From contig VGRJ01000004.1 of the NCBI GenBank assembly GCA_016875405.1, forward strand, positions 1-64,000: 64,000 nt of DNA. The letters are read 5' to 3'. Source of the stretch: Deltaproteobacteria bacterium (GTDB taxonomy: Bacteria > Myxococcota_A > Polyangia > Polyangiales > Polyangiaceae). Positions 1 through 64,000 of the stretch are shown here, in pieces. Below the pieces are notes generated by a model. That model worked only from the letters and a program-made list of their open reading frames with translations. It made no database searches and was not told where the DNA came from. The translations under genes were made by a program, and so were the position numbers. Each line of letters begins with the position of its first letter. Within the stretch, counting starts at the first letter, position 1.

Positions 1-664
1 CGAGATCGACGCTCGGCGTGAGCTCGACGCCCGCCTCGTTCAATGGTGCGTTCCAGTCGCGCGCCATGACCGAGGCGCCGAGGAACGTGAACGGCCGGTA
101 GGTGAGGCCGCTCGACACCGAGAAGAAGCCGTCGAGCTCTGGCCTTCGCGAGGACGACCACGCGAAGGTGTTACCCACCGCGAGCCCATCGGCGAGCCTC
201 GCCGCCATGCCCCAGCGGAGCCAGGTCGCGTTGGCCGGGGCGCCGGAGAGACCCAAAGGAAGCGCCGCCGAGGGCGGAGGGGTCATCCAATCGACGTGCA
301 AGCCCGTCGCGAGATTGAAGAACGGGACGGCGGCCCCAAAGGCGTAGCCGCGCAGCGGGCTCGTCGAGGCGTCGGGCGTCTCTATCCAGGTACCGCGAAG
401 CTCGGGCCCGCGCAAGAACGCGAGGTTCGCGGGATTGATGAGCGTCGCGGTGGTCGAGAGGAGGCTCACCGGGTTCTGCGACGGGAGCGCGAGACCGTCC
501 GACAGGCGGGGCGGGACGGGCTGCGCCATGGCGCGCGAGGCCGTCGCCGCGAGGCCAGCGAGGAGCAACGCGGGGGCGACGCGTCGGAGGCGAACGCCGC
601 GTTGGACAAGGCCAGCGTCGAGGGTCGGAGCGGAATCGTCGTCGGAGGCGTGAGGGCTCGTCAT
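1..664 (-). CDS. Partial outer-membrane-type protein (possible N-terminal part of a myxobacterial SppA)
   Basis: The frame opens with ATG at 664 and runs off the left edge, so only the first 221 residues are visible. Residues about 25-48 form a hydrophobic signal-like segment ending in ATASRAMAQP. After it come alternating polar/aromatic stretches (LRGYAFGAAVPFFNLATG, SVSSGLTYRPFTFLG) like beta strands of an outer-membrane barrel, and a TLINPANLAFLRGPEL segment like the NPA motif of FadL/PorV-type barrels. From memory, some myxobacterial signal peptide peptidases (SppA, 67K type) begin this way with a barrel-like half before the protease; the protease part is outside the window, so this is a guess. 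It is last in a minus-strand run, 10 bases after the DUF2505-like gene. Confidence 0.55.
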   Translation of the reverse strand, partial: MTSPHASDDDSAPTLDAGLVQRGVRLRRVAPALLLAGLAATASRAMAQPVPPRLSDGLALPSQNPVSLLSTTATLINPANLAFLRGPELRGTWIETPDASTSPLRGYAFGAAVPFFNLATGLHVDWMTPPPSAALPLGLSGAPANATWLRWGMAARLADGLAVGNTFAWSSSRRPELDGFFSVSSGLTYRPFTFLGASVMARDWNAPLNEAGVELTPSVDL

Positions 665-674
665 CGATGGTGTC

Positions 675-1193
675 TCAGCCGAGGGTGCAGAGCGAGCGCA
701 GCGCGTCCGCCTCGGCGTCGTAAGCGCGACGGAGCTCCGCGAGCGCGACGCGCTCGACCACGGCACCGACCACCTTGAGGCTCACCTCGATCTCTCCGGT
801 CAGCGTACGGCGCGTACGACCGTCCTCGAGCGGGTCGAGCCGATAGGCCCCGGCAGCGCGAAAATGCTTGCGCCAAGCCGCATCGGGGTTTCCCTCGGCG
901 CGGGGGACGACGTGCCATTCGCCGCGGTGCTCGTCGAGGCGGAACGTGGCGTGCTCGTCCCACGTCAAGAGCTCGCGCGGCGCGCGGTAACCGCGCAGGA
1001 CCTTGAGGGGGACCTTGGCGTGGAAGCGCCACACCCGCCGAAAGTCGCGACCGTCCACCGCGTGCTCGAGCGCCGCGACCGACTCGAGCGCGGCGAACCG
1101 CGCGGCCAGCAAGCGACCGAGATCGGGCGACATCAGCGCGAGCTCGACGACGTCGAGCGGGGCATCGAACTCGTGGTGGATTTCGAACTGCAC
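675..1193 (-). CDS. DUF2505-like (START-fold) protein
   Basis: A 172-residue protein with the look of the DUF2505/SRPBCC group: an N-terminal strand VQFEIHHEFDAPLDVV, then VWRFHAKVPLKVLRGY, a central WDEHATF strand and a long C-terminal helix from GAVVERVALAELRRAY. Family members are small cytoplasmic proteins with a hydrophobic cavity and mostly unknown ligands. I chose the GTG at 1193 because it puts the first strand at the N terminus and has TGGGGCGG just upstream; an in-frame GTG at 1223 would add ten residues. It sits 61 bases after the pyrophosphorylase-like gene, probably co-transcribed. The specific role is unknown. Confidence 0.6.
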   Translation of the reverse strand: MQFEIHHEFDAPLDVVELALMSPDLGRLLAARFAALESVAALEHAVDGRDFRRVWRFHAKVPLKVLRGYRAPRELLTWDEHATFRLDEHRGEWHVVPRAEGNPDAAWRKHFRAAGAYRLDPLEDGRTRRTLTGEIEVSLKVVGAVVERVALAELRRAYDAEADALRSLCTLG

Positions 1194-1254
1194 GCCGCCC
1201 CAGAGTCGACAGTCGTGCGTCACCCGTCAACAAAGACGCGCGCCCAAGGCGAAT

Positions 1255-2370
1255 TTATCGAGGTGTAAGCCCATCGCCCACCCAGCGCGCGCGGAGGACA
1301 GCCTCGACGTGCCCGAGGTCTCTGGCCGTCTTCACCGGGAGGAACCGGCTCGCGAGGCCATCGCGAGGAACGCGCACGAAGCGGGTGTCGAGCGCGGTCG
1401 TCAGCTCGCCGAGCAACCGCTCGAACTGAACGGCGACTCGGCCGTCGACGTCTTTGTGCACCTCGAGGTACGTCCACGACACCTGCGCGGCTTCGAGCGC
1501 GACCGCGTCCACGAGAAAGCTGTTGGTGTTGAAGACGGGGATCTGCGCGGAGTCGAGCTCGCGCGGGAGTCGAAAGAGCTCGGTGATGATCGGCCGGCCG
1601 TCGAGGAGGACGGGACCGCCGCCGCTGTCTCCCGGACGGCGCTCGACGAGCTCGGCGGTGAGCTTCGCGCCCGAAGCGACATGATGTCCGAGCAACGCCT
1701 CGTCGACGGTGACGCCGACGTTGTCGAGGTTCGAGATCCACACGTGGCGTCCGCCACCTGCGACGAACGCGCGCAGGAGGCCGCTCGCACGAAGGGCGTC
1801 GACGAGATCGCCGTGGCCGGTCGCGTAGGGGCTCGGCTCGCCGGCGATGCGGAAGAGTCGCCCAGAAGGCTCGAGGCGCAACGACGAGAACTGCTCGAAG
1901 GTCCGCGCGAGCGAGGAGCTATCGGGACGTTCGCCGAGCGCGCGTCCGATCGCCCGATTCGTCGCCTCGCTCGTCATGAGCCAGAGCGGGACCTCGACCC
2001 CTTGGGCTCGGAGCGCGCGGACCTCGGCGAGCCTCGCGTCGAGGAAGGTGACACCTGGCAAGACCTCGACGAGCGCCTTCACGACGCCGCCCATCCGAGT
2101 CGCCATCCCGCCCGCGAGGACGCACGCCGCGACTCGACCGGACTCGAGCTCGCGCCGCCCGAGCGCGCGCGCCTCCCGGGTATCGACGGGTAAGGCGAGC
2201 CGCGACTCGGGTACCGGCTCAACGACGCCACGCAGGCGGTTTCGCGCCACGGGATCGCCGCCGAGGGTCGACGCCAAGGCGAGGAGCGTCTCGTCTCGAA
2301 AGCCACGGGACTCGAGGCGCTCGCGGAGCGCAGGTTCGAGGGACGAGATCTCTTCCGCGAGAGAGGACAT
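1255..2370 (-). CDS. UTP-sugar-1-phosphate uridylyltransferase family protein
   Basis: 371 residues, ATG start. The nucleotide-binding signature AACVLAGGMATRMGGVVKAL (about residues 81-100) matches the eukaryote-like UDPGP pyrophosphorylase family (GGxGTRLG...K), with Ala in place of the usual second Gly-region residue. Later motifs fit the fold: PLWLMTSEATN, the region around GHGDLVDAL (compare the family P-x-GHGD), and VWISNLDNVGV (the LDNxD/N segment). The family makes UDP-glucose, UDP-N-acetylhexosamine or related activated sugars from UTP and sugar-1-phosphate in the cytoplasm. The substrate cannot be fixed from the sequence. The protein is shorter than most members (about 450-500). It follows the SDR gene on the same strand after a 92-base gap holding two hairpins. 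Confidence 0.8.
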   Translation of the reverse strand: MSSLAEEISSLEPALRERLESRGFRDETLLALASTLGGDPVARNRLRGVVEPVPESRLALPVDTREARALGRRELESGRVAACVLAGGMATRMGGVVKALVEVLPGVTFLDARLAEVRALRAQGVEVPLWLMTSEATNRAIGRALGERPDSSSLARTFEQFSSLRLEPSGRLFRIAGEPSPYATGHGDLVDALRASGLLRAFVAGGGRHVWISNLDNVGVTVDEALLGHHVASGAKLTAELVERRPGDSGGGPVLLDGRPIITELFRLPRELDSAQIPVFNTNSFLVDAVALEAAQVSWTYLEVHKDVDGRVAVQFERLLGELTTALDTRFVRVPRDGLASRFLPVKTARDLGHVEAVLRARWVGDGLTPR

Positions 2371-2402
2371 GGGCGCACGTCGGACGATGCGAGGACCGGG
2401 CA

Positions 2403-2466
2403 GAGCCTCGGGGTCGCCCGAGGCCGCGTCAGCGCGGAGCCTCGGGGTCGCCCGAGGCCGCGTCAG
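2403..2466. repeat. Tandem pair of 30-bp repeats, each with a perfect hairpin
   Basis: Bases 2403-2432 and 2437-2466 are identical and 34 bases apart. Each contains an 8-bp perfect stem with a four-base loop (2405-2424 and 2439-2458; GCCTCGGG, loop GTCG, CCCGAGGC). The second copy contains the stop codon of the SDR gene (2463-2465). The pair lies in the 92-base gap between that gene and the downstream pyrophosphorylase-like gene on the minus strand. No T-run follows, so this is not a standard intrinsic terminator; mRNA stabilisation or partial termination is possible. Confidence 0.85.
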
Positions 2467-3284
2467 ATGAAGTAATCCGGCAGGAGCTCAGCGCCAGGCG
2501 TCATCGCGTAGTGCTCGAAGTCCGACACGCCGCGAGCGCGCAGCAGGTCCTCGTCGATGAGGAACTGCCCGCTGAGGTCCTGGCTCGGCGTCGTCAGGAT
2601 CGCGTGCGCCGCGTCGCCCATGATGTCGGGCTTGCGCGAGGCGCGGACGGTGGTGTCACCTCCCAGGAGATTCTGGACCGCGGCGGTCGCGATCACGGTG
2701 CGCGGCCAGAGCGCGTTCACGGCGATCCGCGCCCCCTTCAGCTCGTCCGCCATGCCGAGGACGCACATGCTCATCCCGAACTTCGCCATCGTGTAGGCCA
2801 CGTGCGGCGCGAACCAGCGCGCCTCCATGTTGAGCGGCGGGGAGATGTTGAGGATGTGCGGGTTCGACGCCTTTCTAAGGTACGGAATCGCCTTCTGCGA
2901 GCAGAGGAAAGTGCCGCGCGTGTTGATCTGGTGCATCAAATCGTAGCGCTTCATCGGTGTGCTCTCGGTACCCGTGAGGTGGATCGCGCTCGCGTTGTTG
3001 ATGAGCACGTCGATCCCGCCGAACACCTCGACGGCTTTCGACACCGCCGCCTCGACCTGCGCCTCCTCGCGAACGTCGACGACGAGCGGGAGCGCCTTTC
3101 CGCCGGCCGCCTCGATCTCCGCGGCCGCCGTGTAGATCGTCCCTGGGAGCTTGGGGTGCGGTTCTGCCGTCTTGGCCGCGATGACGACGTTGGCGCCGTC
3201 GCGTGCGGCGCGGAGCCCGATCGCGAGGCCGATGCCGCGGCTCGCGCCGGTGATGAAGAGCGTCTTGCCGTTCAGGGTATTCAC
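2463..3284 (-). CDS. SDR-family oxidoreductase, HSDL2-like
   Basis: 273 residues. It has the classical short-chain dehydrogenase layout: TGASRGIG cofactor loop (TGxxxGxG) at residues 13-20, DVREE after the third strand, NNAS, and the catalytic YTMAK (YxxxK). The stretch LNISPPLNMEARWF followed by YTMAKFGMSMCVLGMADEL and NALWPRTVI closely recalls hydroxysteroid dehydrogenase-like protein 2 (HSDL2), without the SCP2 lipid-binding domain of animal forms. The family oxidises or reduces unidentified lipid/steroid-like substrates with NAD(P)H; the substrate here is unknown. It appears to be the first gene of the minus-strand run. Confidence 0.88.
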   Translation of the reverse strand: MNTLNGKTLFITGASRGIGLAIGLRAARDGANVVIAAKTAEPHPKLPGTIYTAAAEIEAAGGKALPLVVDVREEAQVEAAVSKAVEVFGGIDVLINNASAIHLTGTESTPMKRYDLMHQINTRGTFLCSQKAIPYLRKASNPHILNISPPLNMEARWFAPHVAYTMAKFGMSMCVLGMADELKGARIAVNALWPRTVIATAAVQNLLGGDTTVRASRKPDIMGDAAHAILTTPSQDLSGQFLIDEDLLRARGVSDFEHYAMTPGAELLPDYFI

Positions 3285-3427
3285 GGGGCGGCAGCCTTGG
3301 CAATCACCCTCCGTAAGTCAAGGGCGACGCCCGCGGGGGCGCGACGCCGACTGTTTTTGGACTTTCCCGGCGCGTGTCGGTAGGTGTGCCAGTCCGGGAG
3401 CGGGAGAGGTTCGCTCAGGGTGCATTC

Positions 3428-4441
3428 GTGGCGCTGACGATCGTCATCAGAGCGAAGGATCCCGCGAGGGACGTGGCGCTCGAGTTCGATGCGACTCGGA
3501 TCGTCATCGGACGCGGCAAAGGCTGCGATCTCTGGCTCCCCGACGCCTCGGTCGCCAAGCGGCACGCCTCGATCAGGCGCGAAGGCGGAAAAACGCTGAT
3601 CGTCGATGAGGGCAGCGCCAACGGGATCGTCGTCGACCGTGTGAAATTGCCCGCGCATGCGCCGCGCGCGCTCGAGCCCGGCTCGTGGGTGAGGGTTGGG
3701 CGCTACTGGCTCGAGATCCGTACGGGTGGCGGGATCGCCAGCACGCCGGAGGAGGTGCGACGCGCAGGGCTCACGCTCCTCAGGCGCCAGCTCGCCGAAG
3801 ACAGCGAGCCGTGCGTCGCGGCGCTCGAGGTGGTCGGTGCAAAAGACGCGACGGGCGAGCGCGTCACCCTCGAGGACGAGACCCGCGAGTACGTCCTCGG
3901 ACGCGGGCGCGACGCCGATCTAGCGATCGCCGACGAGCACGCGTCGCGCCGGCACGCGTCGGTCACGGCGCGCGGCGAGGGGTGGGTCCTCCGCGATCTC
4001 GGATCGAAGCGGGGGACCTTCCTGCGGGCAAGCGACGGCGAGGAAGGCACGCCGGAGGAGACCCGCCTCGAGGCGGAGCCGAGACCGTGGCGCGACGGCG
4101 AGCTCGTCCGGATCGGCAGCACGCTCGTGCGCCTCGTCGACCCGATCGGCCAGGCGCTCGACGAGCTCGCGGCCGCCCCCGAGCGCAAGCTGAGAGCCGA
4201 GGAGCAGCGAGAGCCTCCGCCCGGGGTCCGCGACGCCGCGCCGACGATCGACGCACCGCAGGACCCGCTCCCGGAGGGTCCGCCCGAGCGCGCCTCCCTC
4301 GAGTTCGATGCGCCGACCGTCGACGACTCGGATCCGGACGCGACCGGTCGCGCGCTCGCGACGCTCGACACCATGGTCGCGCTGGTCGCGCTCGGTCTCC
4401 TGGGTCTCAGCGCAGCCGGGCTGTTCTGGCTGCTCCGCTGA
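3428..4441 (+). CDS. Tail-anchored protein with two FHA domains
   Basis: 337 residues from a GTG at 3428; an in-frame upstream start at 3374 would add 18 residues that look non-coding. Two forkhead-associated domains are visible: the first has VIGRGKGCDLWLPD, KRHASI and SANG (about residues 20-75); the second has VLGRGRDADLAIAD, SRRHASV and SKRGT (about 155-205). These carry the GR, SxxH and N/K-G positions of phosphothreonine readers. An acidic/proline linker follows and the protein ends in one hydrophobic helix (TMVALVALGLLGLSAAGLFW), so the FHA domains should face the cytoplasm. It probably docks on threonine-phosphorylated partners of Hanks-type kinases, two of which are in this window. 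Confidence 0.88.
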   Translation: MALTIVIRAKDPARDVALEFDATRIVIGRGKGCDLWLPDASVAKRHASIRREGGKTLIVDEGSANGIVVDRVKLPAHAPRALEPGSWVRVGRYWLEIRTGGGIASTPEEVRRAGLTLLRRQLAEDSEPCVAALEVVGAKDATGERVTLEDETREYVLGRGRDADLAIADEHASRRHASVTARGEGWVLRDLGSKRGTFLRASDGEEGTPEETRLEAEPRPWRDGELVRIGSTLVRLVDPIGQALDELAAAPERKLRAEEQREPPPGVRDAAPTIDAPQDPLPEGPPERASLEFDAPTVDDSDPDATGRALATLDTMVALVALGLLGLSAAGLFWLLR

Positions 4442-4498
4442 GCCTGGTGACGCCGTACTCGCCTTGATTCCCGAGGCAGGCGCGCGTAGTCGAGAAGC

Positions 4499-5431
4499 GT
4501 GCCCCTCGACGCCAAACGGTTCCTCTTCGTCACCGGCAAGGGCGGCGTCGGGAAGACCACCGTGACGGCCGCCGTCGCGACCGCGCTCGCGGCGCGTGGG
4601 AAGCGCGTCCTCATCACGATGTGCGGCGCGCACGAGCGCCTGTCCGCGATGCTCGAGCGGCAGCCCGTCGGACACGAGGTGGTGTCGGTCGGGACGAACC
4701 TCTGGGCGACGCGCATCGACCCCGAGCGCGCCATGGAAGAATACGGCGAGCTCGTCATTCGAGTCCGAGCGCTCGCGCGGCTCGTCTTCGAGAACCGCTA
4801 CACGCATGGGTTCTTTCGGGCGGCGCCAGGCCTTCACGACTGGGCGATGCTCGGCAAGGCATGGTGGCACACGACCGAGGAAATCGACGGGCGGCCCAAG
4901 TACGACGTCGTGCTGTTCGATGCGCCCGCGACTGGGCACGGCCTCGACATGTTGCGGGTGCCGAAGGTCATCCTCGACGTGGTGCCGCCGGGAGTGCTTC
5001 GCCGTGACGCCGAGCGTGCGTGGGAGTTGTTCCACGACCCCGAACGCGCCGGCGTCGTGCTGGTCAGCCTCCCCGAGGAGCTTCCGGTGACCGAGTCGAT
5101 CGAGCTCGCCAGCGCGCTCCGTGACGAGCTCGCGCTACCGCTCGAGCGAGTGGTCGTGAACGCGCTGCTCCCCGCGCTCTTTGCGCCCGCGGAGCGTACG
5201 GCGCTCACCTCGGACGAGGCGCTCTTCGAGCTCGCCCGGCGTGGCGAGGATCTCGACGCCTCCGAGGCGGCTCTCTCGGCGGCGATCCGTCGGGCTGCGC
5301 GCGAGGAGCTTCAATCCCGCAGCGTCGAGCGGCTCGAGCGGAGCCTCGCGACGCCCACGACGAGGCTGCCCTTCCTCCTCGGCACGGCCGGCACGCCGGC
5401 AGGCATCCGAGAGCTCGCCCGCCACTTCTGA
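4499..5431 (+). CDS. ArsA/GET3-family anion-transporting-type ATPase
   Basis: 310 residues, GTG start. The deviant Walker A motif GKGGVGKTT is at residues 14-22, followed by a helix and KRVLITMCGAHERLSAML. The switch-II-like segment DAPATGHGLDML corresponds to the D-T-A-P-T-GH motif of ArsA. Length is that of a single-domain ArsA rather than the double arsenite pump. No arsenic genes are nearby. Small ArsA-like ATPases of this kind in actinobacteria and myxobacteria are of unknown function. It lies 57 bases after the FHA gene and 14 before the SDR-fold gene, consistent with one operon. Confidence 0.85.
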   Translation: MPLDAKRFLFVTGKGGVGKTTVTAAVATALAARGKRVLITMCGAHERLSAMLERQPVGHEVVSVGTNLWATRIDPERAMEEYGELVIRVRALARLVFENRYTHGFFRAAPGLHDWAMLGKAWWHTTEEIDGRPKYDVVLFDAPATGHGLDMLRVPKVILDVVPPGVLRRDAERAWELFHDPERAGVVLVSLPEELPVTESIELASALRDELALPLERVVVNALLPALFAPAERTALTSDEALFELARRGEDLDASEAALSAAIRRAAREELQSRSVERLERSLATPTTRLPFLLGTAGTPAGIRELARHF

Positions 5432-5445
5432 GACCGGAGCGCACG

Positions 5446-6546
5446 ATGCACCGCGATTGGGTCCTCGTCACAGGCTATCCGGGCTTCGAGGCGCGGAAGC
5501 TCGTCGAGCACCTGCTGGCGGTCGAGCCGACGACGCATGTCGCGCTGCTGGTCCAGAACGCAGACGAAGACGCGGTCGGGCGTCACCTCGAGCGCGTGGG
5601 CGACGACCGCGCACGCGTCGAGCTCTTCGAGGGCGATCCGGCGGCGCTCGACATGGGCCTCTCGGGCGCGGAGCTCGGCGCGCTCGCGAGACGGGTGACG
5701 CGCATCCACCACGTTGCCCACCTCTCGCACGTCGGCGCCGACAGGCGCACCGCGACCCGAGTCAACGTGCAGGGCGCGGTGGAGGCCATCGCCGTCGCGC
5801 GTGCCTGTCACCACCTCGAGTGCCTGGTGCACCACTCGACGGCGCATGTCTCGGGTGATCGGGCCGGGCTGGTCTACGAAGACGAGCTTGACGAAAGTCA
5901 AGGGTTTCACGGCGTCGTCCAGGAGACCCGCATGACCGCCGAGCTCGTCATGCGACGCGCGATGAGCGACCTCCCGATCGCGGTGATCCGACCGACGATG
6001 ATGGTCGGCGACAGCGATACCGGTGAGGTCGAGCGCTTCGATGGACCTTACCTGCTCGTGATGTTGCTCCTCGGGCTACCGGGTGATCTCGCCGTCCCGC
6101 TGCCGACCGGCGCGGACAACCCGCTCGACATCGTCCCCGTCGACCACGTCGTGAAAGCCGCCCGCGCCATTGGGACCTGTCGCGACGCGCGCGGCCGCAC
6201 CTTCCACCTCGCCTCCTCAGAGCAGCTCACCGCGCGCGAGGTTTTCGAGCGCATCGCGCGCGCCGGCGGCAAGCGCACGGCCTCCCGCAGCCTGCTGCCA
6301 CGCAAGCTCGCGAGCGCGCTGTCGCGTACGCCCGCCCTCGCGAAGGTCCTTCAGGAACCTCGCGCCCTCCTTCAGCAGCTCGTCACCAAGGCGCGGTACG
6401 ACACACGCAACGCCGACCGCATCCTCGCGCAGCACGGCCTCGTCTGCCCGCCGCTCGACGCCTACGTGACGACGCTCGTCGCGGCGGTGCAGGAGCGCTT
6501 CCGCGAGCGCGCAGGCGATCGCTCCACCCTCGACCCGGAAGGATGA
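5446..6546 (+). CDS. Extended-SDR / NAD-binding-4 fold protein lacking the catalytic Tyr-Lys pair
   Basis: 366 residues, resembling the fatty-acyl-CoA reductase (male-sterility) branch of SDRs: VLVTGYPGFEARKL at the N terminus, GDPAALDMGLSGAELGAL, HVAHLSHV and NVQGAVEAI, HHSTAHVSG with the expected Ser (residue 131), then IRPTMMVGDSDTGE and NPLDIVPVDHV. The cofactor loop is TGYPGFEA, so the third Gly of GxxGxxG is Ala16. Where YxxxK should lie the sequence is VQETR: Tyr becomes Val158 and Lys becomes Arg162. It may bind a nucleotide without being a normal reductase. Its stop overlaps the next start (ATGA at 6543). Confidence 0.78.
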   Translation: MHRDWVLVTGYPGFEARKLVEHLLAVEPTTHVALLVQNADEDAVGRHLERVGDDRARVELFEGDPAALDMGLSGAELGALARRVTRIHHVAHLSHVGADRRTATRVNVQGAVEAIAVARACHHLECLVHHSTAHVSGDRAGLVYEDELDESQGFHGVVQETRMTAELVMRRAMSDLPIAVIRPTMMVGDSDTGEVERFDGPYLLVMLLLGLPGDLAVPLPTGADNPLDIVPVDHVVKAARAIGTCRDARGRTFHLASSEQLTAREVFERIARAGGKRTASRSLLPRKLASALSRTPALAKVLQEPRALLQQLVTKARYDTRNADRILAQHGLVCPPLDAYVTTLVAAVQERFRERAGDRSTLDPEG

Positions 6547-8009
6547 CCATGCACCACGCTCGACCCTCGAATCGCCCCATCGCTCGCGGCCCACGGCACA
6601 GTCGGTGGCTCGGCATCGCCGCGCTCGGGCTCTTCGGCACGACCGCTTGTGGGGACGACACGGCCGGTGTGCCGGGGACCGCGACCGGAGCGACCGGCAG
6701 CGTCACCGGGTCGAGCGACGCGACGAGTGGCTCTGGGGGCGGCGCGGGCGGCGCGGGCGGTGCGGGGGGCAACGCTTCGACGGGCGGCAGCGGGGGCAGC
6801 AGCACCGCGACCGGCGGCGGCGGCATGGGCGGTGCGCCGTTCATGCCAGAACCGATCCCCGAGATCGATCCCGAGCCGGCCAAGGCGTGCGCGAACATCC
6901 CGTCAGGGTATTTTCAGTTCCTCGACGACGGATGCAAGGCGCGCATCGTTCCCTCGTACGTCGATCGCGAGCTCGCCTGCCCTTCGGTGGACACCTCGCC
7001 CGAGATCGCGCTCACCGGTGGAGGGACGGTCACCTACCAGCCCGGCAGCGAGACGCCGAAGTTCGACACCACGGCGCTCGACGGCATCGTACCGCCCGAG
7101 CTGATGGCGACCGTGATCCTCATCCGACGGGTGAACGGGGTGCCGCACTACCGCTACCTCAGCACGGGGGATCACGAGGTCCCCTACCAGCCGTGGAGCA
7201 CGACGAAGGTGGTCGCGGCAGCAAACGCAGCGGCGAGGCTACGGATCGCCTCCGACTACGGGGTCGGGCTCACCGCGAAGGTCGACGGCAAGCCGCTCGG
7301 CGACCTCGTCACCAGCATCTGCAACTACGACTACTCGCCCTACAGCTCGAACGCGCTCGGCCGCTACTTCCACAACGTCGGCACGCGCAAGCGCGCGAAC
7401 GACCTCATCCACGATCTGTGGCTGAAGCGCCCCGCAGCCGAGACTTTCGGCGGAAATTACGGCGAGAACGCACCTGGGCTCGGTTACACCTTCGTCGACG
7501 GCGGCAAGCAGGTCTCCGTCACCGCCGACGCCGCGACCGGTTACGCGAACAACCTGTCGAGCCGTACGATGGCCGAGATCGTCAAGCGCCTCGTCCTCCA
7601 CCGCGAGGAGGCCCCTCAACAAATGCCCGGGATTCAGTGGGCCGATGTCCGCGTGCTGCTCCACGGCGCCGAGGGCTCCGCGAAGTACGGCGAGTGGGGC
7701 GGCATGTCGGCGGACTCGGCGATTTACCTGCAGGCGAGCCACGACATGCCCTACATCGAGAAGCGCAGCCACGGCCGCTGGCGCACCTTCTCGAAGCTTG
7801 GCCTCGGTACGAGCGGCCAGTTCCTCGACGTCGGCTACGCGTGCATGCCGGTGCTCGACGACGACGACAAGCCGGTCGCCGGGTGGAGCCGCGAGTTCGT
7901 GATCGCCGCTCACCTGCCGTCCGGTGGGTCCTCGTGGGCGGCGCGCGACCGAATGCTCGCGAAGGCCTACCGCGCGATCGTGACGCGCATCGTCGACGGG
8001 CGGCTCTGA
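6543..8009 (+). CDS. Lipoprotein with a serine beta-lactamase/PBP-like domain
   Basis: 488 residues from the ATG overlapping the previous stop; another ATG at 6549 is possible. A basic N terminus and hydrophobic run end in FGTTACGDD, a weak lipobox, followed by about 60 residues of Gly/Ser/Thr/Ala linker. The C-terminal domain (from about 170) carries PWSTTK, matching the active-site SxxK of penicillin-binding proteins (Ser219-Lys222), and YSSN, matching SxN (Ser268-Asn270). SKLGLGTSG is a candidate for the third KTG-like motif but is degenerate. Motif spacing of about 49 residues is reasonable for a class A-like serine hydrolase. The function is inferred only from these motifs; it could be an inactive relative. 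Confidence 0.65.
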   Translation: MTMHHARPSNRPIARGPRHSRWLGIAALGLFGTTACGDDTAGVPGTATGATGSVTGSSDATSGSGGGAGGAGGAGGNASTGGSGGSSTATGGGGMGGAPFMPEPIPEIDPEPAKACANIPSGYFQFLDDGCKARIVPSYVDRELACPSVDTSPEIALTGGGTVTYQPGSETPKFDTTALDGIVPPELMATVILIRRVNGVPHYRYLSTGDHEVPYQPWSTTKVVAAANAAARLRIASDYGVGLTAKVDGKPLGDLVTSICNYDYSPYSSNALGRYFHNVGTRKRANDLIHDLWLKRPAAETFGGNYGENAPGLGYTFVDGGKQVSVTADAATGYANNLSSRTMAEIVKRLVLHREEAPQQMPGIQWADVRVLLHGAEGSAKYGEWGGMSADSAIYLQASHDMPYIEKRSHGRWRTFSKLGLGTSGQFLDVGYACMPVLDDDDKPVAGWSREFVIAAHLPSGGSSWAARDRMLAKAYRAIVTRIVDGRL

Positions 8010-8102
8010 CGAAGCCGTGCCCGCGTGGCCGCGCGTCGTGAAACCGACGTGGGCATCGCGGCGATGACCTCGAGAGAGGCCGAGAGCCTCGCGAGGTCCC
8101 CC

Positions 8103-8351
8103 ATGTCGAACCAACGCTGCCCTTCCACCCGTCCCACGGAACCCACCACCTACTTCGAGGAGCTCCCGCGCGTCATCGACGCGGCGTACGCCTACTGGCA
8201 CGCCCATCGCGCGCGCGTGTCGCTGCCCACGCTGCTGCAGCACGGCTCAGCGGCGCTGCGCTCGGCGCTCGATCGAGGCGAGCCGCTCGAGCTCGACTTC
8301 TCGACGCCACTCGGCGCCGATCCCCAGAGCGGCGAGTCGGAGGCCGCCTGA
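8103..8351 (+). CDS. Small hypothetical protein
   Basis: 82 residues from ATG 8103; the frame also has an ATG at 8064. Codon choice is as GC-rich at third positions as in the neighbours, which supports a real gene. There is a helical centre (FEELPRVIDAAYAYWHAHRARV) and an acidic C terminus, with no signal peptide or motif I recognise. It stands alone 93 bases after the lipoprotein gene, so it may be independent or the last gene of that run. Confidence 0.5.
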   Translation: MSNQRCPSTRPTEPTTYFEELPRVIDAAYAYWHAHRARVSLPTLLQHGSAALRSALDRGEPLELDFSTPLGADPQSGESEAA

Positions 8352-8394
8352 GCCTCGAGGCGCGGGCGCTCGCCCCAAAAAGGCGGGCGCTCGC

Positions 8395-9537
8395 TTGCGT
8401 CGATCGTTCGCTCGCGCCACGTTCGGTCGGGTGAGCTGCTCGACGACGAGGACGCGCCGCGGCAGCGCGTTCGACCCAACGGTTTTCCTCCTCTTGCTCG
8501 GTGTCGGCGCGCTCGACGCCGCCTGCGCCACCGCCTCGTCGAGCGCGAAGGGCCCAACTCGCGCGCGGAGCTTCGTTGCGCCGCCTACACCCATGGCCGC
8601 GACCGCGAAGGTACCCGCGCCGAGCGCGTCGGCGGCACAGCCGTCGCCCGAGCTCCCCGCGGCGACGACGCACGAGCTCACGCAGCTCCTCGACGCGCGC
8701 GTGCTCTTCTTGGCGCGCGGCGAGAAGGGACGCCTCGCGGTCTTGACGGACGAAGGCGGCGTAGTCGTACCGCAGCGCTACGAACATGGCGCGTGGGAGC
8801 GGCTGCCCATCCCGGAGGAGCACCGCGCCACCACCGAGGCTGCGCGGCTCGGCATGTATTTCGGTCGAGACGATCGGCCGCGGCTCATGGGCTATCGCCT
8901 CGTCGGGGGCGAGCCGCGCATGGTCTACCTGCGCTACCGCGACGGGCGATGGCACGATCAACGGCGCGAGGTCGGCTCGCTCGCGGGCGACGACGCTGCG
9001 CTCTTCGGCGAGCTCGGCGAGGCCGATCCGGAGATCGTCTGTCGGGCCGAAAACTCATGCATTTTGAAGAGCCGCCGCGGCTGGCAGGTACATCGCTCGG
9101 CGCTGCCGCTCGAGTCGGTGACCCGTGCCTTCTCGGGGCGAGGCTACGCGGCCCTCGCGACCGGGCTATTCCGCGGCGAGAACCTCGGCTTCGAGCGCCT
9201 CGGCGGCGAGACGCCCTGGAAGGCCGTGCCCTCGGGGTTCTGGATCGGGCCCGACGGTGACGCGGCGGTCGTCGATCGGGGCTCGGAGCGCCTCTTCACC
9301 CGGGGCCCAGGCGCGACGGCGTGGCTCACGCAGCCGTCGCCGATCCACGGACCGCGCGACGTCGCAGGAGGGCGTGCGGAGCGCTTCGTCGTCGGTGACG
9401 GGGGAGTCGCGGTCCTCGGGCAGGATGGCGCGCGTCGACTCGGAGCGCCGAGCCTCGCGTTGTCGCGCGTGATCGTGATCGACGACCACGTGGTGACGGC
9501 CGGCCCCTCGGGAGTGTTCAGGATCCGCCGCCGCTAG
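8395..9537 (+). CDS. Hypothetical lipoprotein with beta-propeller-like C-terminal part
   Basis: 380 residues from TTG 8395; GTG at 8430 is an alternative that leaves a more usual leader. The hydrophobic stretch TVFLLLLGVGALDAACATAS fits a lipoprotein signal with the acylated Cys in DAAC. An Ala/Pro/Ser linker follows. The remainder is built of short beta segments with repeated G-x-W/F patterns (GRWHDQRR, RGWQVHRS, PWKAVPSGFWIGPDG), suggesting an irregular beta-propeller. I do not recognise a family. Its 3' end meets the convergent selO gene 12 bases away. Confidence 0.6.
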   Translation: MRRSFARATFGRVSCSTTRTRRGSAFDPTVFLLLLGVGALDAACATASSSAKGPTRARSFVAPPTPMAATAKVPAPSASAAQPSPELPAATTHELTQLLDARVLFLARGEKGRLAVLTDEGGVVVPQRYEHGAWERLPIPEEHRATTEAARLGMYFGRDDRPRLMGYRLVGGEPRMVYLRYRDGRWHDQRREVGSLAGDDAALFGELGEADPEIVCRAENSCILKSRRGWQVHRSALPLESVTRAFSGRGYAALATGLFRGENLGFERLGGETPWKAVPSGFWIGPDGDAAVVDRGSERLFTRGPGATAWLTQPSPIHGPRDVAGGRAERFVVGDGGVAVLGQDGARRLGAPSLALSRVIVIDDHVVTAGPSGVFRIRRR

Positions 9538-9549
9538 GCGCGGAGCGGC

Positions 9550-11025
9550 TCAGGTGCCGCAGAAGGTCTGCGTGACGCGCTCTTCGGGTCGCGGCGCGAG
9601 CGCGAAGCGCTCCTTGCCGGGTTGCTCGTCGTAGGGACGCGCGAGCACGTCGACGAGCTCATGAAAGGGCTCGAGGTCCCCACTCATGGCCGCACGGATC
9701 GCGAGCTCGACCTGATGGTTGCGCGGGATGTAGGCCGGGTTGACGGCGCGCATCGCGGCAGCACGTTCGGCGGCAGGTATGGGGCGCTCGTCGGCGAGGC
9801 GGAGACGCCAACGCTCGAGCCACTCCGTCACGGCGGGGCTCCCGAAGGTCGCGCGGAGCTCGGCGAGCGTCGCGTCGTCCTCCGCGGCACGCGCGAGCGA
9901 GCGGAACGTGAGGGTGAAGTCCGCCCCGGCGTCGGCCATGCAGGCGAGCAGCGCACCGTAGAGCTCTGCATCGCCGGCGCGCGCCTCGAAGAGCCCGAGC
10001 TTGCGGCGCGCGACCACTGCGTACGCGTCGTCGAACGCGCCGCCGAAGCGATCGAGGGACGTCTGCGCCGCCTCGACCGCAGCCGACTCCGAGTCGGCCA
10101 AGATCGGGAGCATCGCCTCCGCGAGCCGCGCGAGGTTCCAACCGGCGATGCGCGGTTGCTGGGAGAAGGCATAGCGTCCCTGCCGATCGATCGAGCTGAA
10201 GACCTTCGCGGGGTGAAACGCGTCCATGAAGGCGCAGGGCCCGTAGTCGAGGGTCTCGCCCGAGATCGCGCAGTTGTCGGTGTTCATCACCCCATGGATG
10301 AACCCGAGCCCGAGCCAGCGCGCGACGAGCTCGGCCTGACGCTTGACGACGCCATCGAGGAGCGCGCGAAACGGGTGCTCCGAGTCGAAGGCCTCGGGCT
10401 CGTGGAGCGACCGCGCGTGCTCGGCGAGCAACCGCAGACCGTCGACGTCACCGCGCGCAGCGAAGAATTGAAACGTCCCGACGCGCAGGTGACTCGACGC
10501 GACGCGAACGAGCACCGCGCCTGGGAGCGGCGCCTCGCGCATCACGTAATCGCCGGTGGTCACCGCACCGAGCGTGCGCGTCGTCGGGACCCCGAGCGCG
10601 TGCATGGCCTCGCACACGAGGTACTCGCGGAGCACCGGGCCGAGCGCCGCGCGTCCGTCACCGCCACGCGAGAACGGCGTACGCCCGGAGCCCTTCCACT
10701 GAAGGTCGTAGCGTCGCCCGTCGCGCGCGACGATCTCGCCCATCAGGATCGCCCGGCCGTCCCCGAGCTGCGGGACGAAGTGGCCGAATTGATGCCCTGC
10801 GTATGCGAGCGCGATGGGCTCGCTCCCCTCCGGGACCCGGTTGCCGGCGAGCACCGCGACTCCTTCGGGCGAGGCGAGCGCGTCCGGATCGATGCCGAGG
10901 AGCTCGGCGAGCCCGCGATTGACTTTAATCAACCCAGGAGACTCGACGGGCGTCGGAGCTCGGCGCGCATGGAAGCGCTCCGGGAGGCGCGCGTAGCGGT
11001 TGTCGAACGAGAAGGAGGGCGTCAT
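9550..11025 (-). CDS. selO: Protein adenylyltransferase SelO (YdiU/UPF0061)
   Basis: 491 residues from ATG 11025 ([18 protein letters not shown], the usual SelO N terminus). An upstream in-frame start at 11055 would add ten residues. Diagnostic stretches are [69 protein letters not shown] and [11 protein letters not shown] (pseudokinase-fold metal and nucleotide site). The protein ends in TFCGT; many bacterial SelO proteins end this way, while eukaryotic forms carry a C-terminal CxxU. SelO transfers AMP to Ser/Thr/Tyr hydroxyls and is linked to redox stress. Confidence 0.96.
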
Positions 11026-11109
11026 AACTCTGCCGGGCGCCGAGGAGCATGGCACGCGATCGCCGCAGGGGCACTGCCCGTCGCTCGCCCGACGCGCTCC
11101 CCTTTCGGC

Positions 11110-12741
11110 TCAGCGTCCCCCCGCCTCGTCCATCAGCACGCGCGCCGAGGCCGCCCGACCGCTCAACATCGCGCCGACGATGCCGTGCCCCGAGCGCGTC
11201 GACGCACCCGCGAGGTAGAGCCCGGGGATCGGACCACGATAGCCGGGCCGATGGCCCATGAACTGCTCCGGCGTGGCGGCGATACCGTAGCCCGTGCCCC
11301 CCGTCGCCCCGGTGAAGCGCAGGTGCGTCACCGGCGTGGCCGACTCGCGGTAGGTGACGCGAGCGCCAACACCCGGGAAGAGGCGCTCGAGCCGGGCGAG
11401 CAGGTTCGCCTCGATGGCGTCCTTTCGCGCGGTGTACGCGGCCTCACGACGGTAGCGCCACGCCTCGACACCCCGCTCGTCGACCCCCCAAGCGGACAGC
11501 GGTCCGGGCACGAGCGCCATCACCTCGAGCGTCGACTCACCGGACGGGGCGTGGTGGAGCGCGCTCTCGGGGTCCTTCAGCGAGCCGCTCGTGACGTAGC
11601 AGCCACGGATCGCGTCGGCAGGGTCGGCGTGCTGACGATAGACGTCTTCGACGTCGTAGCCGTCCATCTGCCAGTAGTTCGCGACGCGCATGCCGAGGTC
11701 GCGCAGGTCACCTCGGACGCCGAGGAAGGTCATGAAGAGCGGGGTCGCCATCGCGTAGCGGCGCGTTCGCTCGATGAGCCCGAGGGGGAGGTGCTCCGGG
11801 CCGACGAGCTCGAGGTAGGTGCGCTTCAAGTCGGCGTTCGAGAGGACGATCCGCGCCCGCACCTCGTGTCGCTCGCCGCGCGGTCGCTTGATCACGACGC
11901 CCGTCGCGCGACCACCCTCGACCAGGATGCGCTCGACCGGAGCGCGCACGTGCACCGTCGCGCCGTGCGCCTCGAGGGCGTCGACCAGCCGATCGGCGAT
12001 CACCTGACCACCCCCTTTGGGATAGTAGGCGCCGCGGAAGTAGTGCGCCGCGAGGCCGAGGTGCAGCGCCGCGCTCACCTTGCTCGGGGCGAGCCCGTAG
12101 TCACCATGCTGCCCGCAGAGGACCGCCCGGAGCCGCGGATCGCGGGTGATGCCCGCGAGGACGTCGCCGATGGTGGCCTCGCGATGGGGCGCGAAGCGGA
12201 GCGCGTCGAGCGCGAGGCGCGGCAGGTCTGTGAGCGGCGGCATCGTGCCGGGCTTGCGATCCATCGCGCGCGAGAGCCTCAGGATCGAGCCGACGAGCCC
12301 GATGTACCGCTCGATGCCGCGGCGCTCCGCCGGAAATTGTTGGACGAGCCGCTGTCGGTAGAGCTCGAGATCGGCGGGGATCCGAAAGCGAAAATCCGGG
12401 AAGACGAGCTCGTCAAAGCCGTCCTGATCCATCGGCAGGAAATCGACCCGGATCCCGAGGTCGTCGAGAATGCGCGGCATCATGCCCCCTGGCGCGCAGT
12501 CGCCGACGTAGTGGAGGCCGACGTCGAACCGGTAACGGGCCCCGCGCGCGCCGCGCTCGAACTGGGTCGCGCAGCCGCCCGCGACATAATGCGACTCGAA
12601 CACCGCGACCCGCAGGCCGCGCCGCGCGAGATAGGCCGCGGAGACCAAGCCGCCGAGGCCGCTCCCGACGACCGCGACATCGACGCTGATGGGGAGCTCG
12701 GGCTCTCGCGGCTTCGGCTCGGTCTCGCTCGGACTCGACAT
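11110..12741 (-). CDS. FAD-dependent oxidoreductase of the CrtISO / RetSat / phytoene desaturase group
   Basis: 543 residues, ATG start. The dinucleotide-binding motif DVAVVGSGLGGLVSAAYLAR (about 21-40) is followed by FESHYVAGGCATQFE, with the GG/GxA pattern of carotenoid isomerase and retinol saturase relatives. GGGQVIADRLVDALEAHGA and the C-terminal FAD segment GLYLAGASTRSGHGIVGAML complete the fold. Substrate is unknown; no carotenoid genes are adjacent. It precedes selO on the minus strand by 84 bases. Its promoter should lie in 12742-12855, next to the tRNA terminator. Confidence 0.85.
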   Translation of the reverse strand: MSSPSETEPKPREPELPISVDVAVVGSGLGGLVSAAYLARRGLRVAVFESHYVAGGCATQFERGARGARYRFDVGLHYVGDCAPGGMMPRILDDLGIRVDFLPMDQDGFDELVFPDFRFRIPADLELYRQRLVQQFPAERRGIERYIGLVGSILRLSRAMDRKPGTMPPLTDLPRLALDALRFAPHREATIGDVLAGITRDPRLRAVLCGQHGDYGLAPSKVSAALHLGLAAHYFRGAYYPKGGGQVIADRLVDALEAHGATVHVRAPVERILVEGGRATGVVIKRPRGERHEVRARIVLSNADLKRTYLELVGPEHLPLGLIERTRRYAMATPLFMTFLGVRGDLRDLGMRVANYWQMDGYDVEDVYRQHADPADAIRGCYVTSGSLKDPESALHHAPSGESTLEVMALVPGPLSAWGVDERGVEAWRYRREAAYTARKDAIEANLLARLERLFPGVGARVTYRESATPVTHLRFTGATGGTGYGIAATPEQFMGHRPGYRGPIPGLYLAGASTRSGHGIVGAMLSGRAASARVLMDEAGGR

Positions 12742-12855
12742 GACGTGGCTCCTCGAGGTTCGGCCCGCGAGGCGTCGGTGACGCCGCGGTGCGCCTGTCG
12801 ACGACGTAGGCCCGACGGCGTCGCAAGGCGACGGTCACGCGCGCGCGACACCCCC

Positions 12856-12893
12856 AAAAAGGGACGCCCTCCGCACGTCGTGGTGCGGAGGGC
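12856..12893 (-). terminator. Intrinsic terminator of tRNA-Pro
   Basis: A perfect 11-bp stem (12866-12876 pairing with 12883-12893) closes a six-base loop. Read on the minus strand it is followed within a few bases by five T (plus-strand A at 12856-12860). It starts three bases beyond the tRNA 3' end. Confidence 0.9.
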
Positions 12894-12895
12894 GG

Positions 12896-12970
12896 TCGGC
12901 GTGAGTGGATTCGAACCACCGACTTCCTGCTCCCGAAGCAGGCGCGCTAACCAGGCTGCGCTACACGCCG
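12896..12970 (-). tRNA. tRNA-Pro (anticodon CGG)
   Basis: The minus strand folds as a full cloverleaf. The acceptor stem CGGCGTG (12970-12964) pairs with CACGCCG (12903-12897), the anticodon arm is CCTGC-TTCGGGA-GCAGG with CGG at the anticodon, and the T arm is GGTGG-TTCGAAT-CCACT. Discriminator is A at 12896. CCA is not encoded. It reads the CCG proline codon common in this GC-rich genome. Confidence 0.95.
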
Positions 12971-12980
12971 AGGGACGCGG

Positions 12981-13009
12981 AGATTCTCTCGCGGGCGCCC
13001 ATCTGTCAA
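12981..13009 (-). promoter_or_regulatory. Sigma-70-type promoter of tRNA-Pro
   Basis: Minus strand: a perfect -35 hexamer TTGACA (13009-13004), a 17-base spacer and a -10-like GAATCT (12986-12981). Transcription would begin a few bases before the mature tRNA 5' end at 12970. The -10 box is a weak match (2 of 6 conserved positions), partly offset by the ideal -35 and spacing. Confidence 0.7.
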
Positions 13010-13107
13010 GGGCCGAGCGCTTCGCTCGGGGCGGCGTGTGCGAGGGGGCGGAGCCGTGCGAGCCGGGCGCCCTTGTGCCGGAGGGCCGCGCGCGGCAGGC
13101 TTGGTTT

Positions 13108-13827
13108 ATGGGGATCTTTGATCGGATGGGCCAGGTGATCTCGAGCAACGTCAACGCGCTGCTCGACAAAGCGGAGGACCCTCGCAAATCGGTGGAGCAC
13201 GCGATCACCGAGATGAGCGACGCGCTTCGGCAGGCCAAGCAGGAGATCGTCGAGGCGCTCGGGACGCAGAAGCGCCTCGGCATGAAGGCCGAGGAGACCG
13301 ACAAGGAGATCGCGAAGTGGGAGCAGCGCGCCGAGCTCGCGCTAAAGTCCAACGACGAGGCGCTCGCGCGCGAAGCGCTGAAGCAGAAGAAGCGGCTCGT
13401 CACGGAGCGTGACCGCGCCGAGGCGGTGCAGGCCGAGCAGCGCGGCATCGTGCTCACCATGAAGCGCGAGATGGAGCGCATGGAGGCGAAGCTCGGCGAG
13501 CTCAAGGCGCGCAAGACCACGATCGCCGCAGAGCTCGCGCGCGGGAAGCGGGCCGCCCAAGACCCGACCGCGCCGACGGCGCCGGGAGGCAAGGCGTTCG
13601 AGAAATTCCGTGAGATGGAGGACCGCATCGAGCAGCAGCGCTCGCAGGTCAGCGCCTACAGCGAGGTCGAGGAGGCGCTGCGCGACGGGCGCCCGAGCGA
13701 GGCCGATCTCGAGGCGCGCTTCGCCGAACTCGAAGGACGCGGCGTGACCCCTTCGGGGGCACCGACCGGGGACGGCCTCGACGACGAGATCGCGCGGCTG
13801 AAGAAGAAGCTCCGCATCGAGAGCTGA
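13108..13827 (+). CDS. pspA: PspA/IM30-family membrane-protection protein
   Basis: 239 residues from ATG 13108 (MGIFDRMGQVISSNVNALLD, the typical PspA/Vipp1 amphipathic start). The frame is open far upstream by composition only. Nearly the whole chain is coiled coil with heptads (EEIVEALGTQKRL..., LKQKKRLVTERDRAEAVQAEQ), then a Pro/Ala break and a C-terminal helix ending in ARLKKKLRIES. PspA proteins form ESCRT-III-like assemblies that stabilise the inner membrane under stress. No pspB/pspC/pspF is adjacent, so it is a stand-alone copy. Confidence 0.93.
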   Translation: MGIFDRMGQVISSNVNALLDKAEDPRKSVEHAITEMSDALRQAKQEIVEALGTQKRLGMKAEETDKEIAKWEQRAELALKSNDEALAREALKQKKRLVTERDRAEAVQAEQRGIVLTMKREMERMEAKLGELKARKTTIAAELARGKRAAQDPTAPTAPGGKAFEKFREMEDRIEQQRSQVSAYSEVEEALRDGRPSEADLEARFAELEGRGVTPSGAPTGDGLDDEIARLKKKLRIES

Positions 13828-13862
13828 GCGCGCGCGAGAGCGGCGGCGCGGGGAGTCCGCAA

Positions 13863-13878
13863 GACGTCGGCCGACGTC
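13863..13878. repeat. 16-bp perfect palindrome between pspA and tolB
   Basis: GACGTCGGCCGACGTC reads the same on both strands and lies in the 64-base gap between convergent pspA and tolB. It has no loop and no T-run. It could be a two-way transcript end structure, a protein site, or chance. Confidence 0.5.
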
Positions 13879-13891
13879 GCCTCGAGGGGGT

Positions 13892-15226
13892 TCACTTCGG
13901 CTCGGCGATGCGGCTCACCTTGCCGGGAGGCACTCGCGCCCAACGAAGCGAATCGCCAACGAGGGTCGAGAGCCGCTTCGCGCGGGAGCCGTCGATCCGC
14001 ATCAGGTAGAGGCCCGGCCCTTCGCCGCCCTTGCGGGTCGAGAAGAAAGCGACGAGGCGGCCGTCGGGACTACAAGCGGGGTAGCGGCTCGTCCCGCCCT
14101 GGGTGAGCCGCACCATGCCCCCGCCGTTCTCGCCGGTGGCGACGATGTCGGTCGCCTTGCCGAGCCCCACGGTGAAGAGCGCGCGCACTCCGTCCGGATG
14201 TCGGCAGAAGACCGGCGCCGAAGCCATGAGCCCAGAGGGCGAGATTGGCTTGCCGTCGACGAACACGCGCGTGCCCCACTTGGTGTCGCCGACGAAGGCG
14301 AGGCGCCCGTTCGGTGACCAGGTCGGGTGCATCGCGAGCTCGTTGTCGGACGCCTCGGTGAGGTGCTGCAGATCCGGGCCTCGAAAGAGCTTGATGCCCG
14401 CGCCGCGCGCGATCGACACGGCGACCTCGGCCTCGTTGCGCGAGAACGCGATGCCGTAGACCGAGCCTCGAGGGGTGAGCGAAATGGGCTCGGCGGCGCC
14501 GGCGCGGAACAGCCGAAATACGCCTCGATCGACGCTCGCCCCCCAGTAGAGCTGGTGGTCGGGCCCGAAGGAGGGGCTCACGGCGAGCTGATCCGGCGGC
14601 GATACTGCGTGAGGGTCGTGCCCGTCGCCGTCCATCACGTAGACGCGACGAGCCTTGCCATGTCCGAAGACGAACGTGAGCGAGCTCGAGAAGCCTCCCG
14701 CCGTGCCGGTGAGCGCGCCGAGCAGCGCATCCGCGAGCCGATGGGCCTCGACGCGGACCTGGCTCGCCTCGACCTCGATGCGCTGGTGGTACACGAGATC
14801 GTCGGGGGACTCGGTGAGCCAGCCCGTCACCTCGAGCGATACCTTGCCGCCCTCGAGGGACTTGCCGACGAGCTTCACCAGGGCCTCGGCGCCCTTCGCC
14901 TTCCAGCCCGCGAGATCGACCTTGGCGTCCGAGAGCAGCGCGTCCTCGGGCTCGGGCAAGAGCTCGTACTCGCCCGAGAGTTCGAGATCGCGCCGGACCA
15001 CGTTGCGGAGCGTGATGTCGCTCTCGTCGGCAGCGAGCGTGGGGTGCACGGCGATCTTGGGGAGCGGGCGCACGCCGTCGACCGCGCTCGACGCGACGAC
15101 GATGTTCTTAAGGATGTCCTCCGGCTTCGCGGTCGGCGCGTCCTCCTCAACCGCTTGAGCAGAGGCGAGCCTCGGCGCGAGCGAAGCGAGGACGGCAGCG
15201 AGGCGGAGCGACGAGCGGAACGTCAT
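13892..15226 (-). CDS. tolB: Tol-Pal system protein TolB
   Basis: 444 residues with a signal peptide ending near LASAQA. The N-terminal domain (about 45-185) has the TolB form, including VVRRDLELSGEYELLPEPED (compare the D-L-x-x-S-G-x-F segment). A C-terminal beta-propeller of PD40-type repeats follows (AVSPSFGPDHQLYW, AMHPTWSPNGRLAFVG, RYPACSPDGRLVAFFS). TolB is the periplasmic partner linking Pal to TolA. Its ATG overlaps the tolA stop (ATGA at 15223-15226), so the two are translationally coupled. It is the last gene of the operon. Confidence 0.93.
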   Translation of the reverse strand: MTFRSSLRLAAVLASLAPRLASAQAVEEDAPTAKPEDILKNIVVASSAVDGVRPLPKIAVHPTLAADESDITLRNVVRRDLELSGEYELLPEPEDALLSDAKVDLAGWKAKGAEALVKLVGKSLEGGKVSLEVTGWLTESPDDLVYHQRIEVEASQVRVEAHRLADALLGALTGTAGGFSSSLTFVFGHGKARRVYVMDGDGHDPHAVSPPDQLAVSPSFGPDHQLYWGASVDRGVFRLFRAGAAEPISLTPRGSVYGIAFSRNEAEVAVSIARGAGIKLFRGPDLQHLTEASDNELAMHPTWSPNGRLAFVGDTKWGTRVFVDGKPISPSGLMASAPVFCRHPDGVRALFTVGLGKATDIVATGENGGGMVRLTQGGTSRYPACSPDGRLVAFFSTRKGGEGPGLYLMRIDGSRAKRLSTLVGDSLRWARVPPGKVSRIAEPK

Positions 15227-16059
15227 GATCCACAGACGAAGGTGACGTTGGTCGAATTCGGACGGAGCTCCGGAAAATCCTCCGGGGGAGGCGGAATTTG
15301 CTGCCCCTGCGCGCTCTGCATAGCACGCTCGGCCGCCGAATCGATGTCGGGGTTGCCGCTCTTCGTCAGCGTGTAGCCGACGACCGTACCGTCAGGGCCG
15401 AGGGTCACCGATGCGACCGCACGCAGCCGCCCGCGCTCCTCAGGGGGAAGGTTCGCGCAGGGCGCACGGAAGCGGCTCGTAAACCACGCGACGACGCGGC
15501 CGAGGTAGCGCCGGGCGGCGTTCTTCTTGCGCGGGTCCGCGTTGGGATCGCCGTTCGGATCGCCTCCGGGATCGCCCGGTCCCGGAGGCGCTTTGCCATC
15601 CCCCGAGCCGACCTCGGCACCGCCGGTGGTCGTCGCTGGCACCTGCCCCGTCGCAGCGTCGCTCGACACCGAGGGCGCCGCGCTTCGAGCGTCGGGGGGT
15701 GCGTCGGGTGACGCGGACGACGCGAGCGGCAGCTCCTTCGAGGGGATGGCGGCCGGGTCGTCCTTCGCGCGGGTGCTCGGGCGCACCTCAGCCTGCGGGG
15801 CGGGCGGCGTCGGATCCGCCCAGGCGCTCGGCATCTTCACCTTCACCTTGCCACCGCCCAGCTTGATGTTGGGCGACTCGAGATCGAGGACGGGCTTGAC
15901 GCGGATGGGGACCGCGGCACCTCGATCGATCGAGGGCAAATCCGGGTCGTGTGGGCCGCTCTGCAAGGCGAGCGCGTAAGCCGCGAGGAACGGAATCGGC
16001 AACGCCACGAGCGCGGCGAGGGCGAGCTCACTCGGCTTGTAGTCGCGCCACGGTCGCAT
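15223..16059 (-). CDS. tolA: TolA-like energy-transducing protein (TonB C-terminal domain)
   Basis: 278 residues. There is a short basic N terminus, one membrane helix (SELALAALVALPIPFLAAYALAL, cut here for length), a long Pro/Ala/Gly-rich periplasmic stretch with DPNGDPNADP-like repeats, and a C-terminal TonB/TolA domain (RGRLRAVASVTLGPDGTVVGY, TKSGNPDIDSAAERAM). Position between tolR and tolB identifies it as TolA. It should span the periplasm and pull on Pal using the TolQR proton motor. It lacks the long Lys/Ala helix of enterobacterial TolA, as usual outside that group. Confidence 0.9.
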   Translation of the reverse strand: MRPWRDYKPSELALAALVALPIPFLAAYALALQSGPHDPDLPSIDRGAAVPIRVKPVLDLESPNIKLGGGKVKVKMPSAWADPTPPAPQAEVRPSTRAKDDPAAIPSKELPLASSASPDAPPDARSAAPSVSSDAATGQVPATTTGGAEVGSGDGKAPPGPGDPGGDPNGDPNADPRKKNAARRYLGRVVAWFTSRFRAPCANLPPEERGRLRAVASVTLGPDGTVVGYTLTKSGNPDIDSAAERAMQSAQGQQIPPPPEDFPELRPNSTNVTFVCGS

Positions 16060-16068
16060 CGCCTCGGC

Positions 16069-16488
16069 CTACTTCACCGGCTCGAGCTCGGGCTCGACGA
16101 GCAGATTCAACCCCTCCACGCCCGCCGCCCGCGCTGCCGCGACGACACGCGCGACCACCCCGTAACGGGCTGCTTTGTCGGCCCGGATGTAGAGCTCGCG
16201 CTCCTTCTGGATGCGCTCGCTCGTGCGGAGGACCTCCTCGACGTCGTTCGTGACGTCCTTCTCGCCGAAGACGATCTTCTCTTCCTTGGTCACCGTCACC
16301 ACGAGCTTCGTGTCGGTGACGGGGGTGTTCTGCGCGCGCACGCTGGGGAGCTCGACGCGCAAGCCTGAGGTGAGCAGCGGCGCCGTCACCATGAAGACGA
16401 CGAGCAGCACGAGCATCACGTCGACCAGCGGCGTGATGTTGATGTCGCTGAATCCGCGACCGCGTCGGTTGCCGAGCCCCATCCCCAT
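16069..16488 (-). CDS. tolR: TolR/ExbD-family biopolymer transport protein
   Basis: 139 residues. The N terminus (FSDINITPLVDVMLVLLVVF) has the ExbD/TolR signature, with the proton-relay Asp in LVDVML at the start of the only membrane helix. The periplasmic domain has the usual TKLVVTVTKEEKIVFGEKDV and AARYGVVARVVAAARAAGV segments. It forms the proton-driven motor with TolQ. 15 bases separate it from tolQ and 9 from tolA. Confidence 0.94.
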   Translation of the reverse strand: MGMGLGNRRGRGFSDINITPLVDVMLVLLVVFMVTAPLLTSGLRVELPSVRAQNTPVTDTKLVVTVTKEEKIVFGEKDVTNDVEEVLRTSERIQKERELYIRADKAARYGVVARVVAAARAAGVEGLNLLVEPELEPVK

Positions 16489-16503
16489 CGACGTCCCTCG
16501 CGC

Positions 16504-17424
16504 TCACCCGCCCTGGTAGGGCGGACCGGGCGGCGGGTTGACCCGCTGCAACGGAAACGGCCCCGACGACTCGGAGGGCTCCGGGAAGCGGGGTGCCACG
16601 AACGGAGCCGCGTGCGGCGGGAGCGGGGTCGGCGCTGTCGAGGCGGTGTGCCCGGGGCGGGGCGTCATGCCAGCGGGGAGGTACCCGCCCGTCGGTGCGG
16701 GCGTCCCGACGGGAGCCCCGAGCAGAGACGAAGACGCCGGCGTAGGGCTCGCAGCGGGGGCGGCCGCGGCGCCTTCGGTCACCAGAATCGCGACCCACCC
16801 TTGAGCCGCCGCCTCGACCTCATCGAGCAGGTCGTCGACGCGCTTCGACAACGCGTTGTAGCCGATGACGGCGGGGATCGCGGCGAAGAGACCGACCGCG
16901 GTCGCGATCAGCGCCTCACCGATGGCCGGCGCCACGACCGGGAGCGAGGCGCTCTTCTCGCGGCCGATGCGGAGGAACGCGTCCATGATCCCCCAGACCG
17001 TGCCAAAGAGGCCGATGAAGGGACCCGCCGAGCCGATCGACCCAAGCACCCCGAGCAACGACGACGCGCGCTTCTGCTCGTCGACGAGCGCGCGCTTGGC
17101 GAGCCCCTCGAGCGCAGCGGTGAGATGGCGGCGCGGCTCGAGGGCTCGAAGGAGTCGAGCGCCGGGTGCGTCGTCGTGATGGCGCGCGAGCTCGAGCAGG
17201 GCTTCCGCCCCGTTGGCGCGCGAGGCGTCGAGCTCGAAGGTCGCCTGAGCCCGAGACCAGCGGCGCAGCTGCAAGAGCTTCAGAACGAGGATGAACCACA
17301 CCGCCACAGCGGCGAGGATGAGGAGCAGGAGCACGACGAAGACGACGCCCGAGCTGTTCTTCGCGAGCGAGAGCGGGTCGAGCTCGACCGTCGTCCCCGA
17401 GGATGAGCCAGGGCCGCCGTTCAT
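16504..17424 (-). CDS. tolQ: TolQ (MotA/TolQ/ExbB proton channel)
   Basis: 306 residues with three membrane segments: one near residues 27-50 (VVFVVLLLLILAAVAVWFIL), and two in the conserved block LGVLGSIGSAGPFIGLFGTVWG and IGEALIATAVGLFAAIPAVIGYN. These carry the channel Thr/Gly residues of the family. The C-terminal ~75 residues are Pro/Ala-rich, longer than in E. coli TolQ (about 230), and look disordered. The ATG overlaps the pal stop by four bases. Confidence 0.93.
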   Translation of the reverse strand: MNGGPGSSSGTTVELDPLSLAKNSSGVVFVVLLLLILAAVAVWFILVLKLLQLRRWSRAQATFELDASRANGAEALLELARHHDDAPGARLLRALEPRRHLTAALEGLAKRALVDEQKRASSLLGVLGSIGSAGPFIGLFGTVWGIMDAFLRIGREKSASLPVVAPAIGEALIATAVGLFAAIPAVIGYNALSKRVDDLLDEVEAAAQGWVAILVTEGAAAAPAASPTPASSSLLGAPVGTPAPTGGYLPAGMTPRPGHTASTAPTPLPPHAAPFVAPRFPEPSESSGPFPLQRVNPPPGPPYQGG

Positions 17425-17957
17425 GGAGCGAGCTGGATCTCCACGCGACGGTCACGAGCCCAACCGGCGTCGTCGGTGCCGGTCGCGTCGAGCTCGCCAC
17501 GCGAGGTCGTCCCGACGCGGTCTTCCCCGAGGCCAGCCTTGCGGAGCAACGTCGCGACCGAGCCGGCGCGGCGCTGTCCGAGCGCGAAGTTGTACTCCTC
17601 TTCGCCGCGGGGGTCGGCGTGGCCGACGATGTGGAGGTTCTTGCCCTTGCCTGGACCTTCGAGAAAGCAGCGAGCGATGACGTCGATCACGCGGCGCGCG
17701 TCGGCGCCGATCGACGACGAGTTGAAGTCGAAACGCGCCTCAGGGAGGTCGCACATCTTGGCGATCTTGTCGTCGACGGCAGCGGTGGCGCGGTTCGCGT
17801 CGTCATCCTTCGTCGCATCGGCCGGAGGCTTCGCGGCGTCGTCGGGCTTCTTGGTCGTCGCAACCTCGTCGACCTTGTCCGTCGAGACGGGCGGCTTCTT
17901 GGGGCAGCCGGTAGCGAGAGTGCCGAAGAGCAGCGCGGAGGCAAGTCGCAGACGCAT
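17421..17957 (-). CDS. pal: Peptidoglycan-associated lipoprotein Pal
   Basis: 178 residues from ATG 17957, chosen because AAAGGA lies 8 bases upstream and the leader MRLRLASALLFGTLATGC is a clear lipoprotein signal (acylated Cys18). A Lys/Asp/Ala linker precedes the OmpA-like domain, with FDFNSSSIG, HIVGHADPRGEEEYNFALGQ (peptidoglycan-binding NxxLxxxR region), and RDRRVEIQL. It anchors the outer membrane to the cell wall. It is the first gene of the operon here, upstream of tolQ, rather than last as in E. coli. Confidence 0.94.
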   Translation of the reverse strand: MRLRLASALLFGTLATGCPKKPPVSTDKVDEVATTKKPDDAAKPPADATKDDDANRATAAVDDKIAKMCDLPEARFDFNSSSIGADARRVIDVIARCFLEGPGKGKNLHIVGHADPRGEEEYNFALGQRRAGSVATLLRKAGLGEDRVGTTSRGELDATGTDDAGWARDRRVEIQLAP

Positions 17958-18152
17958 CGTCGTTTTCCTTTGCGAGCCGAGGGAGGGAGCGCGAGGCAGA
18001 CCTCCTCGAGCGACGAGGTCGTTAGCACGACGCCTCTCGACCGGGCACCTTTTCGCGCGCTCGTGGCACGCCCCGAAAACGCTCGGCCCGCAGCGTTTGT
18101 TCCATGGCCCGGAGGGGCACCGAGCGCACATGCGGTCACGAGTACGGCGCCT

Positions 18153-18953
18153 TCACGGAGCCGTCGCGAGGTGACGCTCGAGCGCGGCGACGAGGCCTGC
18201 GACGGTGCTCTCGCTAGACGTGACAGAAATCAATAGACCAGCGGCAAGGGCGGCCTCCGTCGTCACCGGTCCGATGCTCGCGAGCGTCAGGCGCGAGAGC
18301 ACCTCACGCGCCTCGACCCCGAGGAGCGACGCGAGCGCCCTCGCCGAGCTCGCGGACGTGAGGAGCACCGCGTCCACCGCGGCGAGCGTCTCGAGGAGCG
18401 ACGCCCGACGCGCACGCGTCGCCTCCACGGTTCGATAGACCGGGAGCACGTCGACCTCGACCCCCGCCCGACGGAGCGCCTCGGGGAGCGCCTCGCGCCC
18501 GTCGAGCGCTCGCGGGAAGAGCACCCGCCTCGGCCTCGGCTCGAGCGCGAGGATCGCGTGGGCCAGCTCCTCGGCGACGAACCGTTCGGCGACCACGGCA
18601 GCGCGCACGCCCCGACGTTCGAGCTCGACGCTCGTCGCAGGCCCGACGGCCGCGATCCGGACGTTCGCGAGCAACGCCCCGAAGGGACGAGCGAGGCCGC
18701 CGAGTGCCTCCTCGAAGAACCCGACGCCGTTGGCGCTGGTGAACGCGACGACGTCGTAGCTCCTCGACGCGAGCGCGTCGGCCGCGACGGCGAGAACGGA
18801 CGGTTCGAGGACAGGCTCGACGTCGATGAGCGGGAAGGCCACGGGGATCGCACCGCGCGCCGCGAGCAGCGTGACGGTGGAGGCGGCCTGTCGGGGCGAG
18901 CGAGCGACGAGCACCCGCACCCCTGCAAGCGGACCTGGCGCGCCTCGACTCAT
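18153..18953 (-). CDS. hemD: Uroporphyrinogen-III synthase
   Basis: 266 residues from ATG 18953; the frame stays open a further 20 codons upstream. The layout fits HemD: GVRVLVARSPRQAAS at the start, IDVEPVLEP, DVVAFTSANGVGFF, VRIAAVGPATSVEL, VDVLPVYRTVEA, AVLLTSASSAR and TLASIGPVTTEAAL. HemD turns hydroxymethylbilane into uroporphyrinogen III. HemD sequences vary greatly, but these landmarks and divergence from hemB make the call firm. The 97-base gap to hemB should hold both promoters. Confidence 0.9.
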   Translation of the reverse strand: MSRGAPGPLAGVRVLVARSPRQAASTVTLLAARGAIPVAFPLIDVEPVLEPSVLAVAADALASRSYDVVAFTSANGVGFFEEALGGLARPFGALLANVRIAAVGPATSVELERRGVRAAVVAERFVAEELAHAILALEPRPRRVLFPRALDGREALPEALRRAGVEVDVLPVYRTVEATRARRASLLETLAAVDAVLLTSASSARALASLLGVEAREVLSRLTLASIGPVTTEAALAAGLLISVTSSESTVAGLVAALERHLATAP

Positions 18954-19013
18954 GACGTCCACGACGCGCGAGTTTACACCGCGCGCACGACGCTGCGGCG
19001 CTCGACGCCTCAA

Positions 19014-19023
19014 CCCCCCCCCC
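19014..19023. repeat. Ten-base homopolymer C tract in the hemD-hemB gap
   Basis: Ten consecutive C lie between the divergent hemD (start 18953) and hemB (start 19051), 27 bases upstream of hemB. The tract is in the probable promoter zone, where length changes could alter expression. I see no convincing -35/-10 pair; a -10-like TATGCT at 19039-19044 is very close to the hemB start. Confidence 0.7.
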
Positions 19024-19050
19024 TCGCTGAGTCTTTGCTATGCTCCCGTC

Positions 19051-20034
19051 GTGTTCCCGGCCCAACGACCTCGCCGTCTGCGCTCCACCTCCGCGATCCG
19101 CCGCCTCGTGAGCGAGACGTCCCTCGCCCCTGACGACCTGATCCTGCCGCTGTTCTTCTCCGCGACGAAGGACGAGCCTCACCCGGTCGCGACGATGCCG
19201 GGGGTCTCTCAGCTCCCCGTGAGCCACGCGGCGCGGGTGGGCCGAGAGGTCACCGAGCTCGGCCTCGGCGGCGTCATCCTCTTCGGACTCCCCGCGACGA
19301 AGGACTCGCACGGATCGGGAGCGTGCGATCCGGAGGGGCCGGTCCCGCGAGCCATCGCCGCGATGAAGGAGGCGAGCCCTGACCTGCTCGTCATCACCGA
19401 CGTGTGCGTCGACGAGTACACGGACCACGGCCACTGTGGGATCCTTCGCAAGACGAGCCACGGGGTCGAGGTCGACAACGACGCGACGCTCGACGTGCTC
19501 GCGGAATCTGCGCTGTGTCACGCGCGCGCCGGGGCCGACATCGTGGCCCCGAGCGACATGATGGACGGCCGCGTCGCGGCGATCCGGGACGCGCTCGATG
19601 ACGAGGGCTACGAAGGCACCGCGATCCTCTCGTACTCGGTGAAGTACGCATCCTCATTCTACGGCCCCTTCCGCGACGCCGCGGACTGCGCGCCGAAATG
19701 CGGCGATCGCGCCGGCTACCAGATGGACCCAGCGAACGGTCGGGAGGCGCTCCGCGAGGCGCGCCTCGACGAAGAGGAAGGCGCGGACATGCTGATGGTC
19801 AAGCCAGGGCTCCCCTACCTCGACGTGGTCGCGCGGGTGAGGCAGGCGACGACGCTTCCGCTCGGCGTCTACAACGTAAGCGGCGAATACGCGATGCTGA
19901 AGGCGGCCGCCGCAGCAGGCATGCTCGACGAGCGACGCGCGGTGCTCGAGGCGCTGACGAGCTTCCGGCGCGCAGGCGCGGACTTCATCCTCACCTACCA
20001 CGCGCTAGATGCGGCTCGATGGCTCGGCGCCTGA
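19051..20034 (+). CDS. hemB: Delta-aminolevulinic acid dehydratase (porphobilinogen synthase)
   Basis: 327 residues from GTG 19051, where homology-like sequence begins (RPRRLRSTSAIRRLVSET). Schiff-base lysines are in SYSVKYASSFYGP (Lys198) and MLMVKPGLPYLD (Lys251). The metal loop is DVCVDEYTDHGHCG: Cys119, Asp121 and Cys129, so the middle Cys of the fully zinc-type loop is Asp. The enzyme joins two aminolevulinate molecules into porphobilinogen. It overlaps the next lipoprotein gene by 16 bases. Confidence 0.96.
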   Translation: MFPAQRPRRLRSTSAIRRLVSETSLAPDDLILPLFFSATKDEPHPVATMPGVSQLPVSHAARVGREVTELGLGGVILFGLPATKDSHGSGACDPEGPVPRAIAAMKEASPDLLVITDVCVDEYTDHGHCGILRKTSHGVEVDNDATLDVLAESALCHARAGADIVAPSDMMDGRVAAIRDALDDEGYEGTAILSYSVKYASSFYGPFRDAADCAPKCGDRAGYQMDPANGREALREARLDEEEGADMLMVKPGLPYLDVVARVRQATTLPLGVYNVSGEYAMLKAAAAAGMLDERRAVLEALTSFRRAGADFILTYHALDAARWLGA

Positions 20035-20420
20035 TCCTCGCCGCGCTGCTCTTCGCGACCGGCTGCGGAAGTCCCCCGCCGACGATCTGCAAGCGGCCCC
20101 TCACCGACGAGCCCGTGCCCTTCAAAGAGGGCACGATCGAGGACGGCGTCTACATGACCTCCGACTGGGACGGCGCGCTTCTCCCCTTCCCGGGCGGCAC
20201 CTACTACGAGCTTCACCACGGCCTCGGAGAGCGCCCGCGGTGGTGGACCTGCTGGGTCTCGTTCGCGCCGAATGGCGTCGCGAGTGGCTCGGTGGCGCAG
20301 GCAGCCGGCAACGAGGTCGAGCTCAAGGCGATCGACGGGGAGACACTCACCGTCATGAACGGCACCTGCGTCGACTTCTGGCTGCTGTGCTCGGCAGGCG
20401 TCGGCGACGTCACCCCTTGA
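20019..20420 (+). CDS. Small hypothetical lipoprotein
   Basis: 133 residues from ATG 20019, inside the last codons of hemB in another frame. The leader MARRLILAALLFATGCGS is a classic lipoprotein signal with acylated Cys16. The mature part has paired Trp and Cys residues (WWTCWVSFAPNG, NGTCVDFWLLC) and reads as a small beta domain. No family recognised. The overlap suggests coupling to hemB translation. Confidence 0.75.
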   Translation: MARRLILAALLFATGCGSPPPTICKRPLTDEPVPFKEGTIEDGVYMTSDWDGALLPFPGGTYYELHHGLGERPRWWTCWVSFAPNGVASGSVAQAAGNEVELKAIDGETLTVMNGTCVDFWLLCSAGVGDVTP

Positions 20421-20445
20421 GATCGCGCGTCGACGCGAGCCCCTC

Positions 20446-21474
20446 CTAGAAGCGGCCGCGCAACCCGACGCTGCCCGGTCCGACGAGCGGCTCGACCCGC
20501 AACGCGGCGGCCACGAGCGCCGGAGCCGGCAAGAGGAGGCTCACGACGGCGACAGCCGCGCCTGCTCCAGCGAGCGCGAAGCTCCCGGTCGAGGCGTGAG
20601 CGAGCAAGAGCGAGCGCTCCGCCGTCGCGCGCATCGAATCGTCCCGGCACACGAGATCGGGGCACACGGCCTTGACGTCGTCGGCGGCAGCGAGCGAGAG
20701 CGCGCCGGTCACCGACCCCGCGAGGAGCCCTGCGCCGGCAAGACTGACGCCTGTCAAGAACAGCGGCGAGGCGAAGGGTGAAGACCCGGGCGCGACCTCC
20801 GACATAGGCCTCGCGGCGGTCGTCTTCACCGCCGCGGGCTTTTTCGCCGCGACCGGCCGCGCCTCGGGAGCAAACGCGAGCGTGACGGACCGCTGCTCGC
20901 GCTCGGCGAGCGAGACCTCGAGCGGTGCAGCCACGAACCCTGGGACTTTTCCGACGATGCGATGATTTCCGGGGTCGACGCGTCGCGGCAGGCCGAGCGC
21001 CGCGCTCGGCAAGGCGACACCATCGAGCTCGAGCGCGGGCGTCGCGCCCTCGGGCAGACCGGTCAGCTCGATCTTGAGCGACGGGATCCGCTCTCCGACC
21101 GTCCGCTGCAGCTCGTCGGCTTTGGCTCGCGCCTCGCGGATCTGCGGGCTCTCGCCGGGCCTTGTCGCGATGCGCGAGACCTCGAGCAGCCGATCGCGCG
21201 CCTCGACGAGCCGGCCGAGCTTCTCGAGCGCGAGGCCGACCGCGAGGCGGGTCGAGGTGACGCCGACGAGCGCGTCCGCACCTTCGAAGTCCTTTAGCGC
21301 CCCCACCGAATCGCCCTGCTTGAGCCGCTCGTACCCGCGGTCCATCAGCCCGCGAGCCGTCTCGCGATCGGCCGCGGTGGGCTCGGCGTGAGCGATCGAC
21401 GGCGTGAAGGCGAGGAGGCTCGACGCGACCAGCGCCGCCATCACCGTAGCCTTAGGACGAACGAGCGTGCTCAT
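20446..21474 (-). CDS. Exported TPR/PEGA-like membrane protein
   Basis: 342 residues from ATG 21474. A signal peptide ends at AHAEPTAA. Next come helical TPR-like repeats (ARGLMDRGYERLKQGDSVGA, LAVGLALEKLGRLVEARDRL), a PEGA-like beta domain (SLKIELTGLPEGATPALELD, cut for length, then GNHRIVGKVPGF), a Lys/Ala/Pro linker and two C-terminal membrane helices (FLTGVSLAGAGLLAGSVTGA; STGSFALAGAGAAVAVVSLL) separated by a loop with Cys-x4-Cys. Proteins of this form often follow Hanks kinases in Polyangia, as here (44 bases after the kinase). Function unknown. Confidence 0.8.
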   Translation of the reverse strand: MSTLVRPKATVMAALVASSLLAFTPSIAHAEPTAADRETARGLMDRGYERLKQGDSVGALKDFEGADALVGVTSTRLAVGLALEKLGRLVEARDRLLEVSRIATRPGESPQIREARAKADELQRTVGERIPSLKIELTGLPEGATPALELDGVALPSAALGLPRRVDPGNHRIVGKVPGFVAAPLEVSLAEREQRSVTLAFAPEARPVAAKKPAAVKTTAARPMSEVAPGSSPFASPLFLTGVSLAGAGLLAGSVTGALSLAAADDVKAVCPDLVCRDDSMRATAERSLLLAHASTGSFALAGAGAAVAVVSLLLPAPALVAAALRVEPLVGPGSVGLRGRF

Positions 21475-21518
21475 GCGTTCTTCGACCTTACCACCGCCCT
21501 CGCCGCTCTCGCGAACGT

Positions 21519-22976
21519 TCAGAAGCCGTAATTGCCGCGAGTTGGTTGCGCGCTCGCGGGGCGCGGCGTCCCGGCGGGAGCCGTGACGGGCGACGGGCGC
21601 GCGGAAGGCGCGGTGACGGCCGGAAGCGTCGCAGGTTGAGCTGCGCTCGCGACCGGTGGCAACGGAGCCCTCTCGCTGGCAGTGCTCGCGGCGGGGCTTG
21701 ACGACGCGGCCACCTCGGTCGCGCTCAGCGTGCTCGTCGGCGCGGCCTCCGACTCTGCGGCGCGCGGAGCCTCGACCGAGGCGGAGGTCGGCGACGAGAG
21801 CGACAGCCCGGAGCGCGCCGATGCGGAGTCCTCGCGCGCCCGGCCCGCGCGTCCGACGACGACGAGCGCCGCGAGCGCCGACGCCGCGATGACAGCTCCG
21901 AGCACCACGCGCGTCGTGCGTGCCCTTCCGGAGCGTGGCGGCGTTAGGCCGACGTCCGACGACGCGCCGGCGAGCGTGCCCGGAGCCGGCGGGTCGTCGA
22001 GCGACGTCGGGGCCGCGATGCACGACGACGGTAGCGTCGAGGGACCGAGCCCCACCTTGGTCCGCGGCGTTTGCTCGCGGGACGCGCGGCGGCTCTCGGC
22101 GAGCGTATCCTCGAAGCCACCCCCGTGCGGGTCCGCGAGCAGGGCAAACGTATGCGCGAGCTCGCGCGCGGACGCGAAGCGGTCGGCTGGATCGCGGGCG
22201 AACGCACGCGCGAACCAGGCGTCGACCGCAGCACCGAGCTCGGCCCGATGACGACTGGGCGGCTCGAATTCGCCGCGAAGGAGCTGGGCGCAGAGGACGC
22301 CGAGCGTCTTGCCGGGGAAGGGATACTCTCCGGTGAGGCACTGATATGCCGTGACGGCGAGCGCCCACAGGTCCGCGCGCTCGTCAGCCTCAGCCGCCGA
22401 GGTGAAGAGCTCCGGGCTCATGAACTCCGGGGTCCCGATCAACGTCCCCGGGCTCGTGAGGCCTTCGAGGACGGGCAGGCTCGCCTGCTTCGCGATGCCG
22501 AAGTCGAGCACCTTGCAGAAGACCCCGTCGTCGCTCTTCGACACGAACACGTTCTCGGGCTTGATGTCGCGGTGCACGATGCCGAGCTCGTGCGCGCGGC
22601 GCAGCGCTCGTGCCACCTGCAGGACGATGTCGGCCGTGTCACGAAGTGCGAGGGGGCCAGCCTCGAGCATGTCCCACAGGCTCTGACCCTCGAGCAGCTC
22701 CATCACGATGAAGGGCGTGCCGTCGTCGGTCACTCCGCGGTCGAAGGTCTGCACCACGTGCGGGCTCTTGATCCTCGCCGCCACCGAAGCCTCGCGCTCG
22801 AACCGCTTCACAATGTCGGGGTGCTGGGCCGCGAGCTCGGCCGAGATGAACTTCACCGCGACCTCGGTTCCCAGGGTCAGGTGGTCGGCGACCCAGACCT
22901 TGCCCATCGCGCCCTCGCCGAGCGGGCGCGAGAGTTTCACGTTCGCATTGACCTGGATTCCAGCCGCGAGTTCCAC
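21519..22976 (-). CDS. Transmembrane Hanks-type Ser/Thr protein kinase
   Basis: 485 residues, GTG start. The kinase domain (about 14-275) is complete: glycine loop LGEGAMGKVW, Lys42 in VAVKF, HRDIKPEN, DFGIAK and GTPEFMSPE. A linker leads to one membrane helix (VVLGAVIAASALAALVVVG, about 362-382) and an outside Ala/Ser/Pro-rich tail ending in NYGF with no sensor domain. It should be active. The tail may simply span the periplasm or cell wall. It follows tsaD by 43 bases and precedes the TPR/PEGA-like gene, probably its functional partner. Confidence 0.93.
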   Translation of the reverse strand: MELAAGIQVNANVKLSRPLGEGAMGKVWVADHLTLGTEVAVKFISAELAAQHPDIVKRFEREASVAARIKSPHVVQTFDRGVTDDGTPFIVMELLEGQSLWDMLEAGPLALRDTADIVLQVARALRRAHELGIVHRDIKPENVFVSKSDDGVFCKVLDFGIAKQASLPVLEGLTSPGTLIGTPEFMSPELFTSAAEADERADLWALAVTAYQCLTGEYPFPGKTLGVLCAQLLRGEFEPPSRHRAELGAAVDAWFARAFARDPADRFASARELAHTFALLADPHGGGFEDTLAESRRASREQTPRTKVGLGPSTLPSSCIAAPTSLDDPPAPGTLAGASSDVGLTPPRSGRARTTRVVLGAVIAASALAALVVVGRAGRAREDSASARSGLSLSSPTSASVEAPRAAESEAAPTSTLSATEVAASSSPAASTASERAPLPPVASAAQPATLPAVTAPSARPSPVTAPAGTPRPASAQPTRGNYGF

Positions 22977-23019
22977 GCGTCACCCACAGTACCACACGCG
23001 CGCAGGCGGAGCCGAATCG

Positions 23020-24099
23020 CTAACGTAACCCGCGGCCCTTCCGGGTGACCCTCGGGAGCTCGGTGACGGTCATCGGAGCGAGGGCGAAATCGGCGGTCCG
23101 TCCCGCGACGAATTTCGCGGCGCCTGCGAAGGCGATCATCGCGGCGTTGTCGGTGCAGTTGCGGGGCGATGGCGCGACGAATCGAAGCCCGCGGAGCCCG
23201 CAGGCCTCGGCCATGCGAGCGCGGAGCTCGCGGTTGCACGCGACGCCGCCGGCCACGACGACGGTGTCGACGCCCTCGCGCCGTGCGGCTCGCAGCGTCT
23301 TCGTCACGAGCGTGTCGACCACCACGCGCTGAAACGCCGCGCACGCATCCGCGACCGCCTCATCGCCGTCGAGGGAGCCGGCCTCGAGGCGGCGCGCGAT
23401 GGCGCTCTTCAAGCCCGAGAAGCTCAGCTCGAGCGAGTCGCGGTGAGCCATCGGCGGCGTGAGCGGAAAGCTCCTCGACGGGTCTCCGGACGCCGCGAGC
23501 CGGTCGATGACGGGCCCTCCCGGATAGCCGAGCCCGAGGAGCTTCGCGACCTTGTCGAACGCCTCTCCGACCGCGTCATCCCGCGTCGCACCGAGCTCGT
23601 GGATCGACTCCGCGAGCGGCCCCTCGCAACGGTACAGGGCACTGTGCCCACCCGAGACGAGCAGCCCGACAAACGGATACGGCGGGGATGCGACCGCGTC
23701 GTCGCCACGCCGCAAGAACGGAGACAGAAGGTGCCCGACGAGGTGGTCCACTCCGACGAGCGGCCGGTCCGCCGCCCAGGCGAGCCCCTTCGCGGCCTGA
23801 ACGCCGACGAGCAAGGCGCCGATGAGTCCCGGTCGATGCGTGACGGCGATCGCGTCGACGTCCGCGAGCCGAATCCCAGCCTCCGTGAGCGCGTGCTCGA
23901 CGACCGGAACGACCGCGCGCACGTGATCGCGCGCAGCGAGCTCGGGCACCACCCCACCGAAGGGTGCGTGAAGTGCGATCTGGCTTCGGACCACGTCGGA
24001 GAGTACGAGCCCGTCGACGTCGACCACGGCCGCGGCGGTCTCGTCGCACGAGCTCTCGATCCCGAGGACGAGGGGACCTCGCGCCTGCAGCTCGCTCAC
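23020..24099 (-). CDS. tsaD: tRNA N6-adenosine threonylcarbamoyltransferase TsaD
   Basis: 359 residues from GTG 24099. ASKHA-fold signatures are clear: LVLGIESSCDETAAAVVD at the N terminus, [25 protein letters not shown]-like HRPGLIGALLVG, metal site DHLVGH, LVSGGHSALY, DDAVGEAFDKVAKLLGLGYP and VVAGGVACNRELR. TsaD performs the final step of t6A37 formation in ANN-decoding tRNAs. The gene overlaps the stop of the giant TPR gene (GTGA), so an essential gene is coupled to a large exported protein. Confidence 0.97.
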   Translation of the reverse strand: MSELQARGPLVLGIESSCDETAAAVVDVDGLVLSDVVRSQIALHAPFGGVVPELAARDHVRAVVPVVEHALTEAGIRLADVDAIAVTHRPGLIGALLVGVQAAKGLAWAADRPLVGVDHLVGHLLSPFLRRGDDAVASPPYPFVGLLVSGGHSALYRCEGPLAESIHELGATRDDAVGEAFDKVAKLLGLGYPGGPVIDRLAASGDPSRSFPLTPPMAHRDSLELSFSGLKSAIARRLEAGSLDGDEAVADACAAFQRVVVDTLVTKTLRAARREGVDTVVVAGGVACNRELRARMAEACGLRGLRFVAPSPRNCTDNAAMIAFAGAAKFVAGRTADFALAPMTVTELPRVTRKGRGLR

Positions 24100-27000
24100 C
24101 GACCACCCGCTCCCGCACGAGCGGCGAGCTCCGCCGCAATGCTCCGGACACGCGGCTCCTCGTCCGAGGCCCCGAGAGCTCGAGCCACCTCGACCGCGCG
24201 TGCGGGTGCGCGCGCGAGGAGCGCCCGCAGCGCCGCTTCGCGCACGAGCGCGAACGAATCCGTGCGCGCCACGCGCTCGAGCTCCGCTGCTACCCTCGCC
24301 GACACCGTCGCATCAGTCACCTCGCTGGCGCCGAGCACCTCGGCCGCGCGAGAACGAATCGTCCAGTCCTCGCGGTGCCCGAGCAACCCCAACACCGCGA
24401 GGACGAGCTCCGCGCCGGATGCGCGCTGGAGCGCTCCGAGGGCGACGCGGCAGGCAATGGCGTCCGACGGGTCGAGGGCCGCGAGGAGCGCCATGTGCGC
24501 CTCGGGCTCGGCTCGGCGCGCGAGCAGCTCGATCGCGCGACGACGCAGCGACGCGTTCGGGTGCCGCACGAGCGACGCGAACGAGGAGACGTTGACGCGC
24601 GTCAACTGCTCGAGCCAAGCATCGAGCGCCGCGTCCGTCGTGCCACCCAGAGGCGGCGCGAGGAGCTCCGCGAGCCGGGTCGAGAGCGTCCTGGCGACGA
24701 GCTCGGCGCCTTCCGACGAGCTGCGGGTGAGGCTCACGGCCGCCCTCCCGAGCGAGTCCGTCATCACCGTGAGAGCGCGGACTTCCTCCTCGCGCGAATA
24801 CCCGGCGGGCACGAGGCTCGCGAGCGCTGCGGGCAACGAGCCCTCGACCCCCTCGGAGTCGAGCGCTCTCGGAGGCCGACGAACCTCGCCGACCACGAGA
24901 GCCGTGAGCGCGCCGAGGGCGACCTTCCGCGTCCGCAGCTCGTCGGACCAAAAAGCCCGCGCGAGCAGCGCCGACACGTCTTCCGGGGGCGCCGCGTCCG
25001 CGCCGAGACGAGCCGTCGCGCGCGCGCCGACCTCCATGCGCACGAGCGCGACCAGCGCGGCGAGCGCGACCGTGGGCTCCCGGGCCTCGGCGAGGGCGAG
25101 GAGCACCGATCGGTGACCTCGATCCCCGAGCTCGCCAAGCGCCGCAGCCGCCGCAGCCCTGACCCTGGGCCCGGCATCGGGGGCCTCGGCCAGCTTCGCG
25201 ACGAGCGCCGCATGGCGCGGCTTCTTGGTGAGGCCGAGCGCCGCCAAGGCCCGCACGTCCGAACCGCCTCTCTCGACGAGCCGAGCGAGCAGCGCCTCGG
25301 CCTTCGGATCGTCGAGCCTGACGACCGCCCAGGTCGCCGCGACGGCAACGGGATCGTTGGCGGGCGCGGCCAGCGCCGGGTCGGCCGGCGCGAGGAGCTG
25401 CTGATACCGCGGGAGCAGCGCGGCATCGGCAAGCCCGGCGCACGCGAGCATCGCCTTGACCCGAAGTTCGACCTCGGCGCGCCCTGTCGCGAAGCTGAAG
25501 AGCGCGGGCCCGGCGCCCTTGTTGCGCACGTGCGACAGCACCTCGATGGCGACGCGTGCCTGTCCGCCCGCGTCGTCCGACAGCGCGTCGAGCAACGGCT
25601 TGACGGCTCGGGCACCAAGCGCCGCGAGCTCCGCTCGAGCCCGCGCGCCCTCCTCGTCGTTGCCATACCTCGCAAGGCGAACGAGCGGCGCCGCGAGGTT
25701 GCCGTAAAGCTCGACGAGCAGACGGCGGTAGACCGGCTTCTGCGGGTTCGACAGCGCGACGGGCAAGAGCTCCCGCTCGAGGGCGTCGAGCGTTCCGCGC
25801 CCGAGATGAAGCTGCATCGCGAGGCGCGTCGCTCGGACCACGAACTCCTCGTCCCTCGACGAGCGGATCACGAGCCGATAGAGGCGGTCGGCCTCCTCGA
25901 ACTCGCCTCGCGACACGGCGAGCTCCGCGAGGTCGAAGTGCGCCTTGAAGAGCCGCGGGTCCTTGGTGATCGCCTTGCGCAGCTCGCGCATCGCACGGTC
26001 GAGATCCTGTCGACGACGGTGCATCGCAGCGAGGCGGTAGTGCCCCTCCGCGTCGTCGGGCGACAGCTCGAGCGCACGCGACGCGTACTCGACCGCGTCG
26101 TCGTCTCGATAGAGCTCGGCCGCATGCTGAGCCATGCGCTGATAGTGTTCGCGCGCTTTCTTCGGGTCAGCCTCGACCAGCTTCGCGAGGACCTCGATCG
26201 CCCCGCCCAAATCGCGAGCGAGCACCAGGGTTCGCTCGAGCGCGAGCAGCGAGCCGACGTCGCCCGGTGCCGCAGCAAGGACGCGGCGCAGGGTAGCGAC
26301 CGCATCGGGGATGCGCCCCAACCGGCGCTGCACCTCGGCGAGCAGGCGCCCGGCCTCGAGATCGGGCGGGGCACCTTCGAGCTTTGTGCGGAGCGGCTTC
26401 ACGTGAGCGTCGAGCTCGCGCAGGATCCCCCAGAGGCTGACGAGGTGCGTCCGCGCCTCACGCGCAAGGAGCGCGTCGTCCCCCGCCGCGGCGAGGAGCT
26501 CCTCCCAGATCGCGAGAGCCTCGCGGTAGCGCGCCTGATGGGCGAGCGATCCATTGCTCGAGCGCTCAAGCGCCGCAGCGAGGGCCTTTCGGTAACGCGC
26601 AGCCTTCCCAGGCGGTGAGCTCTTGACCGCCTCTCGAAGCGTCTCGAGCGCCTCGGCCTGGAGCTCGTGGTCGAGGTACACGTCACCGAGGAGCAAGAGG
26701 CCATCGGCGCGCGACGGCGTCACGACGAGCAGCTTGCGCCAGGTCGCGAGCGCTCGCGCGCGATCCCCCGCCTGGAAGTAGCGATCTCCGAGCTCGACGA
26801 GGTGTCGCGGATCCCCGTTGGCGGCCCCCGCGAGGCGCTCGAGCACACGGAGGGCTCGCGCCGGCTCCTCGAGGCGCTCGTAGAAATCGGCGACGGTCGC
26901 GAGCGTGTCGGCGCGATCGGAGGAGCGTCGCTCGAGATCCGCCACCAGCGCGAGCGCCTTCGCGCGCTCGCCACGTTGAAGCCAGGTCTCAGCGAGCTCG

Positions 27001-28193
27001 AATACGTACTCGGCGTTGTCAGGCGCAGCCTTGACGAGCGCTTCGTATTCGCGAACGGCCTCGTCGAGGTGCCCCGCCGCTTGCAGGAGGTGGACGAGGC
27101 GCACGCGGACCTCGGGGTTGCGCCCGTCGAGGGCGAGCGCCTCGCGATACCGGGTGATGGCCCGATCGACCGCCCCCGTCTCCTCGAGGAGCTGCGCGAG
27201 GGTGACGAGGCGAGCCGCGTCGCGACCGCCCTCGCGCTCAAGGAGCGCGACGAGCTCGGCGAGCTTTCCCTGCTCGCGATAGACATCCGTCAAGAGTGCA
27301 AGGATCTCGTTGCGTATGCCCGCCTGGCCTCCTGCCGCCGCACGCGCGCGTTCGAGGACCTCAAGCGCCTCCGACGTCTTGCGCTGGCGCAACAACGACT
27401 CGCCGAGGTCTTTCAGCGCAGGGGCAAGCGCCCGGTTGTCTCCCGAGGCCGCGCGCGCGACCTCGCGGAAGCGCGCCTCCGCAGCGGCGAACTGACCGCG
27501 GTTCATGAGCTCGACCGCGAGCTCCTTCTTGACGAAGATCGAGCCGCTCGCGAGCCTCACGAGCTCCTGGTGGTGCGTCGTCGCCGCCGCGAGATCGTTC
27601 GTATCGAGCGCGAGGAGCATGAGCTGGCGCAGCACGCGCTCGCGCTCGCTCGCGTCGCGGACGAGAGGCAAAGCGGCCTCGTACTGTCGTCGGGCCGTCG
27701 TGCGGTCACCGTCGCGCTCGGCGATCGCCGCGCGCATGAGGAGCGGCGCCGCCGTGCCCGGTCGGCGATTCGCGACGTCCTCGAGCGTCCGCGCGGCGTC
27801 GGCCCGCCGCTGCGCTGCGAGATAGATTCCAGCGAGCGCGAGCCGCACGGACATCTCTTCGTCGCCCGATGCCGTGGCAGCGCGGCGCTCGAAGTCGGCG
27901 ATCCAGCGCTCGAGGTTGCCGTCGCGCGCGCGGTAGAGCTCTCCGAGCTTCTGCAGAGGGAACGGCGAGGTCGGGCTCGCGAGGAGCGCGCGGGTGTAGC
28001 GGTCGATGAGCTCTTCGGTCCCCGGCTTCTTCTTGTCAGGACCGTCGGCTCGCGGCCCCGCAGGCGGTCGCTGACGCCCGCGACCGCGCACCTGGGGGGC
28101 TCGGCGCCTCCCGGAGGGATCGAAGTCGTGCTGGGCCTCGGCCGTCGACGCGACACCGAGAGCGATCAGCGAGGCGACGACCGCAAAGCGCAC
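24096..28193 (-). CDS. Giant exported TPR + HEAT-repeat protein
   Basis: 1365 residues with a signal peptide MRFAVVASLIALGVASTAEA. The N-terminal two-thirds (about 60-860) is tandem TPR helices (ALDGRNPEVRVRLVHLLQAA, AVEYASRALELSPDDAEGHY, YRLAAMHRRRQDLDRAMREL). The last third (about 880-1360) is HEAT-like/PBS-lyase-type alpha repeats (VRAAAAAALGELGDRGHRSV, SLRRRAIELLARRAEPEAHM, IRSRAAEVLGASEVTDATVS). It is probably a periplasmic scaffold. Both strands are open over long stretches because of the composition, but signal peptide, repeats and overlaps support this strand. Confidence 0.88.
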   Translation of the reverse strand: MRFAVVASLIALGVASTAEAQHDFDPSGRRRAPQVRGRGRQRPPAGPRADGPDKKKPGTEELIDRYTRALLASPTSPFPLQKLGELYRARDGNLERWIADFERRAATASGDEEMSVRLALAGIYLAAQRRADAARTLEDVANRRPGTAAPLLMRAAIAERDGDRTTARRQYEAALPLVRDASERERVLRQLMLLALDTNDLAAATTHHQELVRLASGSIFVKKELAVELMNRGQFAAAEARFREVARAASGDNRALAPALKDLGESLLRQRKTSEALEVLERARAAAGGQAGIRNEILALLTDVYREQGKLAELVALLEREGGRDAARLVTLAQLLEETGAVDRAITRYREALALDGRNPEVRVRLVHLLQAAGHLDEAVREYEALVKAAPDNAEYVFELAETWLQRGERAKALALVADLERRSSDRADTLATVADFYERLEEPARALRVLERLAGAANGDPRHLVELGDRYFQAGDRARALATWRKLLVVTPSRADGLLLLGDVYLDHELQAEALETLREAVKSSPPGKAARYRKALAAALERSSNGSLAHQARYREALAIWEELLAAAGDDALLAREARTHLVSLWGILRELDAHVKPLRTKLEGAPPDLEAGRLLAEVQRRLGRIPDAVATLRRVLAAAPGDVGSLLALERTLVLARDLGGAIEVLAKLVEADPKKAREHYQRMAQHAAELYRDDDAVEYASRALELSPDDAEGHYRLAAMHRRRQDLDRAMRELRKAITKDPRLFKAHFDLAELAVSRGEFEEADRLYRLVIRSSRDEEFVVRATRLAMQLHLGRGTLDALERELLPVALSNPQKPVYRRLLVELYGNLAAPLVRLARYGNDEEGARARAELAALGARAVKPLLDALSDDAGGQARVAIEVLSHVRNKGAGPALFSFATGRAEVELRVKAMLACAGLADAALLPRYQQLLAPADPALAAPANDPVAVAATWAVVRLDDPKAEALLARLVERGGSDVRALAALGLTKKPRHAALVAKLAEAPDAGPRVRAAAAAALGELGDRGHRSVLLALAEAREPTVALAALVALVRMEVGARATARLGADAAPPEDVSALLARAFWSDELRTRKVALGALTALVVGEVRRPPRALDSEGVEGSLPAALASLVPAGYSREEEVRALTVMTDSLGRAAVSLTRSSSEGAELVARTLSTRLAELLAPPLGGTTDAALDAWLEQLTRVNVSSFASLVRHPNASLRRRAIELLARRAEPEAHMALLAALDPSDAIACRVALGALQRASGAELVLAVLGLLGHREDWTIRSRAAEVLGASEVTDATVSARVAAELERVARTDSFALVREAALRALLARAPARAVEVARALGASDEEPRVRSIAAELAARAGAGGR

Positions 28194-28242
28194 GTTCAGA
28201 GTCTAGCAGTTCTCGTCGGCGTCGGCGCCTTCGCCCGCCGGC

Positions 28243-29556
28243 CTAGCGACGCGCGGCGACGACCGCTAGCACCGCGAACGCAACGGCGAGCGCCGCCAGC
28301 ACGGCGAGACCGAGGCCGAGCGGTGACGACGCCCCCTCGGGCCTCACGCCTCTTCCCGCGAGGTGGAGCGCGAGGGCCTCGCGCGCTCGACGGGCACGCG
28401 CCACCAGCGTCACGAGGACAGCGATCGCGCTCACCAACGTCGCTCCGACGACCGGCGTGCGAACCGCGCGCATCCGCGACTCCTCGCGGGCGACCGCCTC
28501 CGAGGTGCCATCGAGCAAAGTCGCGAGCGGCGGCGCGTCGACGCGGCGCCCCGGGCCGAGTGGCCAAGACACGGCGCGCCCAGCCGGTTCCTGCGGATCA
28601 CTCGCGAGCACGAGGGTCATCGGCCCGGCGTCGAGGCTCGGCACCTCCTCGATCGAAAGAGCGCCTTCGGCACCGCCGTTCGGGCGCTCGCGGAGGGGGA
28701 TCAAACCACCCCAGACCCTGCCCTCGCGCGATACGAGCGACGCATACGCGACGGTACGTGGAGTCGAGGAGCGTATCAGTATCGCCCCGCGACTCCGCCA
28801 CGATGGGTCGAGCCAGAGCCCCCCCGACTGAATCGGCAGGTCACCGTGGTGCGCGACGACCGCGCCTCCGACGCGCGCCTCGAGGTCGAGCGGGACGGCA
28901 GGCGCACGCGCCGTCACCGAGAACGCCCAGCTCTCGGTGCACGTTCCGCCGCTGCACAGGGGCGAGCCGGGCGCATGAAGCTTCGCGACCTCCGCGCCGG
29001 CGGCTTCGAGCGTGACGTTCGCGGTCGACGCATCCTCGGCGCGCTTGCGGCGCGTCACGGTGACCTGCTCCGGCAGCTCAGGGACCGCGAGGCCACGAGG
29101 CACACAAACCTCGAACTCCGCGGCCTCACCGAACGTCTCGCAGCGCCTCGCGTCGATCTCCTCGAGCGCCGCCCTCCCGCGGACCTCGCCCCTCGCGAGG
29201 ACCTTGCCGTTCCGTCGGATGGTAAGGCGCGCGGTCGATGCGAGCGGCCGCTCGAGCGTGAAGGCGAGCTCGACGAACCCGTCGCTGCGAGCCTCGCCCT
29301 TGACGACGACGACGCGCTCCTCGGACGCACACTCGAGCTCGACGGGACCGGCCGCTGGTGCCTCGAGCTCCTCGTAACGACGCAGCGCCTCGACCCGCAG
29401 GGCGACCCGGCTCGCGCCAGCCACCACGACCCCGCGGACCCGCGCGAACTCCACGGGGCGCCGCGCCCCGGGCCCCGCGACCGCGAACGCGACCGCCACG
29501 CCCGCGAGGGCTGGCAAGCCAAACAGGATCGCGCGCTCGAACCTCACCTGCGTCAC
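28243..29556 (-). CDS. Hypothetical membrane protein with a large exported beta domain
   Basis: 437 residues from a GTG near 29556; GTGs at 29565 and 29547 are also possible. One N-terminal helix (ILFGLPALAGVAVAFAVAG) leads into an approximately 300-residue beta-rich exported domain with paired Cys (CSGGTC; ELECAS; FEVCVPRG). Two C-terminal helices follow (VVGATLVSAIAVLVTLVARA; LGLGLAVLAALAVAFAVLAV). I do not recognise a family. It is 49 bases upstream of the giant TPR gene and likely heads that operon. Confidence 0.65.
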   Translation of the reverse strand: MTQVRFERAILFGLPALAGVAVAFAVAGPGARRPVEFARVRGVVVAGASRVALRVEALRRYEELEAPAAGPVELECASEERVVVVKGEARSDGFVELAFTLERPLASTARLTIRRNGKVLARGEVRGRAALEEIDARRCETFGEAAEFEVCVPRGLAVPELPEQVTVTRRKRAEDASTANVTLEAAGAEVAKLHAPGSPLCSGGTCTESWAFSVTARAPAVPLDLEARVGGAVVAHHGDLPIQSGGLWLDPSWRSRGAILIRSSTPRTVAYASLVSREGRVWGGLIPLRERPNGGAEGALSIEEVPSLDAGPMTLVLASDPQEPAGRAVSWPLGPGRRVDAPPLATLLDGTSEAVAREESRMRAVRTPVVGATLVSAIAVLVTLVARARRAREALALHLAGRGVRPEGASSPLGLGLAVLAALAVAFAVLAVVAARR

Positions 29557-29660
29557 GGGTACCACGAGCCCACTTGGTCGACGAGTTGACGTGCGTGGTT
29601 CTTCGTGCGGCGCGGCACGCCTCTCGTCCTCGAGGCGTTTCGGTGTAGAACGTCGTGACG

Positions 29661-30398
29661 ATGGCCAAGACGACGAAAGAGCGTTCGAAGAAGACGCGTC
29701 CTGCCCCTCGAGACGGCGCCGCAGCAGACAAGGCACTCCGCACCCTCGACGAGACCTTCGAGGAGCGGCGCTTCGAGCCGACCGCGCGTGGCTCGGCGTA
29801 CGTCGGCGCGGTCTTGCTGTCTTTCGGAGGCCTCCTCCTCGGCGCGGGCACCTACGCCTTCGGGTGGGTCGCATCCGGCCCATGGCACGAGAACGCGCAT
29901 CTCTTCGTCGTCGCGGGCCTCGTGTTCGAGCTCGGCTTCCTGTTCATGAACGGCCAGCCCTCGGCGCCGGTCCGCATCGGCGCGCTCGGCCTCGGCCTCG
30001 ACGAGGATGGCAAGGTTCGGCGCATCGCCTGGTGCGACGTCGAGCAGGTGAGTTTGGCCGGAAGAGAGTTGTCGCTGAAGACCTCCGAGGGCGAGTTCAC
30101 GCTCCGCCTCGACGTGCATCGCAGCGCCGCGGCCTTCCTCGTGGCCGAGGCGCGCACCCGCATCCCGCAGCGCGTCGCCGTCGACGAGGCGCAGAGGGCA
30201 GAGCTCGGCCCGGCAGATGGCGGCGTTCGCGTCCTGGCGGAGGCCCCGCAAGTCGCCGGCGAGAGGTGTCGCGCGAGCGGCAAGGCCCTCACCTTCGAGA
30301 AGGACGTGCGCATGTGTGGTCGGTGCGGCGCGCTCTACCACCGCGAGGGGGTCCCTCGCGCCTGCCTCGGCTGCGACGCGAAGCTGAAGGCGAGCTGA
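29661..30398 (+). CDS. Membrane protein with PH-like domain and C-terminal zinc ribbon
   Basis: 245 residues from ATG 29661 (a GTG at 29655 precedes it). A basic N terminus, two membrane helices (AYVGAVLLSFGGLLLGAGTY; LFVVAGLVFELGFLFM), then a beta domain whose pattern (IAWCDVEQVSLAGRELSLKT) recalls bacterial PH-like domains in small membrane proteins. The end has CGRCGALYHREGV...CLGC, a Cys4 zinc ribbon (C-x2-C and C-x2-C). No catalytic motif. Function unknown. It is divergent from the 28243-29556 gene; the 104-base gap should hold both promoters. Confidence 0.72.
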   Translation: MAKTTKERSKKTRPAPRDGAAADKALRTLDETFEERRFEPTARGSAYVGAVLLSFGGLLLGAGTYAFGWVASGPWHENAHLFVVAGLVFELGFLFMNGQPSAPVRIGALGLGLDEDGKVRRIAWCDVEQVSLAGRELSLKTSEGEFTLRLDVHRSAAAFLVAEARTRIPQRVAVDEAQRAELGPADGGVRVLAEAPQVAGERCRASGKALTFEKDVRMCGRCGALYHREGVPRACLGCDAKLKAS

Positions 30399-30422
30399 GC
30401 CGAGCGCCCCTCAGACGATGAT

Positions 30423-31337
30423 TCACTTCAGGAATGCCGGGTTTTCTCTGAGGAACGCGACGTACTCGTCGCTCTCGAGGTAAGGCGCGACGCGGCCGGC
30501 CTTCACCGCGTTCTCGAGGTTGTCCTTGACCACGCCGATGCGCTTCGAGGGCGGGATCCCAAACGCGGCCATGATCGCGTCGCCGACGCCCTTCGGGAGC
30601 AGCGGGCGCTCGGCGTCCTTCATCGCGAGCTCGCTGACCCGGCGCTGGAGCTCGTCGATCTGGTGCATGCCGCGCCGCTTCTTCTCGGGGCGCTTCGTGG
30701 TGATGTCGGCGCGCGACAGGCAGAAGAGATCCTCCATGTAGGGGCCGATCTCGCGAGCGAACCGACGCACGGCACTGTCGGTCCAGCCGCCGCCGTACTG
30801 GCTCGCTCGCAGGTGGTGGAGCACGAGGAAGTGCACGGCGTCGTAGAGCGACGGCTCGAAGAGCGGGAACCGACGATGAAACTTCTCGAGCATCCGCGCG
30901 CCGACCTCCGCGTGGCCGAAGAAGTGGACCTCGCCATCGGGCGAGATGCTGCGCGTCTTCACCTTTCCGATGTCATGGAGCAGCGCACCCCAGCGAACTT
31001 CGAGGCGCGGAACCGCCTGGGTCACGACCTGCTTGGTGTGCTTCCAGACGTCCTTGTGCCGCCACTCGCCATCGCCAAACCCGACCAGCTTGTTGACCGG
31101 CGGCAACAGCGCTCCGAGCGCGCCGCACTCGAGCATCGCGTCAAGGCCGGCCTCGGCGTCCGTCGCCATGAGGATCCGGTCGAGCCGGCCGCGCACGTCG
31201 TCGCGAAACGTCACCGAAGCGACCTCGAAGTCGACCGACTCGACCCGCGGCGGCCCCTCGAGGGTGCGCCCCTCGGCCCGCTCGATCGCCCAGTCGAGCG
31301 CGTCCAGCGCGCGAGTGTGGTTGGCCTCGGAATCCAC
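30423..31337 (-). CDS. HD-domain protein resembling the C-terminal half of CCA-adding enzyme/poly(A) polymerase
   Basis: 304 residues from GTG 31337; the frame stays open upstream, so the start is uncertain. After a helical RNA-binding-like segment (RLDRILMATDAEAGLDAMLE, GALGALLPPVNK) comes an HD phosphohydrolase domain: HKDVWKHTKQVV, RWGALLHDIGKVKTRS (HD pair), FFGHAEVGARML and HFLVLHHLRAS. This order is that of class II CCA-adding enzymes, but the N-terminal nucleotidyltransferase head with GxDxD is absent. The C-terminal part (DITTKRPEKKRRGMHQIDEL) also fits. It could act on nucleotides or RNA ends. Confidence 0.8.
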   Translation of the reverse strand: MDSEANHTRALDALDWAIERAEGRTLEGPPRVESVDFEVASVTFRDDVRGRLDRILMATDAEAGLDAMLECGALGALLPPVNKLVGFGDGEWRHKDVWKHTKQVVTQAVPRLEVRWGALLHDIGKVKTRSISPDGEVHFFGHAEVGARMLEKFHRRFPLFEPSLYDAVHFLVLHHLRASQYGGGWTDSAVRRFAREIGPYMEDLFCLSRADITTKRPEKKRRGMHQIDELQRRVSELAMKDAERPLLPKGVGDAIMAAFGIPPSKRIGVVKDNLENAVKAGRVAPYLESDEYVAFLRENPAFLK

Positions 31338-31446
31338 GGTCCGCAGACCATAGTCGGTCGCGCGACCCGGGAAAAGTCGCGGTTTCGCGGCGACGACTGA
31401 ATGCGGCGGTCGGCCCCTTCGTCGGACCCCACAGGAGTTTTCCACC

Positions 31447-32094
31447 ATGCCGCTCCTTCGCCGCCTCGCCCCCTGGCTCATCGCCTCATCGCTGGTCACA
31501 CTCTCCGCCACGGCGTTTGCCGAGACGGGCGCCGTTCAGCGCTTCCTGCGCGGACCGCTCTTCGGAGCCTCGCGGAGCTCGCTCCGGATCTCGCCGCCTC
31601 CAGGCGGCCACGTCATGCTCCACCGCGACGGAAAACCCGCGCGCTGGTTCCTCCAGGCGAGCATGGTGACCGTCGAGCCTGGGGTGACCTACGCGGTGAC
31701 CGCCGTGAAGGATGGCGAGGTGCTCTACGACAGCGGCGTCGTCGCGCAGCCGGGAGTCCTCGATCTCGTGTGGAGCGAATGGGCGGACGCGCCCGCTGTC
31801 TCGTACCACCCTGCCATCGCGCTCGATCCGTTCCGCGTGGGGCTCGTGCCCGCCGGCGCGCTCCCCGCGCAGAGCCTGCGCTACCCGGTCGGGGACCTCG
31901 CCTTCGCCCGCCTGCTCGACGACCTGCAGTCACGCCCGGACGAGCCGTCGCGCTGGTTTGCGTTGGCGCGCTACGCGGACGGGCTGTTGTTCGACGATGC
32001 GCAGATCGAGACGCTCGTGGGGTCGTTCGCGTTCCCGCTCTACCGCAGCTACGCGGCGACCCTCCTCGAGCGGCGCGGCCGCCCATCGACATGA
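31447..32094 (+). CDS. Exported protein with a C-terminal DUF4476-like domain
   Basis: 215 residues. The signal peptide is MPLLRRLAPWLIASSLVTLS, cleaved near AFAETG. A beta domain follows (HVMLHRDGKPARWFLQASMV). The C-terminal 80 residues (FARLLDDLQSRPDEPSRWFA, YADGLLFDDAQIETLVGSFA) match the shape of DUF4476, a small helical domain in exported bacterial proteins. Function unknown. The stop is created inside the first unit of a 15-bp tandem repeat. Confidence 0.7.
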   Translation: MPLLRRLAPWLIASSLVTLSATAFAETGAVQRFLRGPLFGASRSSLRISPPPGGHVMLHRDGKPARWFLQASMVTVEPGVTYAVTAVKDGEVLYDSGVVAQPGVLDLVWSEWADAPAVSYHPAIALDPFRVGLVPAGALPAQSLRYPVGDLAFARLLDDLQSRPDEPSRWFALARYADGLLFDDAQIETLVGSFAFPLYRSYAATLLERRGRPST

Positions 32095-32111
32095 CGCCCA
32101 TCGACATGACG
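32082..32111. repeat. Two tandem 15-bp repeats at a gene 3' end
   Basis: The unit CCCATCGACATGACG is present twice without a gap (32082-32096, 32097-32111), between the plus-strand gene ending at 32094 and the minus-strand gene ending at 32116. It is followed by the palindrome TCAATTGA (32116-32123), which holds the minus-strand stop and would also stop the plus frame that runs through the repeat. Confidence 0.85.
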
Positions 32112-32115
32112 CCTG

Positions 32116-33306
32116 TCAATTGACCGGTTTCAACCATCGCGGCAGGAAGTCGACCCCGGGTGCTCGCGTGAGCCGCACGACCGAGCCGCCCTCTCGCCGC
32201 ATCGCGTAGAGCTCCACGTCGCCGTCGCGGTTCGAGGCAAAGACGAGCCAGCGGCCGTCGGGCGAAAAGGTCGGCGTCTCGTCGCGAAAAGCCCCTCGAT
32301 CCTCGGCGACGAGGGAGCCGTCCTCGACGCGCACGATCCGCAGCGACGACGACTCGGGCTGCGCGACGACGTACGCGAGCCAGGCGCCGTCGGGTGACCA
32401 GACCGGTTGAGCCTCGCCGATGGTCGGCTCCTCGTCGAGCGCGCGCGGGCGACTGCCGTCGGCGTTCATCACGTGCACGCGCGCAGGCCCGCGTCGCGTG
32501 CTGAGGAAGGCGATGCGACGTCCATCGGGCGAATGTACGGGCCCGGTGTCGTCGCCGCGCGAGCGGGTGAGTCGCAGGAGGTCTTTGCCGTCGAGGTTGA
32601 CGCGATAGAGCTCGGCGTCGCCATCGCGACTCGACACGTAGACGAGCTGCTTGCCGTCGGGCGACGCGGTCGGCTCGTAGCTCCCGGCGGGGTCGGAGGT
32701 GAGCCGCTCCCGACGCCCGTCGAGCCCGATGCGCTCGAGATCGCTGAACCCGTAGCGGTCCGTCTCGACGACGAGCCCTCCTCCGCCCGCGAGCCAGGTC
32801 GCGTTGCGGAGGCGAGCCCGCGACGGCGCGAGCGGCCTCAGCGTCCCACCGGACCCGAGGAGGGCGAGGTGCTCGGCGTAGCCTGGCTCGCCGGGGTTCC
32901 CCTCGAACGAGAGCACGGCGAGCTTGCCATCGCTCGACACCGCCGCGAGGTGATCCGCGACGGGGCTCGTCGTCAGGCGCTCGAGGCGCTGCCCATCCGG
33001 ACACATCCGGTAGAGCTCGCGGTTCCCGTCGCGCTCGGAGGTGAAGACGAGCATGCCCTCCGAGCAGCCTGGCGGAGGAGGCGGCGAGCCGGTCGACGAG
33101 CTGCTCGGAGCCGTCGCGGTGCGCACCTCGAGCGGCGCGCTGGTCTCGAGTGTGGCGCGCGACTCGCCCCTCGAGCACCCGAGCCCGAGGAGCGAAGTCA
33201 GCGCTGCGACGAGCGAGGCCCCTACTTGACCTCGGTAAAGCGCACCGCGTCCGCGACGACGACGCCCGAGCCGGACGTCCAGCGGCTCACGGCGACGACG
33301 TTCCAT
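32116..33306 (-). CDS. TolB-like beta-propeller lipoprotein
   Basis: About 396 residues if started at ATG 33306, the nearest ATG in frame. The mature part begins after LVAALTSLLGLGCSRGES, a good lipobox (LGLGC), but only about 30 residues downstream of that ATG, giving an unusually long basic leader that overlaps the amidase gene by 85 bases. A non-standard start nearer the lipobox is possible. The body has six or seven PD40 repeats: FTSERDGNRELYRM, YVSSRDGDAELYRVNLDG, FLSTRRGPARVHVMNADG, FASNRDGDVELYAMRREG. It probably forms a periplasmic or surface propeller. Confidence 0.8.
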   Translation of the reverse strand: MERRRREPLDVRLGRRRRGRGALYRGQVGASLVAALTSLLGLGCSRGESRATLETSAPLEVRTATAPSSSSTGSPPPPPGCSEGMLVFTSERDGNRELYRMCPDGQRLERLTTSPVADHLAAVSSDGKLAVLSFEGNPGEPGYAEHLALLGSGGTLRPLAPSRARLRNATWLAGGGGLVVETDRYGFSDLERIGLDGRRERLTSDPAGSYEPTASPDGKQLVYVSSRDGDAELYRVNLDGKDLLRLTRSRGDDTGPVHSPDGRRIAFLSTRRGPARVHVMNADGSRPRALDEEPTIGEAQPVWSPDGAWLAYVVAQPESSSLRIVRVEDGSLVAEDRGAFRDETPTFSPDGRWLVFASNRDGDVELYAMRREGGSVVRLTRAPGVDFLPRWLKPVN

Positions 33307-34871
33307 CCCGCGGTGAAGGTGTACGTCCCAAGCTCCACCCATTTGCTGCCGTTCTTCTTCTGGTCGACGTAGACGGTGTCGAGCTGCACCTGATTCGAAT
33401 TGTAGACGTGGAACGGAGTGCTCGACGAGCGGTCGCTCGCGGCCGGCCACCACGCCTGGACCTTGAGCTTCTTCGGCGCGGCGAGCTTGACGCGGAACTC
33501 GACGAGATCGGTCGTCGGCCCGACCGAGCGCCAGCCGTAGCCGGTGTTGAAATAGCCCGACACGTTGTTGCTCGCGGTCCACGTCGACGGGATCACGCAG
33601 AGCGCGTCCTTCGTGTTGAACGAGTTGTTGGTGTCGACGACGAACTCAAGGGGCGTCGAGGGCGGCTCTTCGGGAGCCGGCGGCGGGTCCTCAGGAGCCG
33701 GCGGTTTGCTCGGCGGCGGGTTCTCGGGCGCCGGCGGCGGCGCGCCACCGGAGCACGCGGCGTCGACGAGGCCGAGGTACTTGCCCCAGGGCCAAGCCTT
33801 GCCTGGGTCGATGCGATTGTACGGCTGCAGCTGGCCGTGACCGACGATGTGGAACTTGTCCCGCGGGATCCCCCACGCCTTGCTCATGTCGCAGACGAGC
33901 TTCGCGGAGCTCTCGAGGAGGCCGTCGCCCCACGCCGACTGCGAGGCGTAGCCGGCATGCTCGACGCCGATGGTGAAGTTGTTGCTCGCCAGACCGTCGA
34001 GGTCGCACTTGTTCTTCGAGTTGAGGGAGCACTTGTAGTCGGCAGAGATGTGCCAGGCCTTGCTCTTCTCGCGGACCAGCTGGGTGATCTCGCCGCCGTC
34101 AGGGCTCACGACGTAGTGGGCGCTCACCTTCGACTTCGAGTTCTTGAGCCAGCCCCAGCAGCCCGAATAGCTGCCTTCGCAGGTGTGGATGATCACCATG
34201 CTTGGCTTGCCGCTCGAGCCCGCCGGGCGTGCGCTGTTGTTCGGCGAGGGGCGCCACACGGAGCCGGAGTAATCGGGACCGGGGGTCAGCGAGCCGTCGG
34301 CCGCGGGGTAATTCGCGATCACGTCGAGCGCCGAGACGCTCATGAGCTCGGTCGCGATGCCCTGCTGCAACGCCCGATAGACCTCCCCGAGGACGTACGA
34401 CTGTCGGCCGTCGAACTCCTCGATGCCGCTCGCCTCCGCGACGACCTCGGCCCAGTCGGCGAGGCTCGCGCGGTCGATCGCGAACGCTTCGGCGTCGGCG
34501 GAGAGCAGCGCGGCGCCCGCCCTGAGGTTGGCGAGCGGCTCGGTTCGAACCTCCTCCACGTCGAGGCCCGCCAGCGCAGCACCGCGCGCGAGTCGTTCGC
34601 CGCGCAGCGCGAGCAAGCCGTAGGCGGCGTCCTGCCCCACCTCGTCCTCACCGACGACCATCTGCCAGCGGGTCTCGGTCCAGGCGATGGACTTCAGGAG
34701 CTCGGCCGGCACGCCAAACTCCTTCGCGGCCGCATCAAACATCGCCCCGAAGTTCGTGCCCTCGGGCTGCGTCTCACCGAGCGCGTAGTCGCCGTGGTCG
34801 ACGTGTCGCGTCGCGGAGCAACCGGCGGTCAGCAAGGCGACCGCCAAACCCATCCAGGAACCCTTCTTCAT
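33222..34871 (-). CDS. Two-enzyme peptidoglycan hydrolase lipoprotein (transglycosylase-like + amidase_2 + golvesin-like)
   Basis: 549 residues from ATG 34871, chosen because GGAGGG lies five bases upstream; an ATG at 34883 is also in frame. Leader MKKGSWMGLAVALLTAGC gives a lipoprotein. Residues 40-125 resemble a lytic transglycosylase (KEFGVPAELLKSIAWTETRW with a candidate catalytic Glu66, then AYGLLAL). Residues about 205-370 form an AmpD-type amidase with zinc ligands His229 (VIIHTCEGS), His345 (VGHGQ) and Asp355 (RIDPG). A Pro/Glu linker follows, then a golvesin/CBM-like beta domain (FVVDTNNSFNTKD, GYFNTGYGWRSVG). It should cut both glycan and peptide links. Confidence 0.85.
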   Translation of the reverse strand: MKKGSWMGLAVALLTAGCSATRHVDHGDYALGETQPEGTNFGAMFDAAAKEFGVPAELLKSIAWTETRWQMVVGEDEVGQDAAYGLLALRGERLARGAALAGLDVEEVRTEPLANLRAGAALLSADAEAFAIDRASLADWAEVVAEASGIEEFDGRQSYVLGEVYRALQQGIATELMSVSALDVIANYPAADGSLTPGPDYSGSVWRPSPNNSARPAGSSGKPSMVIIHTCEGSYSGCWGWLKNSKSKVSAHYVVSPDGGEITQLVREKSKAWHISADYKCSLNSKNKCDLDGLASNNFTIGVEHAGYASQSAWGDGLLESSAKLVCDMSKAWGIPRDKFHIVGHGQLQPYNRIDPGKAWPWGKYLGLVDAACSGGAPPPAPENPPPSKPPAPEDPPPAPEEPPSTPLEFVVDTNNSFNTKDALCVIPSTWTASNNVSGYFNTGYGWRSVGPTTDLVEFRVKLAAPKKLKVQAWWPAASDRSSSTPFHVYNSNQVQLDTVYVDQKKNGSKWVELGTYTFTAGWNVVAVSRWTSGSGVVVADAVRFTEVK

Positions 34872-34883
34872 CACACCCTCCAT

Positions 34884-35261
34884 GCTCGTCCCGAGGTCCT
34901 CGGGTCGGGTCGGCGCGCGAACGCTGCCTCGTGAGGTGGGCGTCGGTCTGCGAATGTCAGCACATGAGCAGGCCCATTGGTCTAATTTTACGAAACAAAT
35001 TCCTTAATGATTCTAGTTTTGTAGCAACATGTAAGCGACTACATACACAATGCGACTTGACTCGTCGGACGACATCGAAATTTTCCGCCGCGGCTGCCTG
35101 TCGAGGAGGCGGGGGACTTGCGCGGCCTCCTCCCGAGCGCCCGGGGCACACAGCCCACGCGAGCGGGCCGAACTCGGCTCGACCGGTGAACGCGCCGCTT
35201 CGAGCGTTGGCGAAGGGGGTTGCGGAGCCGGCTCGGATTGAGTAACTCCTTCGTCCCTACC
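34884..35261. other. 378-base gene-free stretch with an A+T-rich core
   Basis: The stretch lies between the divergent amidase lipoprotein gene and tRNA-Val. Bases about 34978-35075 are much richer in A+T than anything nearby. On the minus strand the core contains a -10-like TAGAAT (35015-35010), plausible for the amidase promoter, without a convincing -35. I see no gene and no repeat in it. Confidence 0.6.
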
Positions 35262-35336
35262 GGGCGCATAACTCAGCGGTAGAGTGCATCCTTCACACGG
35301 ATGAAGTCACAAGTTCAAATCTTGTTGCGCCCACCA
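35262..35336 (+). tRNA. tRNA-Val (anticodon CAC)
   Basis: A full cloverleaf: acceptor GGGCGCA pairs with TGCGCCC, the anticodon arm is CATCC-TTCACAC-GGATG with CAC, and the T arm is ACAAG-TTCAAAT-CTTGT. The discriminator is A and CCA is encoded (35334-35336). It reads GTG codons. Confidence 0.94.
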
Positions 35337-35339
35337 ACG

Positions 35340-35370
35340 AGGCCGCGTCGATCGCGGCCTTCTCGGTTTT
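35340..35370 (+). terminator. Intrinsic terminator of tRNA-Val
   Basis: An 8-bp stem AGGCCGCG (35340-35347) pairs with CGCGGCCT (35353-35360) across TCGAT, followed six bases later by TTTT (35367-35370). It lies four bases after the CCA end. Confidence 0.8.
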
Positions 35371-35486
35371 AGCGTGTCGCGTAGAGCCGCACGTCGACCG
35401 ACGACGGCGGGGTGACGCCGAGGACGCCATGCCGCTTTCGCCGTCCTCGGCCGCGCCTTCGTGCCGCGCGGAACACGCTCGCGCGC

Positions 35487-35639
35487 TCAGGGTCCGTCGG
35501 CGCCGTTCGCGCTCGGAATCTCCGGCATCGACACCTCGACTCGACGCCTGTCGAGGCTGAGCCTGACGAGACCGCCGAGGACCACAGCGGCAGCGAGGAG
35601 GGTGACGACGGCACGGACAGAGACCTTCATTCGTACCAT
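35487..35639 (-). CDS. Possible small membrane peptide
   Basis: 50 residues from ATG 35639 (or 47 from ATG 35630). One membrane helix (VRAVVTLLAAAVVLGGLVRL) and a short outside tail. Third codon positions are GC-rich, as in real genes here. Downstream, coding-like sequence continues in other frames to about 35371 (ending SSVDVRLYATR), so this may be the 5' part of a longer frameshifted gene. Confidence 0.35.
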   Translation of the reverse strand: MVRMKVSVRAVVTLLAAAVVLGGLVRLSLDRRRVEVSMPEIPSANGADGP

Positions 35640-35722
35640 GGTGCGAAGGTCGAACGCCGCTGGCCAAGATTCGCATCCCTGGGGGAGCATTCCCCGGAAC
35701 AACCGAGCAGGTCGCGCACCTG

Positions 35723-36358
35723 TCAGCCGCCGGAAGAGGCCGCGTCGCCGCGCACCTCGAGGGCTTCGAGCATCGCGCGGAACGGCGAAGCCGAGGCCTT
35801 CACCGCGTCGTCTGGGCCGACGATGCGGAAGAACCACAGCTCTCCCGTCGGCGCGCGAACTCCGACGCCGAGCGCGCGCCAGCCTGGCTTCATCATCTGC
35901 GCGACCTGGCGCTTGCCGACCTTCGGGCCCATCGGAAATCGGTAGGTCCCTGCGACCTCGAGCTCCCGAAGAACGAACCCGCGCGAGGTCCGCTCGGCTC
36001 GCCTGGGACCGTCGGTCGGCGCCTCGAAATCGGCCGCGAGCTCGGCGAGCGGCGCGTCGAGCCCGCCGACCTCGCCCTTGCCGAGGTGGGTCACGAGGAC
36101 CTCCGCAGGGTGGGGCGCGTCACCCTGCGCGGGGACCACGTACTTGGCTCGATAGAGGCCTTTTTTCGCCGATTTTTCGAGTGTCCACGAAGCCGGCGCG
36201 CTCCAGGCGAGGGTCGGCGCATCCGGTGGCCGCGGGGAGCTCTCGCGCGTGGACTCGGGCTCGGGGGCGCGCCGCGAACAGCCGGTCGTGCCCGCGGCGA
36301 GCGCGAGGTGCGCGGCGTGCAAGAGCGGGGCGGCGAGCAGGAGCGGGCGAGGCGTCAT
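35723..36358 (-). CDS. Hypothetical lipoprotein
   Basis: 211 residues from ATG 36358; the frame continues upstream without coding character. The leader (LLLAAPLLHAAHLALAAGTT) ends in GCSRR with acylated Cys about residue 27. After a Glu/Pro/Ser linker the mature domain reads LAWSAPASWTLEKSAKKGLY, AEVLVTHLGKGEVGGLDAPL, then ERTSRGFVLRELEVAGTYRF and ELWFFRIVGPDDAV, an alpha/beta pattern seen in exported proteins of planctomycetes and myxobacteria. No named family can be assigned. Its stop lies 83 bases beyond the possible small peptide gene. Confidence 0.65.
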   Translation of the reverse strand: MTPRPLLLAAPLLHAAHLALAAGTTGCSRRAPEPESTRESSPRPPDAPTLAWSAPASWTLEKSAKKGLYRAKYVVPAQGDAPHPAEVLVTHLGKGEVGGLDAPLAELAADFEAPTDGPRRAERTSRGFVLRELEVAGTYRFPMGPKVGKRQVAQMMKPGWRALGVGVRAPTGELWFFRIVGPDDAVKASASPFRAMLEALEVRGDAASSGG

Positions 36359-36420
36359 CGTCGGGTCGCAGGCGATGCTACCACCGGTCGGTACTCCGGG
36401 AGGCTGAGTCGACGGAGTCC

Positions 36421-36903
36421 TCAGAGCGCGCGGAGCCGCGGGTGGGTGAGCCGCATCGCCGCCCTGACCCACTCGGGCAGGTCGGGCCATCGCTCGACGA
36501 GGGCCGCGAGGTCCTCGCCGTCGTCGCGGATCTCGCCGGTGCTCGGGTCCCACGACAGCTCGAGGGCGAGCCGGATCACCTCGCCGCGCCGCGCGACCAC
36601 CTTCTCGCCGCGGACGATCGGTGCGCCCCGCGTCGGCGTGAGCTCGAGCTCGCGACCGACGATGTACTGCGACAAGTAGATCGAGAGCACCTCGAGATCG
36701 TGGTCGAAGCTGGCCCAGCGGGAGGTGGAGCGCTCGCTCACCGTGAGCTCTCGACTCCGGATGCGGGCGACGAGCTCCTCCTCGCCGAGGAGCTCGCGCA
36801 GGCCAAACTCCTCGTCCTCGAGCGCGTCGACGAGCACCCCGACGTCGGTCGGCTCGATCTGGACGTGGAGTTCGTACCGGTAGCTTCGCCCGGACTCGCT
36901 CAT
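36421..36903 (-). CDS. Hypothetical protein coupled to the DUF2236 gene
   Basis: 160 residues from ATG 36903, overlapping the stop of the DUF2236 gene (ATGA at 36900-36903). It is soluble, acidic and without signal peptide or membrane segment; the longest hydrophobic run is DLEVLSIYLSQYIVG. Segments such as YELHVQIEPTDVGVLVDALE and EVIRLALELSWDPSTGEIRD suggest alpha/beta structure. I do not recognise it. Confidence 0.6.
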   Translation of the reverse strand: MSESGRSYRYELHVQIEPTDVGVLVDALEDEEFGLRELLGEEELVARIRSRELTVSERSTSRWASFDHDLEVLSIYLSQYIVGRELELTPTRGAPIVRGEKVVARRGEVIRLALELSWDPSTGEIRDDGEDLAALVERWPDLPEWVRAAMRLTHPRLRAL

Positions 36904-38072
36904 GAGGCGCGCGACGCCCCCTTCAACCCCTCCGGCATCGGGAACGTCGCCGGGACGCCGGCGAGCCCGAGCGTGACCACCTCGCGCCAGTAGCGGCGAC
37001 CTTCGGCCACCATCCTGTCGTGCACCGTCGGCACGCGTCGGAGGAGCGCGCCCATGCGTCGATGCGCCGAGGCGGCGAGCGGCAAGGCGGCCACGACCGG
37101 TGCCGGTGGGTAGCCGAGGCGATCGGCGAAATCGTCCCCGAGCAAGTAGCGCGAGAGCGTGTAGCCGACCGGGCGCATGCGCTCTGCCCGCGCGAGGGCG
37201 GCGGCGTCGGGCGCGCTGCGAACCCCCGCGTCGAGGAGCGCGCAGGCGAGTGAGCGCGAGTCCTCGTCGGGAGGCGCTTGGGTCGAGGTGAGCAAATCCC
37301 AAAGCGCTTCCGCCTCGTCGTGCGTCGCGCAGCGGAGCTCATCCTTGACGCCTATCAAGTATGCGACGTAGCGCCAGAGGTGCAAGACGTCCTCGCGTTC
37401 GGCCCGCGTGACGTCGAAGCCGATGCGCTCGAGTCCGTCCAAGAGGACGTGCGAAAAGAGCAGAATCGTCCCCGCCATGTCGACCTGGTTCACCGGCGCG
37501 CCCCAGTCCTCGTGGCGCCAGCGGGGCGAGGCCGCGAGCATCCGGCGGACCGACGCGTGCACGAGGCGAACCTTCACCGTGCACGCCAAGCCAGGCCCAT
37601 GGCGGCGCATTCCACCTCGCGCGAGCACGGCCTCGACGAAGCGCCCCGTCTCGGCGAGGCGCCGAGGCGCATCGTCTTCGAGGCGCCCCGAGAAGACGAG
37701 CGGCTTGTTGCCTGCCGGCGAGCAGTAACCCGCGACGAGCGAGTATGAGCCGAGCACGAGCCCGCTCAAGATCCCCGCCCGCAGGATCACCTCGGCGCCG
37801 CGCTCGAGGCGCGCGAAGTCGACCCACATCGGCACCCGCTCGAGCTCGTCCAGGAGCGCCGTCAGCGCGCTGGGTAGCCCGGCGGAGCGGCCCTCCGAGA
37901 GCATCCTCTCGACGAGGGCCGTGCGCTCCTCGCGCGGCCGCGGCGCGAGCTCGGCCACCGCCGCGTCGGCGAGCGGATCGACCTCGCGAAAGAGCGCCCC
38001 GAAGCGCTCGACCCGATCGCCGTGGCGTCGCCGGGCCTCGTCGAGGCGGACGTAGCGAGTCGGAAAGTCCAT
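36900..38072 (-). CDS. DUF2236 / MpaB-Lcp family oxygenase-like protein
   Basis: 390 residues from ATG 38072. The family block is clear: ILSGLVLGSYSLVAGYCSPA, RLAETGRFVEAVLARGG, VKVRLVHASVRRML, WGAPVNQVDMAGTILLFSHV and EREDVLHLWRYVAYLIGV. These match DUF2236, whose characterised members are the latex-clearing protein Lcp (haem b oxygenase cleaving polyisoprene) and the MpaB oxygenases. No signal peptide is visible, so this is probably a cytoplasmic member of unknown substrate. It diverges from the kinase gene at 38164 across a 91-base gap. Confidence 0.82.
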   Translation of the reverse strand: MDFPTRYVRLDEARRRHGDRVERFGALFREVDPLADAAVAELAPRPREERTALVERMLSEGRSAGLPSALTALLDELERVPMWVDFARLERGAEVILRAGILSGLVLGSYSLVAGYCSPAGNKPLVFSGRLEDDAPRRLAETGRFVEAVLARGGMRRHGPGLACTVKVRLVHASVRRMLAASPRWRHEDWGAPVNQVDMAGTILLFSHVLLDGLERIGFDVTRAEREDVLHLWRYVAYLIGVKDELRCATHDEAEALWDLLTSTQAPPDEDSRSLACALLDAGVRSAPDAAALARAERMRPVGYTLSRYLLGDDFADRLGYPPAPVVAALPLAASAHRRMGALLRRVPTVHDRMVAEGRRYWREVVTLGLAGVPATFPMPEGLKGASRAS

Positions 38073-38163
38073 AGAGAAGCGCCTCGGGTCTAGCAGCTGG
38101 TGGCGCGCGACGCCGCTCGATTCGCGCTCGTTCGAAGCAAACCTGCTGTACCATACGTCCGGC

Positions 38164-39537
38164 ATGCTGCTCGAGGCCGGCACGACGATTGGCCCCCTTC
38201 GCCTCGTCGAGTGCGTCGCGCACGGCGGCACGTCGTCGGTGTGGTCCGCTCACCATGCGGCCCGTGGCCATGACGTCGCGGTGAAGTTCCTGTCGCCCGA
38301 GGTCGCCGAGGCGGACCCGGCGTGGCGCCAGCGCATCCAGCGCGAGGCGACGATCGGCGCGCGCATCGGCAGCGCGCACGTGGTCCAGATCTACGAGGAG
38401 GGGCAGACCCCGGACGGTGAGCCCTACATCGTGATGGAGCTGCTCGAGGGGATCGACGTCGCGCGCGCCGTGACGACGACCGGTCCGCTGTCGCTCCATG
38501 AGACCGTCGCCATCTTGCGGCAGGTCGCGACGGTGCTCGGCCGGGCGCACGACCTTGGGATCGTCCATCGCGACATCAAGCCGGACAACCTCTTCCTCGT
38601 CGACGCGCCAACCCTCACCGTGAAGGTGCTCGACTTCGGGATCGCGAAGCTCACCGACGGACGCACCCGTGCGTCCGAGCAACCCGCCATGACCAAGACC
38701 GGCGCGGTGATCGGCACCCCCGAGTTCATGAGCCCGGAGCAGAGCGTCTCGGCGCGCGACGTCGATCACCGGGCCGATCTGTTCTCGCTCGGGATGGTCG
38801 CCTACTTCGCGCTGACGGGCGACCTGCCCTTCCCGACCGGTGGCGCGGCCCCGCTCTGGCGAAGGGTCGAGACCGGTCCCGCGCCGATCCGGCGTCGTCG
38901 AGACGACCTGCCCCCAGAGCTCGAGGCGTGGTTCCGCCGCGCGCTCGCCCTGCAACCCGAGGATCGGTACCCCTCCGCGAAGGAGATGATCGAGGTGCTC
39001 GGCGAGATCGCGTCGCCCCACATCCCCGACGCGCCCCCTACGACGCGCCGCTTCTCGCTCGGCGACGCGGCCCCCTTCCGCCCGCAGCGCTCGCCGGACC
39101 ACACCCCGTCGACTCCCGCTGCGGTCGCGGCGCGGCCGACGAGCGTCGCGACGCGCGCCACCGCCTCGGGTCCCGGCGACACGAGGTGTGGGGACGCCGA
39201 CCCCGAGGCAACCAACACGGCGCCGAGCTACGAGGTGCCCGACTTTGTACGGGGCTCGGTCACGGTGGGCGGAAGCGCCGACGAGCCCATCCTCGTCGCG
39301 CGACGCGGCGTCGTGCCCGCAAAGCCTGTCGAGGCACCACCACGCGTCGACGCGGCCGCAACACCGGAGCGCACACCGTCGAGCGTCGATGAGTCCGCAG
39401 TGCCGCCCCCCACCCCGACGCCCCCCGCCGTCGTCGCGACCTCGGCGCTCGATTCGCCCGCCGCGAAGGTCCCGCTCGGGCTTTGGCTCGCGCTCCTTGC
39501 GGCGAGCCTCGGGGCCGCGGCGTCGCTCTTCCGCTGA
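38164..39537 (+). CDS. Tail-anchored Hanks-type Ser/Thr protein kinase
   Basis: 457 residues. Kinase domain about 10-285: VAVKF Lys41, HRDIKPDN, DFGIAK and GTPEFMSPE are intact. The glycine loop is altered: VAHGGTSSVW keeps only the middle Gly of GxGxxG (Ala19, Gly21, Ser24). A long Pro/Ala/Thr linker runs to a single membrane helix at the very C terminus (VPLGLWLALLAASLGAAASL), leaving almost nothing outside. It lacks a sensor domain and is thus probably controlled from inside. The gene ends three bases from the convergent amidohydrolase-like gene. Confidence 0.92.
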   Translation: MLLEAGTTIGPLRLVECVAHGGTSSVWSAHHAARGHDVAVKFLSPEVAEADPAWRQRIQREATIGARIGSAHVVQIYEEGQTPDGEPYIVMELLEGIDVARAVTTTGPLSLHETVAILRQVATVLGRAHDLGIVHRDIKPDNLFLVDAPTLTVKVLDFGIAKLTDGRTRASEQPAMTKTGAVIGTPEFMSPEQSVSARDVDHRADLFSLGMVAYFALTGDLPFPTGGAAPLWRRVETGPAPIRRRRDDLPPELEAWFRRALALQPEDRYPSAKEMIEVLGEIASPHIPDAPPTTRRFSLGDAAPFRPQRSPDHTPSTPAAVAARPTSVATRATASGPGDTRCGDADPEATNTAPSYEVPDFVRGSVTVGGSADEPILVARRGVVPAKPVEAPPRVDAAATPERTPSSVDESAVPPPTPTPPAVVATSALDSPAAKVPLGLWLALLAASLGAAASLFR

Positions 39538-39540
39538 CCC

Positions 39541-40743
39541 TCAGCCGATCGCGCGATCCTGATCGAAGTACGTCTTGATGGCTCTGGCGATCACGTCGCC
39601 GATTACGCGCGCGCGCTCACGGTTGGCGGCGGTGAGGGGACCCGGGTGACCCGTGCGAGGATCGAGATCGCAGAGCAGATCCTTGCGCACCTCCATCGCC
39701 ATACAGCTCGGTCGCTCGCGCGAGCGTCGGTAGTCATTGAGGACAGTGCTCGAGTCGAGGAACGCATGCACGCGATCGTAGGCGAGCTGTGCGGCGCGGT
39801 AGCGATCGGCCTCGCCGTCGGGTAGTCGCCGGAAGCGATGAAGGTGTCCCCTCAGCGTCTCGGCGTCGTGGATGCGGAGGTTCGTGTTGAGGAGCATCGA
39901 CCAGACGAGCGCGTGCGCGGGGCAGTCGCGCGTCTCGGGGCAGGCCTCGGTGTAGCGGCGGCGGAGGTAGTCGAAGAAGTACCAGACCTGCGCGCGCACC
40001 TCGACGCTGCCCTCGGGGAGCGCATACGGGTGGTTGTGGAGCACGCGAAATCGGGCGCGCTCGAGGTCGAGAGAGATCCGGTCGCGCAACACGCGGCTGC
40101 AGGTCGACTCGGCGAGCACGTCCGGGTACATCGGATCGAAGACGCCGTACGGCATGCGCGACTCGCGCAGGTATGTCGCCGAGCAGGTCACGAGGCTCAG
40201 GTCGGGCCGGATCGTCTGGCTCTTGTTGCGCGCGTCGTAGGTGTGGACACCGAGCATCAACAGGTTACCGCTCAGCCAGTGGCGCTCGAACAGATCGGAG
40301 ATCCGGTCGTAGATGCCAAGCACCTCCATCTTCTCCTGGTGGTCGAGGATCGACGAGAACGGATCGTTGATGGCCAGGCGCTCGAGCGGATCGCGGTTGC
40401 CGGGCTGGGTACTGCCGGGAAAGCGATTGAAGTCGAGGAGCACGCGGGCGACGTTGCATCGCGCGTAGCCGCGCAGCCCGAGCGCGCTCGCGATCGACGA
40501 CGCGACGAGGTTCGCTCCCCAGTCGCGCTCGGCGACGTAGCGGTCGTGGAACGACGTGGGCTCGACCCGGGGCATCCCGTCGGCGTTCCGGATGAGGTGC
40601 GGGGGCAGCCAGTTGCCGTCGTGCACGGTGAAGATGAGGACGCGCTCCCGCAGGTTCTCGGGGAGCGCGGTGCCGCGCGGCTCGACCTCCACCAGCTCGA
40701 AGGGACTCTCGCACGCGGCGTCGTACTCGAATGACCTGACCAT
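39541..40743 (-). CDS. N-formylglutamate amidohydrolase-family protein
   Basis: 400 residues from ATG 40743. It has the FGase pattern: VLIFTVHDGNWLPPHLI (His41 where the family has HxGxxxP), RYVAERDWGANLVASSIASA (Asp74), CNVARVLLDFNRFPG, and GVHTYDARN (metal-ligand-like His). The C-terminal part contains MAMEVRKDLLCD. Family members hydrolyse N-formylglutamate or related N-acylated amino acids using a metal; the C-terminal half here is longer than usual and the substrate is unknown. No histidine-degradation genes are nearby. Confidence 0.72.
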   Translation of the reverse strand: MVRSFEYDAACESPFELVEVEPRGTALPENLRERVLIFTVHDGNWLPPHLIRNADGMPRVEPTSFHDRYVAERDWGANLVASSIASALGLRGYARCNVARVLLDFNRFPGSTQPGNRDPLERLAINDPFSSILDHQEKMEVLGIYDRISDLFERHWLSGNLLMLGVHTYDARNKSQTIRPDLSLVTCSATYLRESRMPYGVFDPMYPDVLAESTCSRVLRDRISLDLERARFRVLHNHPYALPEGSVEVRAQVWYFFDYLRRRYTEACPETRDCPAHALVWSMLLNTNLRIHDAETLRGHLHRFRRLPDGEADRYRAAQLAYDRVHAFLDSSTVLNDYRRSRERPSCMAMEVRKDLLCDLDPRTGHPGPLTAANRERARVIGDVIARAIKTYFDQDRAIG

Positions 40744-40776
40744 GATCAACTCGTTCTTGAAAGAGGTTGCAGGGCT

Positions 40777-41280
40777 TTAGGGCGCGAGAGGCGACGAGGT
40801 CGGCGCGTCCTCGGCCAGTCGGTGCAGCGCCTCGTCGGTCAGGCGGAAGGTCGTCCAGGCATCCATCGGCCTCGCGCCGAGCCGCTCGTAGAAGCCGATC
40901 GCCAACGCGTTCCAGTCGAGGACTGACCACTCCATCCGCGCGCAGCCGCGCTCGACGGCGACCGCCGCGAGCCTCGCGAGGAGCGTCCGGCCGATGCCCT
41001 TTCCGCGGTGCGAGTGGCGCACGAAGAGGTCCTCGAGCCACAGCCCGCGGCGACCGCGCCAAGTCGAGTAGGTGTTAAAATACAGCGCAAAACCAACCGG
41101 CTCGTCACTCCACTCGGCGAGCACGCACTCGAAGGGCGGCGCGTCGGCCTCGAGCTGGGCGCGCAGGAGTTCGGGGGTCGTCTCCACAGCGCCCGGCTCA
41201 CACTCGTACTCGGCGAGCTCGACCACGAAGCGGTGGACGAGCGCAGCGTCGCGAGGCTCGGCTCGACGGAGCGTCAGCAT
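40777..41280 (-). CDS. GNAT acetyltransferase, diamine/thialysine N-acetyltransferase-like
   Basis: 167 residues from ATG 41280; the frame extends 13 codons upstream. The order LRRAEPRDAALVHRFVVELA, PVGFALYFNTYSTWRGRRGL, WLEDLFVRHSHRGKGIGRTL (acetyl-CoA loop RGKGIG) and WSVLDWNALAIGFYERLGAR is that of the spermidine/spermine N1-acetyltransferase (SSAT) branch. It probably acetylates a polyamine or thialysine-like amine. It lies 33 bases upstream of the amidohydrolase-like gene on the same strand. Confidence 0.87.
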   Translation of the reverse strand: MLTLRRAEPRDAALVHRFVVELAEYECEPGAVETTPELLRAQLEADAPPFECVLAEWSDEPVGFALYFNTYSTWRGRRGLWLEDLFVRHSHRGKGIGRTLLARLAAVAVERGCARMEWSVLDWNALAIGFYERLGARPMDAWTTFRLTDEALHRLAEDAPTSSPLAP

Positions 41281-41375
41281 GGGTCGGCAGAAATACCCCC
41301 GGAACGCGGCAGGCTGCAACGACCCAGGCGGCCCAGCGTCGCGGCGGGCTTGGCGCCGGCGGCCAGGCGACGCTA

Positions 41376-43274
41376 GTGGTCGTAGGGGTGAGCGACGATG
41401 ACGACGACCTGCGCTTCAAGGAGGCGGTGCGCGCCCAGTTGGCGGGGGATCTCCCGAGCGCGAGCCGCATCTACGTCGAGCTGCTCGAGCGAAGGAGCGA
41501 CCTCGTCCCCGCGCTCGTGAACCTCGCCGCGATCGCGACGTCCCTGGGACGGCCGGCCGATGCCGTCGAGCTCCTCGAGCGAGCCGTCGACCTCGCGCCG
41601 GAGCACACCAACGCGCGCTGTCAGCTTGGCCTCGCGCTGGCCCGACTCGGTGAGCACGCTCGAGCCGACGTTGCCTACGCCGAGGCGCTTGCGCTCGACG
41701 CGCACCACCTCGGCGCCCTCAACAACCGCGCGCTCACGCTCGTCGCGATGATGCGCCACGACGAGGCGTTCGCCCACTACCGGCGGGCGCTCGAGGTCGA
41801 CCCGCAGTGCCGCGAGGCCCACCAAAACCTTGGGGCGATGCTGAGCAAGGTCGGTCGGCTCGGCGACGCCCGCGCCCACCTCGAGACGGCCGTCAAGCTC
41901 TCGCCCGACGCGCCCGGCCCACAAGTGAACCTGAGCCAGGTACTCGTCAAGATGGGGCGCGCCCCCGACGCCCTGCCGCACCTCTCGCGTGCGCTCGCGA
42001 CCCCGCTCGCGACGGCCGCGTGGCACTCGAACCTGCTGCTAAACTTGCACTACACCGAGGGGCCGACGCGCGAGGACGTGTTCCGTCAACACCTGGCCTG
42101 GGCGCGGCTCCGAGCGCCGGCGCCGAGCGGCGCGCGCCCGCCCATCCGTGCCTCGGACACGAGCCGACTTCGCGTGGGCTACGTCTCGCCAGACTTCTTC
42201 AGCCACGCGGTGGCCTTCTTCATCGAGTCGCTCCTCGAGCACCACGACACTTCCGCCTTCGAGGTCTTCGCCTATGCGAGCGTCGCGCGCGAAGATGAGA
42301 CGACCGCGCGCCTCCGAACGCGCGTTGAGCACTGGCGAAGCGTCTACGGGCTATCGGACGCCGACCTCGCCGACCTCATTCGAGCCGATGGCATCGACAT
42401 ACTCGTCGACCTCGCGGGGCACACCGCCGACCATCGCCTCGGCACCTTCGCGCGCACCCCGGCGCCCATTCAAATAACCTACCTCGGCTATCCGGACACG
42501 ACCGGGCTCGAGGCGCTCGACTTCCGCATCACCGACGAGCGCTGCGACCCTGCCGGCAGCGAGCCCTTCCACACCGAAGCGCTGCTCCACATGCCGCGCG
42601 GCATGCACTGTTACCGCGGGCCGAGCGACGCGCCCGAGCCGAGCCCATCTCCGCACATGCGCCTCGGGCACCTCACCTTCGGCTCGTTCAACAACACCTC
42701 GAAGCTGACCGAGCGCACGATCGCGCGCTGGGCCATCGTGCTGCGCGCCATCCCGAGCGCGCGACTCCTGATGAAGTTCCCGACGCTCGGCGACGCCACG
42801 ACCGCGCAGGGTTACTTCGCTTGGTTCGACCAGTACGGGGTCAAGGCCGACCGCGTGACGCTGCGTGGACGCACGTTCGCGCATGGCGCTCACCTCGCGG
42901 ATCACCGCGAAGTCGACGTGATCCTGGACCCGTTCCCGTACCACGGCACCACGACGACCTGCGAGGCGCTGTGGATGGGCGTCCCCGTGCTGTCGCTCGT
43001 CGGGGACCGGCACGTGTCGAGGGTCGGGCTGAGCCTCCTCGAGCAGGTCGGGCTCAAGCGGTTCGCCGCGCAGAACGAGGCGAGCTGGATCGAGGCCGCG
43101 GTGTGGCTCGACTCGGACGAAGGCCGCGACGAGCTCACCGCGCTACGAGGAGGGCTGCGTGAGCGCATGCGCCGGAGCCCGCTCTGCGACGGTCCGGGGA
43201 AGACGCGCGAACTCGAGGCGCTCTACCTCGAGGCGCTGCGACGAGTCCGCCACGCCTCGTCCGTCAGCGGCTGA
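41376..43274 (+). CDS. TPR-containing O-GlcNAc transferase-like glycosyltransferase (GT41)
   Basis: 632 residues from GTG 41376; GTG 41388 is also plausible. Residues 10-230 are five or six TPRs (ALVNLAAIATSLGRPADAVE, CQLGLALARLGEHARADVAY). The rest is the GT41 domain: LRVGYVSPDFFSHAVAFFIE, VDLAGHTADHRLGTFARTPA, PIQITYLGYPDTTGLEALDF, LTFGSFNNTSKLT, DVILDPFPYHGTTTTCEALW and MGVPVLSLVGDRHVSRVGLS. These are the UDP-GlcNAc-binding segments of OGT/SPINDLY. It likely modifies Ser/Thr of cytoplasmic proteins; whether GlcNAc or another sugar is used cannot be told. Confidence 0.92.
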   Translation: MVVGVSDDDDDLRFKEAVRAQLAGDLPSASRIYVELLERRSDLVPALVNLAAIATSLGRPADAVELLERAVDLAPEHTNARCQLGLALARLGEHARADVAYAEALALDAHHLGALNNRALTLVAMMRHDEAFAHYRRALEVDPQCREAHQNLGAMLSKVGRLGDARAHLETAVKLSPDAPGPQVNLSQVLVKMGRAPDALPHLSRALATPLATAAWHSNLLLNLHYTEGPTREDVFRQHLAWARLRAPAPSGARPPIRASDTSRLRVGYVSPDFFSHAVAFFIESLLEHHDTSAFEVFAYASVAREDETTARLRTRVEHWRSVYGLSDADLADLIRADGIDILVDLAGHTADHRLGTFARTPAPIQITYLGYPDTTGLEALDFRITDERCDPAGSEPFHTEALLHMPRGMHCYRGPSDAPEPSPSPHMRLGHLTFGSFNNTSKLTERTIARWAIVLRAIPSARLLMKFPTLGDATTAQGYFAWFDQYGVKADRVTLRGRTFAHGAHLADHREVDVILDPFPYHGTTTTCEALWMGVPVLSLVGDRHVSRVGLSLLEQVGLKRFAAQNEASWIEAAVWLDSDEGRDELTALRGGLRERMRRSPLCDGPGKTRELEALYLEALRRVRHASSVSG

Positions 43275-43317
43275 ACGCCTGGCCAGAGCCGGCCCTTTGT
43301 TCGCCCGGGCGCGATCG

Positions 43318-44124
43318 ATGGCGTATAAATCGAGCGTGCGTTTTGATCAGGTTTCGACGCCGGTGTCGCTCCGTCAACCCGCCGCCCGCGTCGCGCTCCT
43401 CGTCGCCCTGACTTCGTTGTGGACGGCATGGAGCTGCGCGCTCGACGACGCCGGCACCCGCCAACCGACGAGCGCCTCGAGCACAGGCGGCGCCGGCGGG
43501 GCAGCGACGGCGAGCTCTTCGACAGCCGGAACGGGCGGTACAGGTGGTGCGGGCGGCGCATGCGCCGACGCGAGCGCCTCGACCGGTGTCGGCGGAGGCT
43601 GCGGAGTCGACTGTTCGACGTGCGGCGACGGGAGTTGCTGCGAAGCGGCGTGCGGGGACGCAAACGACCCGTTCTGCTTCTGTCCCGCGGGCTGCGGGTG
43701 CGACTTCGCGTGTCCGGACGGGGCGCAGTGCGAGACCTCGTGCGGGAAAGGCTCGACGTGCAAGGCGGAGTGCTCCGACTGCTTCTGCTCGGAGGCGACC
43801 TGCGCCTTCTCCTGCAGCGACGCGACCTGCAAGGTGAGCTGCCAGGCCGGCGCGACCTGTCGAGGCGACTGCGCCGAGAGTCCGTCCGAGACCCCAACCT
43901 GCGCGTGCGGCGGAGGCAGCGAGTGTGCGCTCCGCTGCACGAACCCGCCCTGCGCCATGGCGTGCCTCGACGGGGCGAAGTGCGTCCTCGCTTGCGATGG
44001 CAAGGCGGCGCCAGGCTCGAAGAACTGCACCATCAATTGCTTCAAGGGGAGCCCCACGGTGTGTGCAGACGGCGTGACCGTGACCTGCAACGCGGAGTGC
44101 CCTGCCCCGCCCCCCTGTCCGTGA
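43318..44124 (+). CDS. Cysteine-rich lipoprotein or secreted protein
   Basis: 268 residues from ATG 43318; a GTG at 43336 is possible. The hydrophobic leader VALLVALTSLWTAWSCALDD has a weak lipobox. A Gly/Ala/Thr/Ser linker follows and then about 155 residues with more than 30 cysteines in short repeats (CGDGSCCEAACGDANDPFC, CKAECSDCFCSEATC). Pairwise disulphides are likely. Similar Cys-rich repeat proteins are frequent in Polyangia, with unknown roles. It lies seven bases upstream of ppk1, so the two may share a transcript. Confidence 0.78.
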   Translation: MAYKSSVRFDQVSTPVSLRQPAARVALLVALTSLWTAWSCALDDAGTRQPTSASSTGGAGGAATASSSTAGTGGTGGAGGACADASASTGVGGGCGVDCSTCGDGSCCEAACGDANDPFCFCPAGCGCDFACPDGAQCETSCGKGSTCKAECSDCFCSEATCAFSCSDATCKVSCQAGATCRGDCAESPSETPTCACGGGSECALRCTNPPCAMACLDGAKCVLACDGKAAPGSKNCTINCFKGSPTVCADGVTVTCNAECPAPPPCP

Positions 44125-44131
44125 CGCGACG

Positions 44132-46279
44132 ATGAGCACGAAGCGCGACTCGATCTCAAACGAGGCTCCTCCGCCTTCCCAGTCGCAGGAGGCTCGGTCG
44201 CGCTACGTCAACCGGGAGCTGTCGTGGCTCAAGTTCAACGAGCGCGTCCTCGAGGAGGCGCTCGACGCGACCATCCCGCTGCTCGAGCGCGTGAGGTTCC
44301 TGTCGATCTTCGGCTCGAACCTCGACGAGTTCTTCATGATCCGGGTCTCGGGGTTGCGCCGCCAGCTCACCGCGGGCGCGCTCGAGGCGCCGCTCGACGG
44401 GATGACGCCGGGCGAGCAGCTCGCCGCGATTCGGAGCGATCTCTTGCCCGCGCTCCAGCGGGCCTACGCGTGCTGGAAAGACGACCTGCTCCTCAAGCTG
44501 CGTGAGGTGGGCATCAACGTGCTCGCCTACGGCGAGCTGAAGGACAAGCAGCGGAAGCTCCTGCGGAGTTACTTCTCGCGCGAGGTGTTCCCGGTCCTCA
44601 CCCCGATCGTGTTCGATCCGGGGCACCCGTTCCCTCACATCTCGAACCTCAGCATCAACCTCGCGGTGGTCGTGAAGGATCCGGTGCAGGGCGAGCGCTT
44701 CGCCCGCATCAAGGTGCCGCCGAATTTCTCGCGGCTCCTACGCGTCCCCGACGAGGAGCGCGCCGAGAGCTACGAGCGCCTCGGGCTCGAGGAAATCACG
44801 GCCGCGAACTTCGTGTGGCTCGAGGAGGTGGTCGCGGCCAACCTCGACATGCTCTTCCCCGGCGTCGAGGTGATCTCGGTCCACCCGTTCCGCATCACCC
44901 GCGACGCGGACATGGACATCGAGGAGGACGAGGCGTCCGACCTCCTCTCGGCGATGAGCGAGTATGTCGCGGAGCGCCGCTTCGGCAGCACCGTGCGCCT
45001 CGAGATCGACGAGGAGATGCCGCGACCGATCGAGGAAATCCTGGTCCAGAACCTGCGCCTCAAGCCCTACCAGGTGTACCGAACGGCGCGACCGATCGGG
45101 ATCACCGACGTCGCCGGCCTCACGCGCGTCGAGCGCGGAGAGCTGAAATTCCCAGCATTTTTGCCGGTGATCCCGCCCGCGCTCACCACCGAGGAGAGCA
45201 TCTTCTCGGTGATCCGCCGGAAGAACATCCTCCTCTATCACCCGTACGACAGCTTCGCGCCGGTCGTGAATTTCGTACGCGAGGCGGCGCGCGACCCGAG
45301 CGTGCTCGCGATCAAGCAGACGCTCTACCGTGTCGGCCCGACTAGCCCGATCGTCGAGGCGCTGATGCGCGCCCGCGACGCCGACAAACAGGTCGCGGTT
45401 CTCGTCGAGCTGAAGGCACGCTTCGACGAGGTGAACAACATCACCTGGGCGAAGCAGCTCGAGCGCGCGGGAGTCCACGTCGTCTACGGCGTCGTGGGCC
45501 TGAAGACCCACGCGAAGGTCTGCCTCGTGGTGCGCCGCGAGCCCGATGGGATCCGGCGCTATGTGCACCTCGCGACGGGCAACTACAACCCGATCACCGC
45601 GCGCGTCTACACCGACCTCGGCCTCTTCACCTGCGATCCCGACATCGCCGAAGACGTGTCGGATCTCTTCAACGCTCTCACCGGGATTTCGCGCAAGCGG
45701 GACTACCGAAAGCTGCTCGTCGCACCGGTCGCGATGCGCGAGGAGCTCTTGCGACGCATCGAGCGCGAGGTCGCCGCGCACGGCCGCGAGGGCACCGGAC
45801 GCATCGTCTTCAAGCTGAACGCGCTCACCGATCGCGCGCTCATCGACGCGCTCTACGCGGCCTCGCAAGCGGGCGTCAGCGTCGACCTCCAAATTCGGGG
45901 CGTCTGCTGCCTGCGTCCGGGCGTCGCAGGCCTCTCCGAGAACGTCCGCGTTACCTCGATCGTTGGGCGCTTCCTCGAACACGCGCGCGTTTACTACTTC
46001 AGAAATGGAGGCGCCGAGGAGCTCTTGCTCGGAAGCGCTGACATGATGAGCCGAAACCTCGATCGGCGCGTCGAGACGCTGTTCCCGATCGAAGACCCGC
46101 GCCTCCGGACCGCGCTCCGGGACGACGTTCTCTTCGCGCACCTCGCCGACACGACGAAGGCGCGGCGCCTCGACGCGGACGGCTCGTGGCGACGGGTCGC
46201 GCCAGAAGGGGACTCGGCGCCGACCCACAGTCAAGCGCAGCTCCTCGAGCGCGGCGGGCGCTGGCGAGGCGAAGAGTGA
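44132..46279 (+). CDS. ppk1: Polyphosphate kinase 1
   Basis: 715 residues, about the usual PPK1 length. Landmarks: RYVNRELSWLKFNERVLEEA at the N terminus, IFGSNLDEFFMIRVSGLRRQ, TPIVFDPGHPFPHISNLS, LYHPYDSFAPVVNFV, QTLYRVGPTSPIVEAL, GLKTHAKVCLV (phosphohistidine motif), HLATGNYNP and FLEHARVYYFRNGG. It polymerises ATP gamma-phosphate into polyphosphate. The stop overlaps the hemY start (GTGA at 46276-46279). Confidence 0.97.
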   Translation: MSTKRDSISNEAPPPSQSQEARSRYVNRELSWLKFNERVLEEALDATIPLLERVRFLSIFGSNLDEFFMIRVSGLRRQLTAGALEAPLDGMTPGEQLAAIRSDLLPALQRAYACWKDDLLLKLREVGINVLAYGELKDKQRKLLRSYFSREVFPVLTPIVFDPGHPFPHISNLSINLAVVVKDPVQGERFARIKVPPNFSRLLRVPDEERAESYERLGLEEITAANFVWLEEVVAANLDMLFPGVEVISVHPFRITRDADMDIEEDEASDLLSAMSEYVAERRFGSTVRLEIDEEMPRPIEEILVQNLRLKPYQVYRTARPIGITDVAGLTRVERGELKFPAFLPVIPPALTTEESIFSVIRRKNILLYHPYDSFAPVVNFVREAARDPSVLAIKQTLYRVGPTSPIVEALMRARDADKQVAVLVELKARFDEVNNITWAKQLERAGVHVVYGVVGLKTHAKVCLVVRREPDGIRRYVHLATGNYNPITARVYTDLGLFTCDPDIAEDVSDLFNALTGISRKRDYRKLLVAPVAMREELLRRIEREVAAHGREGTGRIVFKLNALTDRALIDALYAASQAGVSVDLQIRGVCCLRPGVAGLSENVRVTSIVGRFLEHARVYYFRNGGAEELLLGSADMMSRNLDRRVETLFPIEDPRLRTALRDDVLFAHLADTTKARRLDADGSWRRVAPEGDSAPTHSQAQLLERGGRWRGEE

Positions 46280-47748
46280 GCGAGCAAAGCGTCACGGGCG
46301 CGACCTCGCGACCGCGACGGCTCGTCGTGCTCGGCGGCGGCGTCACCGGACTCGCGGCCGCACACCGGGCGCTCGAGCTCGCGCGCGAGCAGCGCGTGGC
46401 CCTCGAGGTCGAGCTGCTCGAGGCGAGCCCGCGACTCGGCGGCGCGATCTGGACCGATCGCGTCGACGCCTACCCGGTCGTCGAGGGCGGGCCCGACATG
46501 TTCATCACCGACAAGCCTTGGGCGCTCGCGCTCGCCGAGCGGCTCGGCCTCGGGGACAAGCTCCTCTCGACGAACACGATGAATCGCCGTTCGCTCGTCC
46601 TTCGCGACGGGCTGCCGGTCGAGGTCCCTGAGGGCTTCACCTTGATGGCGCCGACCAAGGTCGTGCCGATGGTGAAGACGCCACTCCTCAGCTGGGCAGG
46701 CAAGGCTCGTATGGCGGCCGACCTCGTGCTGCCGCGGCGCGCCGACGACCCAAAGGAGGACGAGAGCATCGCGTCGTTCGTTCGACGCCGTTTCGGGCAG
46801 GAGGTCCTCGATCGGCTCGTGCAGCCGCTCGTCGGCGGGATCTACACCGGCGACCCCGAGCGACTGAGCCTCCGAGCGACCCTCCCGAGGTTCCTCGAGA
46901 TGGAGCGCGAGCATCGCAGCGTCGCGCTCGCGGGCCTGAAGAAGGGCCGCGCCGAGTCGAGCGGGATCAGCGGCGCGCGGTACGGCCTCTTCGTCTCACC
47001 AAAAGGTGGGATGGGCACCTTCATCACGCGCCTCGTCGAGCGGGTGAAGGCCGGCGCGAAGGTTCGCCTCTCGACTTCGGCAGAGCGGCTCGAGGTCCTT
47101 GCCGAAGGACACCGGATCCACCTCGCGAGCGGCGAGGCGATCGACGCCGACGCCGTGATCGTCGCGCTGCCCGCCTTCGCGGCCGCGGGGCTCTTGGAGG
47201 GCGCGAGCCGCCGCCTCGCGGACGAGCTCGTCGGAATTTCCTACGCCTCGACCGCGGTGGTGGTGAGCGGCCACGCGCTCGCGGACGTGAAGCACGCCCT
47301 CGACGCGTTCGGGCTCGTGATCCCGCACGTCGAGCGGCGCAAGATCCTCGCGGTCTCGTTTGCGAGCCGCAAGCTCGCCGACCGAGCGCCGCACGGCTCG
47401 GTTCAGCTCCGAACCTTCGTCGGCGGCGCCATGCAGCCCGAGCTCTACGAGCTGTCCGACGCGCGCATCGAGGGCATCGTACTCGACGAGCTTCACGCGA
47501 TCCTCGGCGTCGACGGGACGCCCGACTTCGTTCGAGTGATGCGGCACCACCGCGCGATGCCTCAGTACCTCGTCGGACACCTCGAGCGCGTCGCGCGCAT
47601 CGAGGAGGCGACCCGTGCGCTCCCGGGCCTCGCGCTCGCGGGGAGCGCGTATCGCGGTGTCGGCGTCCCGGACTGCGTCCGCAGCGCAGAGCTCGCCGCC
47701 GAGGCCGTCGCCCTCGGAGCTTCGGCATCGTCGCGACGCACGGGTTAG
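46276..47748 (+). CDS. hemY: Protoporphyrinogen oxidase, HemY type
   Basis: 490 residues from GTG 46276. An FAD motif RRLVVLGGGVTGLAAAHRAL is followed by LEASPRLGGAIWTDRVDAYP (GG-x-GG region), VEGGPDMFITDKPWAL, FGQEVLDRLVQPLVGGIYTG, SPKGGMGTFITRLVERV and a C-terminal LALAGSAYRGVGVPDCVRSA. These are typical of oxygen-dependent HemY. It oxidises protoporphyrinogen IX late in haem synthesis; hemB and hemD are 27 kb to the left. It is translationally coupled to ppk1. Confidence 0.95.
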   Translation: MSEQSVTGATSRPRRLVVLGGGVTGLAAAHRALELAREQRVALEVELLEASPRLGGAIWTDRVDAYPVVEGGPDMFITDKPWALALAERLGLGDKLLSTNTMNRRSLVLRDGLPVEVPEGFTLMAPTKVVPMVKTPLLSWAGKARMAADLVLPRRADDPKEDESIASFVRRRFGQEVLDRLVQPLVGGIYTGDPERLSLRATLPRFLEMEREHRSVALAGLKKGRAESSGISGARYGLFVSPKGGMGTFITRLVERVKAGAKVRLSTSAERLEVLAEGHRIHLASGEAIDADAVIVALPAFAAAGLLEGASRRLADELVGISYASTAVVVSGHALADVKHALDAFGLVIPHVERRKILAVSFASRKLADRAPHGSVQLRTFVGGAMQPELYELSDARIEGIVLDELHAILGVDGTPDFVRVMRHHRAMPQYLVGHLERVARIEEATRALPGLALAGSAYRGVGVPDCVRSAELAAEAVALGASASSRRTG

Positions 47749-47757
47749 GCTAGTCGT

Positions 47758-49020
47758 GTGAGCGCCGAGACCGAGCCCGAACCCACACCCGGTGTCGCGC
47801 TCGTCCTCGCGGGAGGCGCGGCGCGCGGGGCGTACCAGGTCGGAGTCCTCGAGCACATCGTCGAGCGCGTGTCCGATGAGCTCGGCTACGAGGTTCCGCT
47901 CGACATCCTCTGCGGAACCTCGGTCGGCGCGATGAACGCCTGCATGCTCGCGGCGCACGCGGACGAGCCGCGGGGCCGCGTCGCCCACATGATCGGGGTC
48001 TGGACGGGCCTCTCGATCGACGAGCTCCTACGCCCCGCGGCGCGCAGCGTCGTCGATCTCGCGCGCGGGTTAATTGGCGGAAGCAGCTCGCTCCTCGATG
48101 CGGGAGCACTTCTCGACCCAACCCCACTTGCCGAGTTGCTCGGTCGGTCAACCCCCTTCGAGCGAATCGATACGCACCTGCGAGCCGGACGCCTCCGCGC
48201 GGTGTCGGTCACGGCGACGCAGCTCGAAAACGGACGCGGTGTGGTCTTCGTACAGCGACGACGCGCTCAGCCGGCGCCCTGGTCCGAGGCTCACCCGATG
48301 GCGCCGCGGCCCGCCCGCCTACGCGCCGTCCATGCGCTCGCGTCGGCGGCGTTGCCCCTCATCTTTCCGCCCGTCCGCATCGACGGTCGCTACCACTTGG
48401 ACGGTGGACTGCGGCAAAACGTGCCACTGTCGCCCGCACGTAGGCTCGGCGCGCGCGCCTTGATCGTCATCAATCCGAAGCACGCGACGAATCCGGTGAC
48501 CCTGGGATCCTCGGGCGACCTACGACACTACGAGGAGACGCCGCCGAACGCGCTGTCGCTCCTCGGCAAGACCTTGAATGCGCTGCTTGTCGATCGCATC
48601 GACAACGAGCTCGACCGCTTCGAGAAGATCAACGCCGTGCTCGACGCGGGCACGAAGCTCTACGGCACTGGCTTTACCGAGGCGCTGAATGCCGAGCTCG
48701 GGCGCGAGCGCGGCGCCACGTTGCAGCGGCTCGGCGTCGTGCACATCCGCTCGTCGGTCGACATCCCCAAGCTCGCCGCCGAGTACGTACGCCATCCGCG
48801 GTTCCACTTCCCGGGCGTCCTCGGTCGAATGATGAAGCGCGTCGCGAGTGGAGGCGAGCTTGGGGATGCGGACTTGCTGTCCTACGTGCTGTTCGACGGG
48901 GAGTTCGCGGGGAGGCTCGTCGAGATCGGCCGCATGGACGGCCGAACCCATCACGAGGCGCTCTGCAAGCTCGTCGACGATGCGGTGAAGGCCCACCGCG
49001 AGGCGGCGCGCCTCACCTGA
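47758..49020 (+). CDS. Patatin-like phospholipase
   Basis: 420 residues, GTG start nine bases after hemY. The patatin signatures are complete: oxyanion loop GVALVLAGGAARGAYQVGVL, nucleophile elbow CGTSVGAMN (Ser55 in GxSxG), and catalytic Asp in YHLDGGLRQNVPLS. No signal peptide or membrane helix, so it should act inside or at the membrane face. It probably hydrolyses acyl chains from phospholipids. The 3' end overlaps the convergent argC by eight bases. Confidence 0.92.
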   Translation: MSAETEPEPTPGVALVLAGGAARGAYQVGVLEHIVERVSDELGYEVPLDILCGTSVGAMNACMLAAHADEPRGRVAHMIGVWTGLSIDELLRPAARSVVDLARGLIGGSSSLLDAGALLDPTPLAELLGRSTPFERIDTHLRAGRLRAVSVTATQLENGRGVVFVQRRRAQPAPWSEAHPMAPRPARLRAVHALASAALPLIFPPVRIDGRYHLDGGLRQNVPLSPARRLGARALIVINPKHATNPVTLGSSGDLRHYEETPPNALSLLGKTLNALLVDRIDNELDRFEKINAVLDAGTKLYGTGFTEALNAELGRERGATLQRLGVVHIRSSVDIPKLAAEYVRHPRFHFPGVLGRMMKRVASGGELGDADLLSYVLFDGEFAGRLVEIGRMDGRTHHEALCKLVDDAVKAHREAARLT

Positions 49021-49984
49021 GCCCGGCGAGCTCGTCGAGGCCGAGCGCGAGGTTCAGGTTTTGGAGGGCCTGCGTCGCAGCCCCCTTCAACAGGTTGTCG
49101 AGCGTCGCGACCAGCACCGCACGGGTCCCCGCCGTCGCGAAGCCGCCGACGGTCACCCCGTGGCGATTCGCGGCGTCGCGGACGAGCGGCGCCTCCGTCT
49201 CGACCGCGACGAGCGGCTCGCCCTCGTAACGCGTACGGAAGCCCGCCTCGAGCTCGGCAGCCGAGCGGGCGACGTCGAGCTCGCAATCGATGGTGAGGGT
49301 GAGCCCGCGGAAGAAAGGGGCAACGTGAGGCATGAAGCGCACCGCCTTGCCGAGCTGCCGCCCGATCTCGCGCTCGTGGACGTGGCCCGTGAGCGAATAC
49401 GGCATCAGGTTGTCTCGCAGCGCCTCGACGTCGTTCTTCGGTGAGGGCGTCGTGCCGGCTCCGCTGTAGCCCGAGACCCCAAAGATGGCGGGCGGCGCGA
49501 CGAGCGCAGACACGAGCGGCTCGAGCGCGACCTGCGCTGCGGTCGCGTAGCAGCCCGGGTTGGCGATGCGCGTCGCGCCACGGAGGGACGCTCGGCGGTG
49601 CTCCGGCAGGCCGTACGCCCAGTCGTCGCGGAAGCGGTGGTCGGCGCTGAGATCGACGAGCCGAACCCCGGGGTGCGCGGCGTCGAACGCCTTGACGTAG
49701 GGCTCTGCGAGGCCATTCGGCAACGCGAGGAACACCGCGTCGACGTCGCGGCCCGCAGCCTCCTCGGGGCCGAGATCTTCGAAGGCGAGGGACGAGCCCG
49801 CGGCCTCGGGGACGACGGCGGCGAGCGGCTGGCCGGCGAGCTGCCGCGAGCCGAGGAAGCCGATCTCGAGGTGCGGGTGGCGGAGCACGAGCCTCAAGAG
49901 CTCGACGCCGACGTATCCGCGCGCGCCAAGGAGGCCAACGCGCCGCTTGCGCGTCGTCAAGTCCGTCCCCGTCAACTCAGTCAC
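49013..49984 (-). CDS. argC: N-acetyl-gamma-glutamyl-phosphate reductase
   Basis: 323 residues from GTG 49984. VGLLGARGYVGVELLRLVLR is the NADP motif, VFLALPNGLAEPYVKAF follows, and the active-site Cys is in RIANPGCYATAAQVAL. GVSGYSGAGTTPS and LTGHVHEREIGRQL complete the signature. It reduces the acyl phosphate made by the kinase encoded just upstream. Its start overlaps the stop of the NAGS/K gene by eight bases. Confidence 0.96.
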   Translation of the reverse strand: MTELTGTDLTTRKRRVGLLGARGYVGVELLRLVLRHPHLEIGFLGSRQLAGQPLAAVVPEAAGSSLAFEDLGPEEAAGRDVDAVFLALPNGLAEPYVKAFDAAHPGVRLVDLSADHRFRDDWAYGLPEHRRASLRGATRIANPGCYATAAQVALEPLVSALVAPPAIFGVSGYSGAGTTPSPKNDVEALRDNLMPYSLTGHVHEREIGRQLGKAVRFMPHVAPFFRGLTLTIDCELDVARSAAELEAGFRTRYEGEPLVAVETEAPLVRDAANRHGVTVGGFATAGTRAVLVATLDNLLKGAATQALQNLNLALGLDELAGLR

Positions 49985-51299
49985 CGTCGACCCCGTGATC
50001 CTTGAGTGAGGCGGGCATCTCGAGGGCGGTCCGCACGCAGCGCTCGATCTCCTCGAAGCCCTCCATGCCGTACCAGAACACGGTCCACTTCGGGGTCCGG
50101 TACGAGCCGTCCGCCTGCTGGAAGTACCAGCCGTTCACGGGGTTCACCGTCTGAGAGCGCCAGAACACCTTTGGGTTGTCGCGCCGCATCCTGTCCCACA
50201 CCGAGCCGCCGAGGCCCTCGCCCTGCGCCTTGCGCGTCACCGCGAACTTGTCGAGGTAGACGAGCCCCGCCTCGCTCGTGAGGATCGCGGTCGCGCGGTA
50301 GTCCTCCGTCACGTAGACGCGGTGGCAGCGCTTCTTCTCGAAGTAGCCCGGGGTGAGCCGGCGCCCGAAGCACGACTCGACCAGGTTCTGCAGCTTCTCT
50401 CGCTCGATGTCCTCGAAGCGGTCGAAGGTCTCGACGCGCTCACCGCGCGACACGAGCGTCCCCGCGCCTCGATGCGTGAAGAGCTCTCGCGCGAGTTTGT
50501 CGGGCGCCGAGATCGACACCGTCGCGTGAGGCAGCCGCGAGAGGAGCTGGTGAATGTGAGCCAGCTTGCGACGCATCCCTCCGCTCACCCACGGCTGCGC
50601 CATCAGGCGCTCGTAGTCCTCGGTGAGGTTGATTGCGCTGATGACGCGCTGCTCTTCGTCCATCAGCCCGCCCGTCGAGGTGAGGAAGATGATCTTGTGT
50701 GGCTGAAAGCGCTGCGCGAGCGCGCTCGCGGCCTCGTCCGAGCTGATGCTGAGCAACTGGCCGCCCCGGGTAGCGCCGAGGCAGGTGACGACGGGGAGCT
50801 TCCCCGCGCGGACCGCGGCCATGATCGAGGTGTCATCGACCGCAGAGACGCGGCCCCGGAGGCCGTAACGCCCGACATCGATCGGCTCGACCTCGAACAC
50901 CTCCCCGACGATCGGACGCGCGTCGCAGCCGTTCGCCGCGAGCGCGTCGACGAGCGCCAGGTTCTCGCGCTGCAGGACCCGGCGCACCACCTCGAAGGCC
51001 TCGGGAGAGACGCAGCGGATCTCGTCGAGCCGCGGCGTCGCGATCCCCGACTCGGCGAGCGCGCGGTCGACGTGCGCCGCTGCGCCGTGCACGACGATCG
51101 GCGTCAAGCCCACCTGCTGCAAGAACGCGATCGACGAACCGACGGTGTCGAGCGCCTCGTCGAGCGCGCTGCCGCCGACCTTGATCAGCGCAAAGCGCTG
51201 TGTGTCCGCGCTGCAGTACTGCTTCAGGTACTGCTCGACTTCTTTCTTGCTCCCGAGGTTCGAGAGCAGCTTCACGAGCGTGTCGCGCGTGATCGTCAC
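49977..51299 (-). CDS. Bifunctional N-acetylglutamate synthase/kinase
   Basis: 440 residues from GTG 51299. Residues about 38-285 form an amino-acid kinase domain (FALIKVGGSALDEALDTVGS, PIVVHGAAAHVDRALAESGI, KIIFLTSTGGLMDEEQRVIS, PWVSGGMRRKLAHIHQLL). Residues about 290-440 form the GNAT/DUF619-type acetyltransferase of this class (VYVTEDYRATAILTSEAGLV, FAVTRKAQGEGLGGSVWDRM, NGWYFQQADGSYRTPKWTVF). The architecture and length are those of the Xanthomonas-type fused enzyme, which acetylates glutamate and phosphorylates the product. Start overlaps the transcarbamylase stop (GTGA). Confidence 0.93.
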   Translation of the reverse strand: MTITRDTLVKLLSNLGSKKEVEQYLKQYCSADTQRFALIKVGGSALDEALDTVGSSIAFLQQVGLTPIVVHGAAAHVDRALAESGIATPRLDEIRCVSPEAFEVVRRVLQRENLALVDALAANGCDARPIVGEVFEVEPIDVGRYGLRGRVSAVDDTSIMAAVRAGKLPVVTCLGATRGGQLLSISSDEAASALAQRFQPHKIIFLTSTGGLMDEEQRVISAINLTEDYERLMAQPWVSGGMRRKLAHIHQLLSRLPHATVSISAPDKLARELFTHRGAGTLVSRGERVETFDRFEDIEREKLQNLVESCFGRRLTPGYFEKKRCHRVYVTEDYRATAILTSEAGLVYLDKFAVTRKAQGEGLGGSVWDRMRRDNPKVFWRSQTVNPVNGWYFQQADGSYRTPKWTVFWYGMEGFEEIERCVRTALEMPASLKDHGVDGD

Positions 51300-52297
51300 G
51301 GACGCACCATCCTCCGGAGCACGGCCTTCTGAACGTGCAGGCGGTTCTCCGCCTCGTCGATGGCGATGCAGGCGGGCGAGTCGAGGACGGCGTCGGTGAC
51401 CTTCACGTTTCGACGCACTGGCAGGCAGTGCGAGACGTAGGCTCCGTCGGTCTTCGCCATCTTCGCCTCGTCGACGATGAAGTGCTTCAGCGTGTCGCGC
51501 ATCGGCTTCTCGTCCGGCCAGCGGCCGAAGTAAGGGATCGCACCCCAGCTCTTCGCGTAGACCATGTTGGCCCCGCGGTACGCCTCGTCGATGTCGTGCG
51601 ACACCGTGATCGTGCGGCCATGCTCGGCGGCCGACGCGCGCGCCGCATCCATGTACCGCGGGTCGAGGAGGTACTCCTCGTTGGGGCAGAGCAAGGTGAC
51701 GTCCATGCCGAACTTCGCCGCGATCATGAGGGCCGAGTTGGCGACGGCGGTGTTGAGCGGCTTTGGGTGGTAGGTCCAGGTGAGCACGAACTTCTTCCCG
51801 TCGACCTGCCCACCGAAGCGCTCCTGCAGCGTGAGCATGAGCGCGAGCTCCTGGCACGGGTGCGTGATCGTCTCGAGGTTGATCACCGGCACTGTCGCGA
51901 ACTCGGCGATCGCGCGGATCACACGATCTTCGCGGTCCTTCGACCAGTCCTGGAACTTGGGGAAGGCGCGCACGCCGATGACGTCGCAGTAGCGCGACAG
52001 GACGCGCGTCACCTCCGAGATGTGCTCCTCCTCGTCGCCGTCCATGACCGCACCCGGCTCGAAGGCGATCGGCCACGCGCCCTTGCCGGGCTCGAGGATC
52101 ACGGCTGCGCCGCCGAGCTGACGTGCACCGATCTCGAAGGACGTACGCGTACGGAGCGACGGGTTGAAGAACAGGAGTCCGAGCGTCTTGCCCGCGAGGT
52201 CCTCGCCGCGCAGCCCGCCCTTCAAGGCGCGCGCGTCGTCGAGCATCGCCTGGAGCTCCGCCCTCGACCAATCCGCGGTCGTCAGGAAGTGTCGCAT
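51296..52297 (-). CDS. argF': N-acetylornithine carbamoyltransferase
   Basis: 333 residues from ATG 52297 ([15 protein letters not shown]). The carbamoyl-phosphate loop is [13 protein letters not shown] rather than the STRT of ordinary ornithine transcarbamylase; [28 protein letters not shown] and [15 protein letters not shown] follow. Glu90 in MDGDEEEH aligns, from memory, with the residue (Glu92 in Xanthomonas) that marks acetylornithine specificity; the succinylornithine enzyme has Pro there. Trp75 in GAWPI also fits. It converts N-acetylornithine to N-acetylcitrulline. First gene of the arginine operon. Confidence 0.94.
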
Positions 52298-52377
52298 GCC
52301 GCGCGCATGTCCCCGTTGGCCGCGCGCGGCAAGAGGTGAATCCACCGCGCTCGCCGTTCTCCGCTAGGCTCCTCCAC

Positions 52378-53808
52378 ATGAGCGATCTCCTAGACACCCA
52401 CGACGCGACCGCCCTCGCCGCGCTCGTTCGCGCGAACGAGGTGACCCCGCTCGAGCTCGTCGACGCCGCCATCGCGCGGATCGAGGCCGAGAACCCGTGC
52501 CTCAACGCCGTCGTGACGCCGATGTTCGAGGCGGCACGTACGCGCGCCCGAGGGCCCCTCCCCGACGGCCCCTTTCGCGGCGTGCCGTTCCTCATCAAGG
52601 ACCTCGGCCCCGCCTACGCCGGTGTCCGCATGACCGGAGGCTCAACGTTCCTCGCCGAGTACGTCCCCGATTGGACGGGCGAGCTCGTGACTCGCTTCGA
52701 GGCCGCCGGGCTGGTCGTCGTCGGCAAGACCAACACGCCCGAGTTCGGCATCGTCCCGACGACCGAGTCCAAGCACCTCGGGCCGTGCAAGAATCCCTGG
52801 GACCTCTCGCGCTCGCCGGGGGGCTCGAGCGGCGGCAGCGCGGCGGCGGTCGCGGCGAGGCTGGTCCCGATGGCGCACGCGAACGACGGCGGCGGCTCGA
52901 TCCGCATCCCAGCCTCGTGTTGCGGCGTGTTCGGCTTGAAGCCCACGCGCGCACGCACGCCGGTCGGCCCGCGGCTCGGCGACATCATGAGCGGCCTCGT
53001 GTGCGATCATGCCGTGACCCGCAGCGTCCGGGACAGCGCGGCCCTCCTCGACGCGACAGACGGCCTTGACCTGGGCGGCCCGTACGTCGCACCCCCGAAA
53101 TCGCGCCCGTTCCAGGACGAGGTGGGCGCCCCGCCCGGCAAGCTCCGCGTCGCGCTCATGACCTCGAGCTCGCTCGGCACCCCGGTCGCACCAGAATGCG
53201 TGCGCGCGGCAGAAGACGCGGCCAAGCTCTGCGAAGAGCTTGGTCACGAGGTGACGCTCGCGGCGCCGAAGATCGACGGATACCTCCTCACGCAGGCGTT
53301 CATGGCCGTGTGGACGAGCGGCCTCGCGATGACGATCGCAGGGTACACGCGGCTCGTCGGGCGCGCGCCCGCCGACGACGAGCTCGAGCCCTTGACCCGC
53401 GCCTACCTCGAGATGGGACAGCGCGTGAAGGCGCACGAGTATTTGCTCGCCGTCGCGCACCTCCAACAGCTCACCCGCACCCTCGCGGCCTTCATGGCGG
53501 AGTTCGACGTGCTGCTGACGCCGGTGCTCGGCGAGCTGCCGCTGCCGCTCGGGGAGCTCGGGAGCCTCGAGCCCGGGATGGCAAGCGCGCGTGCCGCCCA
53601 GCTCGTGCCGTTCACGCCGCTCGCCAACGTGACGGGACAGCCGGCCATGAGCGTGCCGCTCGCGTGGTCGGAGGGCGGCCTCCCGGTCGGCTCACACTTC
53701 ATCGCGCGACGAGGCGAGGAGGCGACGCTCTTTCGGCTCGCGGGGCAGCTCGAGGCGGCGCGTCCGTGGGCGGACCGAAGGCCGAGCGGCGCATCGGCTC
53801 GACGCTAA
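52378..53808 (+). CDS. Amidase-signature-family hydrolase
   Basis: 476 residues from ATG 52378. The Ser-cisSer-Lys triad is visible: Lys in [15 protein letters not shown], and the Gly/Ser block [20 protein letters not shown] with the nucleophile serine region [19 protein letters not shown]. Related enzymes include 6-aminohexanoate-cyclic-dimer hydrolase and aryl amidases; GatA is excluded by the missing gatC/gatB context and divergent C terminus. The substrate is unknown. It diverges from the arginine operon; the 80-base gap holds both promoters. Its stop overlaps the convergent aminotransferase stop. Confidence 0.88.
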
Positions 53809-55556
53809 GCCCGCAGGTGCAGCGGCGGCTCGCGCGACGAGCCCGTCGCGTCGCCCCGCAGCTCGGCGCGGATCTCGCCCGGAAGCGGGAACCACCGCAG
53901 CGCCTCGAAGTCCTCCGACCGCTCGAGATCGACCGGATCGTCGTCGAGCGAAGGCCCCGCCTCTAGGATTCCGCGGACCTCGTCGAGGTACTGCCCAAGG
54001 ACCCACTCGGGCTCGCGCGCGTGGCGCGTGCGGAACTCGAGCTTGCCCGAGACGTAGCGCAAATCCGTGAGGCGCATCGCGGGCTTCGGGCGCGCGCGAC
54101 GGTGCCGAAAGAGGCCGGTGGCCGGATCGAAATGGTAGTCGGGGAGCAGCCGCCAGCCGTGCTCGGCGACGAGGTGGACCGCCTTCAGGATGAACTCGAA
54201 GGTCGCCTCCGAGATGAAGTAGTTGAAATTCACGCGGACCCAGCCGGGTTTGATTCCCTCACAGCCACGCACGATCTCGCGCTCGAACTCGCGCGAGGTC
54301 TCGAGATCGATCCCAAGCAGGCGATGACCGTAAGGCCCGGCGCACGAGCAGCCAGCTCGCGCCTGGATCCCGAGCAGATCGTTGAGGAGCGCCGCGACGT
54401 AGTTGTGGTGCAGGTAGCGCGAGCCGTGATTCACCACGAACGAGACGATCGACAGCCGCCAGGCATTTCGGTTGCCGAGGATCTGCAGGTTCGGGTTCTC
54501 TTCCCAGCTCGCGATCGCCCGCCCGATGAAGTCGTGCTCGCGCGCTCGGATCGCCTCGACGCCGACCTCTTCTTTCAGCTGAAAGACGAGTCCGGCACGA
54601 ATCGACTCGAGGATCGCGGGCGTCCCGCCTTCTTCGCGATGCTCGACGTCGGCGAGGTAGCGGTGCTCTTCGGGGTTCACGTACGCGACGGTGCCTCCAC
54701 CGGGGACCGCGGGGACGAGGTTCTTGAAGAGCGCCTTCTTGGCGACGAGGAGCCCCGGCGTGCCAGGGCCTCCGATGAACTTGTGCGGAGAGAGGAAGAC
54801 CGCGTCCTTGTAGATGAGGTGGCCGTCCTCGCCATCGTCGGCCATGTTCATCTCGATTTTGACGTAGGGTCCCGCCGCGGCGAAGTCCCAAAACGAGAGC
54901 GCCCCATGGCGGTGGAGGAGCGCCGAGACCGCGCGGGTGTTCGTACCGATGCCGGTCACGTTCGACGCAGCCGAGAAGCTCCCGATCTTGAGCGGGCGCG
55001 CGGCGTACCGCACGAGCGCCGCGTCGAGCTCCGTCAAGTTGATCTTGCCGTCGTGCCCCTCGGAGATGGTGACGACCTCGCAGATCGACTCACGCCATGG
55101 CAGCTCGTTCGAGTGGTGCTCGTAAGGGCCGATGAACACCACCGGACGCTCGTCTGCCGGGATGAGTCGCGACAGGCCGTAGCGCGCGTCGAGGTTCCTC
55201 GGCAGTCGCAGGTTCATGACATCGATTAATCGATTGATCGCGCCGGTCGCCCCGGAGCCGCAGAAGATCACCGCGTCGGACTCGTTGGCTCCGACCGCTT
55301 CGCGGACGATGGCGCGAGCGTCCTCGCGAAAGCGAGTCGTCTGCATGCCCGTCCCGGACTGCTCGGTGTGCGTGTTCGCATAGAGCGGCATCACCTCGTC
55401 CCGCAGGAAATCCTCGATGAACGTGAGCGACCTGCCCGACGCCGTGTAGTCAGCGTAGGTAACCCGGCGCGGGCCGTACGGGCCCTCGATCACCTGGTCG
55501 TCGCCGATCACGCTGTTCCGGATCGTCTCGATGAGGCGCGCCGCGTGGTCGTTCAT
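53805..55556 (-). CDS. Class-V aminotransferase-fold PLP enzyme (cysteine desulfurase-like)
   Basis: 583 residues from ATG 55556. [72 protein letters not shown], and the PLP lysine in [20 protein letters not shown] place it in the SufS/Csd superfamily. A Cys-containing active loop CSCAGPYGH is at the expected place. It is about 170 residues longer than SufS, with an extra C-terminal domain (from [19 protein letters not shown]). Substrate unknown; it diverges from the small CNCGHL gene. Confidence 0.87.
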
Positions 55557-55647
55557 GGAATTCGTTATACCCCCTCGGACGCGCAGGTGGCGAGGGGCGG
55601 CGCCGGGGCACGGGCGCGACCAGACCTCGCGCGCTATGTTCATGGTC

Positions 55648-56082
55648 ATGAGCACGAATCGAGTCGCCGCGCTTCGGCAGACTGCCGCCCGCCTTCGGCT
55701 GGGCGCCTCGTACCAGTGGGGACACTTCGGGGCCTGCAACTGCGGGCACCTCGCGCAGACGCTGACCCGACTCTCCCGTGAGGACATCCACCGGATCGCG
55801 GTGGAGCGCGCGCGAGACTGGGGGACGGCCGCGGTCGAGTACTGCCCGACGAGCGGCTACCCCATCGACCACGTGCTGACGCAGATCGTGAAGGCGGGGT
55901 TCTCGCTCGACGACGTGGCGCACCTCGAGGAGCTGAGCGCGCCGAGGGTGCTCGCGGAGCTCCCCGAAGGCCGCCGCCACCTGCGCCGGAACGCCCGCGA
56001 GGACGTGATCACCTACCTGCTCGCGTGGGCTGATGTCCTCGAGCGCGAGGCCGGCCTCGAACTCCCGCTCGCCGCCGAGTGA
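55648..56082 (+). CDS. Conserved hypothetical protein with CNCGH motif
   Basis: 144 residues from ATG 55648; in-frame ATGs at 55636 and 55642 also occur. It is soluble and helical, with conserved-looking YQWGHFGACNCGHLAQTLT and YCPTSGYPIDHVLTQIVKAG, and three cysteines that could bind a metal. From memory similar proteins exist in Bacteroidetes and myxobacteria without assigned function. It diverges from the class-V aminotransferase gene, with 91 bases between, possibly functional partners. Confidence 0.68.
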   Translation: MSTNRVAALRQTAARLRLGASYQWGHFGACNCGHLAQTLTRLSREDIHRIAVERARDWGTAAVEYCPTSGYPIDHVLTQIVKAGFSLDDVAHLEELSAPRVLAELPEGRRHLRRNAREDVITYLLAWADVLEREAGLELPLAAE

Positions 56083-56149
56083 GAGCGGCCCCTCTGGCGT
56101 TCGCCGCGCCGGTCACACTTCGGCCCGGTCGGGCGACGTATCGCTCGGA

Positions 56150-57145
56150 ATGAACGCTCCCCCACCACTTGACGTCGAACCGTGCGAGCCTGGGGATACC
56201 GTGGACGTGCGCGCGCGCTCTCGTGCCCTGCTCGGCTCGACCGAGGTGAGGCTGCTCCTCGAGGGCCTCGTGCGGCGCAAGGTCCCCGCGAGCGAGGTCG
56301 ACGACCTCGTGCAGACAGTGCTGTGCGAGGCGCTCGCGAGCGAGCGCTTCCCCGAGGAGGACGAGGCGCTCCGCAAGTGGGTCGTCGGCATCGCCCGGCA
56401 CAAAATCGCCGATCATCACCGAAGGACCGTCCATCGGCGCACCATCGAGCTTGACGACGAGCACCCGGATCTCGACGCGAGGGACGTGCAAGCGACCTCC
56501 TCGCGCGATCTCGCTCGCTGGGCCGACGAGCAGGTAGGTGACGACGCGACCGCGAAGCGCACCCTCGAGTGGATGGCGCGCGAGGGCGAAGGGGAGACGC
56601 TCGCCCACATCGCGGCCGAGGCGGAGTTGCCGCCCGATCAGGTGAGGCAGCGTGTCTCCCGGCTCCGTCGCTGGATGCGAAAGCGTTGGGCGCGCGAGCT
56701 CGCCGCGGCGGTGGCGCTGGTCGGCGTCGCCCTCTTCGTGTGGTGGCGCACGCGCGACCAATCGCCGGTCGCGCCATTCACACCGGTGTTCGAGACGCCA
56801 TCCGCTCGCCCGCCGGAGCGACCTGCAGGAGAGGTGCCCTCGGCGACGACGTCCGAGGTCGCGCCGCCGGTCAGCGCGGCCCCGTCGGCGAGCGAGGCGC
56901 CGCCGGCCCCGCAGCCCGAGAGCGCGCGACCCGAGAAGCCGCAACCGGAGACAGCGCGCCCCAACAAGCCTCAGCCGAAGACGCCTCCACGTTCGCCGCG
57001 AACGAAGCGCCTCCCCAAGGAAGCACCGCCGAACCTGCCGCTCGACAAGAAGGGCCGGTACGATGAAGCACCCCAGCAGCGAAAGAACGACGTCGAGCCC
57101 AAGCGTCGAGCGATGAAGGATCGCTTCGACACGCCGGCGCTCTGA
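56150..57145 (+). CDS. Membrane-tethered sigma-70-family (ECF-like) factor
   Basis: 331 residues from ATG 56150. Region 2-like helices at about 36-93 (VPASEVDDLVQTVLCEALAS, ALRKWVVGIARHKIADHHRR) and region 4-like helix-turn-helix at about 135-178 (ETLAHIAAEAELPPDQVRQR, VSRLRRWMRKRW). One membrane helix follows directly (ELAAAVALVGVALFVWWR, about 184-199), and then about 130 residues rich in Pro, Glu, Lys and Arg. The sigma domain would be on the inner face and the tail outside. It is followed 19 bases later by a lipoprotein gene. Confidence 0.78.
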   Translation: MNAPPPLDVEPCEPGDTVDVRARSRALLGSTEVRLLLEGLVRRKVPASEVDDLVQTVLCEALASERFPEEDEALRKWVVGIARHKIADHHRRTVHRRTIELDDEHPDLDARDVQATSSRDLARWADEQVGDDATAKRTLEWMAREGEGETLAHIAAEAELPPDQVRQRVSRLRRWMRKRWARELAAAVALVGVALFVWWRTRDQSPVAPFTPVFETPSARPPERPAGEVPSATTSEVAPPVSAAPSASEAPPAPQPESARPEKPQPETARPNKPQPKTPPRSPRTKRLPKEAPPNLPLDKKGRYDEAPQQRKNDVEPKRRAMKDRFDTPAL

Positions 57146-57164
57146 AGCCTACCGAGCCGACCCC

Positions 57165-57803
57165 GTGATGCCCCATTACCTCCGACCGATCGCGCCCTGC
57201 CTCCTCCTCGCCCTCGCATCTTGCGTTGAGCCACCGCACGCGTCCGCTCCCCCGCCTCCCGCGCCGACGGCCCGACCTCGCGTATCGTCGGGGACGGCGC
57301 TCGAGCGCTACCTGCCGCTCATCGATGGGCAGCTCTACCAGTACGAGTTCGAGACCGGAGATGGCCAGCGCGGGCTCCTCTCGGCGCGCATTCAGCGAGC
57401 CGACGCGCGCCGCGGCGCCTGGCTCCTCCCCGGTGGCGGGAACGTCTTCGTCTACGCCGAGGACGGCGTGATGAGCGAGGGCAGCGATGCGGCCACGTAC
57501 CTCCTGAAGGCGCCACTCACCGTTGGGAATCGCTGGCCGGGGGCTCAGGGCAGCGTCGTCGATATCCGACGCCTCGATGTCACCGTCACGGTCCCCGCGG
57601 GGACCTTCTCCGGCTGCGTGGAGACGCACGAGGCGCGGGGCGGTGACATCCCGCGGTCGGTCGTCGCGACCTTCTGTCCAGACGTGGGGATGGTGTCGCG
57701 CGCCGTTACGAGCGGCCCGAAGCGTGAGACCCTCACGCTGAAGAGCTTTGGAGATCCGGTCGATCTCGGGCCTGACGGCGTGCGCGTCGTGCGCGAGGAT
57801 TGA
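57165..57803 (+). CDS. Hypothetical lipoprotein downstream of the sigma factor
   Basis: 212 residues from GTG 57165 or ATG 57168. The leader YLRPIAPCLLLALASCVEPP gives a clear lipobox (LASC). The mature domain is all-beta: YLPLIDGQLYQYEFETGDGQ, TVTVPAGTFSGCVETHEARG with a conserved-looking P-A-G-T-F-x-x-C pattern, as seen in some exported domains of unknown function. It probably shares a transcript with the tethered sigma factor and could be its target or sensor partner. Confidence 0.7.
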   Translation: MMPHYLRPIAPCLLLALASCVEPPHASAPPPPAPTARPRVSSGTALERYLPLIDGQLYQYEFETGDGQRGLLSARIQRADARRGAWLLPGGGNVFVYAEDGVMSEGSDAATYLLKAPLTVGNRWPGAQGSVVDIRRLDVTVTVPAGTFSGCVETHEARGGDIPRSVVATFCPDVGMVSRAVTSGPKRETLTLKSFGDPVDLGPDGVRVVRED

Positions 57804-57827
57804 CGGTAGGGACGCCTGAGTTACCCC

Positions 57828-58436
57828 ATGACGGAGTCGATGAGCACTCACTCGATCGACGAGCTTCACCGTGAAGTCGACCGTCGGGCTGCCGAGGTCG
57901 CGCGCCTTAACGAGGGTCGGCTTCAATGCCGTCGTGGCTGCTCGGGCTGTTGCGTCGACGACCTCACGGTCTTCGAGGTCGAGGCCACCATCCTCCGCGC
58001 GCGGCATGCCGAGCTGCTCGCGTTCGGGGCTCCCCACCCCGAGGGCGCCTGCGCGTTCCTCGACGCCGGGGGCTCGTGCCGGATCTACCCGGACCGCCCG
58101 TACGTCTGCCGGACGCAAGGCCTGCCGCTTCGCTGGCTCGACGAGGACCGGAGCGCCGAGTGCCGCGACGTCTGCGAGCTGAACGACGCTCCGATCGAGG
58201 GTGAATGGCCCACGATCCTCGAGCTACCCGAGGAGGCCTGCTTTACCCTCGGAGAGCCGGAGACACGCCTCCAAGCGCTGCAGCGAGCGCTGTCGGTCGA
58301 TGACCCACTCGGAAGAGTAAGGCTCCGCGATTTGTTCGAGCGCCCCGTTGGGTCGCCCCGTTTAACGGATGAACCCACTGATCCGACAACTTCTTCGACA
58401 GCGACAGCTTGTTCGAAAGCCAACGTTATCCGGTAA
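57828..58436 (+). CDS. YkgJ-family cysteine cluster protein
   Basis: 202 residues. The YkgJ/UPF0153 pattern is present: LQCRRGCSGCCVDDLTVFEV, GACAFLDAGGSCRIYPDRPY and VCRTQGLPL, giving the conserved CxxxCxxCC...C...C...C set thought to bind zinc or iron. Members are cytoplasmic and of unknown function. The last 25 residues (after SPRLTDEP) come from DNA with lower GC than the body and look unlike the family, so the natural end may be earlier or altered by a frameshift. Confidence 0.85.
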   Translation: MTESMSTHSIDELHREVDRRAAEVARLNEGRLQCRRGCSGCCVDDLTVFEVEATILRARHAELLAFGAPHPEGACAFLDAGGSCRIYPDRPYVCRTQGLPLRWLDEDRSAECRDVCELNDAPIEGEWPTILELPEEACFTLGEPETRLQALQRALSVDDPLGRVRLRDLFERPVGSPRLTDEPTDPTTSSTATACSKANVIR

Positions 58437-58548
58437 ATTTAATAATAGTCAAGCCAAGGTCTAACGCTTGTGGTATTCTAAAGTCTAGTCAAACCGTGAT
58501 GCGCCCGAAGGGGAGCCGCGCGGTCGACCAGCAACGAGAGAGGTTTTT
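58437..58548. other. Comparatively A+T-rich intergenic region
   Basis: 112 bases, clearly less GC-rich than its surroundings in the first 65, with a -10-like TATTCT at 58474-58479. I find no matching -35. It likely holds the promoter of the AT-hook gene that follows. Confidence 0.45.
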
Positions 58549-58929
58549 GTGTCCAAGAAGCGAAGCTCGTCGAAGAACCCGGAGTTTGGCGCGAAGGCGG
58601 CGTTCATCCGATCCATGCCCACCACCATGACCGCGAAGGATGTGGTCGCGGAGGCTCAAAAGCAGGGCCTCAAAATCACCGAGGGGCATGTGTACAACCT
58701 ACGCTCGTCATCGACGAAGAAGCCGAAGAGTGGCGCGACCACCCTCAGCGTGAGCAATGGCGGCGCGCCGGTGAAGCGCGGCCCCGGTCGTCCCCCGAAG
58801 GTCGCGCGCCCGACGACGACGTCGTCGACCTCGGACGAGGGTGCGCTCCGCCGCGCCATCGCGGAGCTCGGGCTCACTCGAGCTCGCGCCGTGTTCGCCG
58901 AGGTCGAGTCGGCGTTCGTCGGTCACTGA
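58549..58929 (+). CDS. Small basic DNA-binding-like protein with an AT-hook
   Basis: 126 residues from GTG 58549 with GAGAGAGG upstream. A winged-helix-like N-terminal region (AAFIRSMPTTMTAKDVVAEA, KQGLKITEGHVYNLRSS) is followed by a basic linker with PVKRGPGRPPKVA, a classic AT-hook core (GRP), and a C-terminal helix (LRRAIAELGLTRARAVFAEV). It is probably a nucleoid-associated or regulatory DNA-binding protein. Its own upstream region is one of the few A+T-rich spots in the window. Confidence 0.75.
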   Translation: MSKKRSSSKNPEFGAKAAFIRSMPTTMTAKDVVAEAQKQGLKITEGHVYNLRSSSTKKPKSGATTLSVSNGGAPVKRGPGRPPKVARPTTTSSTSDEGALRRAIAELGLTRARAVFAEVESAFVGH

Positions 58930-59061
58930 CCTGAACACGGCGCACCGGCCCGACCGGTCGCCGGCCTCGTCGCCCCGCCGCGGTACGCTCCGCAGGCGGG
59001 GCGCGCTCATTTCGAGCCACCGACGTTGCAGGCCCCCTGCGGCACCGCTAGCTTCCGAGCC

Positions 59062-59388
59062 ATGAGCGACAAGCCCGCCTCCGCCGACGTCCCGTCCGCA
59101 GCCCCCGCCGCGCCGTCGCGCACCGTGCAGTGTGTGAAGCTCGGCAAGACCCTCGAGGGCCTCCCGAAGCCACCCTTGAAGGGCGACCTCGGGCAGCGCG
59201 TCTTCGAGCAGGTGTCGCGCGACGCATGGCGCATGTGGCTCGAGCACTCGAAGATGCTGATCAACGAGTACCGCCTCGACCTCATGAGCGAGTCGGGGCA
59301 GCGCGTCTGGATGGCCGAGCTCGAGAAATACTTTTGGGGTGACGGCTCCGCGCTCCCGCCCGAGTTCCAGCCCGTGGCCAAGCCCTGA
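59062..59388 (+). CDS. yggX: Fe(2+)-trafficking protein YggX family
   Basis: 108 residues from ATG 59062. From residue 20 the sequence matches YggX: TVQCVKLGKTLEGLPKPPLK with the conserved Cys, GDLGQRVFEQVSRDAWRMWL, EHSKMLINEYRLDLMSESG. A 19-residue Ala/Pro-rich extension precedes it. YggX proteins protect iron-sulphur clusters from oxidation and help move iron. It is five bases upstream of the PilZ gene. Confidence 0.93.
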   Translation: MSDKPASADVPSAAPAAPSRTVQCVKLGKTLEGLPKPPLKGDLGQRVFEQVSRDAWRMWLEHSKMLINEYRLDLMSESGQRVWMAELEKYFWGDGSALPPEFQPVAKP

Positions 59389-59393
59389 CCGAG

Positions 59394-59879
59394 ATGACCG
59401 CCGACGCGAGGCTCCACCCGCGCGCTCAGGCGTCGATCCAGGTCGAGTTCCAGTTCGGCGGCACGAGCGGCGTCGGGACCACGAACGACGTGAGCGAGGG
59501 GGGGATCTTCCTCGAGACCGACGTGGTCGCCGAGACGGGCTCGCGCATCTACCTGCGCCTTTACCTCCCGAGTGACGAGTCGGTCGCTGCCCTGGAGATC
59601 GTCGGCATCGTCCGACGGAGCAGCAGTGGCGACGGCGCCGCACCCGGAGGCATGGGGATCCGGTTCGAGATCGCTCACGCCAAGACGAGGGGCGCGCTCG
59701 GCGAGTTCATCGGTGCGATCACCCTTGATCCCGCTGCGCCACGCGAGTCGGCCCTGCCGCCGCGGCCGCGCCTCCCCTCGAACGCCGAAGAGCGCGCGAG
59801 CGAGTCGTCAGGAGGCCTCTGGGTCTGGGGCCTAGGGCTCACGCTCGTGGTGCTCGCGGTGTTGCGGCTCTACCTATGA
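59394..59879 (+). CDS. PilZ-domain protein with a C-terminal membrane helix
   Basis: 161 residues. The PilZ domain (about 5-105) has HPRAQASIQVEFQFG and the D/N-x-S-x-x-G motif as NDVSEGGIFLET; the RxxxR part is present only as RLHPRAQ, so c-di-GMP binding is uncertain. A linker leads to a single helix at the very end (GLWVWGLGLTLVVLAVLRLY). It would place a PilZ domain at the inner membrane surface. It is 10 bases before the transporter gene. Confidence 0.85.
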   Translation: MTADARLHPRAQASIQVEFQFGGTSGVGTTNDVSEGGIFLETDVVAETGSRIYLRLYLPSDESVAALEIVGIVRRSSSGDGAAPGGMGIRFEIAHAKTRGALGEFIGAITLDPAAPRESALPPRPRLPSNAEERASESSGGLWVWGLGLTLVVLAVLRLYL

Positions 59880-59889
59880 GGAGCCCACG

Positions 59890-61350
59890 ATGACCGACGC
59901 TCGCGATGTCACGGCGCGAGCGCCCGCCGCGCGCCACCCGGCCCAACTGTGGATCGCGAGCACTTACTTCGCGGAGGGTTATCCGTACTCGATCGTCAAC
60001 AACCTCGCCGAGGTGGTGTTCGCGAGCCTCGGCGCGAGCCTCGGCGCGGTTGGGCTCACCTCCCTCTTCCACCTGCCGTGGAACTTGAAGTTCCTCTGGG
60101 CACCGTTCGTCGACGCCTACGGCACCAAGCGCCGCTGGCTGCTCGGCATCGAGGTCGGCCTCGTGGCGATGCTCGTCGCGGCGGCCTTCGCGTCGTCGTC
60201 CGCGGCGAGCGTGCCCGCCCTGTCGATCGCCTTCATCGCCCTCGCGCTCTTGTCGGCGACCCACGACGTCGCGATCGACGGCTTCTACCTCACCGCCCTC
60301 GACGAGTCCGAGCAGTCGCGGTTCGTCGGCCTCCGGCAGCTCTCGTACAAGCTCGCGAACCTGCTCGTCCGGGGGCCGGCGATCGTGCTCGCCGGCCTCG
60401 TGGGGTGGCGCCTCGGCATGCTCGCGCTCGCGGCGCTCATGGGAGCGGTAACGCTCGCCCACGTCGCGCTCCTCCCCCGTGACGAGGTCGAGCGACGGAG
60501 CTTCGGTGAGCTCGCGCGCTGGCTCCTGCGGCCGCGCGTGGCCGGCGCCGCCACCCTGCTCGGTGGGCTCGCCGTCGGGCTCCGCAGCGCGTGGCCTCGC
60601 GTCGCTTCGACGCCCATCGGCCGTGTCCCGATGGAGGCGTACCTCGCGCTCGCCCTCGGCGTGAGCCTCGTGTGGCTGCGGGCTCGGCGGTCGACGTCGA
60701 AGCCTGCCGAATCGCCCTACCGCGCGGCCTTCAGCGGCTTCCTCGCGCAGCCTCGAGCCTGGGTCATCCTCGCGTTCGTGCTCTTGTTCCGAACGGGCGA
60801 GTCGTTCTTGCAGAAGATGAAGTGGCCGTTCCTCCGCGACGCGCTCCACCTGTCGCTCGCCGAGTACGGGATCGCCAACGGGACCTTCGGGGTCGCGGCA
60901 TCGTTCGCGGGCACCTTGCTCGGAGGCTTCTTGATCTCGCGTCACGGACTCCGCCGCTGGATCTGGCCGTTCGTGGTCGCGCAGAACGGCCTGCACCTCT
61001 TGTATGTGTGGCTCGCCGCATACGCCGCGAGGGGCGCCGTCAGCCTCTCGACGATCACCGCCGTGATCTGCGTCGAGCATGTCGGCGAGGGGCTCGGCAC
61101 CGCCGTGTTCACGGTGTTCCTCATGCGCTGCTGCGATCCTGAGCACCGCGCGGCGCATATGGCGATCGTCACGGCGCTGATGAGCATCGGCTTCACCGTC
61201 GCGGGCATGGCGAGCGGCTACCTCGCGGAGGCGCTCGGGTTCGTGCGCTACTTCGGCTTCACCTTCGTCGTCACCATCCCGTCGATGGCGCTCATCGTGG
61301 TGCTGCCCTACCTCGACGGACGCAGCGTCACCCGAGCCCCCGCTCACTGA
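59890..61350 (+). CDS. AmpG-like MFS transporter (PAT family)
   Basis: 486 residues with about 12 membrane helices and GAGGAG nine bases before the ATG. The AmpG-type landmarks are FAEGYPYSIVNNLAEVVFAS, LFHLPWNLKFLWAPFVDAYG, LLSATHDVAIDGFYLTAL and RFVGLRQLSYKLANLL. AmpG brings anhydromuropeptides into the cell for recycling; the family also includes acetyl-CoA transporters. No AmpD/AmpR is nearby, though a peptidoglycan amidase is in the window. Substrate therefore probable, not proven. Its end overlaps the convergent thpR gene by 23 bases. Confidence 0.82.
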   Translation: MTDARDVTARAPAARHPAQLWIASTYFAEGYPYSIVNNLAEVVFASLGASLGAVGLTSLFHLPWNLKFLWAPFVDAYGTKRRWLLGIEVGLVAMLVAAAFASSSAASVPALSIAFIALALLSATHDVAIDGFYLTALDESEQSRFVGLRQLSYKLANLLVRGPAIVLAGLVGWRLGMLALAALMGAVTLAHVALLPRDEVERRSFGELARWLLRPRVAGAATLLGGLAVGLRSAWPRVASTPIGRVPMEAYLALALGVSLVWLRARRSTSKPAESPYRAAFSGFLAQPRAWVILAFVLLFRTGESFLQKMKWPFLRDALHLSLAEYGIANGTFGVAASFAGTLLGGFLISRHGLRRWIWPFVVAQNGLHLLYVWLAAYAARGAVSLSTITAVICVEHVGEGLGTAVFTVFLMRCCDPEHRAAHMAIVTALMSIGFTVAGMASGYLAEALGFVRYFGFTFVVTIPSMALIVVLPYLDGRSVTRAPAH

Positions 61351-61918
61351 CGACCCGAAAGAGTCGCTCGCGACGGTCGTCGCTCCACGCGTAGAGCGCG
61401 AGCCGCTCGAGTCTCAGCTCGACCCCGAGCGGAGGGAGCGCCTCGGCGAATGCGAGCGCGCGCCGTCGCGCCTCGGCCGAGGCGTCGCGTCGCGGCCTCA
61501 GCACCGTGACGTGCGGCAGCGGCGGCCGGTCGTCCGGTCGTCCGCCCGCGGCCTCCCACATCGGACCCCGCCACGCGCCGATCGAGGCCGCGAGCTCGTC
61601 CCTGCCCGCAGCGAACGTCACCGACCACGCGCTCGGGCGAGCCCGCGAACCGAAGGGCTCGAGGCGATCGAGCGTCACGACGAAGGGCCCTCGGGGGTGG
61701 TCGGCGAGCGTCGCCCAGGCGGCACGGGCGCGCGCTTCACCGCACCGACCGAGGAACGCCACCGTCGCGTGCAGATCGCCCGGGTGAAAGCGGCGGAGGT
61801 CGGCGGGGGCCGAGGCGACGAGGCGCTCGAACCAGCGCCCGGGAGGGACCGGCAGGCCGATGAACCAGTTGCCCGACTCGGCCGGGCGCGCGGCGTTCGC
61901 GAGGTCGGACTCGGTCAC
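61328..61918 (-). CDS. thpR: RNA 2',3'-cyclic phosphodiesterase (ThpR/LigT)
   Basis: 196 residues from GTG 61918. The two HxTx motifs of 2H phosphoesterases are present: GDLHATVAFLG (about residue 45-55) and LPHVTVLRPRR (about 134-144). NWFIGLPVPPGRWFERL is the usual N terminus. The enzyme opens 2',3'-cyclic phosphate ends of RNA. Its start overlaps the stop of the TetR gene (GTGA). Confidence 0.92.
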   Translation of the reverse strand: MTESDLANAARPAESGNWFIGLPVPPGRWFERLVASAPADLRRFHPGDLHATVAFLGRCGEARARAAWATLADHPRGPFVVTLDRLEPFGSRARPSAWSVTFAAGRDELAASIGAWRGPMWEAAGGRPDDRPPLPHVTVLRPRRDASAEARRRALAFAEALPPLGVELRLERLALYAWSDDRRERLFRVVSERGLG

Positions 61919-62670
61919 GCGTCGGCAGCGGGCGGCACGGTCTCGGCGTCGTCCTCGCCGTCCTCGGTGTCTTCGTCGGCGACGAGCTCGGGACGAGTGC
62001 GCGCCTGGTTCATCGCGCCGGTGAGCATCGCGATGAAGAGGCCGTAGGCGTTGCGGGCGAGGTCCTCCTCTCCCGAGATGAACTCCTGGATTCGGAGCCC
62101 CTGCAGGGTCGACGAAATCAAGAAGGCGATCGCGCGCGGCAAGCGGATCTGCGGGCCGCCCTCGGCGTTGACGACCTGCTCGGCGCCTTGCTCGATGAAA
62201 TCGCGCGCCCGCTCCTGCGCGAGCTGCATGCGGTTCTTCATGTAGGGGTCGCGCCCGGCCTCGGCCATGAGCTCAAGCTGGAGTCGCAAGAACTGCTTGT
62301 CTGCGATGATGTCGAAAACCTCCCACAGCGCGCCCTGCAAGCGCTCCTCGGAAGGGGCAGCGGCGGCGGCGAGCGCCTCGAGCTTCTGCTGCACGCGGCG
62401 GAAGTAACGCTCGTGGACGAAGGCCTGGAGCTCGAGGATGAGGACCTGCTTGCTCTCGAAGTAGTAGTGGATCATCGACTTCGTCAGGTTCGCCTCGACG
62501 GCGATCTCCTGCACGGTCGTGTTCGCAAGCCCATCGCGCGCGAAGCAGCGAGAGGCGGCGTCGAGGATCTGCACCACGCGCGGATTTTGCCAGTCGGAGT
62601 GGCGAGGCAGCTCGTCGTGGCTCTTGGCCGGCTTGCGCGGCGGAGCGACCTTCTTCTTTGGTTTTGCCAT
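61915..62670 (-). CDS. TetR/AcrR-family transcriptional regulator
   Basis: 251 residues from ATG 62670. A basic 25-residue extension precedes the helix-turn-helix: RVVQILDAASRCFARDGLAN, TTVQEIAVEANLTKSMIHYY, FESKQVLILELQAFVHERYF. The ligand domain has no recognisable specificity and ends in an acidic tail (DEDTEDGEDDAETV). It is transcribed with thpR and diverges from the exported hydrolase gene; the 138-base gap is its likely operator region, though I see no clear inverted repeat. Confidence 0.93.
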   Translation of the reverse strand: MAKPKKKVAPPRKPAKSHDELPRHSDWQNPRVVQILDAASRCFARDGLANTTVQEIAVEANLTKSMIHYYFESKQVLILELQAFVHERYFRRVQQKLEALAAAAAPSEERLQGALWEVFDIIADKQFLRLQLELMAEAGRDPYMKNRMQLAQERARDFIEQGAEQVVNAEGGPQIRLPRAIAFLISSTLQGLRIQEFISGEEDLARNAYGLFIAMLTGAMNQARTRPELVADEDTEDGEDDAETVPPAADA

Positions 62671-62808
62671 GCGTCTCTCGGCCGGCCCACAGCTGAGCGG
62701 ACCAGCCGGCCGGTGGACGATACACCGAATCGGCGAGCGAGGGTCGCTCGAGCACGCGTTCGAGCGATGGCGAGCGGGTCCGCCCTGCGGCGGTGTAGGC
62801 TCGGCCGC

Positions 62809-63912
62809 GTGAAGGTCCACGCTCTCGTCGCCGCCGTCGCCCTCCTCGCCGCGTGTCGCCCTGCGCCACCGAGGAGCGGCGCGCCCGCCTCGCCTCCTGC
62901 GAGCCGCGCCTTCAGCGCCACCGAGGCCCGCTTTCATCTCATTGATGTCGGTCAAGGCTTCGCCGCGCTTGTCGAGCTGCCCTGCGGCGCAGTGCTCGTC
63001 GATACCGGCGGTGAGACGAGCTTCCAGTTCGACAGCGGGGCGAACCTGCGGCGCTACCTCGACGAGTTCTTCGAGCGGCGCCCCGATCTCGACCGGACGC
63101 TCGCGCTTCTCGTCCTCACGCATCCGCACCTCGACCACACACGCAACGTCGAGGCGGTGATCGGCGCATACAAGGTCGGCAACGTGGTCACCGGCGGCGA
63201 CCCGCGCGGGTCGGGCGGCAAGCAGCAACGCTGGCTCGAGGAGTGGGCGGAGGGCCACGCGAAGCTCGCTCGGGTCCGCAGCGAAGACATCCCGTCCGGT
63301 GGTCGCACGGACGCGGTCGTCGATCCGATCGCGTGCACGCCTGTCGATCCCAGGATCACCGCGCTCTGGGGGAGCCTCGCGACTCAGCCCCCAGGCTGGC
63401 CCGAGCGCGCGTTCCGCAACCACAACAACCACAGCGTCGTCATGCGCTTCGAGTTCGGGCGGGCGTCGTTCCTCGTGACCGGGGACCTCGAAGAAGACGG
63501 CATCGCCGCGCTGCTCGAACGACACCGCGGGACCGGCGCGCTCGACGTCGACGTGTGGCAGGTCGGGCACCACGGCTCGTACAACGCGACGACCACGCCG
63601 CTGCTCGAGGCGATGACGCCGCGGATCGCGCTCATCCCGATGGGCTCGCCCGATCGCTGGGCGAAGTGGACCGCGTGGAAGTTTGGGCACCCGCGCAAGC
63701 CGGCGATCGAGCGCTTGCTGGCGAGCTCCCTCGATCCGCGTCCCCCCGTCGACGTACTCGTCGGAGTCAGCGTCGAGACCTTCGAGCCTCTCAAGCTCGA
63801 GCGCGCGATCTACGGCACCGGCTGGGATGGCCACATCGTCGTCACGGCCTCTGCGACGGGCGAGTACCGCGTCGCGACCGCTCACCCCGCTCGGGCGACG
63901 ACCGGGCGCTGA
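62809..63912 (+). CDS. Lipoprotein with metallo-beta-lactamase fold (ComEC/Rec2-like hydrolase domain)
   Basis: 367 residues from GTG 62809. The leader VKVHALVAAVALLAACRPAP has a good lipobox (LAAC). The domain begins ARFHLIDVGQGFAALVELPC and LVDTGGE, then LVLTHPHLDHTRNVE (metal motif HxHxDH), FRNHNNHSVVMRFEFGRASF, LVTGDLEEDG and QVGHHGSYNATT. This is the soluble hydrolase-domain pattern of ComEC. As an exported stand-alone enzyme it could cut nucleic acid or another phosphoester outside the inner membrane. Confidence 0.87.
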   Translation: MKVHALVAAVALLAACRPAPPRSGAPASPPASRAFSATEARFHLIDVGQGFAALVELPCGAVLVDTGGETSFQFDSGANLRRYLDEFFERRPDLDRTLALLVLTHPHLDHTRNVEAVIGAYKVGNVVTGGDPRGSGGKQQRWLEEWAEGHAKLARVRSEDIPSGGRTDAVVDPIACTPVDPRITALWGSLATQPPGWPERAFRNHNNHSVVMRFEFGRASFLVTGDLEEDGIAALLERHRGTGALDVDVWQVGHHGSYNATTTPLLEAMTPRIALIPMGSPDRWAKWTAWKFGHPRKPAIERLLASSLDPRPPVDVLVGVSVETFEPLKLERAIYGTGWDGHIVVTASATGEYRVATAHPARATTGR

Positions 63913-63925
63913 CGCCGCGTGCCGC

Positions 63926-64000
63926 TCATGGCCCGTAGCAGCAGCGAAACCCGGTCGAGTAGTCCCAGTGGGTGACGTCGTGCGCGGTCGTCGCGTAGAG
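63926..64000 (-). CDS. 3' end of a formylglycine-generating-enzyme-like (SUMF1) gene
   Basis: Only the last 24 residues are inside the window, ending WDYSTGFRCCYGP and a TGA at 63926-63928. The GFRCC ending is typical of the FGE-sulfatase/SUMF1 domain, which in myxobacteria is often attached to lipoproteins or kinases. The rest is beyond the right edge. Confidence 0.6.
   Translation of the reverse strand, partial: LYATTAHDVTHWDYSTGFRCCYGP

Follow-up and report, generated by a model that had tools for sequence, protein, structure and literature searches.

The window analysed here, a stretch of 64,000 nucleotides from a myxobacterial genome, contains a gene for an extracytoplasmic function (ECF) sigma factor in which sigma regions 2 and 4 are joined almost directly to a membrane helix and a basic, Pro-rich tail, and a conserved ECF-type promoter precedes this gene. 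The assignments of the sigma factor, its anchor and its promoter are well supported, and the reading of its function to which we lean, with moderate confidence, is that of a self-activating envelope sigma which its membrane tether keeps inactive until proteolysis frees it, in the manner of IutY. The features of the locus are as follows.

56112 to 56138, forward strand: ECF-type promoter, with a -35-like element GTCACACT at 56112-56119, 14 nt, and a -10-like element CGACG at 56134-56138.
56150 to 57145, forward strand: gene for the membrane-tethered ECF sigma, an intact open reading frame of 331 amino acids (stop codon included in the coordinates).
56207 to 56455, forward strand: sigma region 2 (residues 20-102), placed by Pfam PF04542, the family alignment and the AlphaFold (AF2) model.
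56501 to 56680, forward strand: sigma region 4 (residues 118-177), placed by the TIGR02937 span, the alignment and AF2 helices at 151-158 and from 162 onward.
56696 to 56746, forward strand: single transmembrane helix (residues 183-199), placed by hydropathy and the AF2 model.
56747 to 57142, forward strand: basic Pro-rich tail, predicted to lie outside the cytoplasm, without the Cys-pair hairpin of most homologues.
57165 to 57803, forward strand: lipoprotein gene of 212 amino acids with a GTG start, the lipobox LASC and a lipidation candidate at Cys20 (57222-57224).

The fusion of sigma regions 2 and 4 to a membrane helix and a basic Pro-rich tail, proposed in an earlier note on this DNA, was confirmed by Pfam, TIGR02937, AlphaFold and hydropathy. 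Region 2 matches Pfam Sigma70_r2 above the cut-off (E 1.1e-7, residues 36-93), and the ECF model TIGR02937 covers regions 2-4 (residues 48-179, E 3e-9) with a score of 36.7 bits that lies slightly below its curated cut-off of 42.9. Profile and structure matches agree that the protein has sigma2 and sigma4 but no sigma3 domain. AlphaFold, given 43 family members, modelled sigma2 and sigma4 with pLDDT mostly above 90. The solved structures that resemble the model most closely, E. coli sigmaE and M. tuberculosis SigH and SigL, belong to the ECF sigmas, as do the profile matches. The helix-turn-helix of region 4 ends in VRQRVSRLRR and is followed after a gap of ~10 residues by the membrane helix, ELAAAVALVGVALFVWW, with a mean hydropathy of 2.0; in the model the last helix is unbroken from residue 162 to 202, so that the sigma4 recognition helix and the membrane helix form one rod. 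The tail of 132 amino acids (23% Pro, net charge +7, no Cys) is disordered in the model, and a search of it for known domains returned low-complexity similarity only (GltJ, far below cut-off).

The earlier note had named loss of key DNA- or core-binding residues as grounds for abandoning the assignment, and no such loss was seen. The family alignment keeps D52, V54, Q55, W77, K85 and R91 in region 2, and R144, E145, G148, R166, R168, V169, R171 and R173 in region 4, positions at which sigmas typically bind core or contact DNA. A Pfam scan of the window protein and of one homologue (L059) gave no FecR match, and no zinc-finger domain was found between sigma4 and the membrane of the window protein by Pfam, helix spacing or the model. 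Judged by its sequence, it looks like a working sigma that carries its own tether and has no detectable anti-sigma domain of the zinc-finger or FecR type.

A comparison of 144 related genomes revealed a close homologue of this sigma in 62 of them, often as two or three paralogues, and 61 sigma loci were extracted for analysis. Among 377 genomes drawn from the phylum, matches with E <=1e-12 were confined to the window's own order, where they fell in family f1 and in families f6 and f8, plus one weak match in f5; the named records of the sigma family come from Labilithrix and other Myxococcales. The fusion is kept throughout, with a hydrophobic helix at the equivalent place in all 61 homologues that starts, where the VRQR motif is present, 15-21 residues past its beginning. 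In ~42 of the 61 the helix is followed by a short helical-hairpin motif, LRxxALxxC-x6/7-C-LxxLDxAxxLDPxGD, with a Pro-rich tail after it; Lys is the last residue in half of all tails. Pfam found neither a TPR nor any other family in the hairpin of homologue L059. We read this hairpin as TPR-like, and it could be a redox or ligand sensor, but the window protein must manage without it: the window copy and that of its nearest relative, G004, have lost the hairpin, which is kept by the third member of the genus with a sigma homologue, G002. The hairpin is also missing from a clade of sigma paralogues (L093, L101-L104 and L108), most members of which have two Cys on the cytoplasmic side. Tail sequence is variable among homologues and less conserved than the hairpin, so the earlier suggestion that the tail is the sensor gains little from this comparison, given that the more conserved element is absent from the window copy.

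The regions upstream of the sigma homologues share two boxes at a fixed distance, GTCACACT-N14-CGATG or CGACG (GTCACACT-N14-CGAYG). A looser form of this motif, GTCAC-N16..18-CGA[CT][GA], was found upstream of 51 of the 61 sigma genes, compared with 0.3 on average, and never more than 2, across 200 dinucleotide shuffles; this frequency and the rigid spacing point to an autoregulated promoter of the ECF type. The window copy ends 11 nt 5' of the sigma start codon, inside the interval (56083-56149) where the earlier note had placed a promoter for the gene, and no other site in the 5.02-Mb genome matches perfectly; a scan found no housekeeping sigma-70 promoter. The conserved promoter is absent upstream of the sigma gene of G004, which belongs to the same genus. 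At that locus (L052, contig C19) the sigma gene shares 4 nt with the end of an aminotransferase-like gene upstream of it. In the window a class-V aminotransferase/cysteine-desulfurase-like gene lies at 53805-55787 on the reverse strand, and such genes are near the sigma gene in two other genomes of the genus (cluster c18).

Several observations link this motif to the sigma factor itself. The 62 sigma-bearing genomes, which tend to be larger, contain 138 copies of the strict GTCACACT motif and the other 82 contain 33, and matches with a start codon 6-8 nt downstream number 77 and 4, respectively. Counted by genome, 41 of the 62 that hold a close sigma homologue have the motif in this leaderless position, compared with 4 of the 82 that do not (Fisher 7e-16, a value that overstates independence, since sigma and motif each cluster in the phylogeny and the sigma-bearing genomes tend to be larger), and one of the four exceptions, G055, has sigma fragments on two contigs. 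Promoter spacing also follows the sigma phylogeny: promoters of 26 nt account for 6 of the 7 with a motif in one paralogue subclade and 1 of 44 elsewhere (p 3e-6), the remainder outside the subclade being 27 or 28 nt. The loci with this promoter, one base shorter than usual, are those of the paralogue clade without the hairpin described above. The covariation of spacing with sigma subclade ties the motif to the sigma and is what direct recognition predicts, though it is not proof. There is thus strong support from comparative sequence analysis for the proposal that the sigma reads GTCACACT-N14-CGAYG, both for its own gene, as positive feedback, and, in larger relatives, for genes that encode a set of exported envelope proteins.

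The genes that follow the motif suggest what this regulon does. Among 80 fetched regions the commonest distance from motif to predicted start was 7 or 8 nt (36 cases), as expected of leaderless transcripts. Of 40 target genes of at least 100 codons with a motif 5-9 nt before the start, 38 specify a protein with a hydrophobic N-terminus and 20 one with a lipobox, compared with 309 and 88 of 559 neighbouring background genes. Target families in sigma-bearing relatives include L,D-transpeptidases (YkuD) and DUF3160 lipoproteins, and further targets are a C39-like peptidase fused to a putative metallopeptidase region, along with what may be an alpha/beta hydrolase, which scores below the Pfam cut-off. 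Exported proteins of the DUF3160 type recur behind the promoter in several genomes (L134 by Pfam; L136, L144 and L199 by eye). A divergent L,D-transpeptidase gene adjoins the sigma gene in nine loci (eight by clustering and L057 by sequence), in seven of which a separate copy of the motif stands 7 nt ahead of the transpeptidase start; like promoters stand back to back between the two genes at L057, L059, L060, L068, L069, L071 and L083. Hydrolase-like genes flank the sigma gene in 16 loci. Together, these sequence features suggest that the regulon consists largely of genes for exported cell-envelope proteins.

A search of the window's own genome found no second convincing target. A relaxed pattern, for which the control pattern was not CpG-matched, gave 42 matches. 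Loci were obtained for 30 of these, and wherever a start codon was usable, the match seemed to be intragenic or no export signal was present; a regulon beyond the sigma's own operon was rejected for this genome on these grounds.

The gene that probably shares this operon encodes the lipoprotein, whose GTG start at 57165 is 19 nt past the sigma stop codon, as the earlier note had described, with no terminator-like site between the two genes. That note had also put the lipoprotein forward as a partner that might sense a signal, and such a protein might act as a brake on the sigma's outside tail, like RseB or MucB on RseA or MucA. Adjacency and likely co-transcription in the window genus favour this idea, as does a structure model that places the lipoprotein in the half-barrel class of YmcC and LolA, which takes in LppX and RseB-like proteins. 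However, its scores against MucB (Z 7.8) and RseB (Z 7.2) are at an ordinary level, and the best structure matches (Z 14) are uncharacterised lipoproteins of Bacteroidetes. In addition, homologues occur in 104 of the 144 genomes, including some in which no close sigma homologue was found, and they adjoin the sigma gene only in the window genome and G004, plus probably G002, where a contig break separates a shortened sigma from the basic Pro-rich tail and the lipoprotein. Outside the genus they lie at distant positions (in G087, for instance, at 5.90 and 13.68 Mb for sigma and lipoprotein), and the conserved motif was absent before lipoprotein homologues at 20 loci. The lipoprotein was therefore rejected as a conserved partner outside the genus, and of the pairing that had been proposed together with the fusion only the latter is conserved beyond it. 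A sensor role in the window genus is possible but not favoured, and we regard it as quite unlikely. The lipoprotein gene is most simply seen as an output gene which joined the sigma's operon in the window genus, because the targets in relatives are largely exported proteins and lipoproteins and because this operon is the only convincing target in the window genome. The lipoprotein family is common across the order, and in several large genomes its gene lies beside one read as a tryptophan 2,3-dioxygenase, which comes after it (L039, L041, L044, L046 and L047). The next gene downstream in the window (57828-58436) encodes a CxxCxxCC (PF03692) putative zinc/iron-chelating protein.

In the mechanism that we favour, the sigma carries its own membrane tether in place of a separate anti-sigma factor. 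While tethered, sigma4 would be held against the membrane, off promoter DNA and unavailable to RNA polymerase. Envelope stress would be sensed by the outside part, this signal would lead to cleavage in or near the membrane by a site-2 protease, and the freed sigma would fire its own operon, as positive feedback, together with envelope genes. By analogy with IutY, proteolytic release is plausible. Proteases of the M50 family are nearly universal; several are present in the window's own genome (218 contigs, 5.02 Mb), a finding that is permissive only and points to nothing specific. The earlier idea that the fusion replaces an anti-sigma factor holds up insofar as the fusion is invariant and has no detectable zinc-finger or FecR domain; a sensor role for the lipoprotein is not supported. 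The motif-less sigma gene of G004, with its overlap of the upstream gene, and the lack of a second convincing target in the window genome both count against the favoured mechanism, as does the prospect that another regulator reads the motif. If such a regulator controlled both the sigma and the envelope genes, it could account for the tie between sigma and motif, which is an association; however, two boxes at fixed spacing placed 7-8 nt before a start codon are typical of ECF promoters, and both the presence of the motif across genomes and its spacing track the sigma, so we consider this explanation improbable.

The anchor itself can be read in other ways. The helix and tail could be a passive device for localisation or turnover, with the sigma controlled by its level of transcription, through its own promoter and other inputs. 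A poorly conserved tail, the lack of a Cys hairpin in some clades and the autoregulated promoters that are the rule in the family all fit this possibility, and so does the replacement of the promoter by a gene overlap in G004, but the tight spacing between sigma4 and the membrane in all 61 homologues is beyond what passive localisation would need, and we regard this reading as unlikely. Alternatively, the anchored sigma might be active in the membrane, recruiting RNA polymerase and transcribing genes for exported proteins there. ToxR and CadC provide precedent as membrane-bound DNA-binding regulators, the anchor is never lost among the homologues, almost every target is an exported protein, and the promoter positions suit leaderless transcripts. 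On the other hand, exported targets are expected of any envelope-stress sigma, the recognition helix in the model is continuous with the membrane helix and would leave little room for promoter DNA, and IutY, the tethered ECF sigma that has been studied, requires cleavage (PMC5411451). Activity in the membrane is a doubtful prospect in our judgement, and its extension, in which an unreleased sigma brings RNA polymerase to the inner membrane so that leaderless mRNAs for exported proteins couple transcription to secretion, is highly improbable.

To our knowledge, very few one-piece membrane-tethered sigmas have been studied (IutY and SCO4117), and a search of the open-access literature found no report of the tethered architecture, the promoter or the target set in myxobacteria. 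This family offers a minimal case of how a tether alone, with no recognisable anti-sigma domain, could silence a sigma. The conserved promoter supplies a ready reporter and, in myxobacteria with very large genomes, a predicted target list that points to cell-wall remodelling by L,D-transpeptidases, and the question of whether the sigma is released or acts in place becomes directly testable.

Among known systems, IutY of Pseudomonas putida (ECF243) is a sigma/anti-sigma hybrid whose sigma is released when Prc and RseP cleave it (PMC5411451, PMC8999054), and like the window protein it combines a cytosolic ECF sigma, a single membrane helix and a periplasmic part in one polypeptide. IutY, however, has a periplasmic FecR-type anti-sigma domain and adjoins the gene for a TonB-dependent receptor, whereas the window protein has no FecR match, the outside part in its family is a Pro-rich tail that in most members includes a hairpin with a Cys pair, and the predicted targets are envelope genes. 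The actinobacterial tethered ECF sigmas ECF48, ECF52 (SCO4117 of Streptomyces coelicolor) and ECF53 (PMC5826349, PMC8999054) share with it a C-terminal membrane region, a Pro-rich outside extension and putative autoregulation; they differ in having a zinc-finger anti-sigma domain before the membrane, where in the window family sigma4 meets the membrane directly, and ECF52 also has a carbohydrate-binding domain. The family may fall in ECF220 or ECF276, myxobacterial groups that have representatives in Sorangium cellulosum and are tabulated with regulatory extensions of unclassified mechanism (PMC8999054 table). The RseA/sigmaE/RseB system resembles it in holding an envelope-directed ECF sigma at the membrane and in including a lipoprotein of the broad RseB/LolA fold class, but there the sigma and its anchor are separate proteins. 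One-piece tethered ECF sigmas are thus already known, and the window family is a variant that joins sigma4 almost directly to the membrane.
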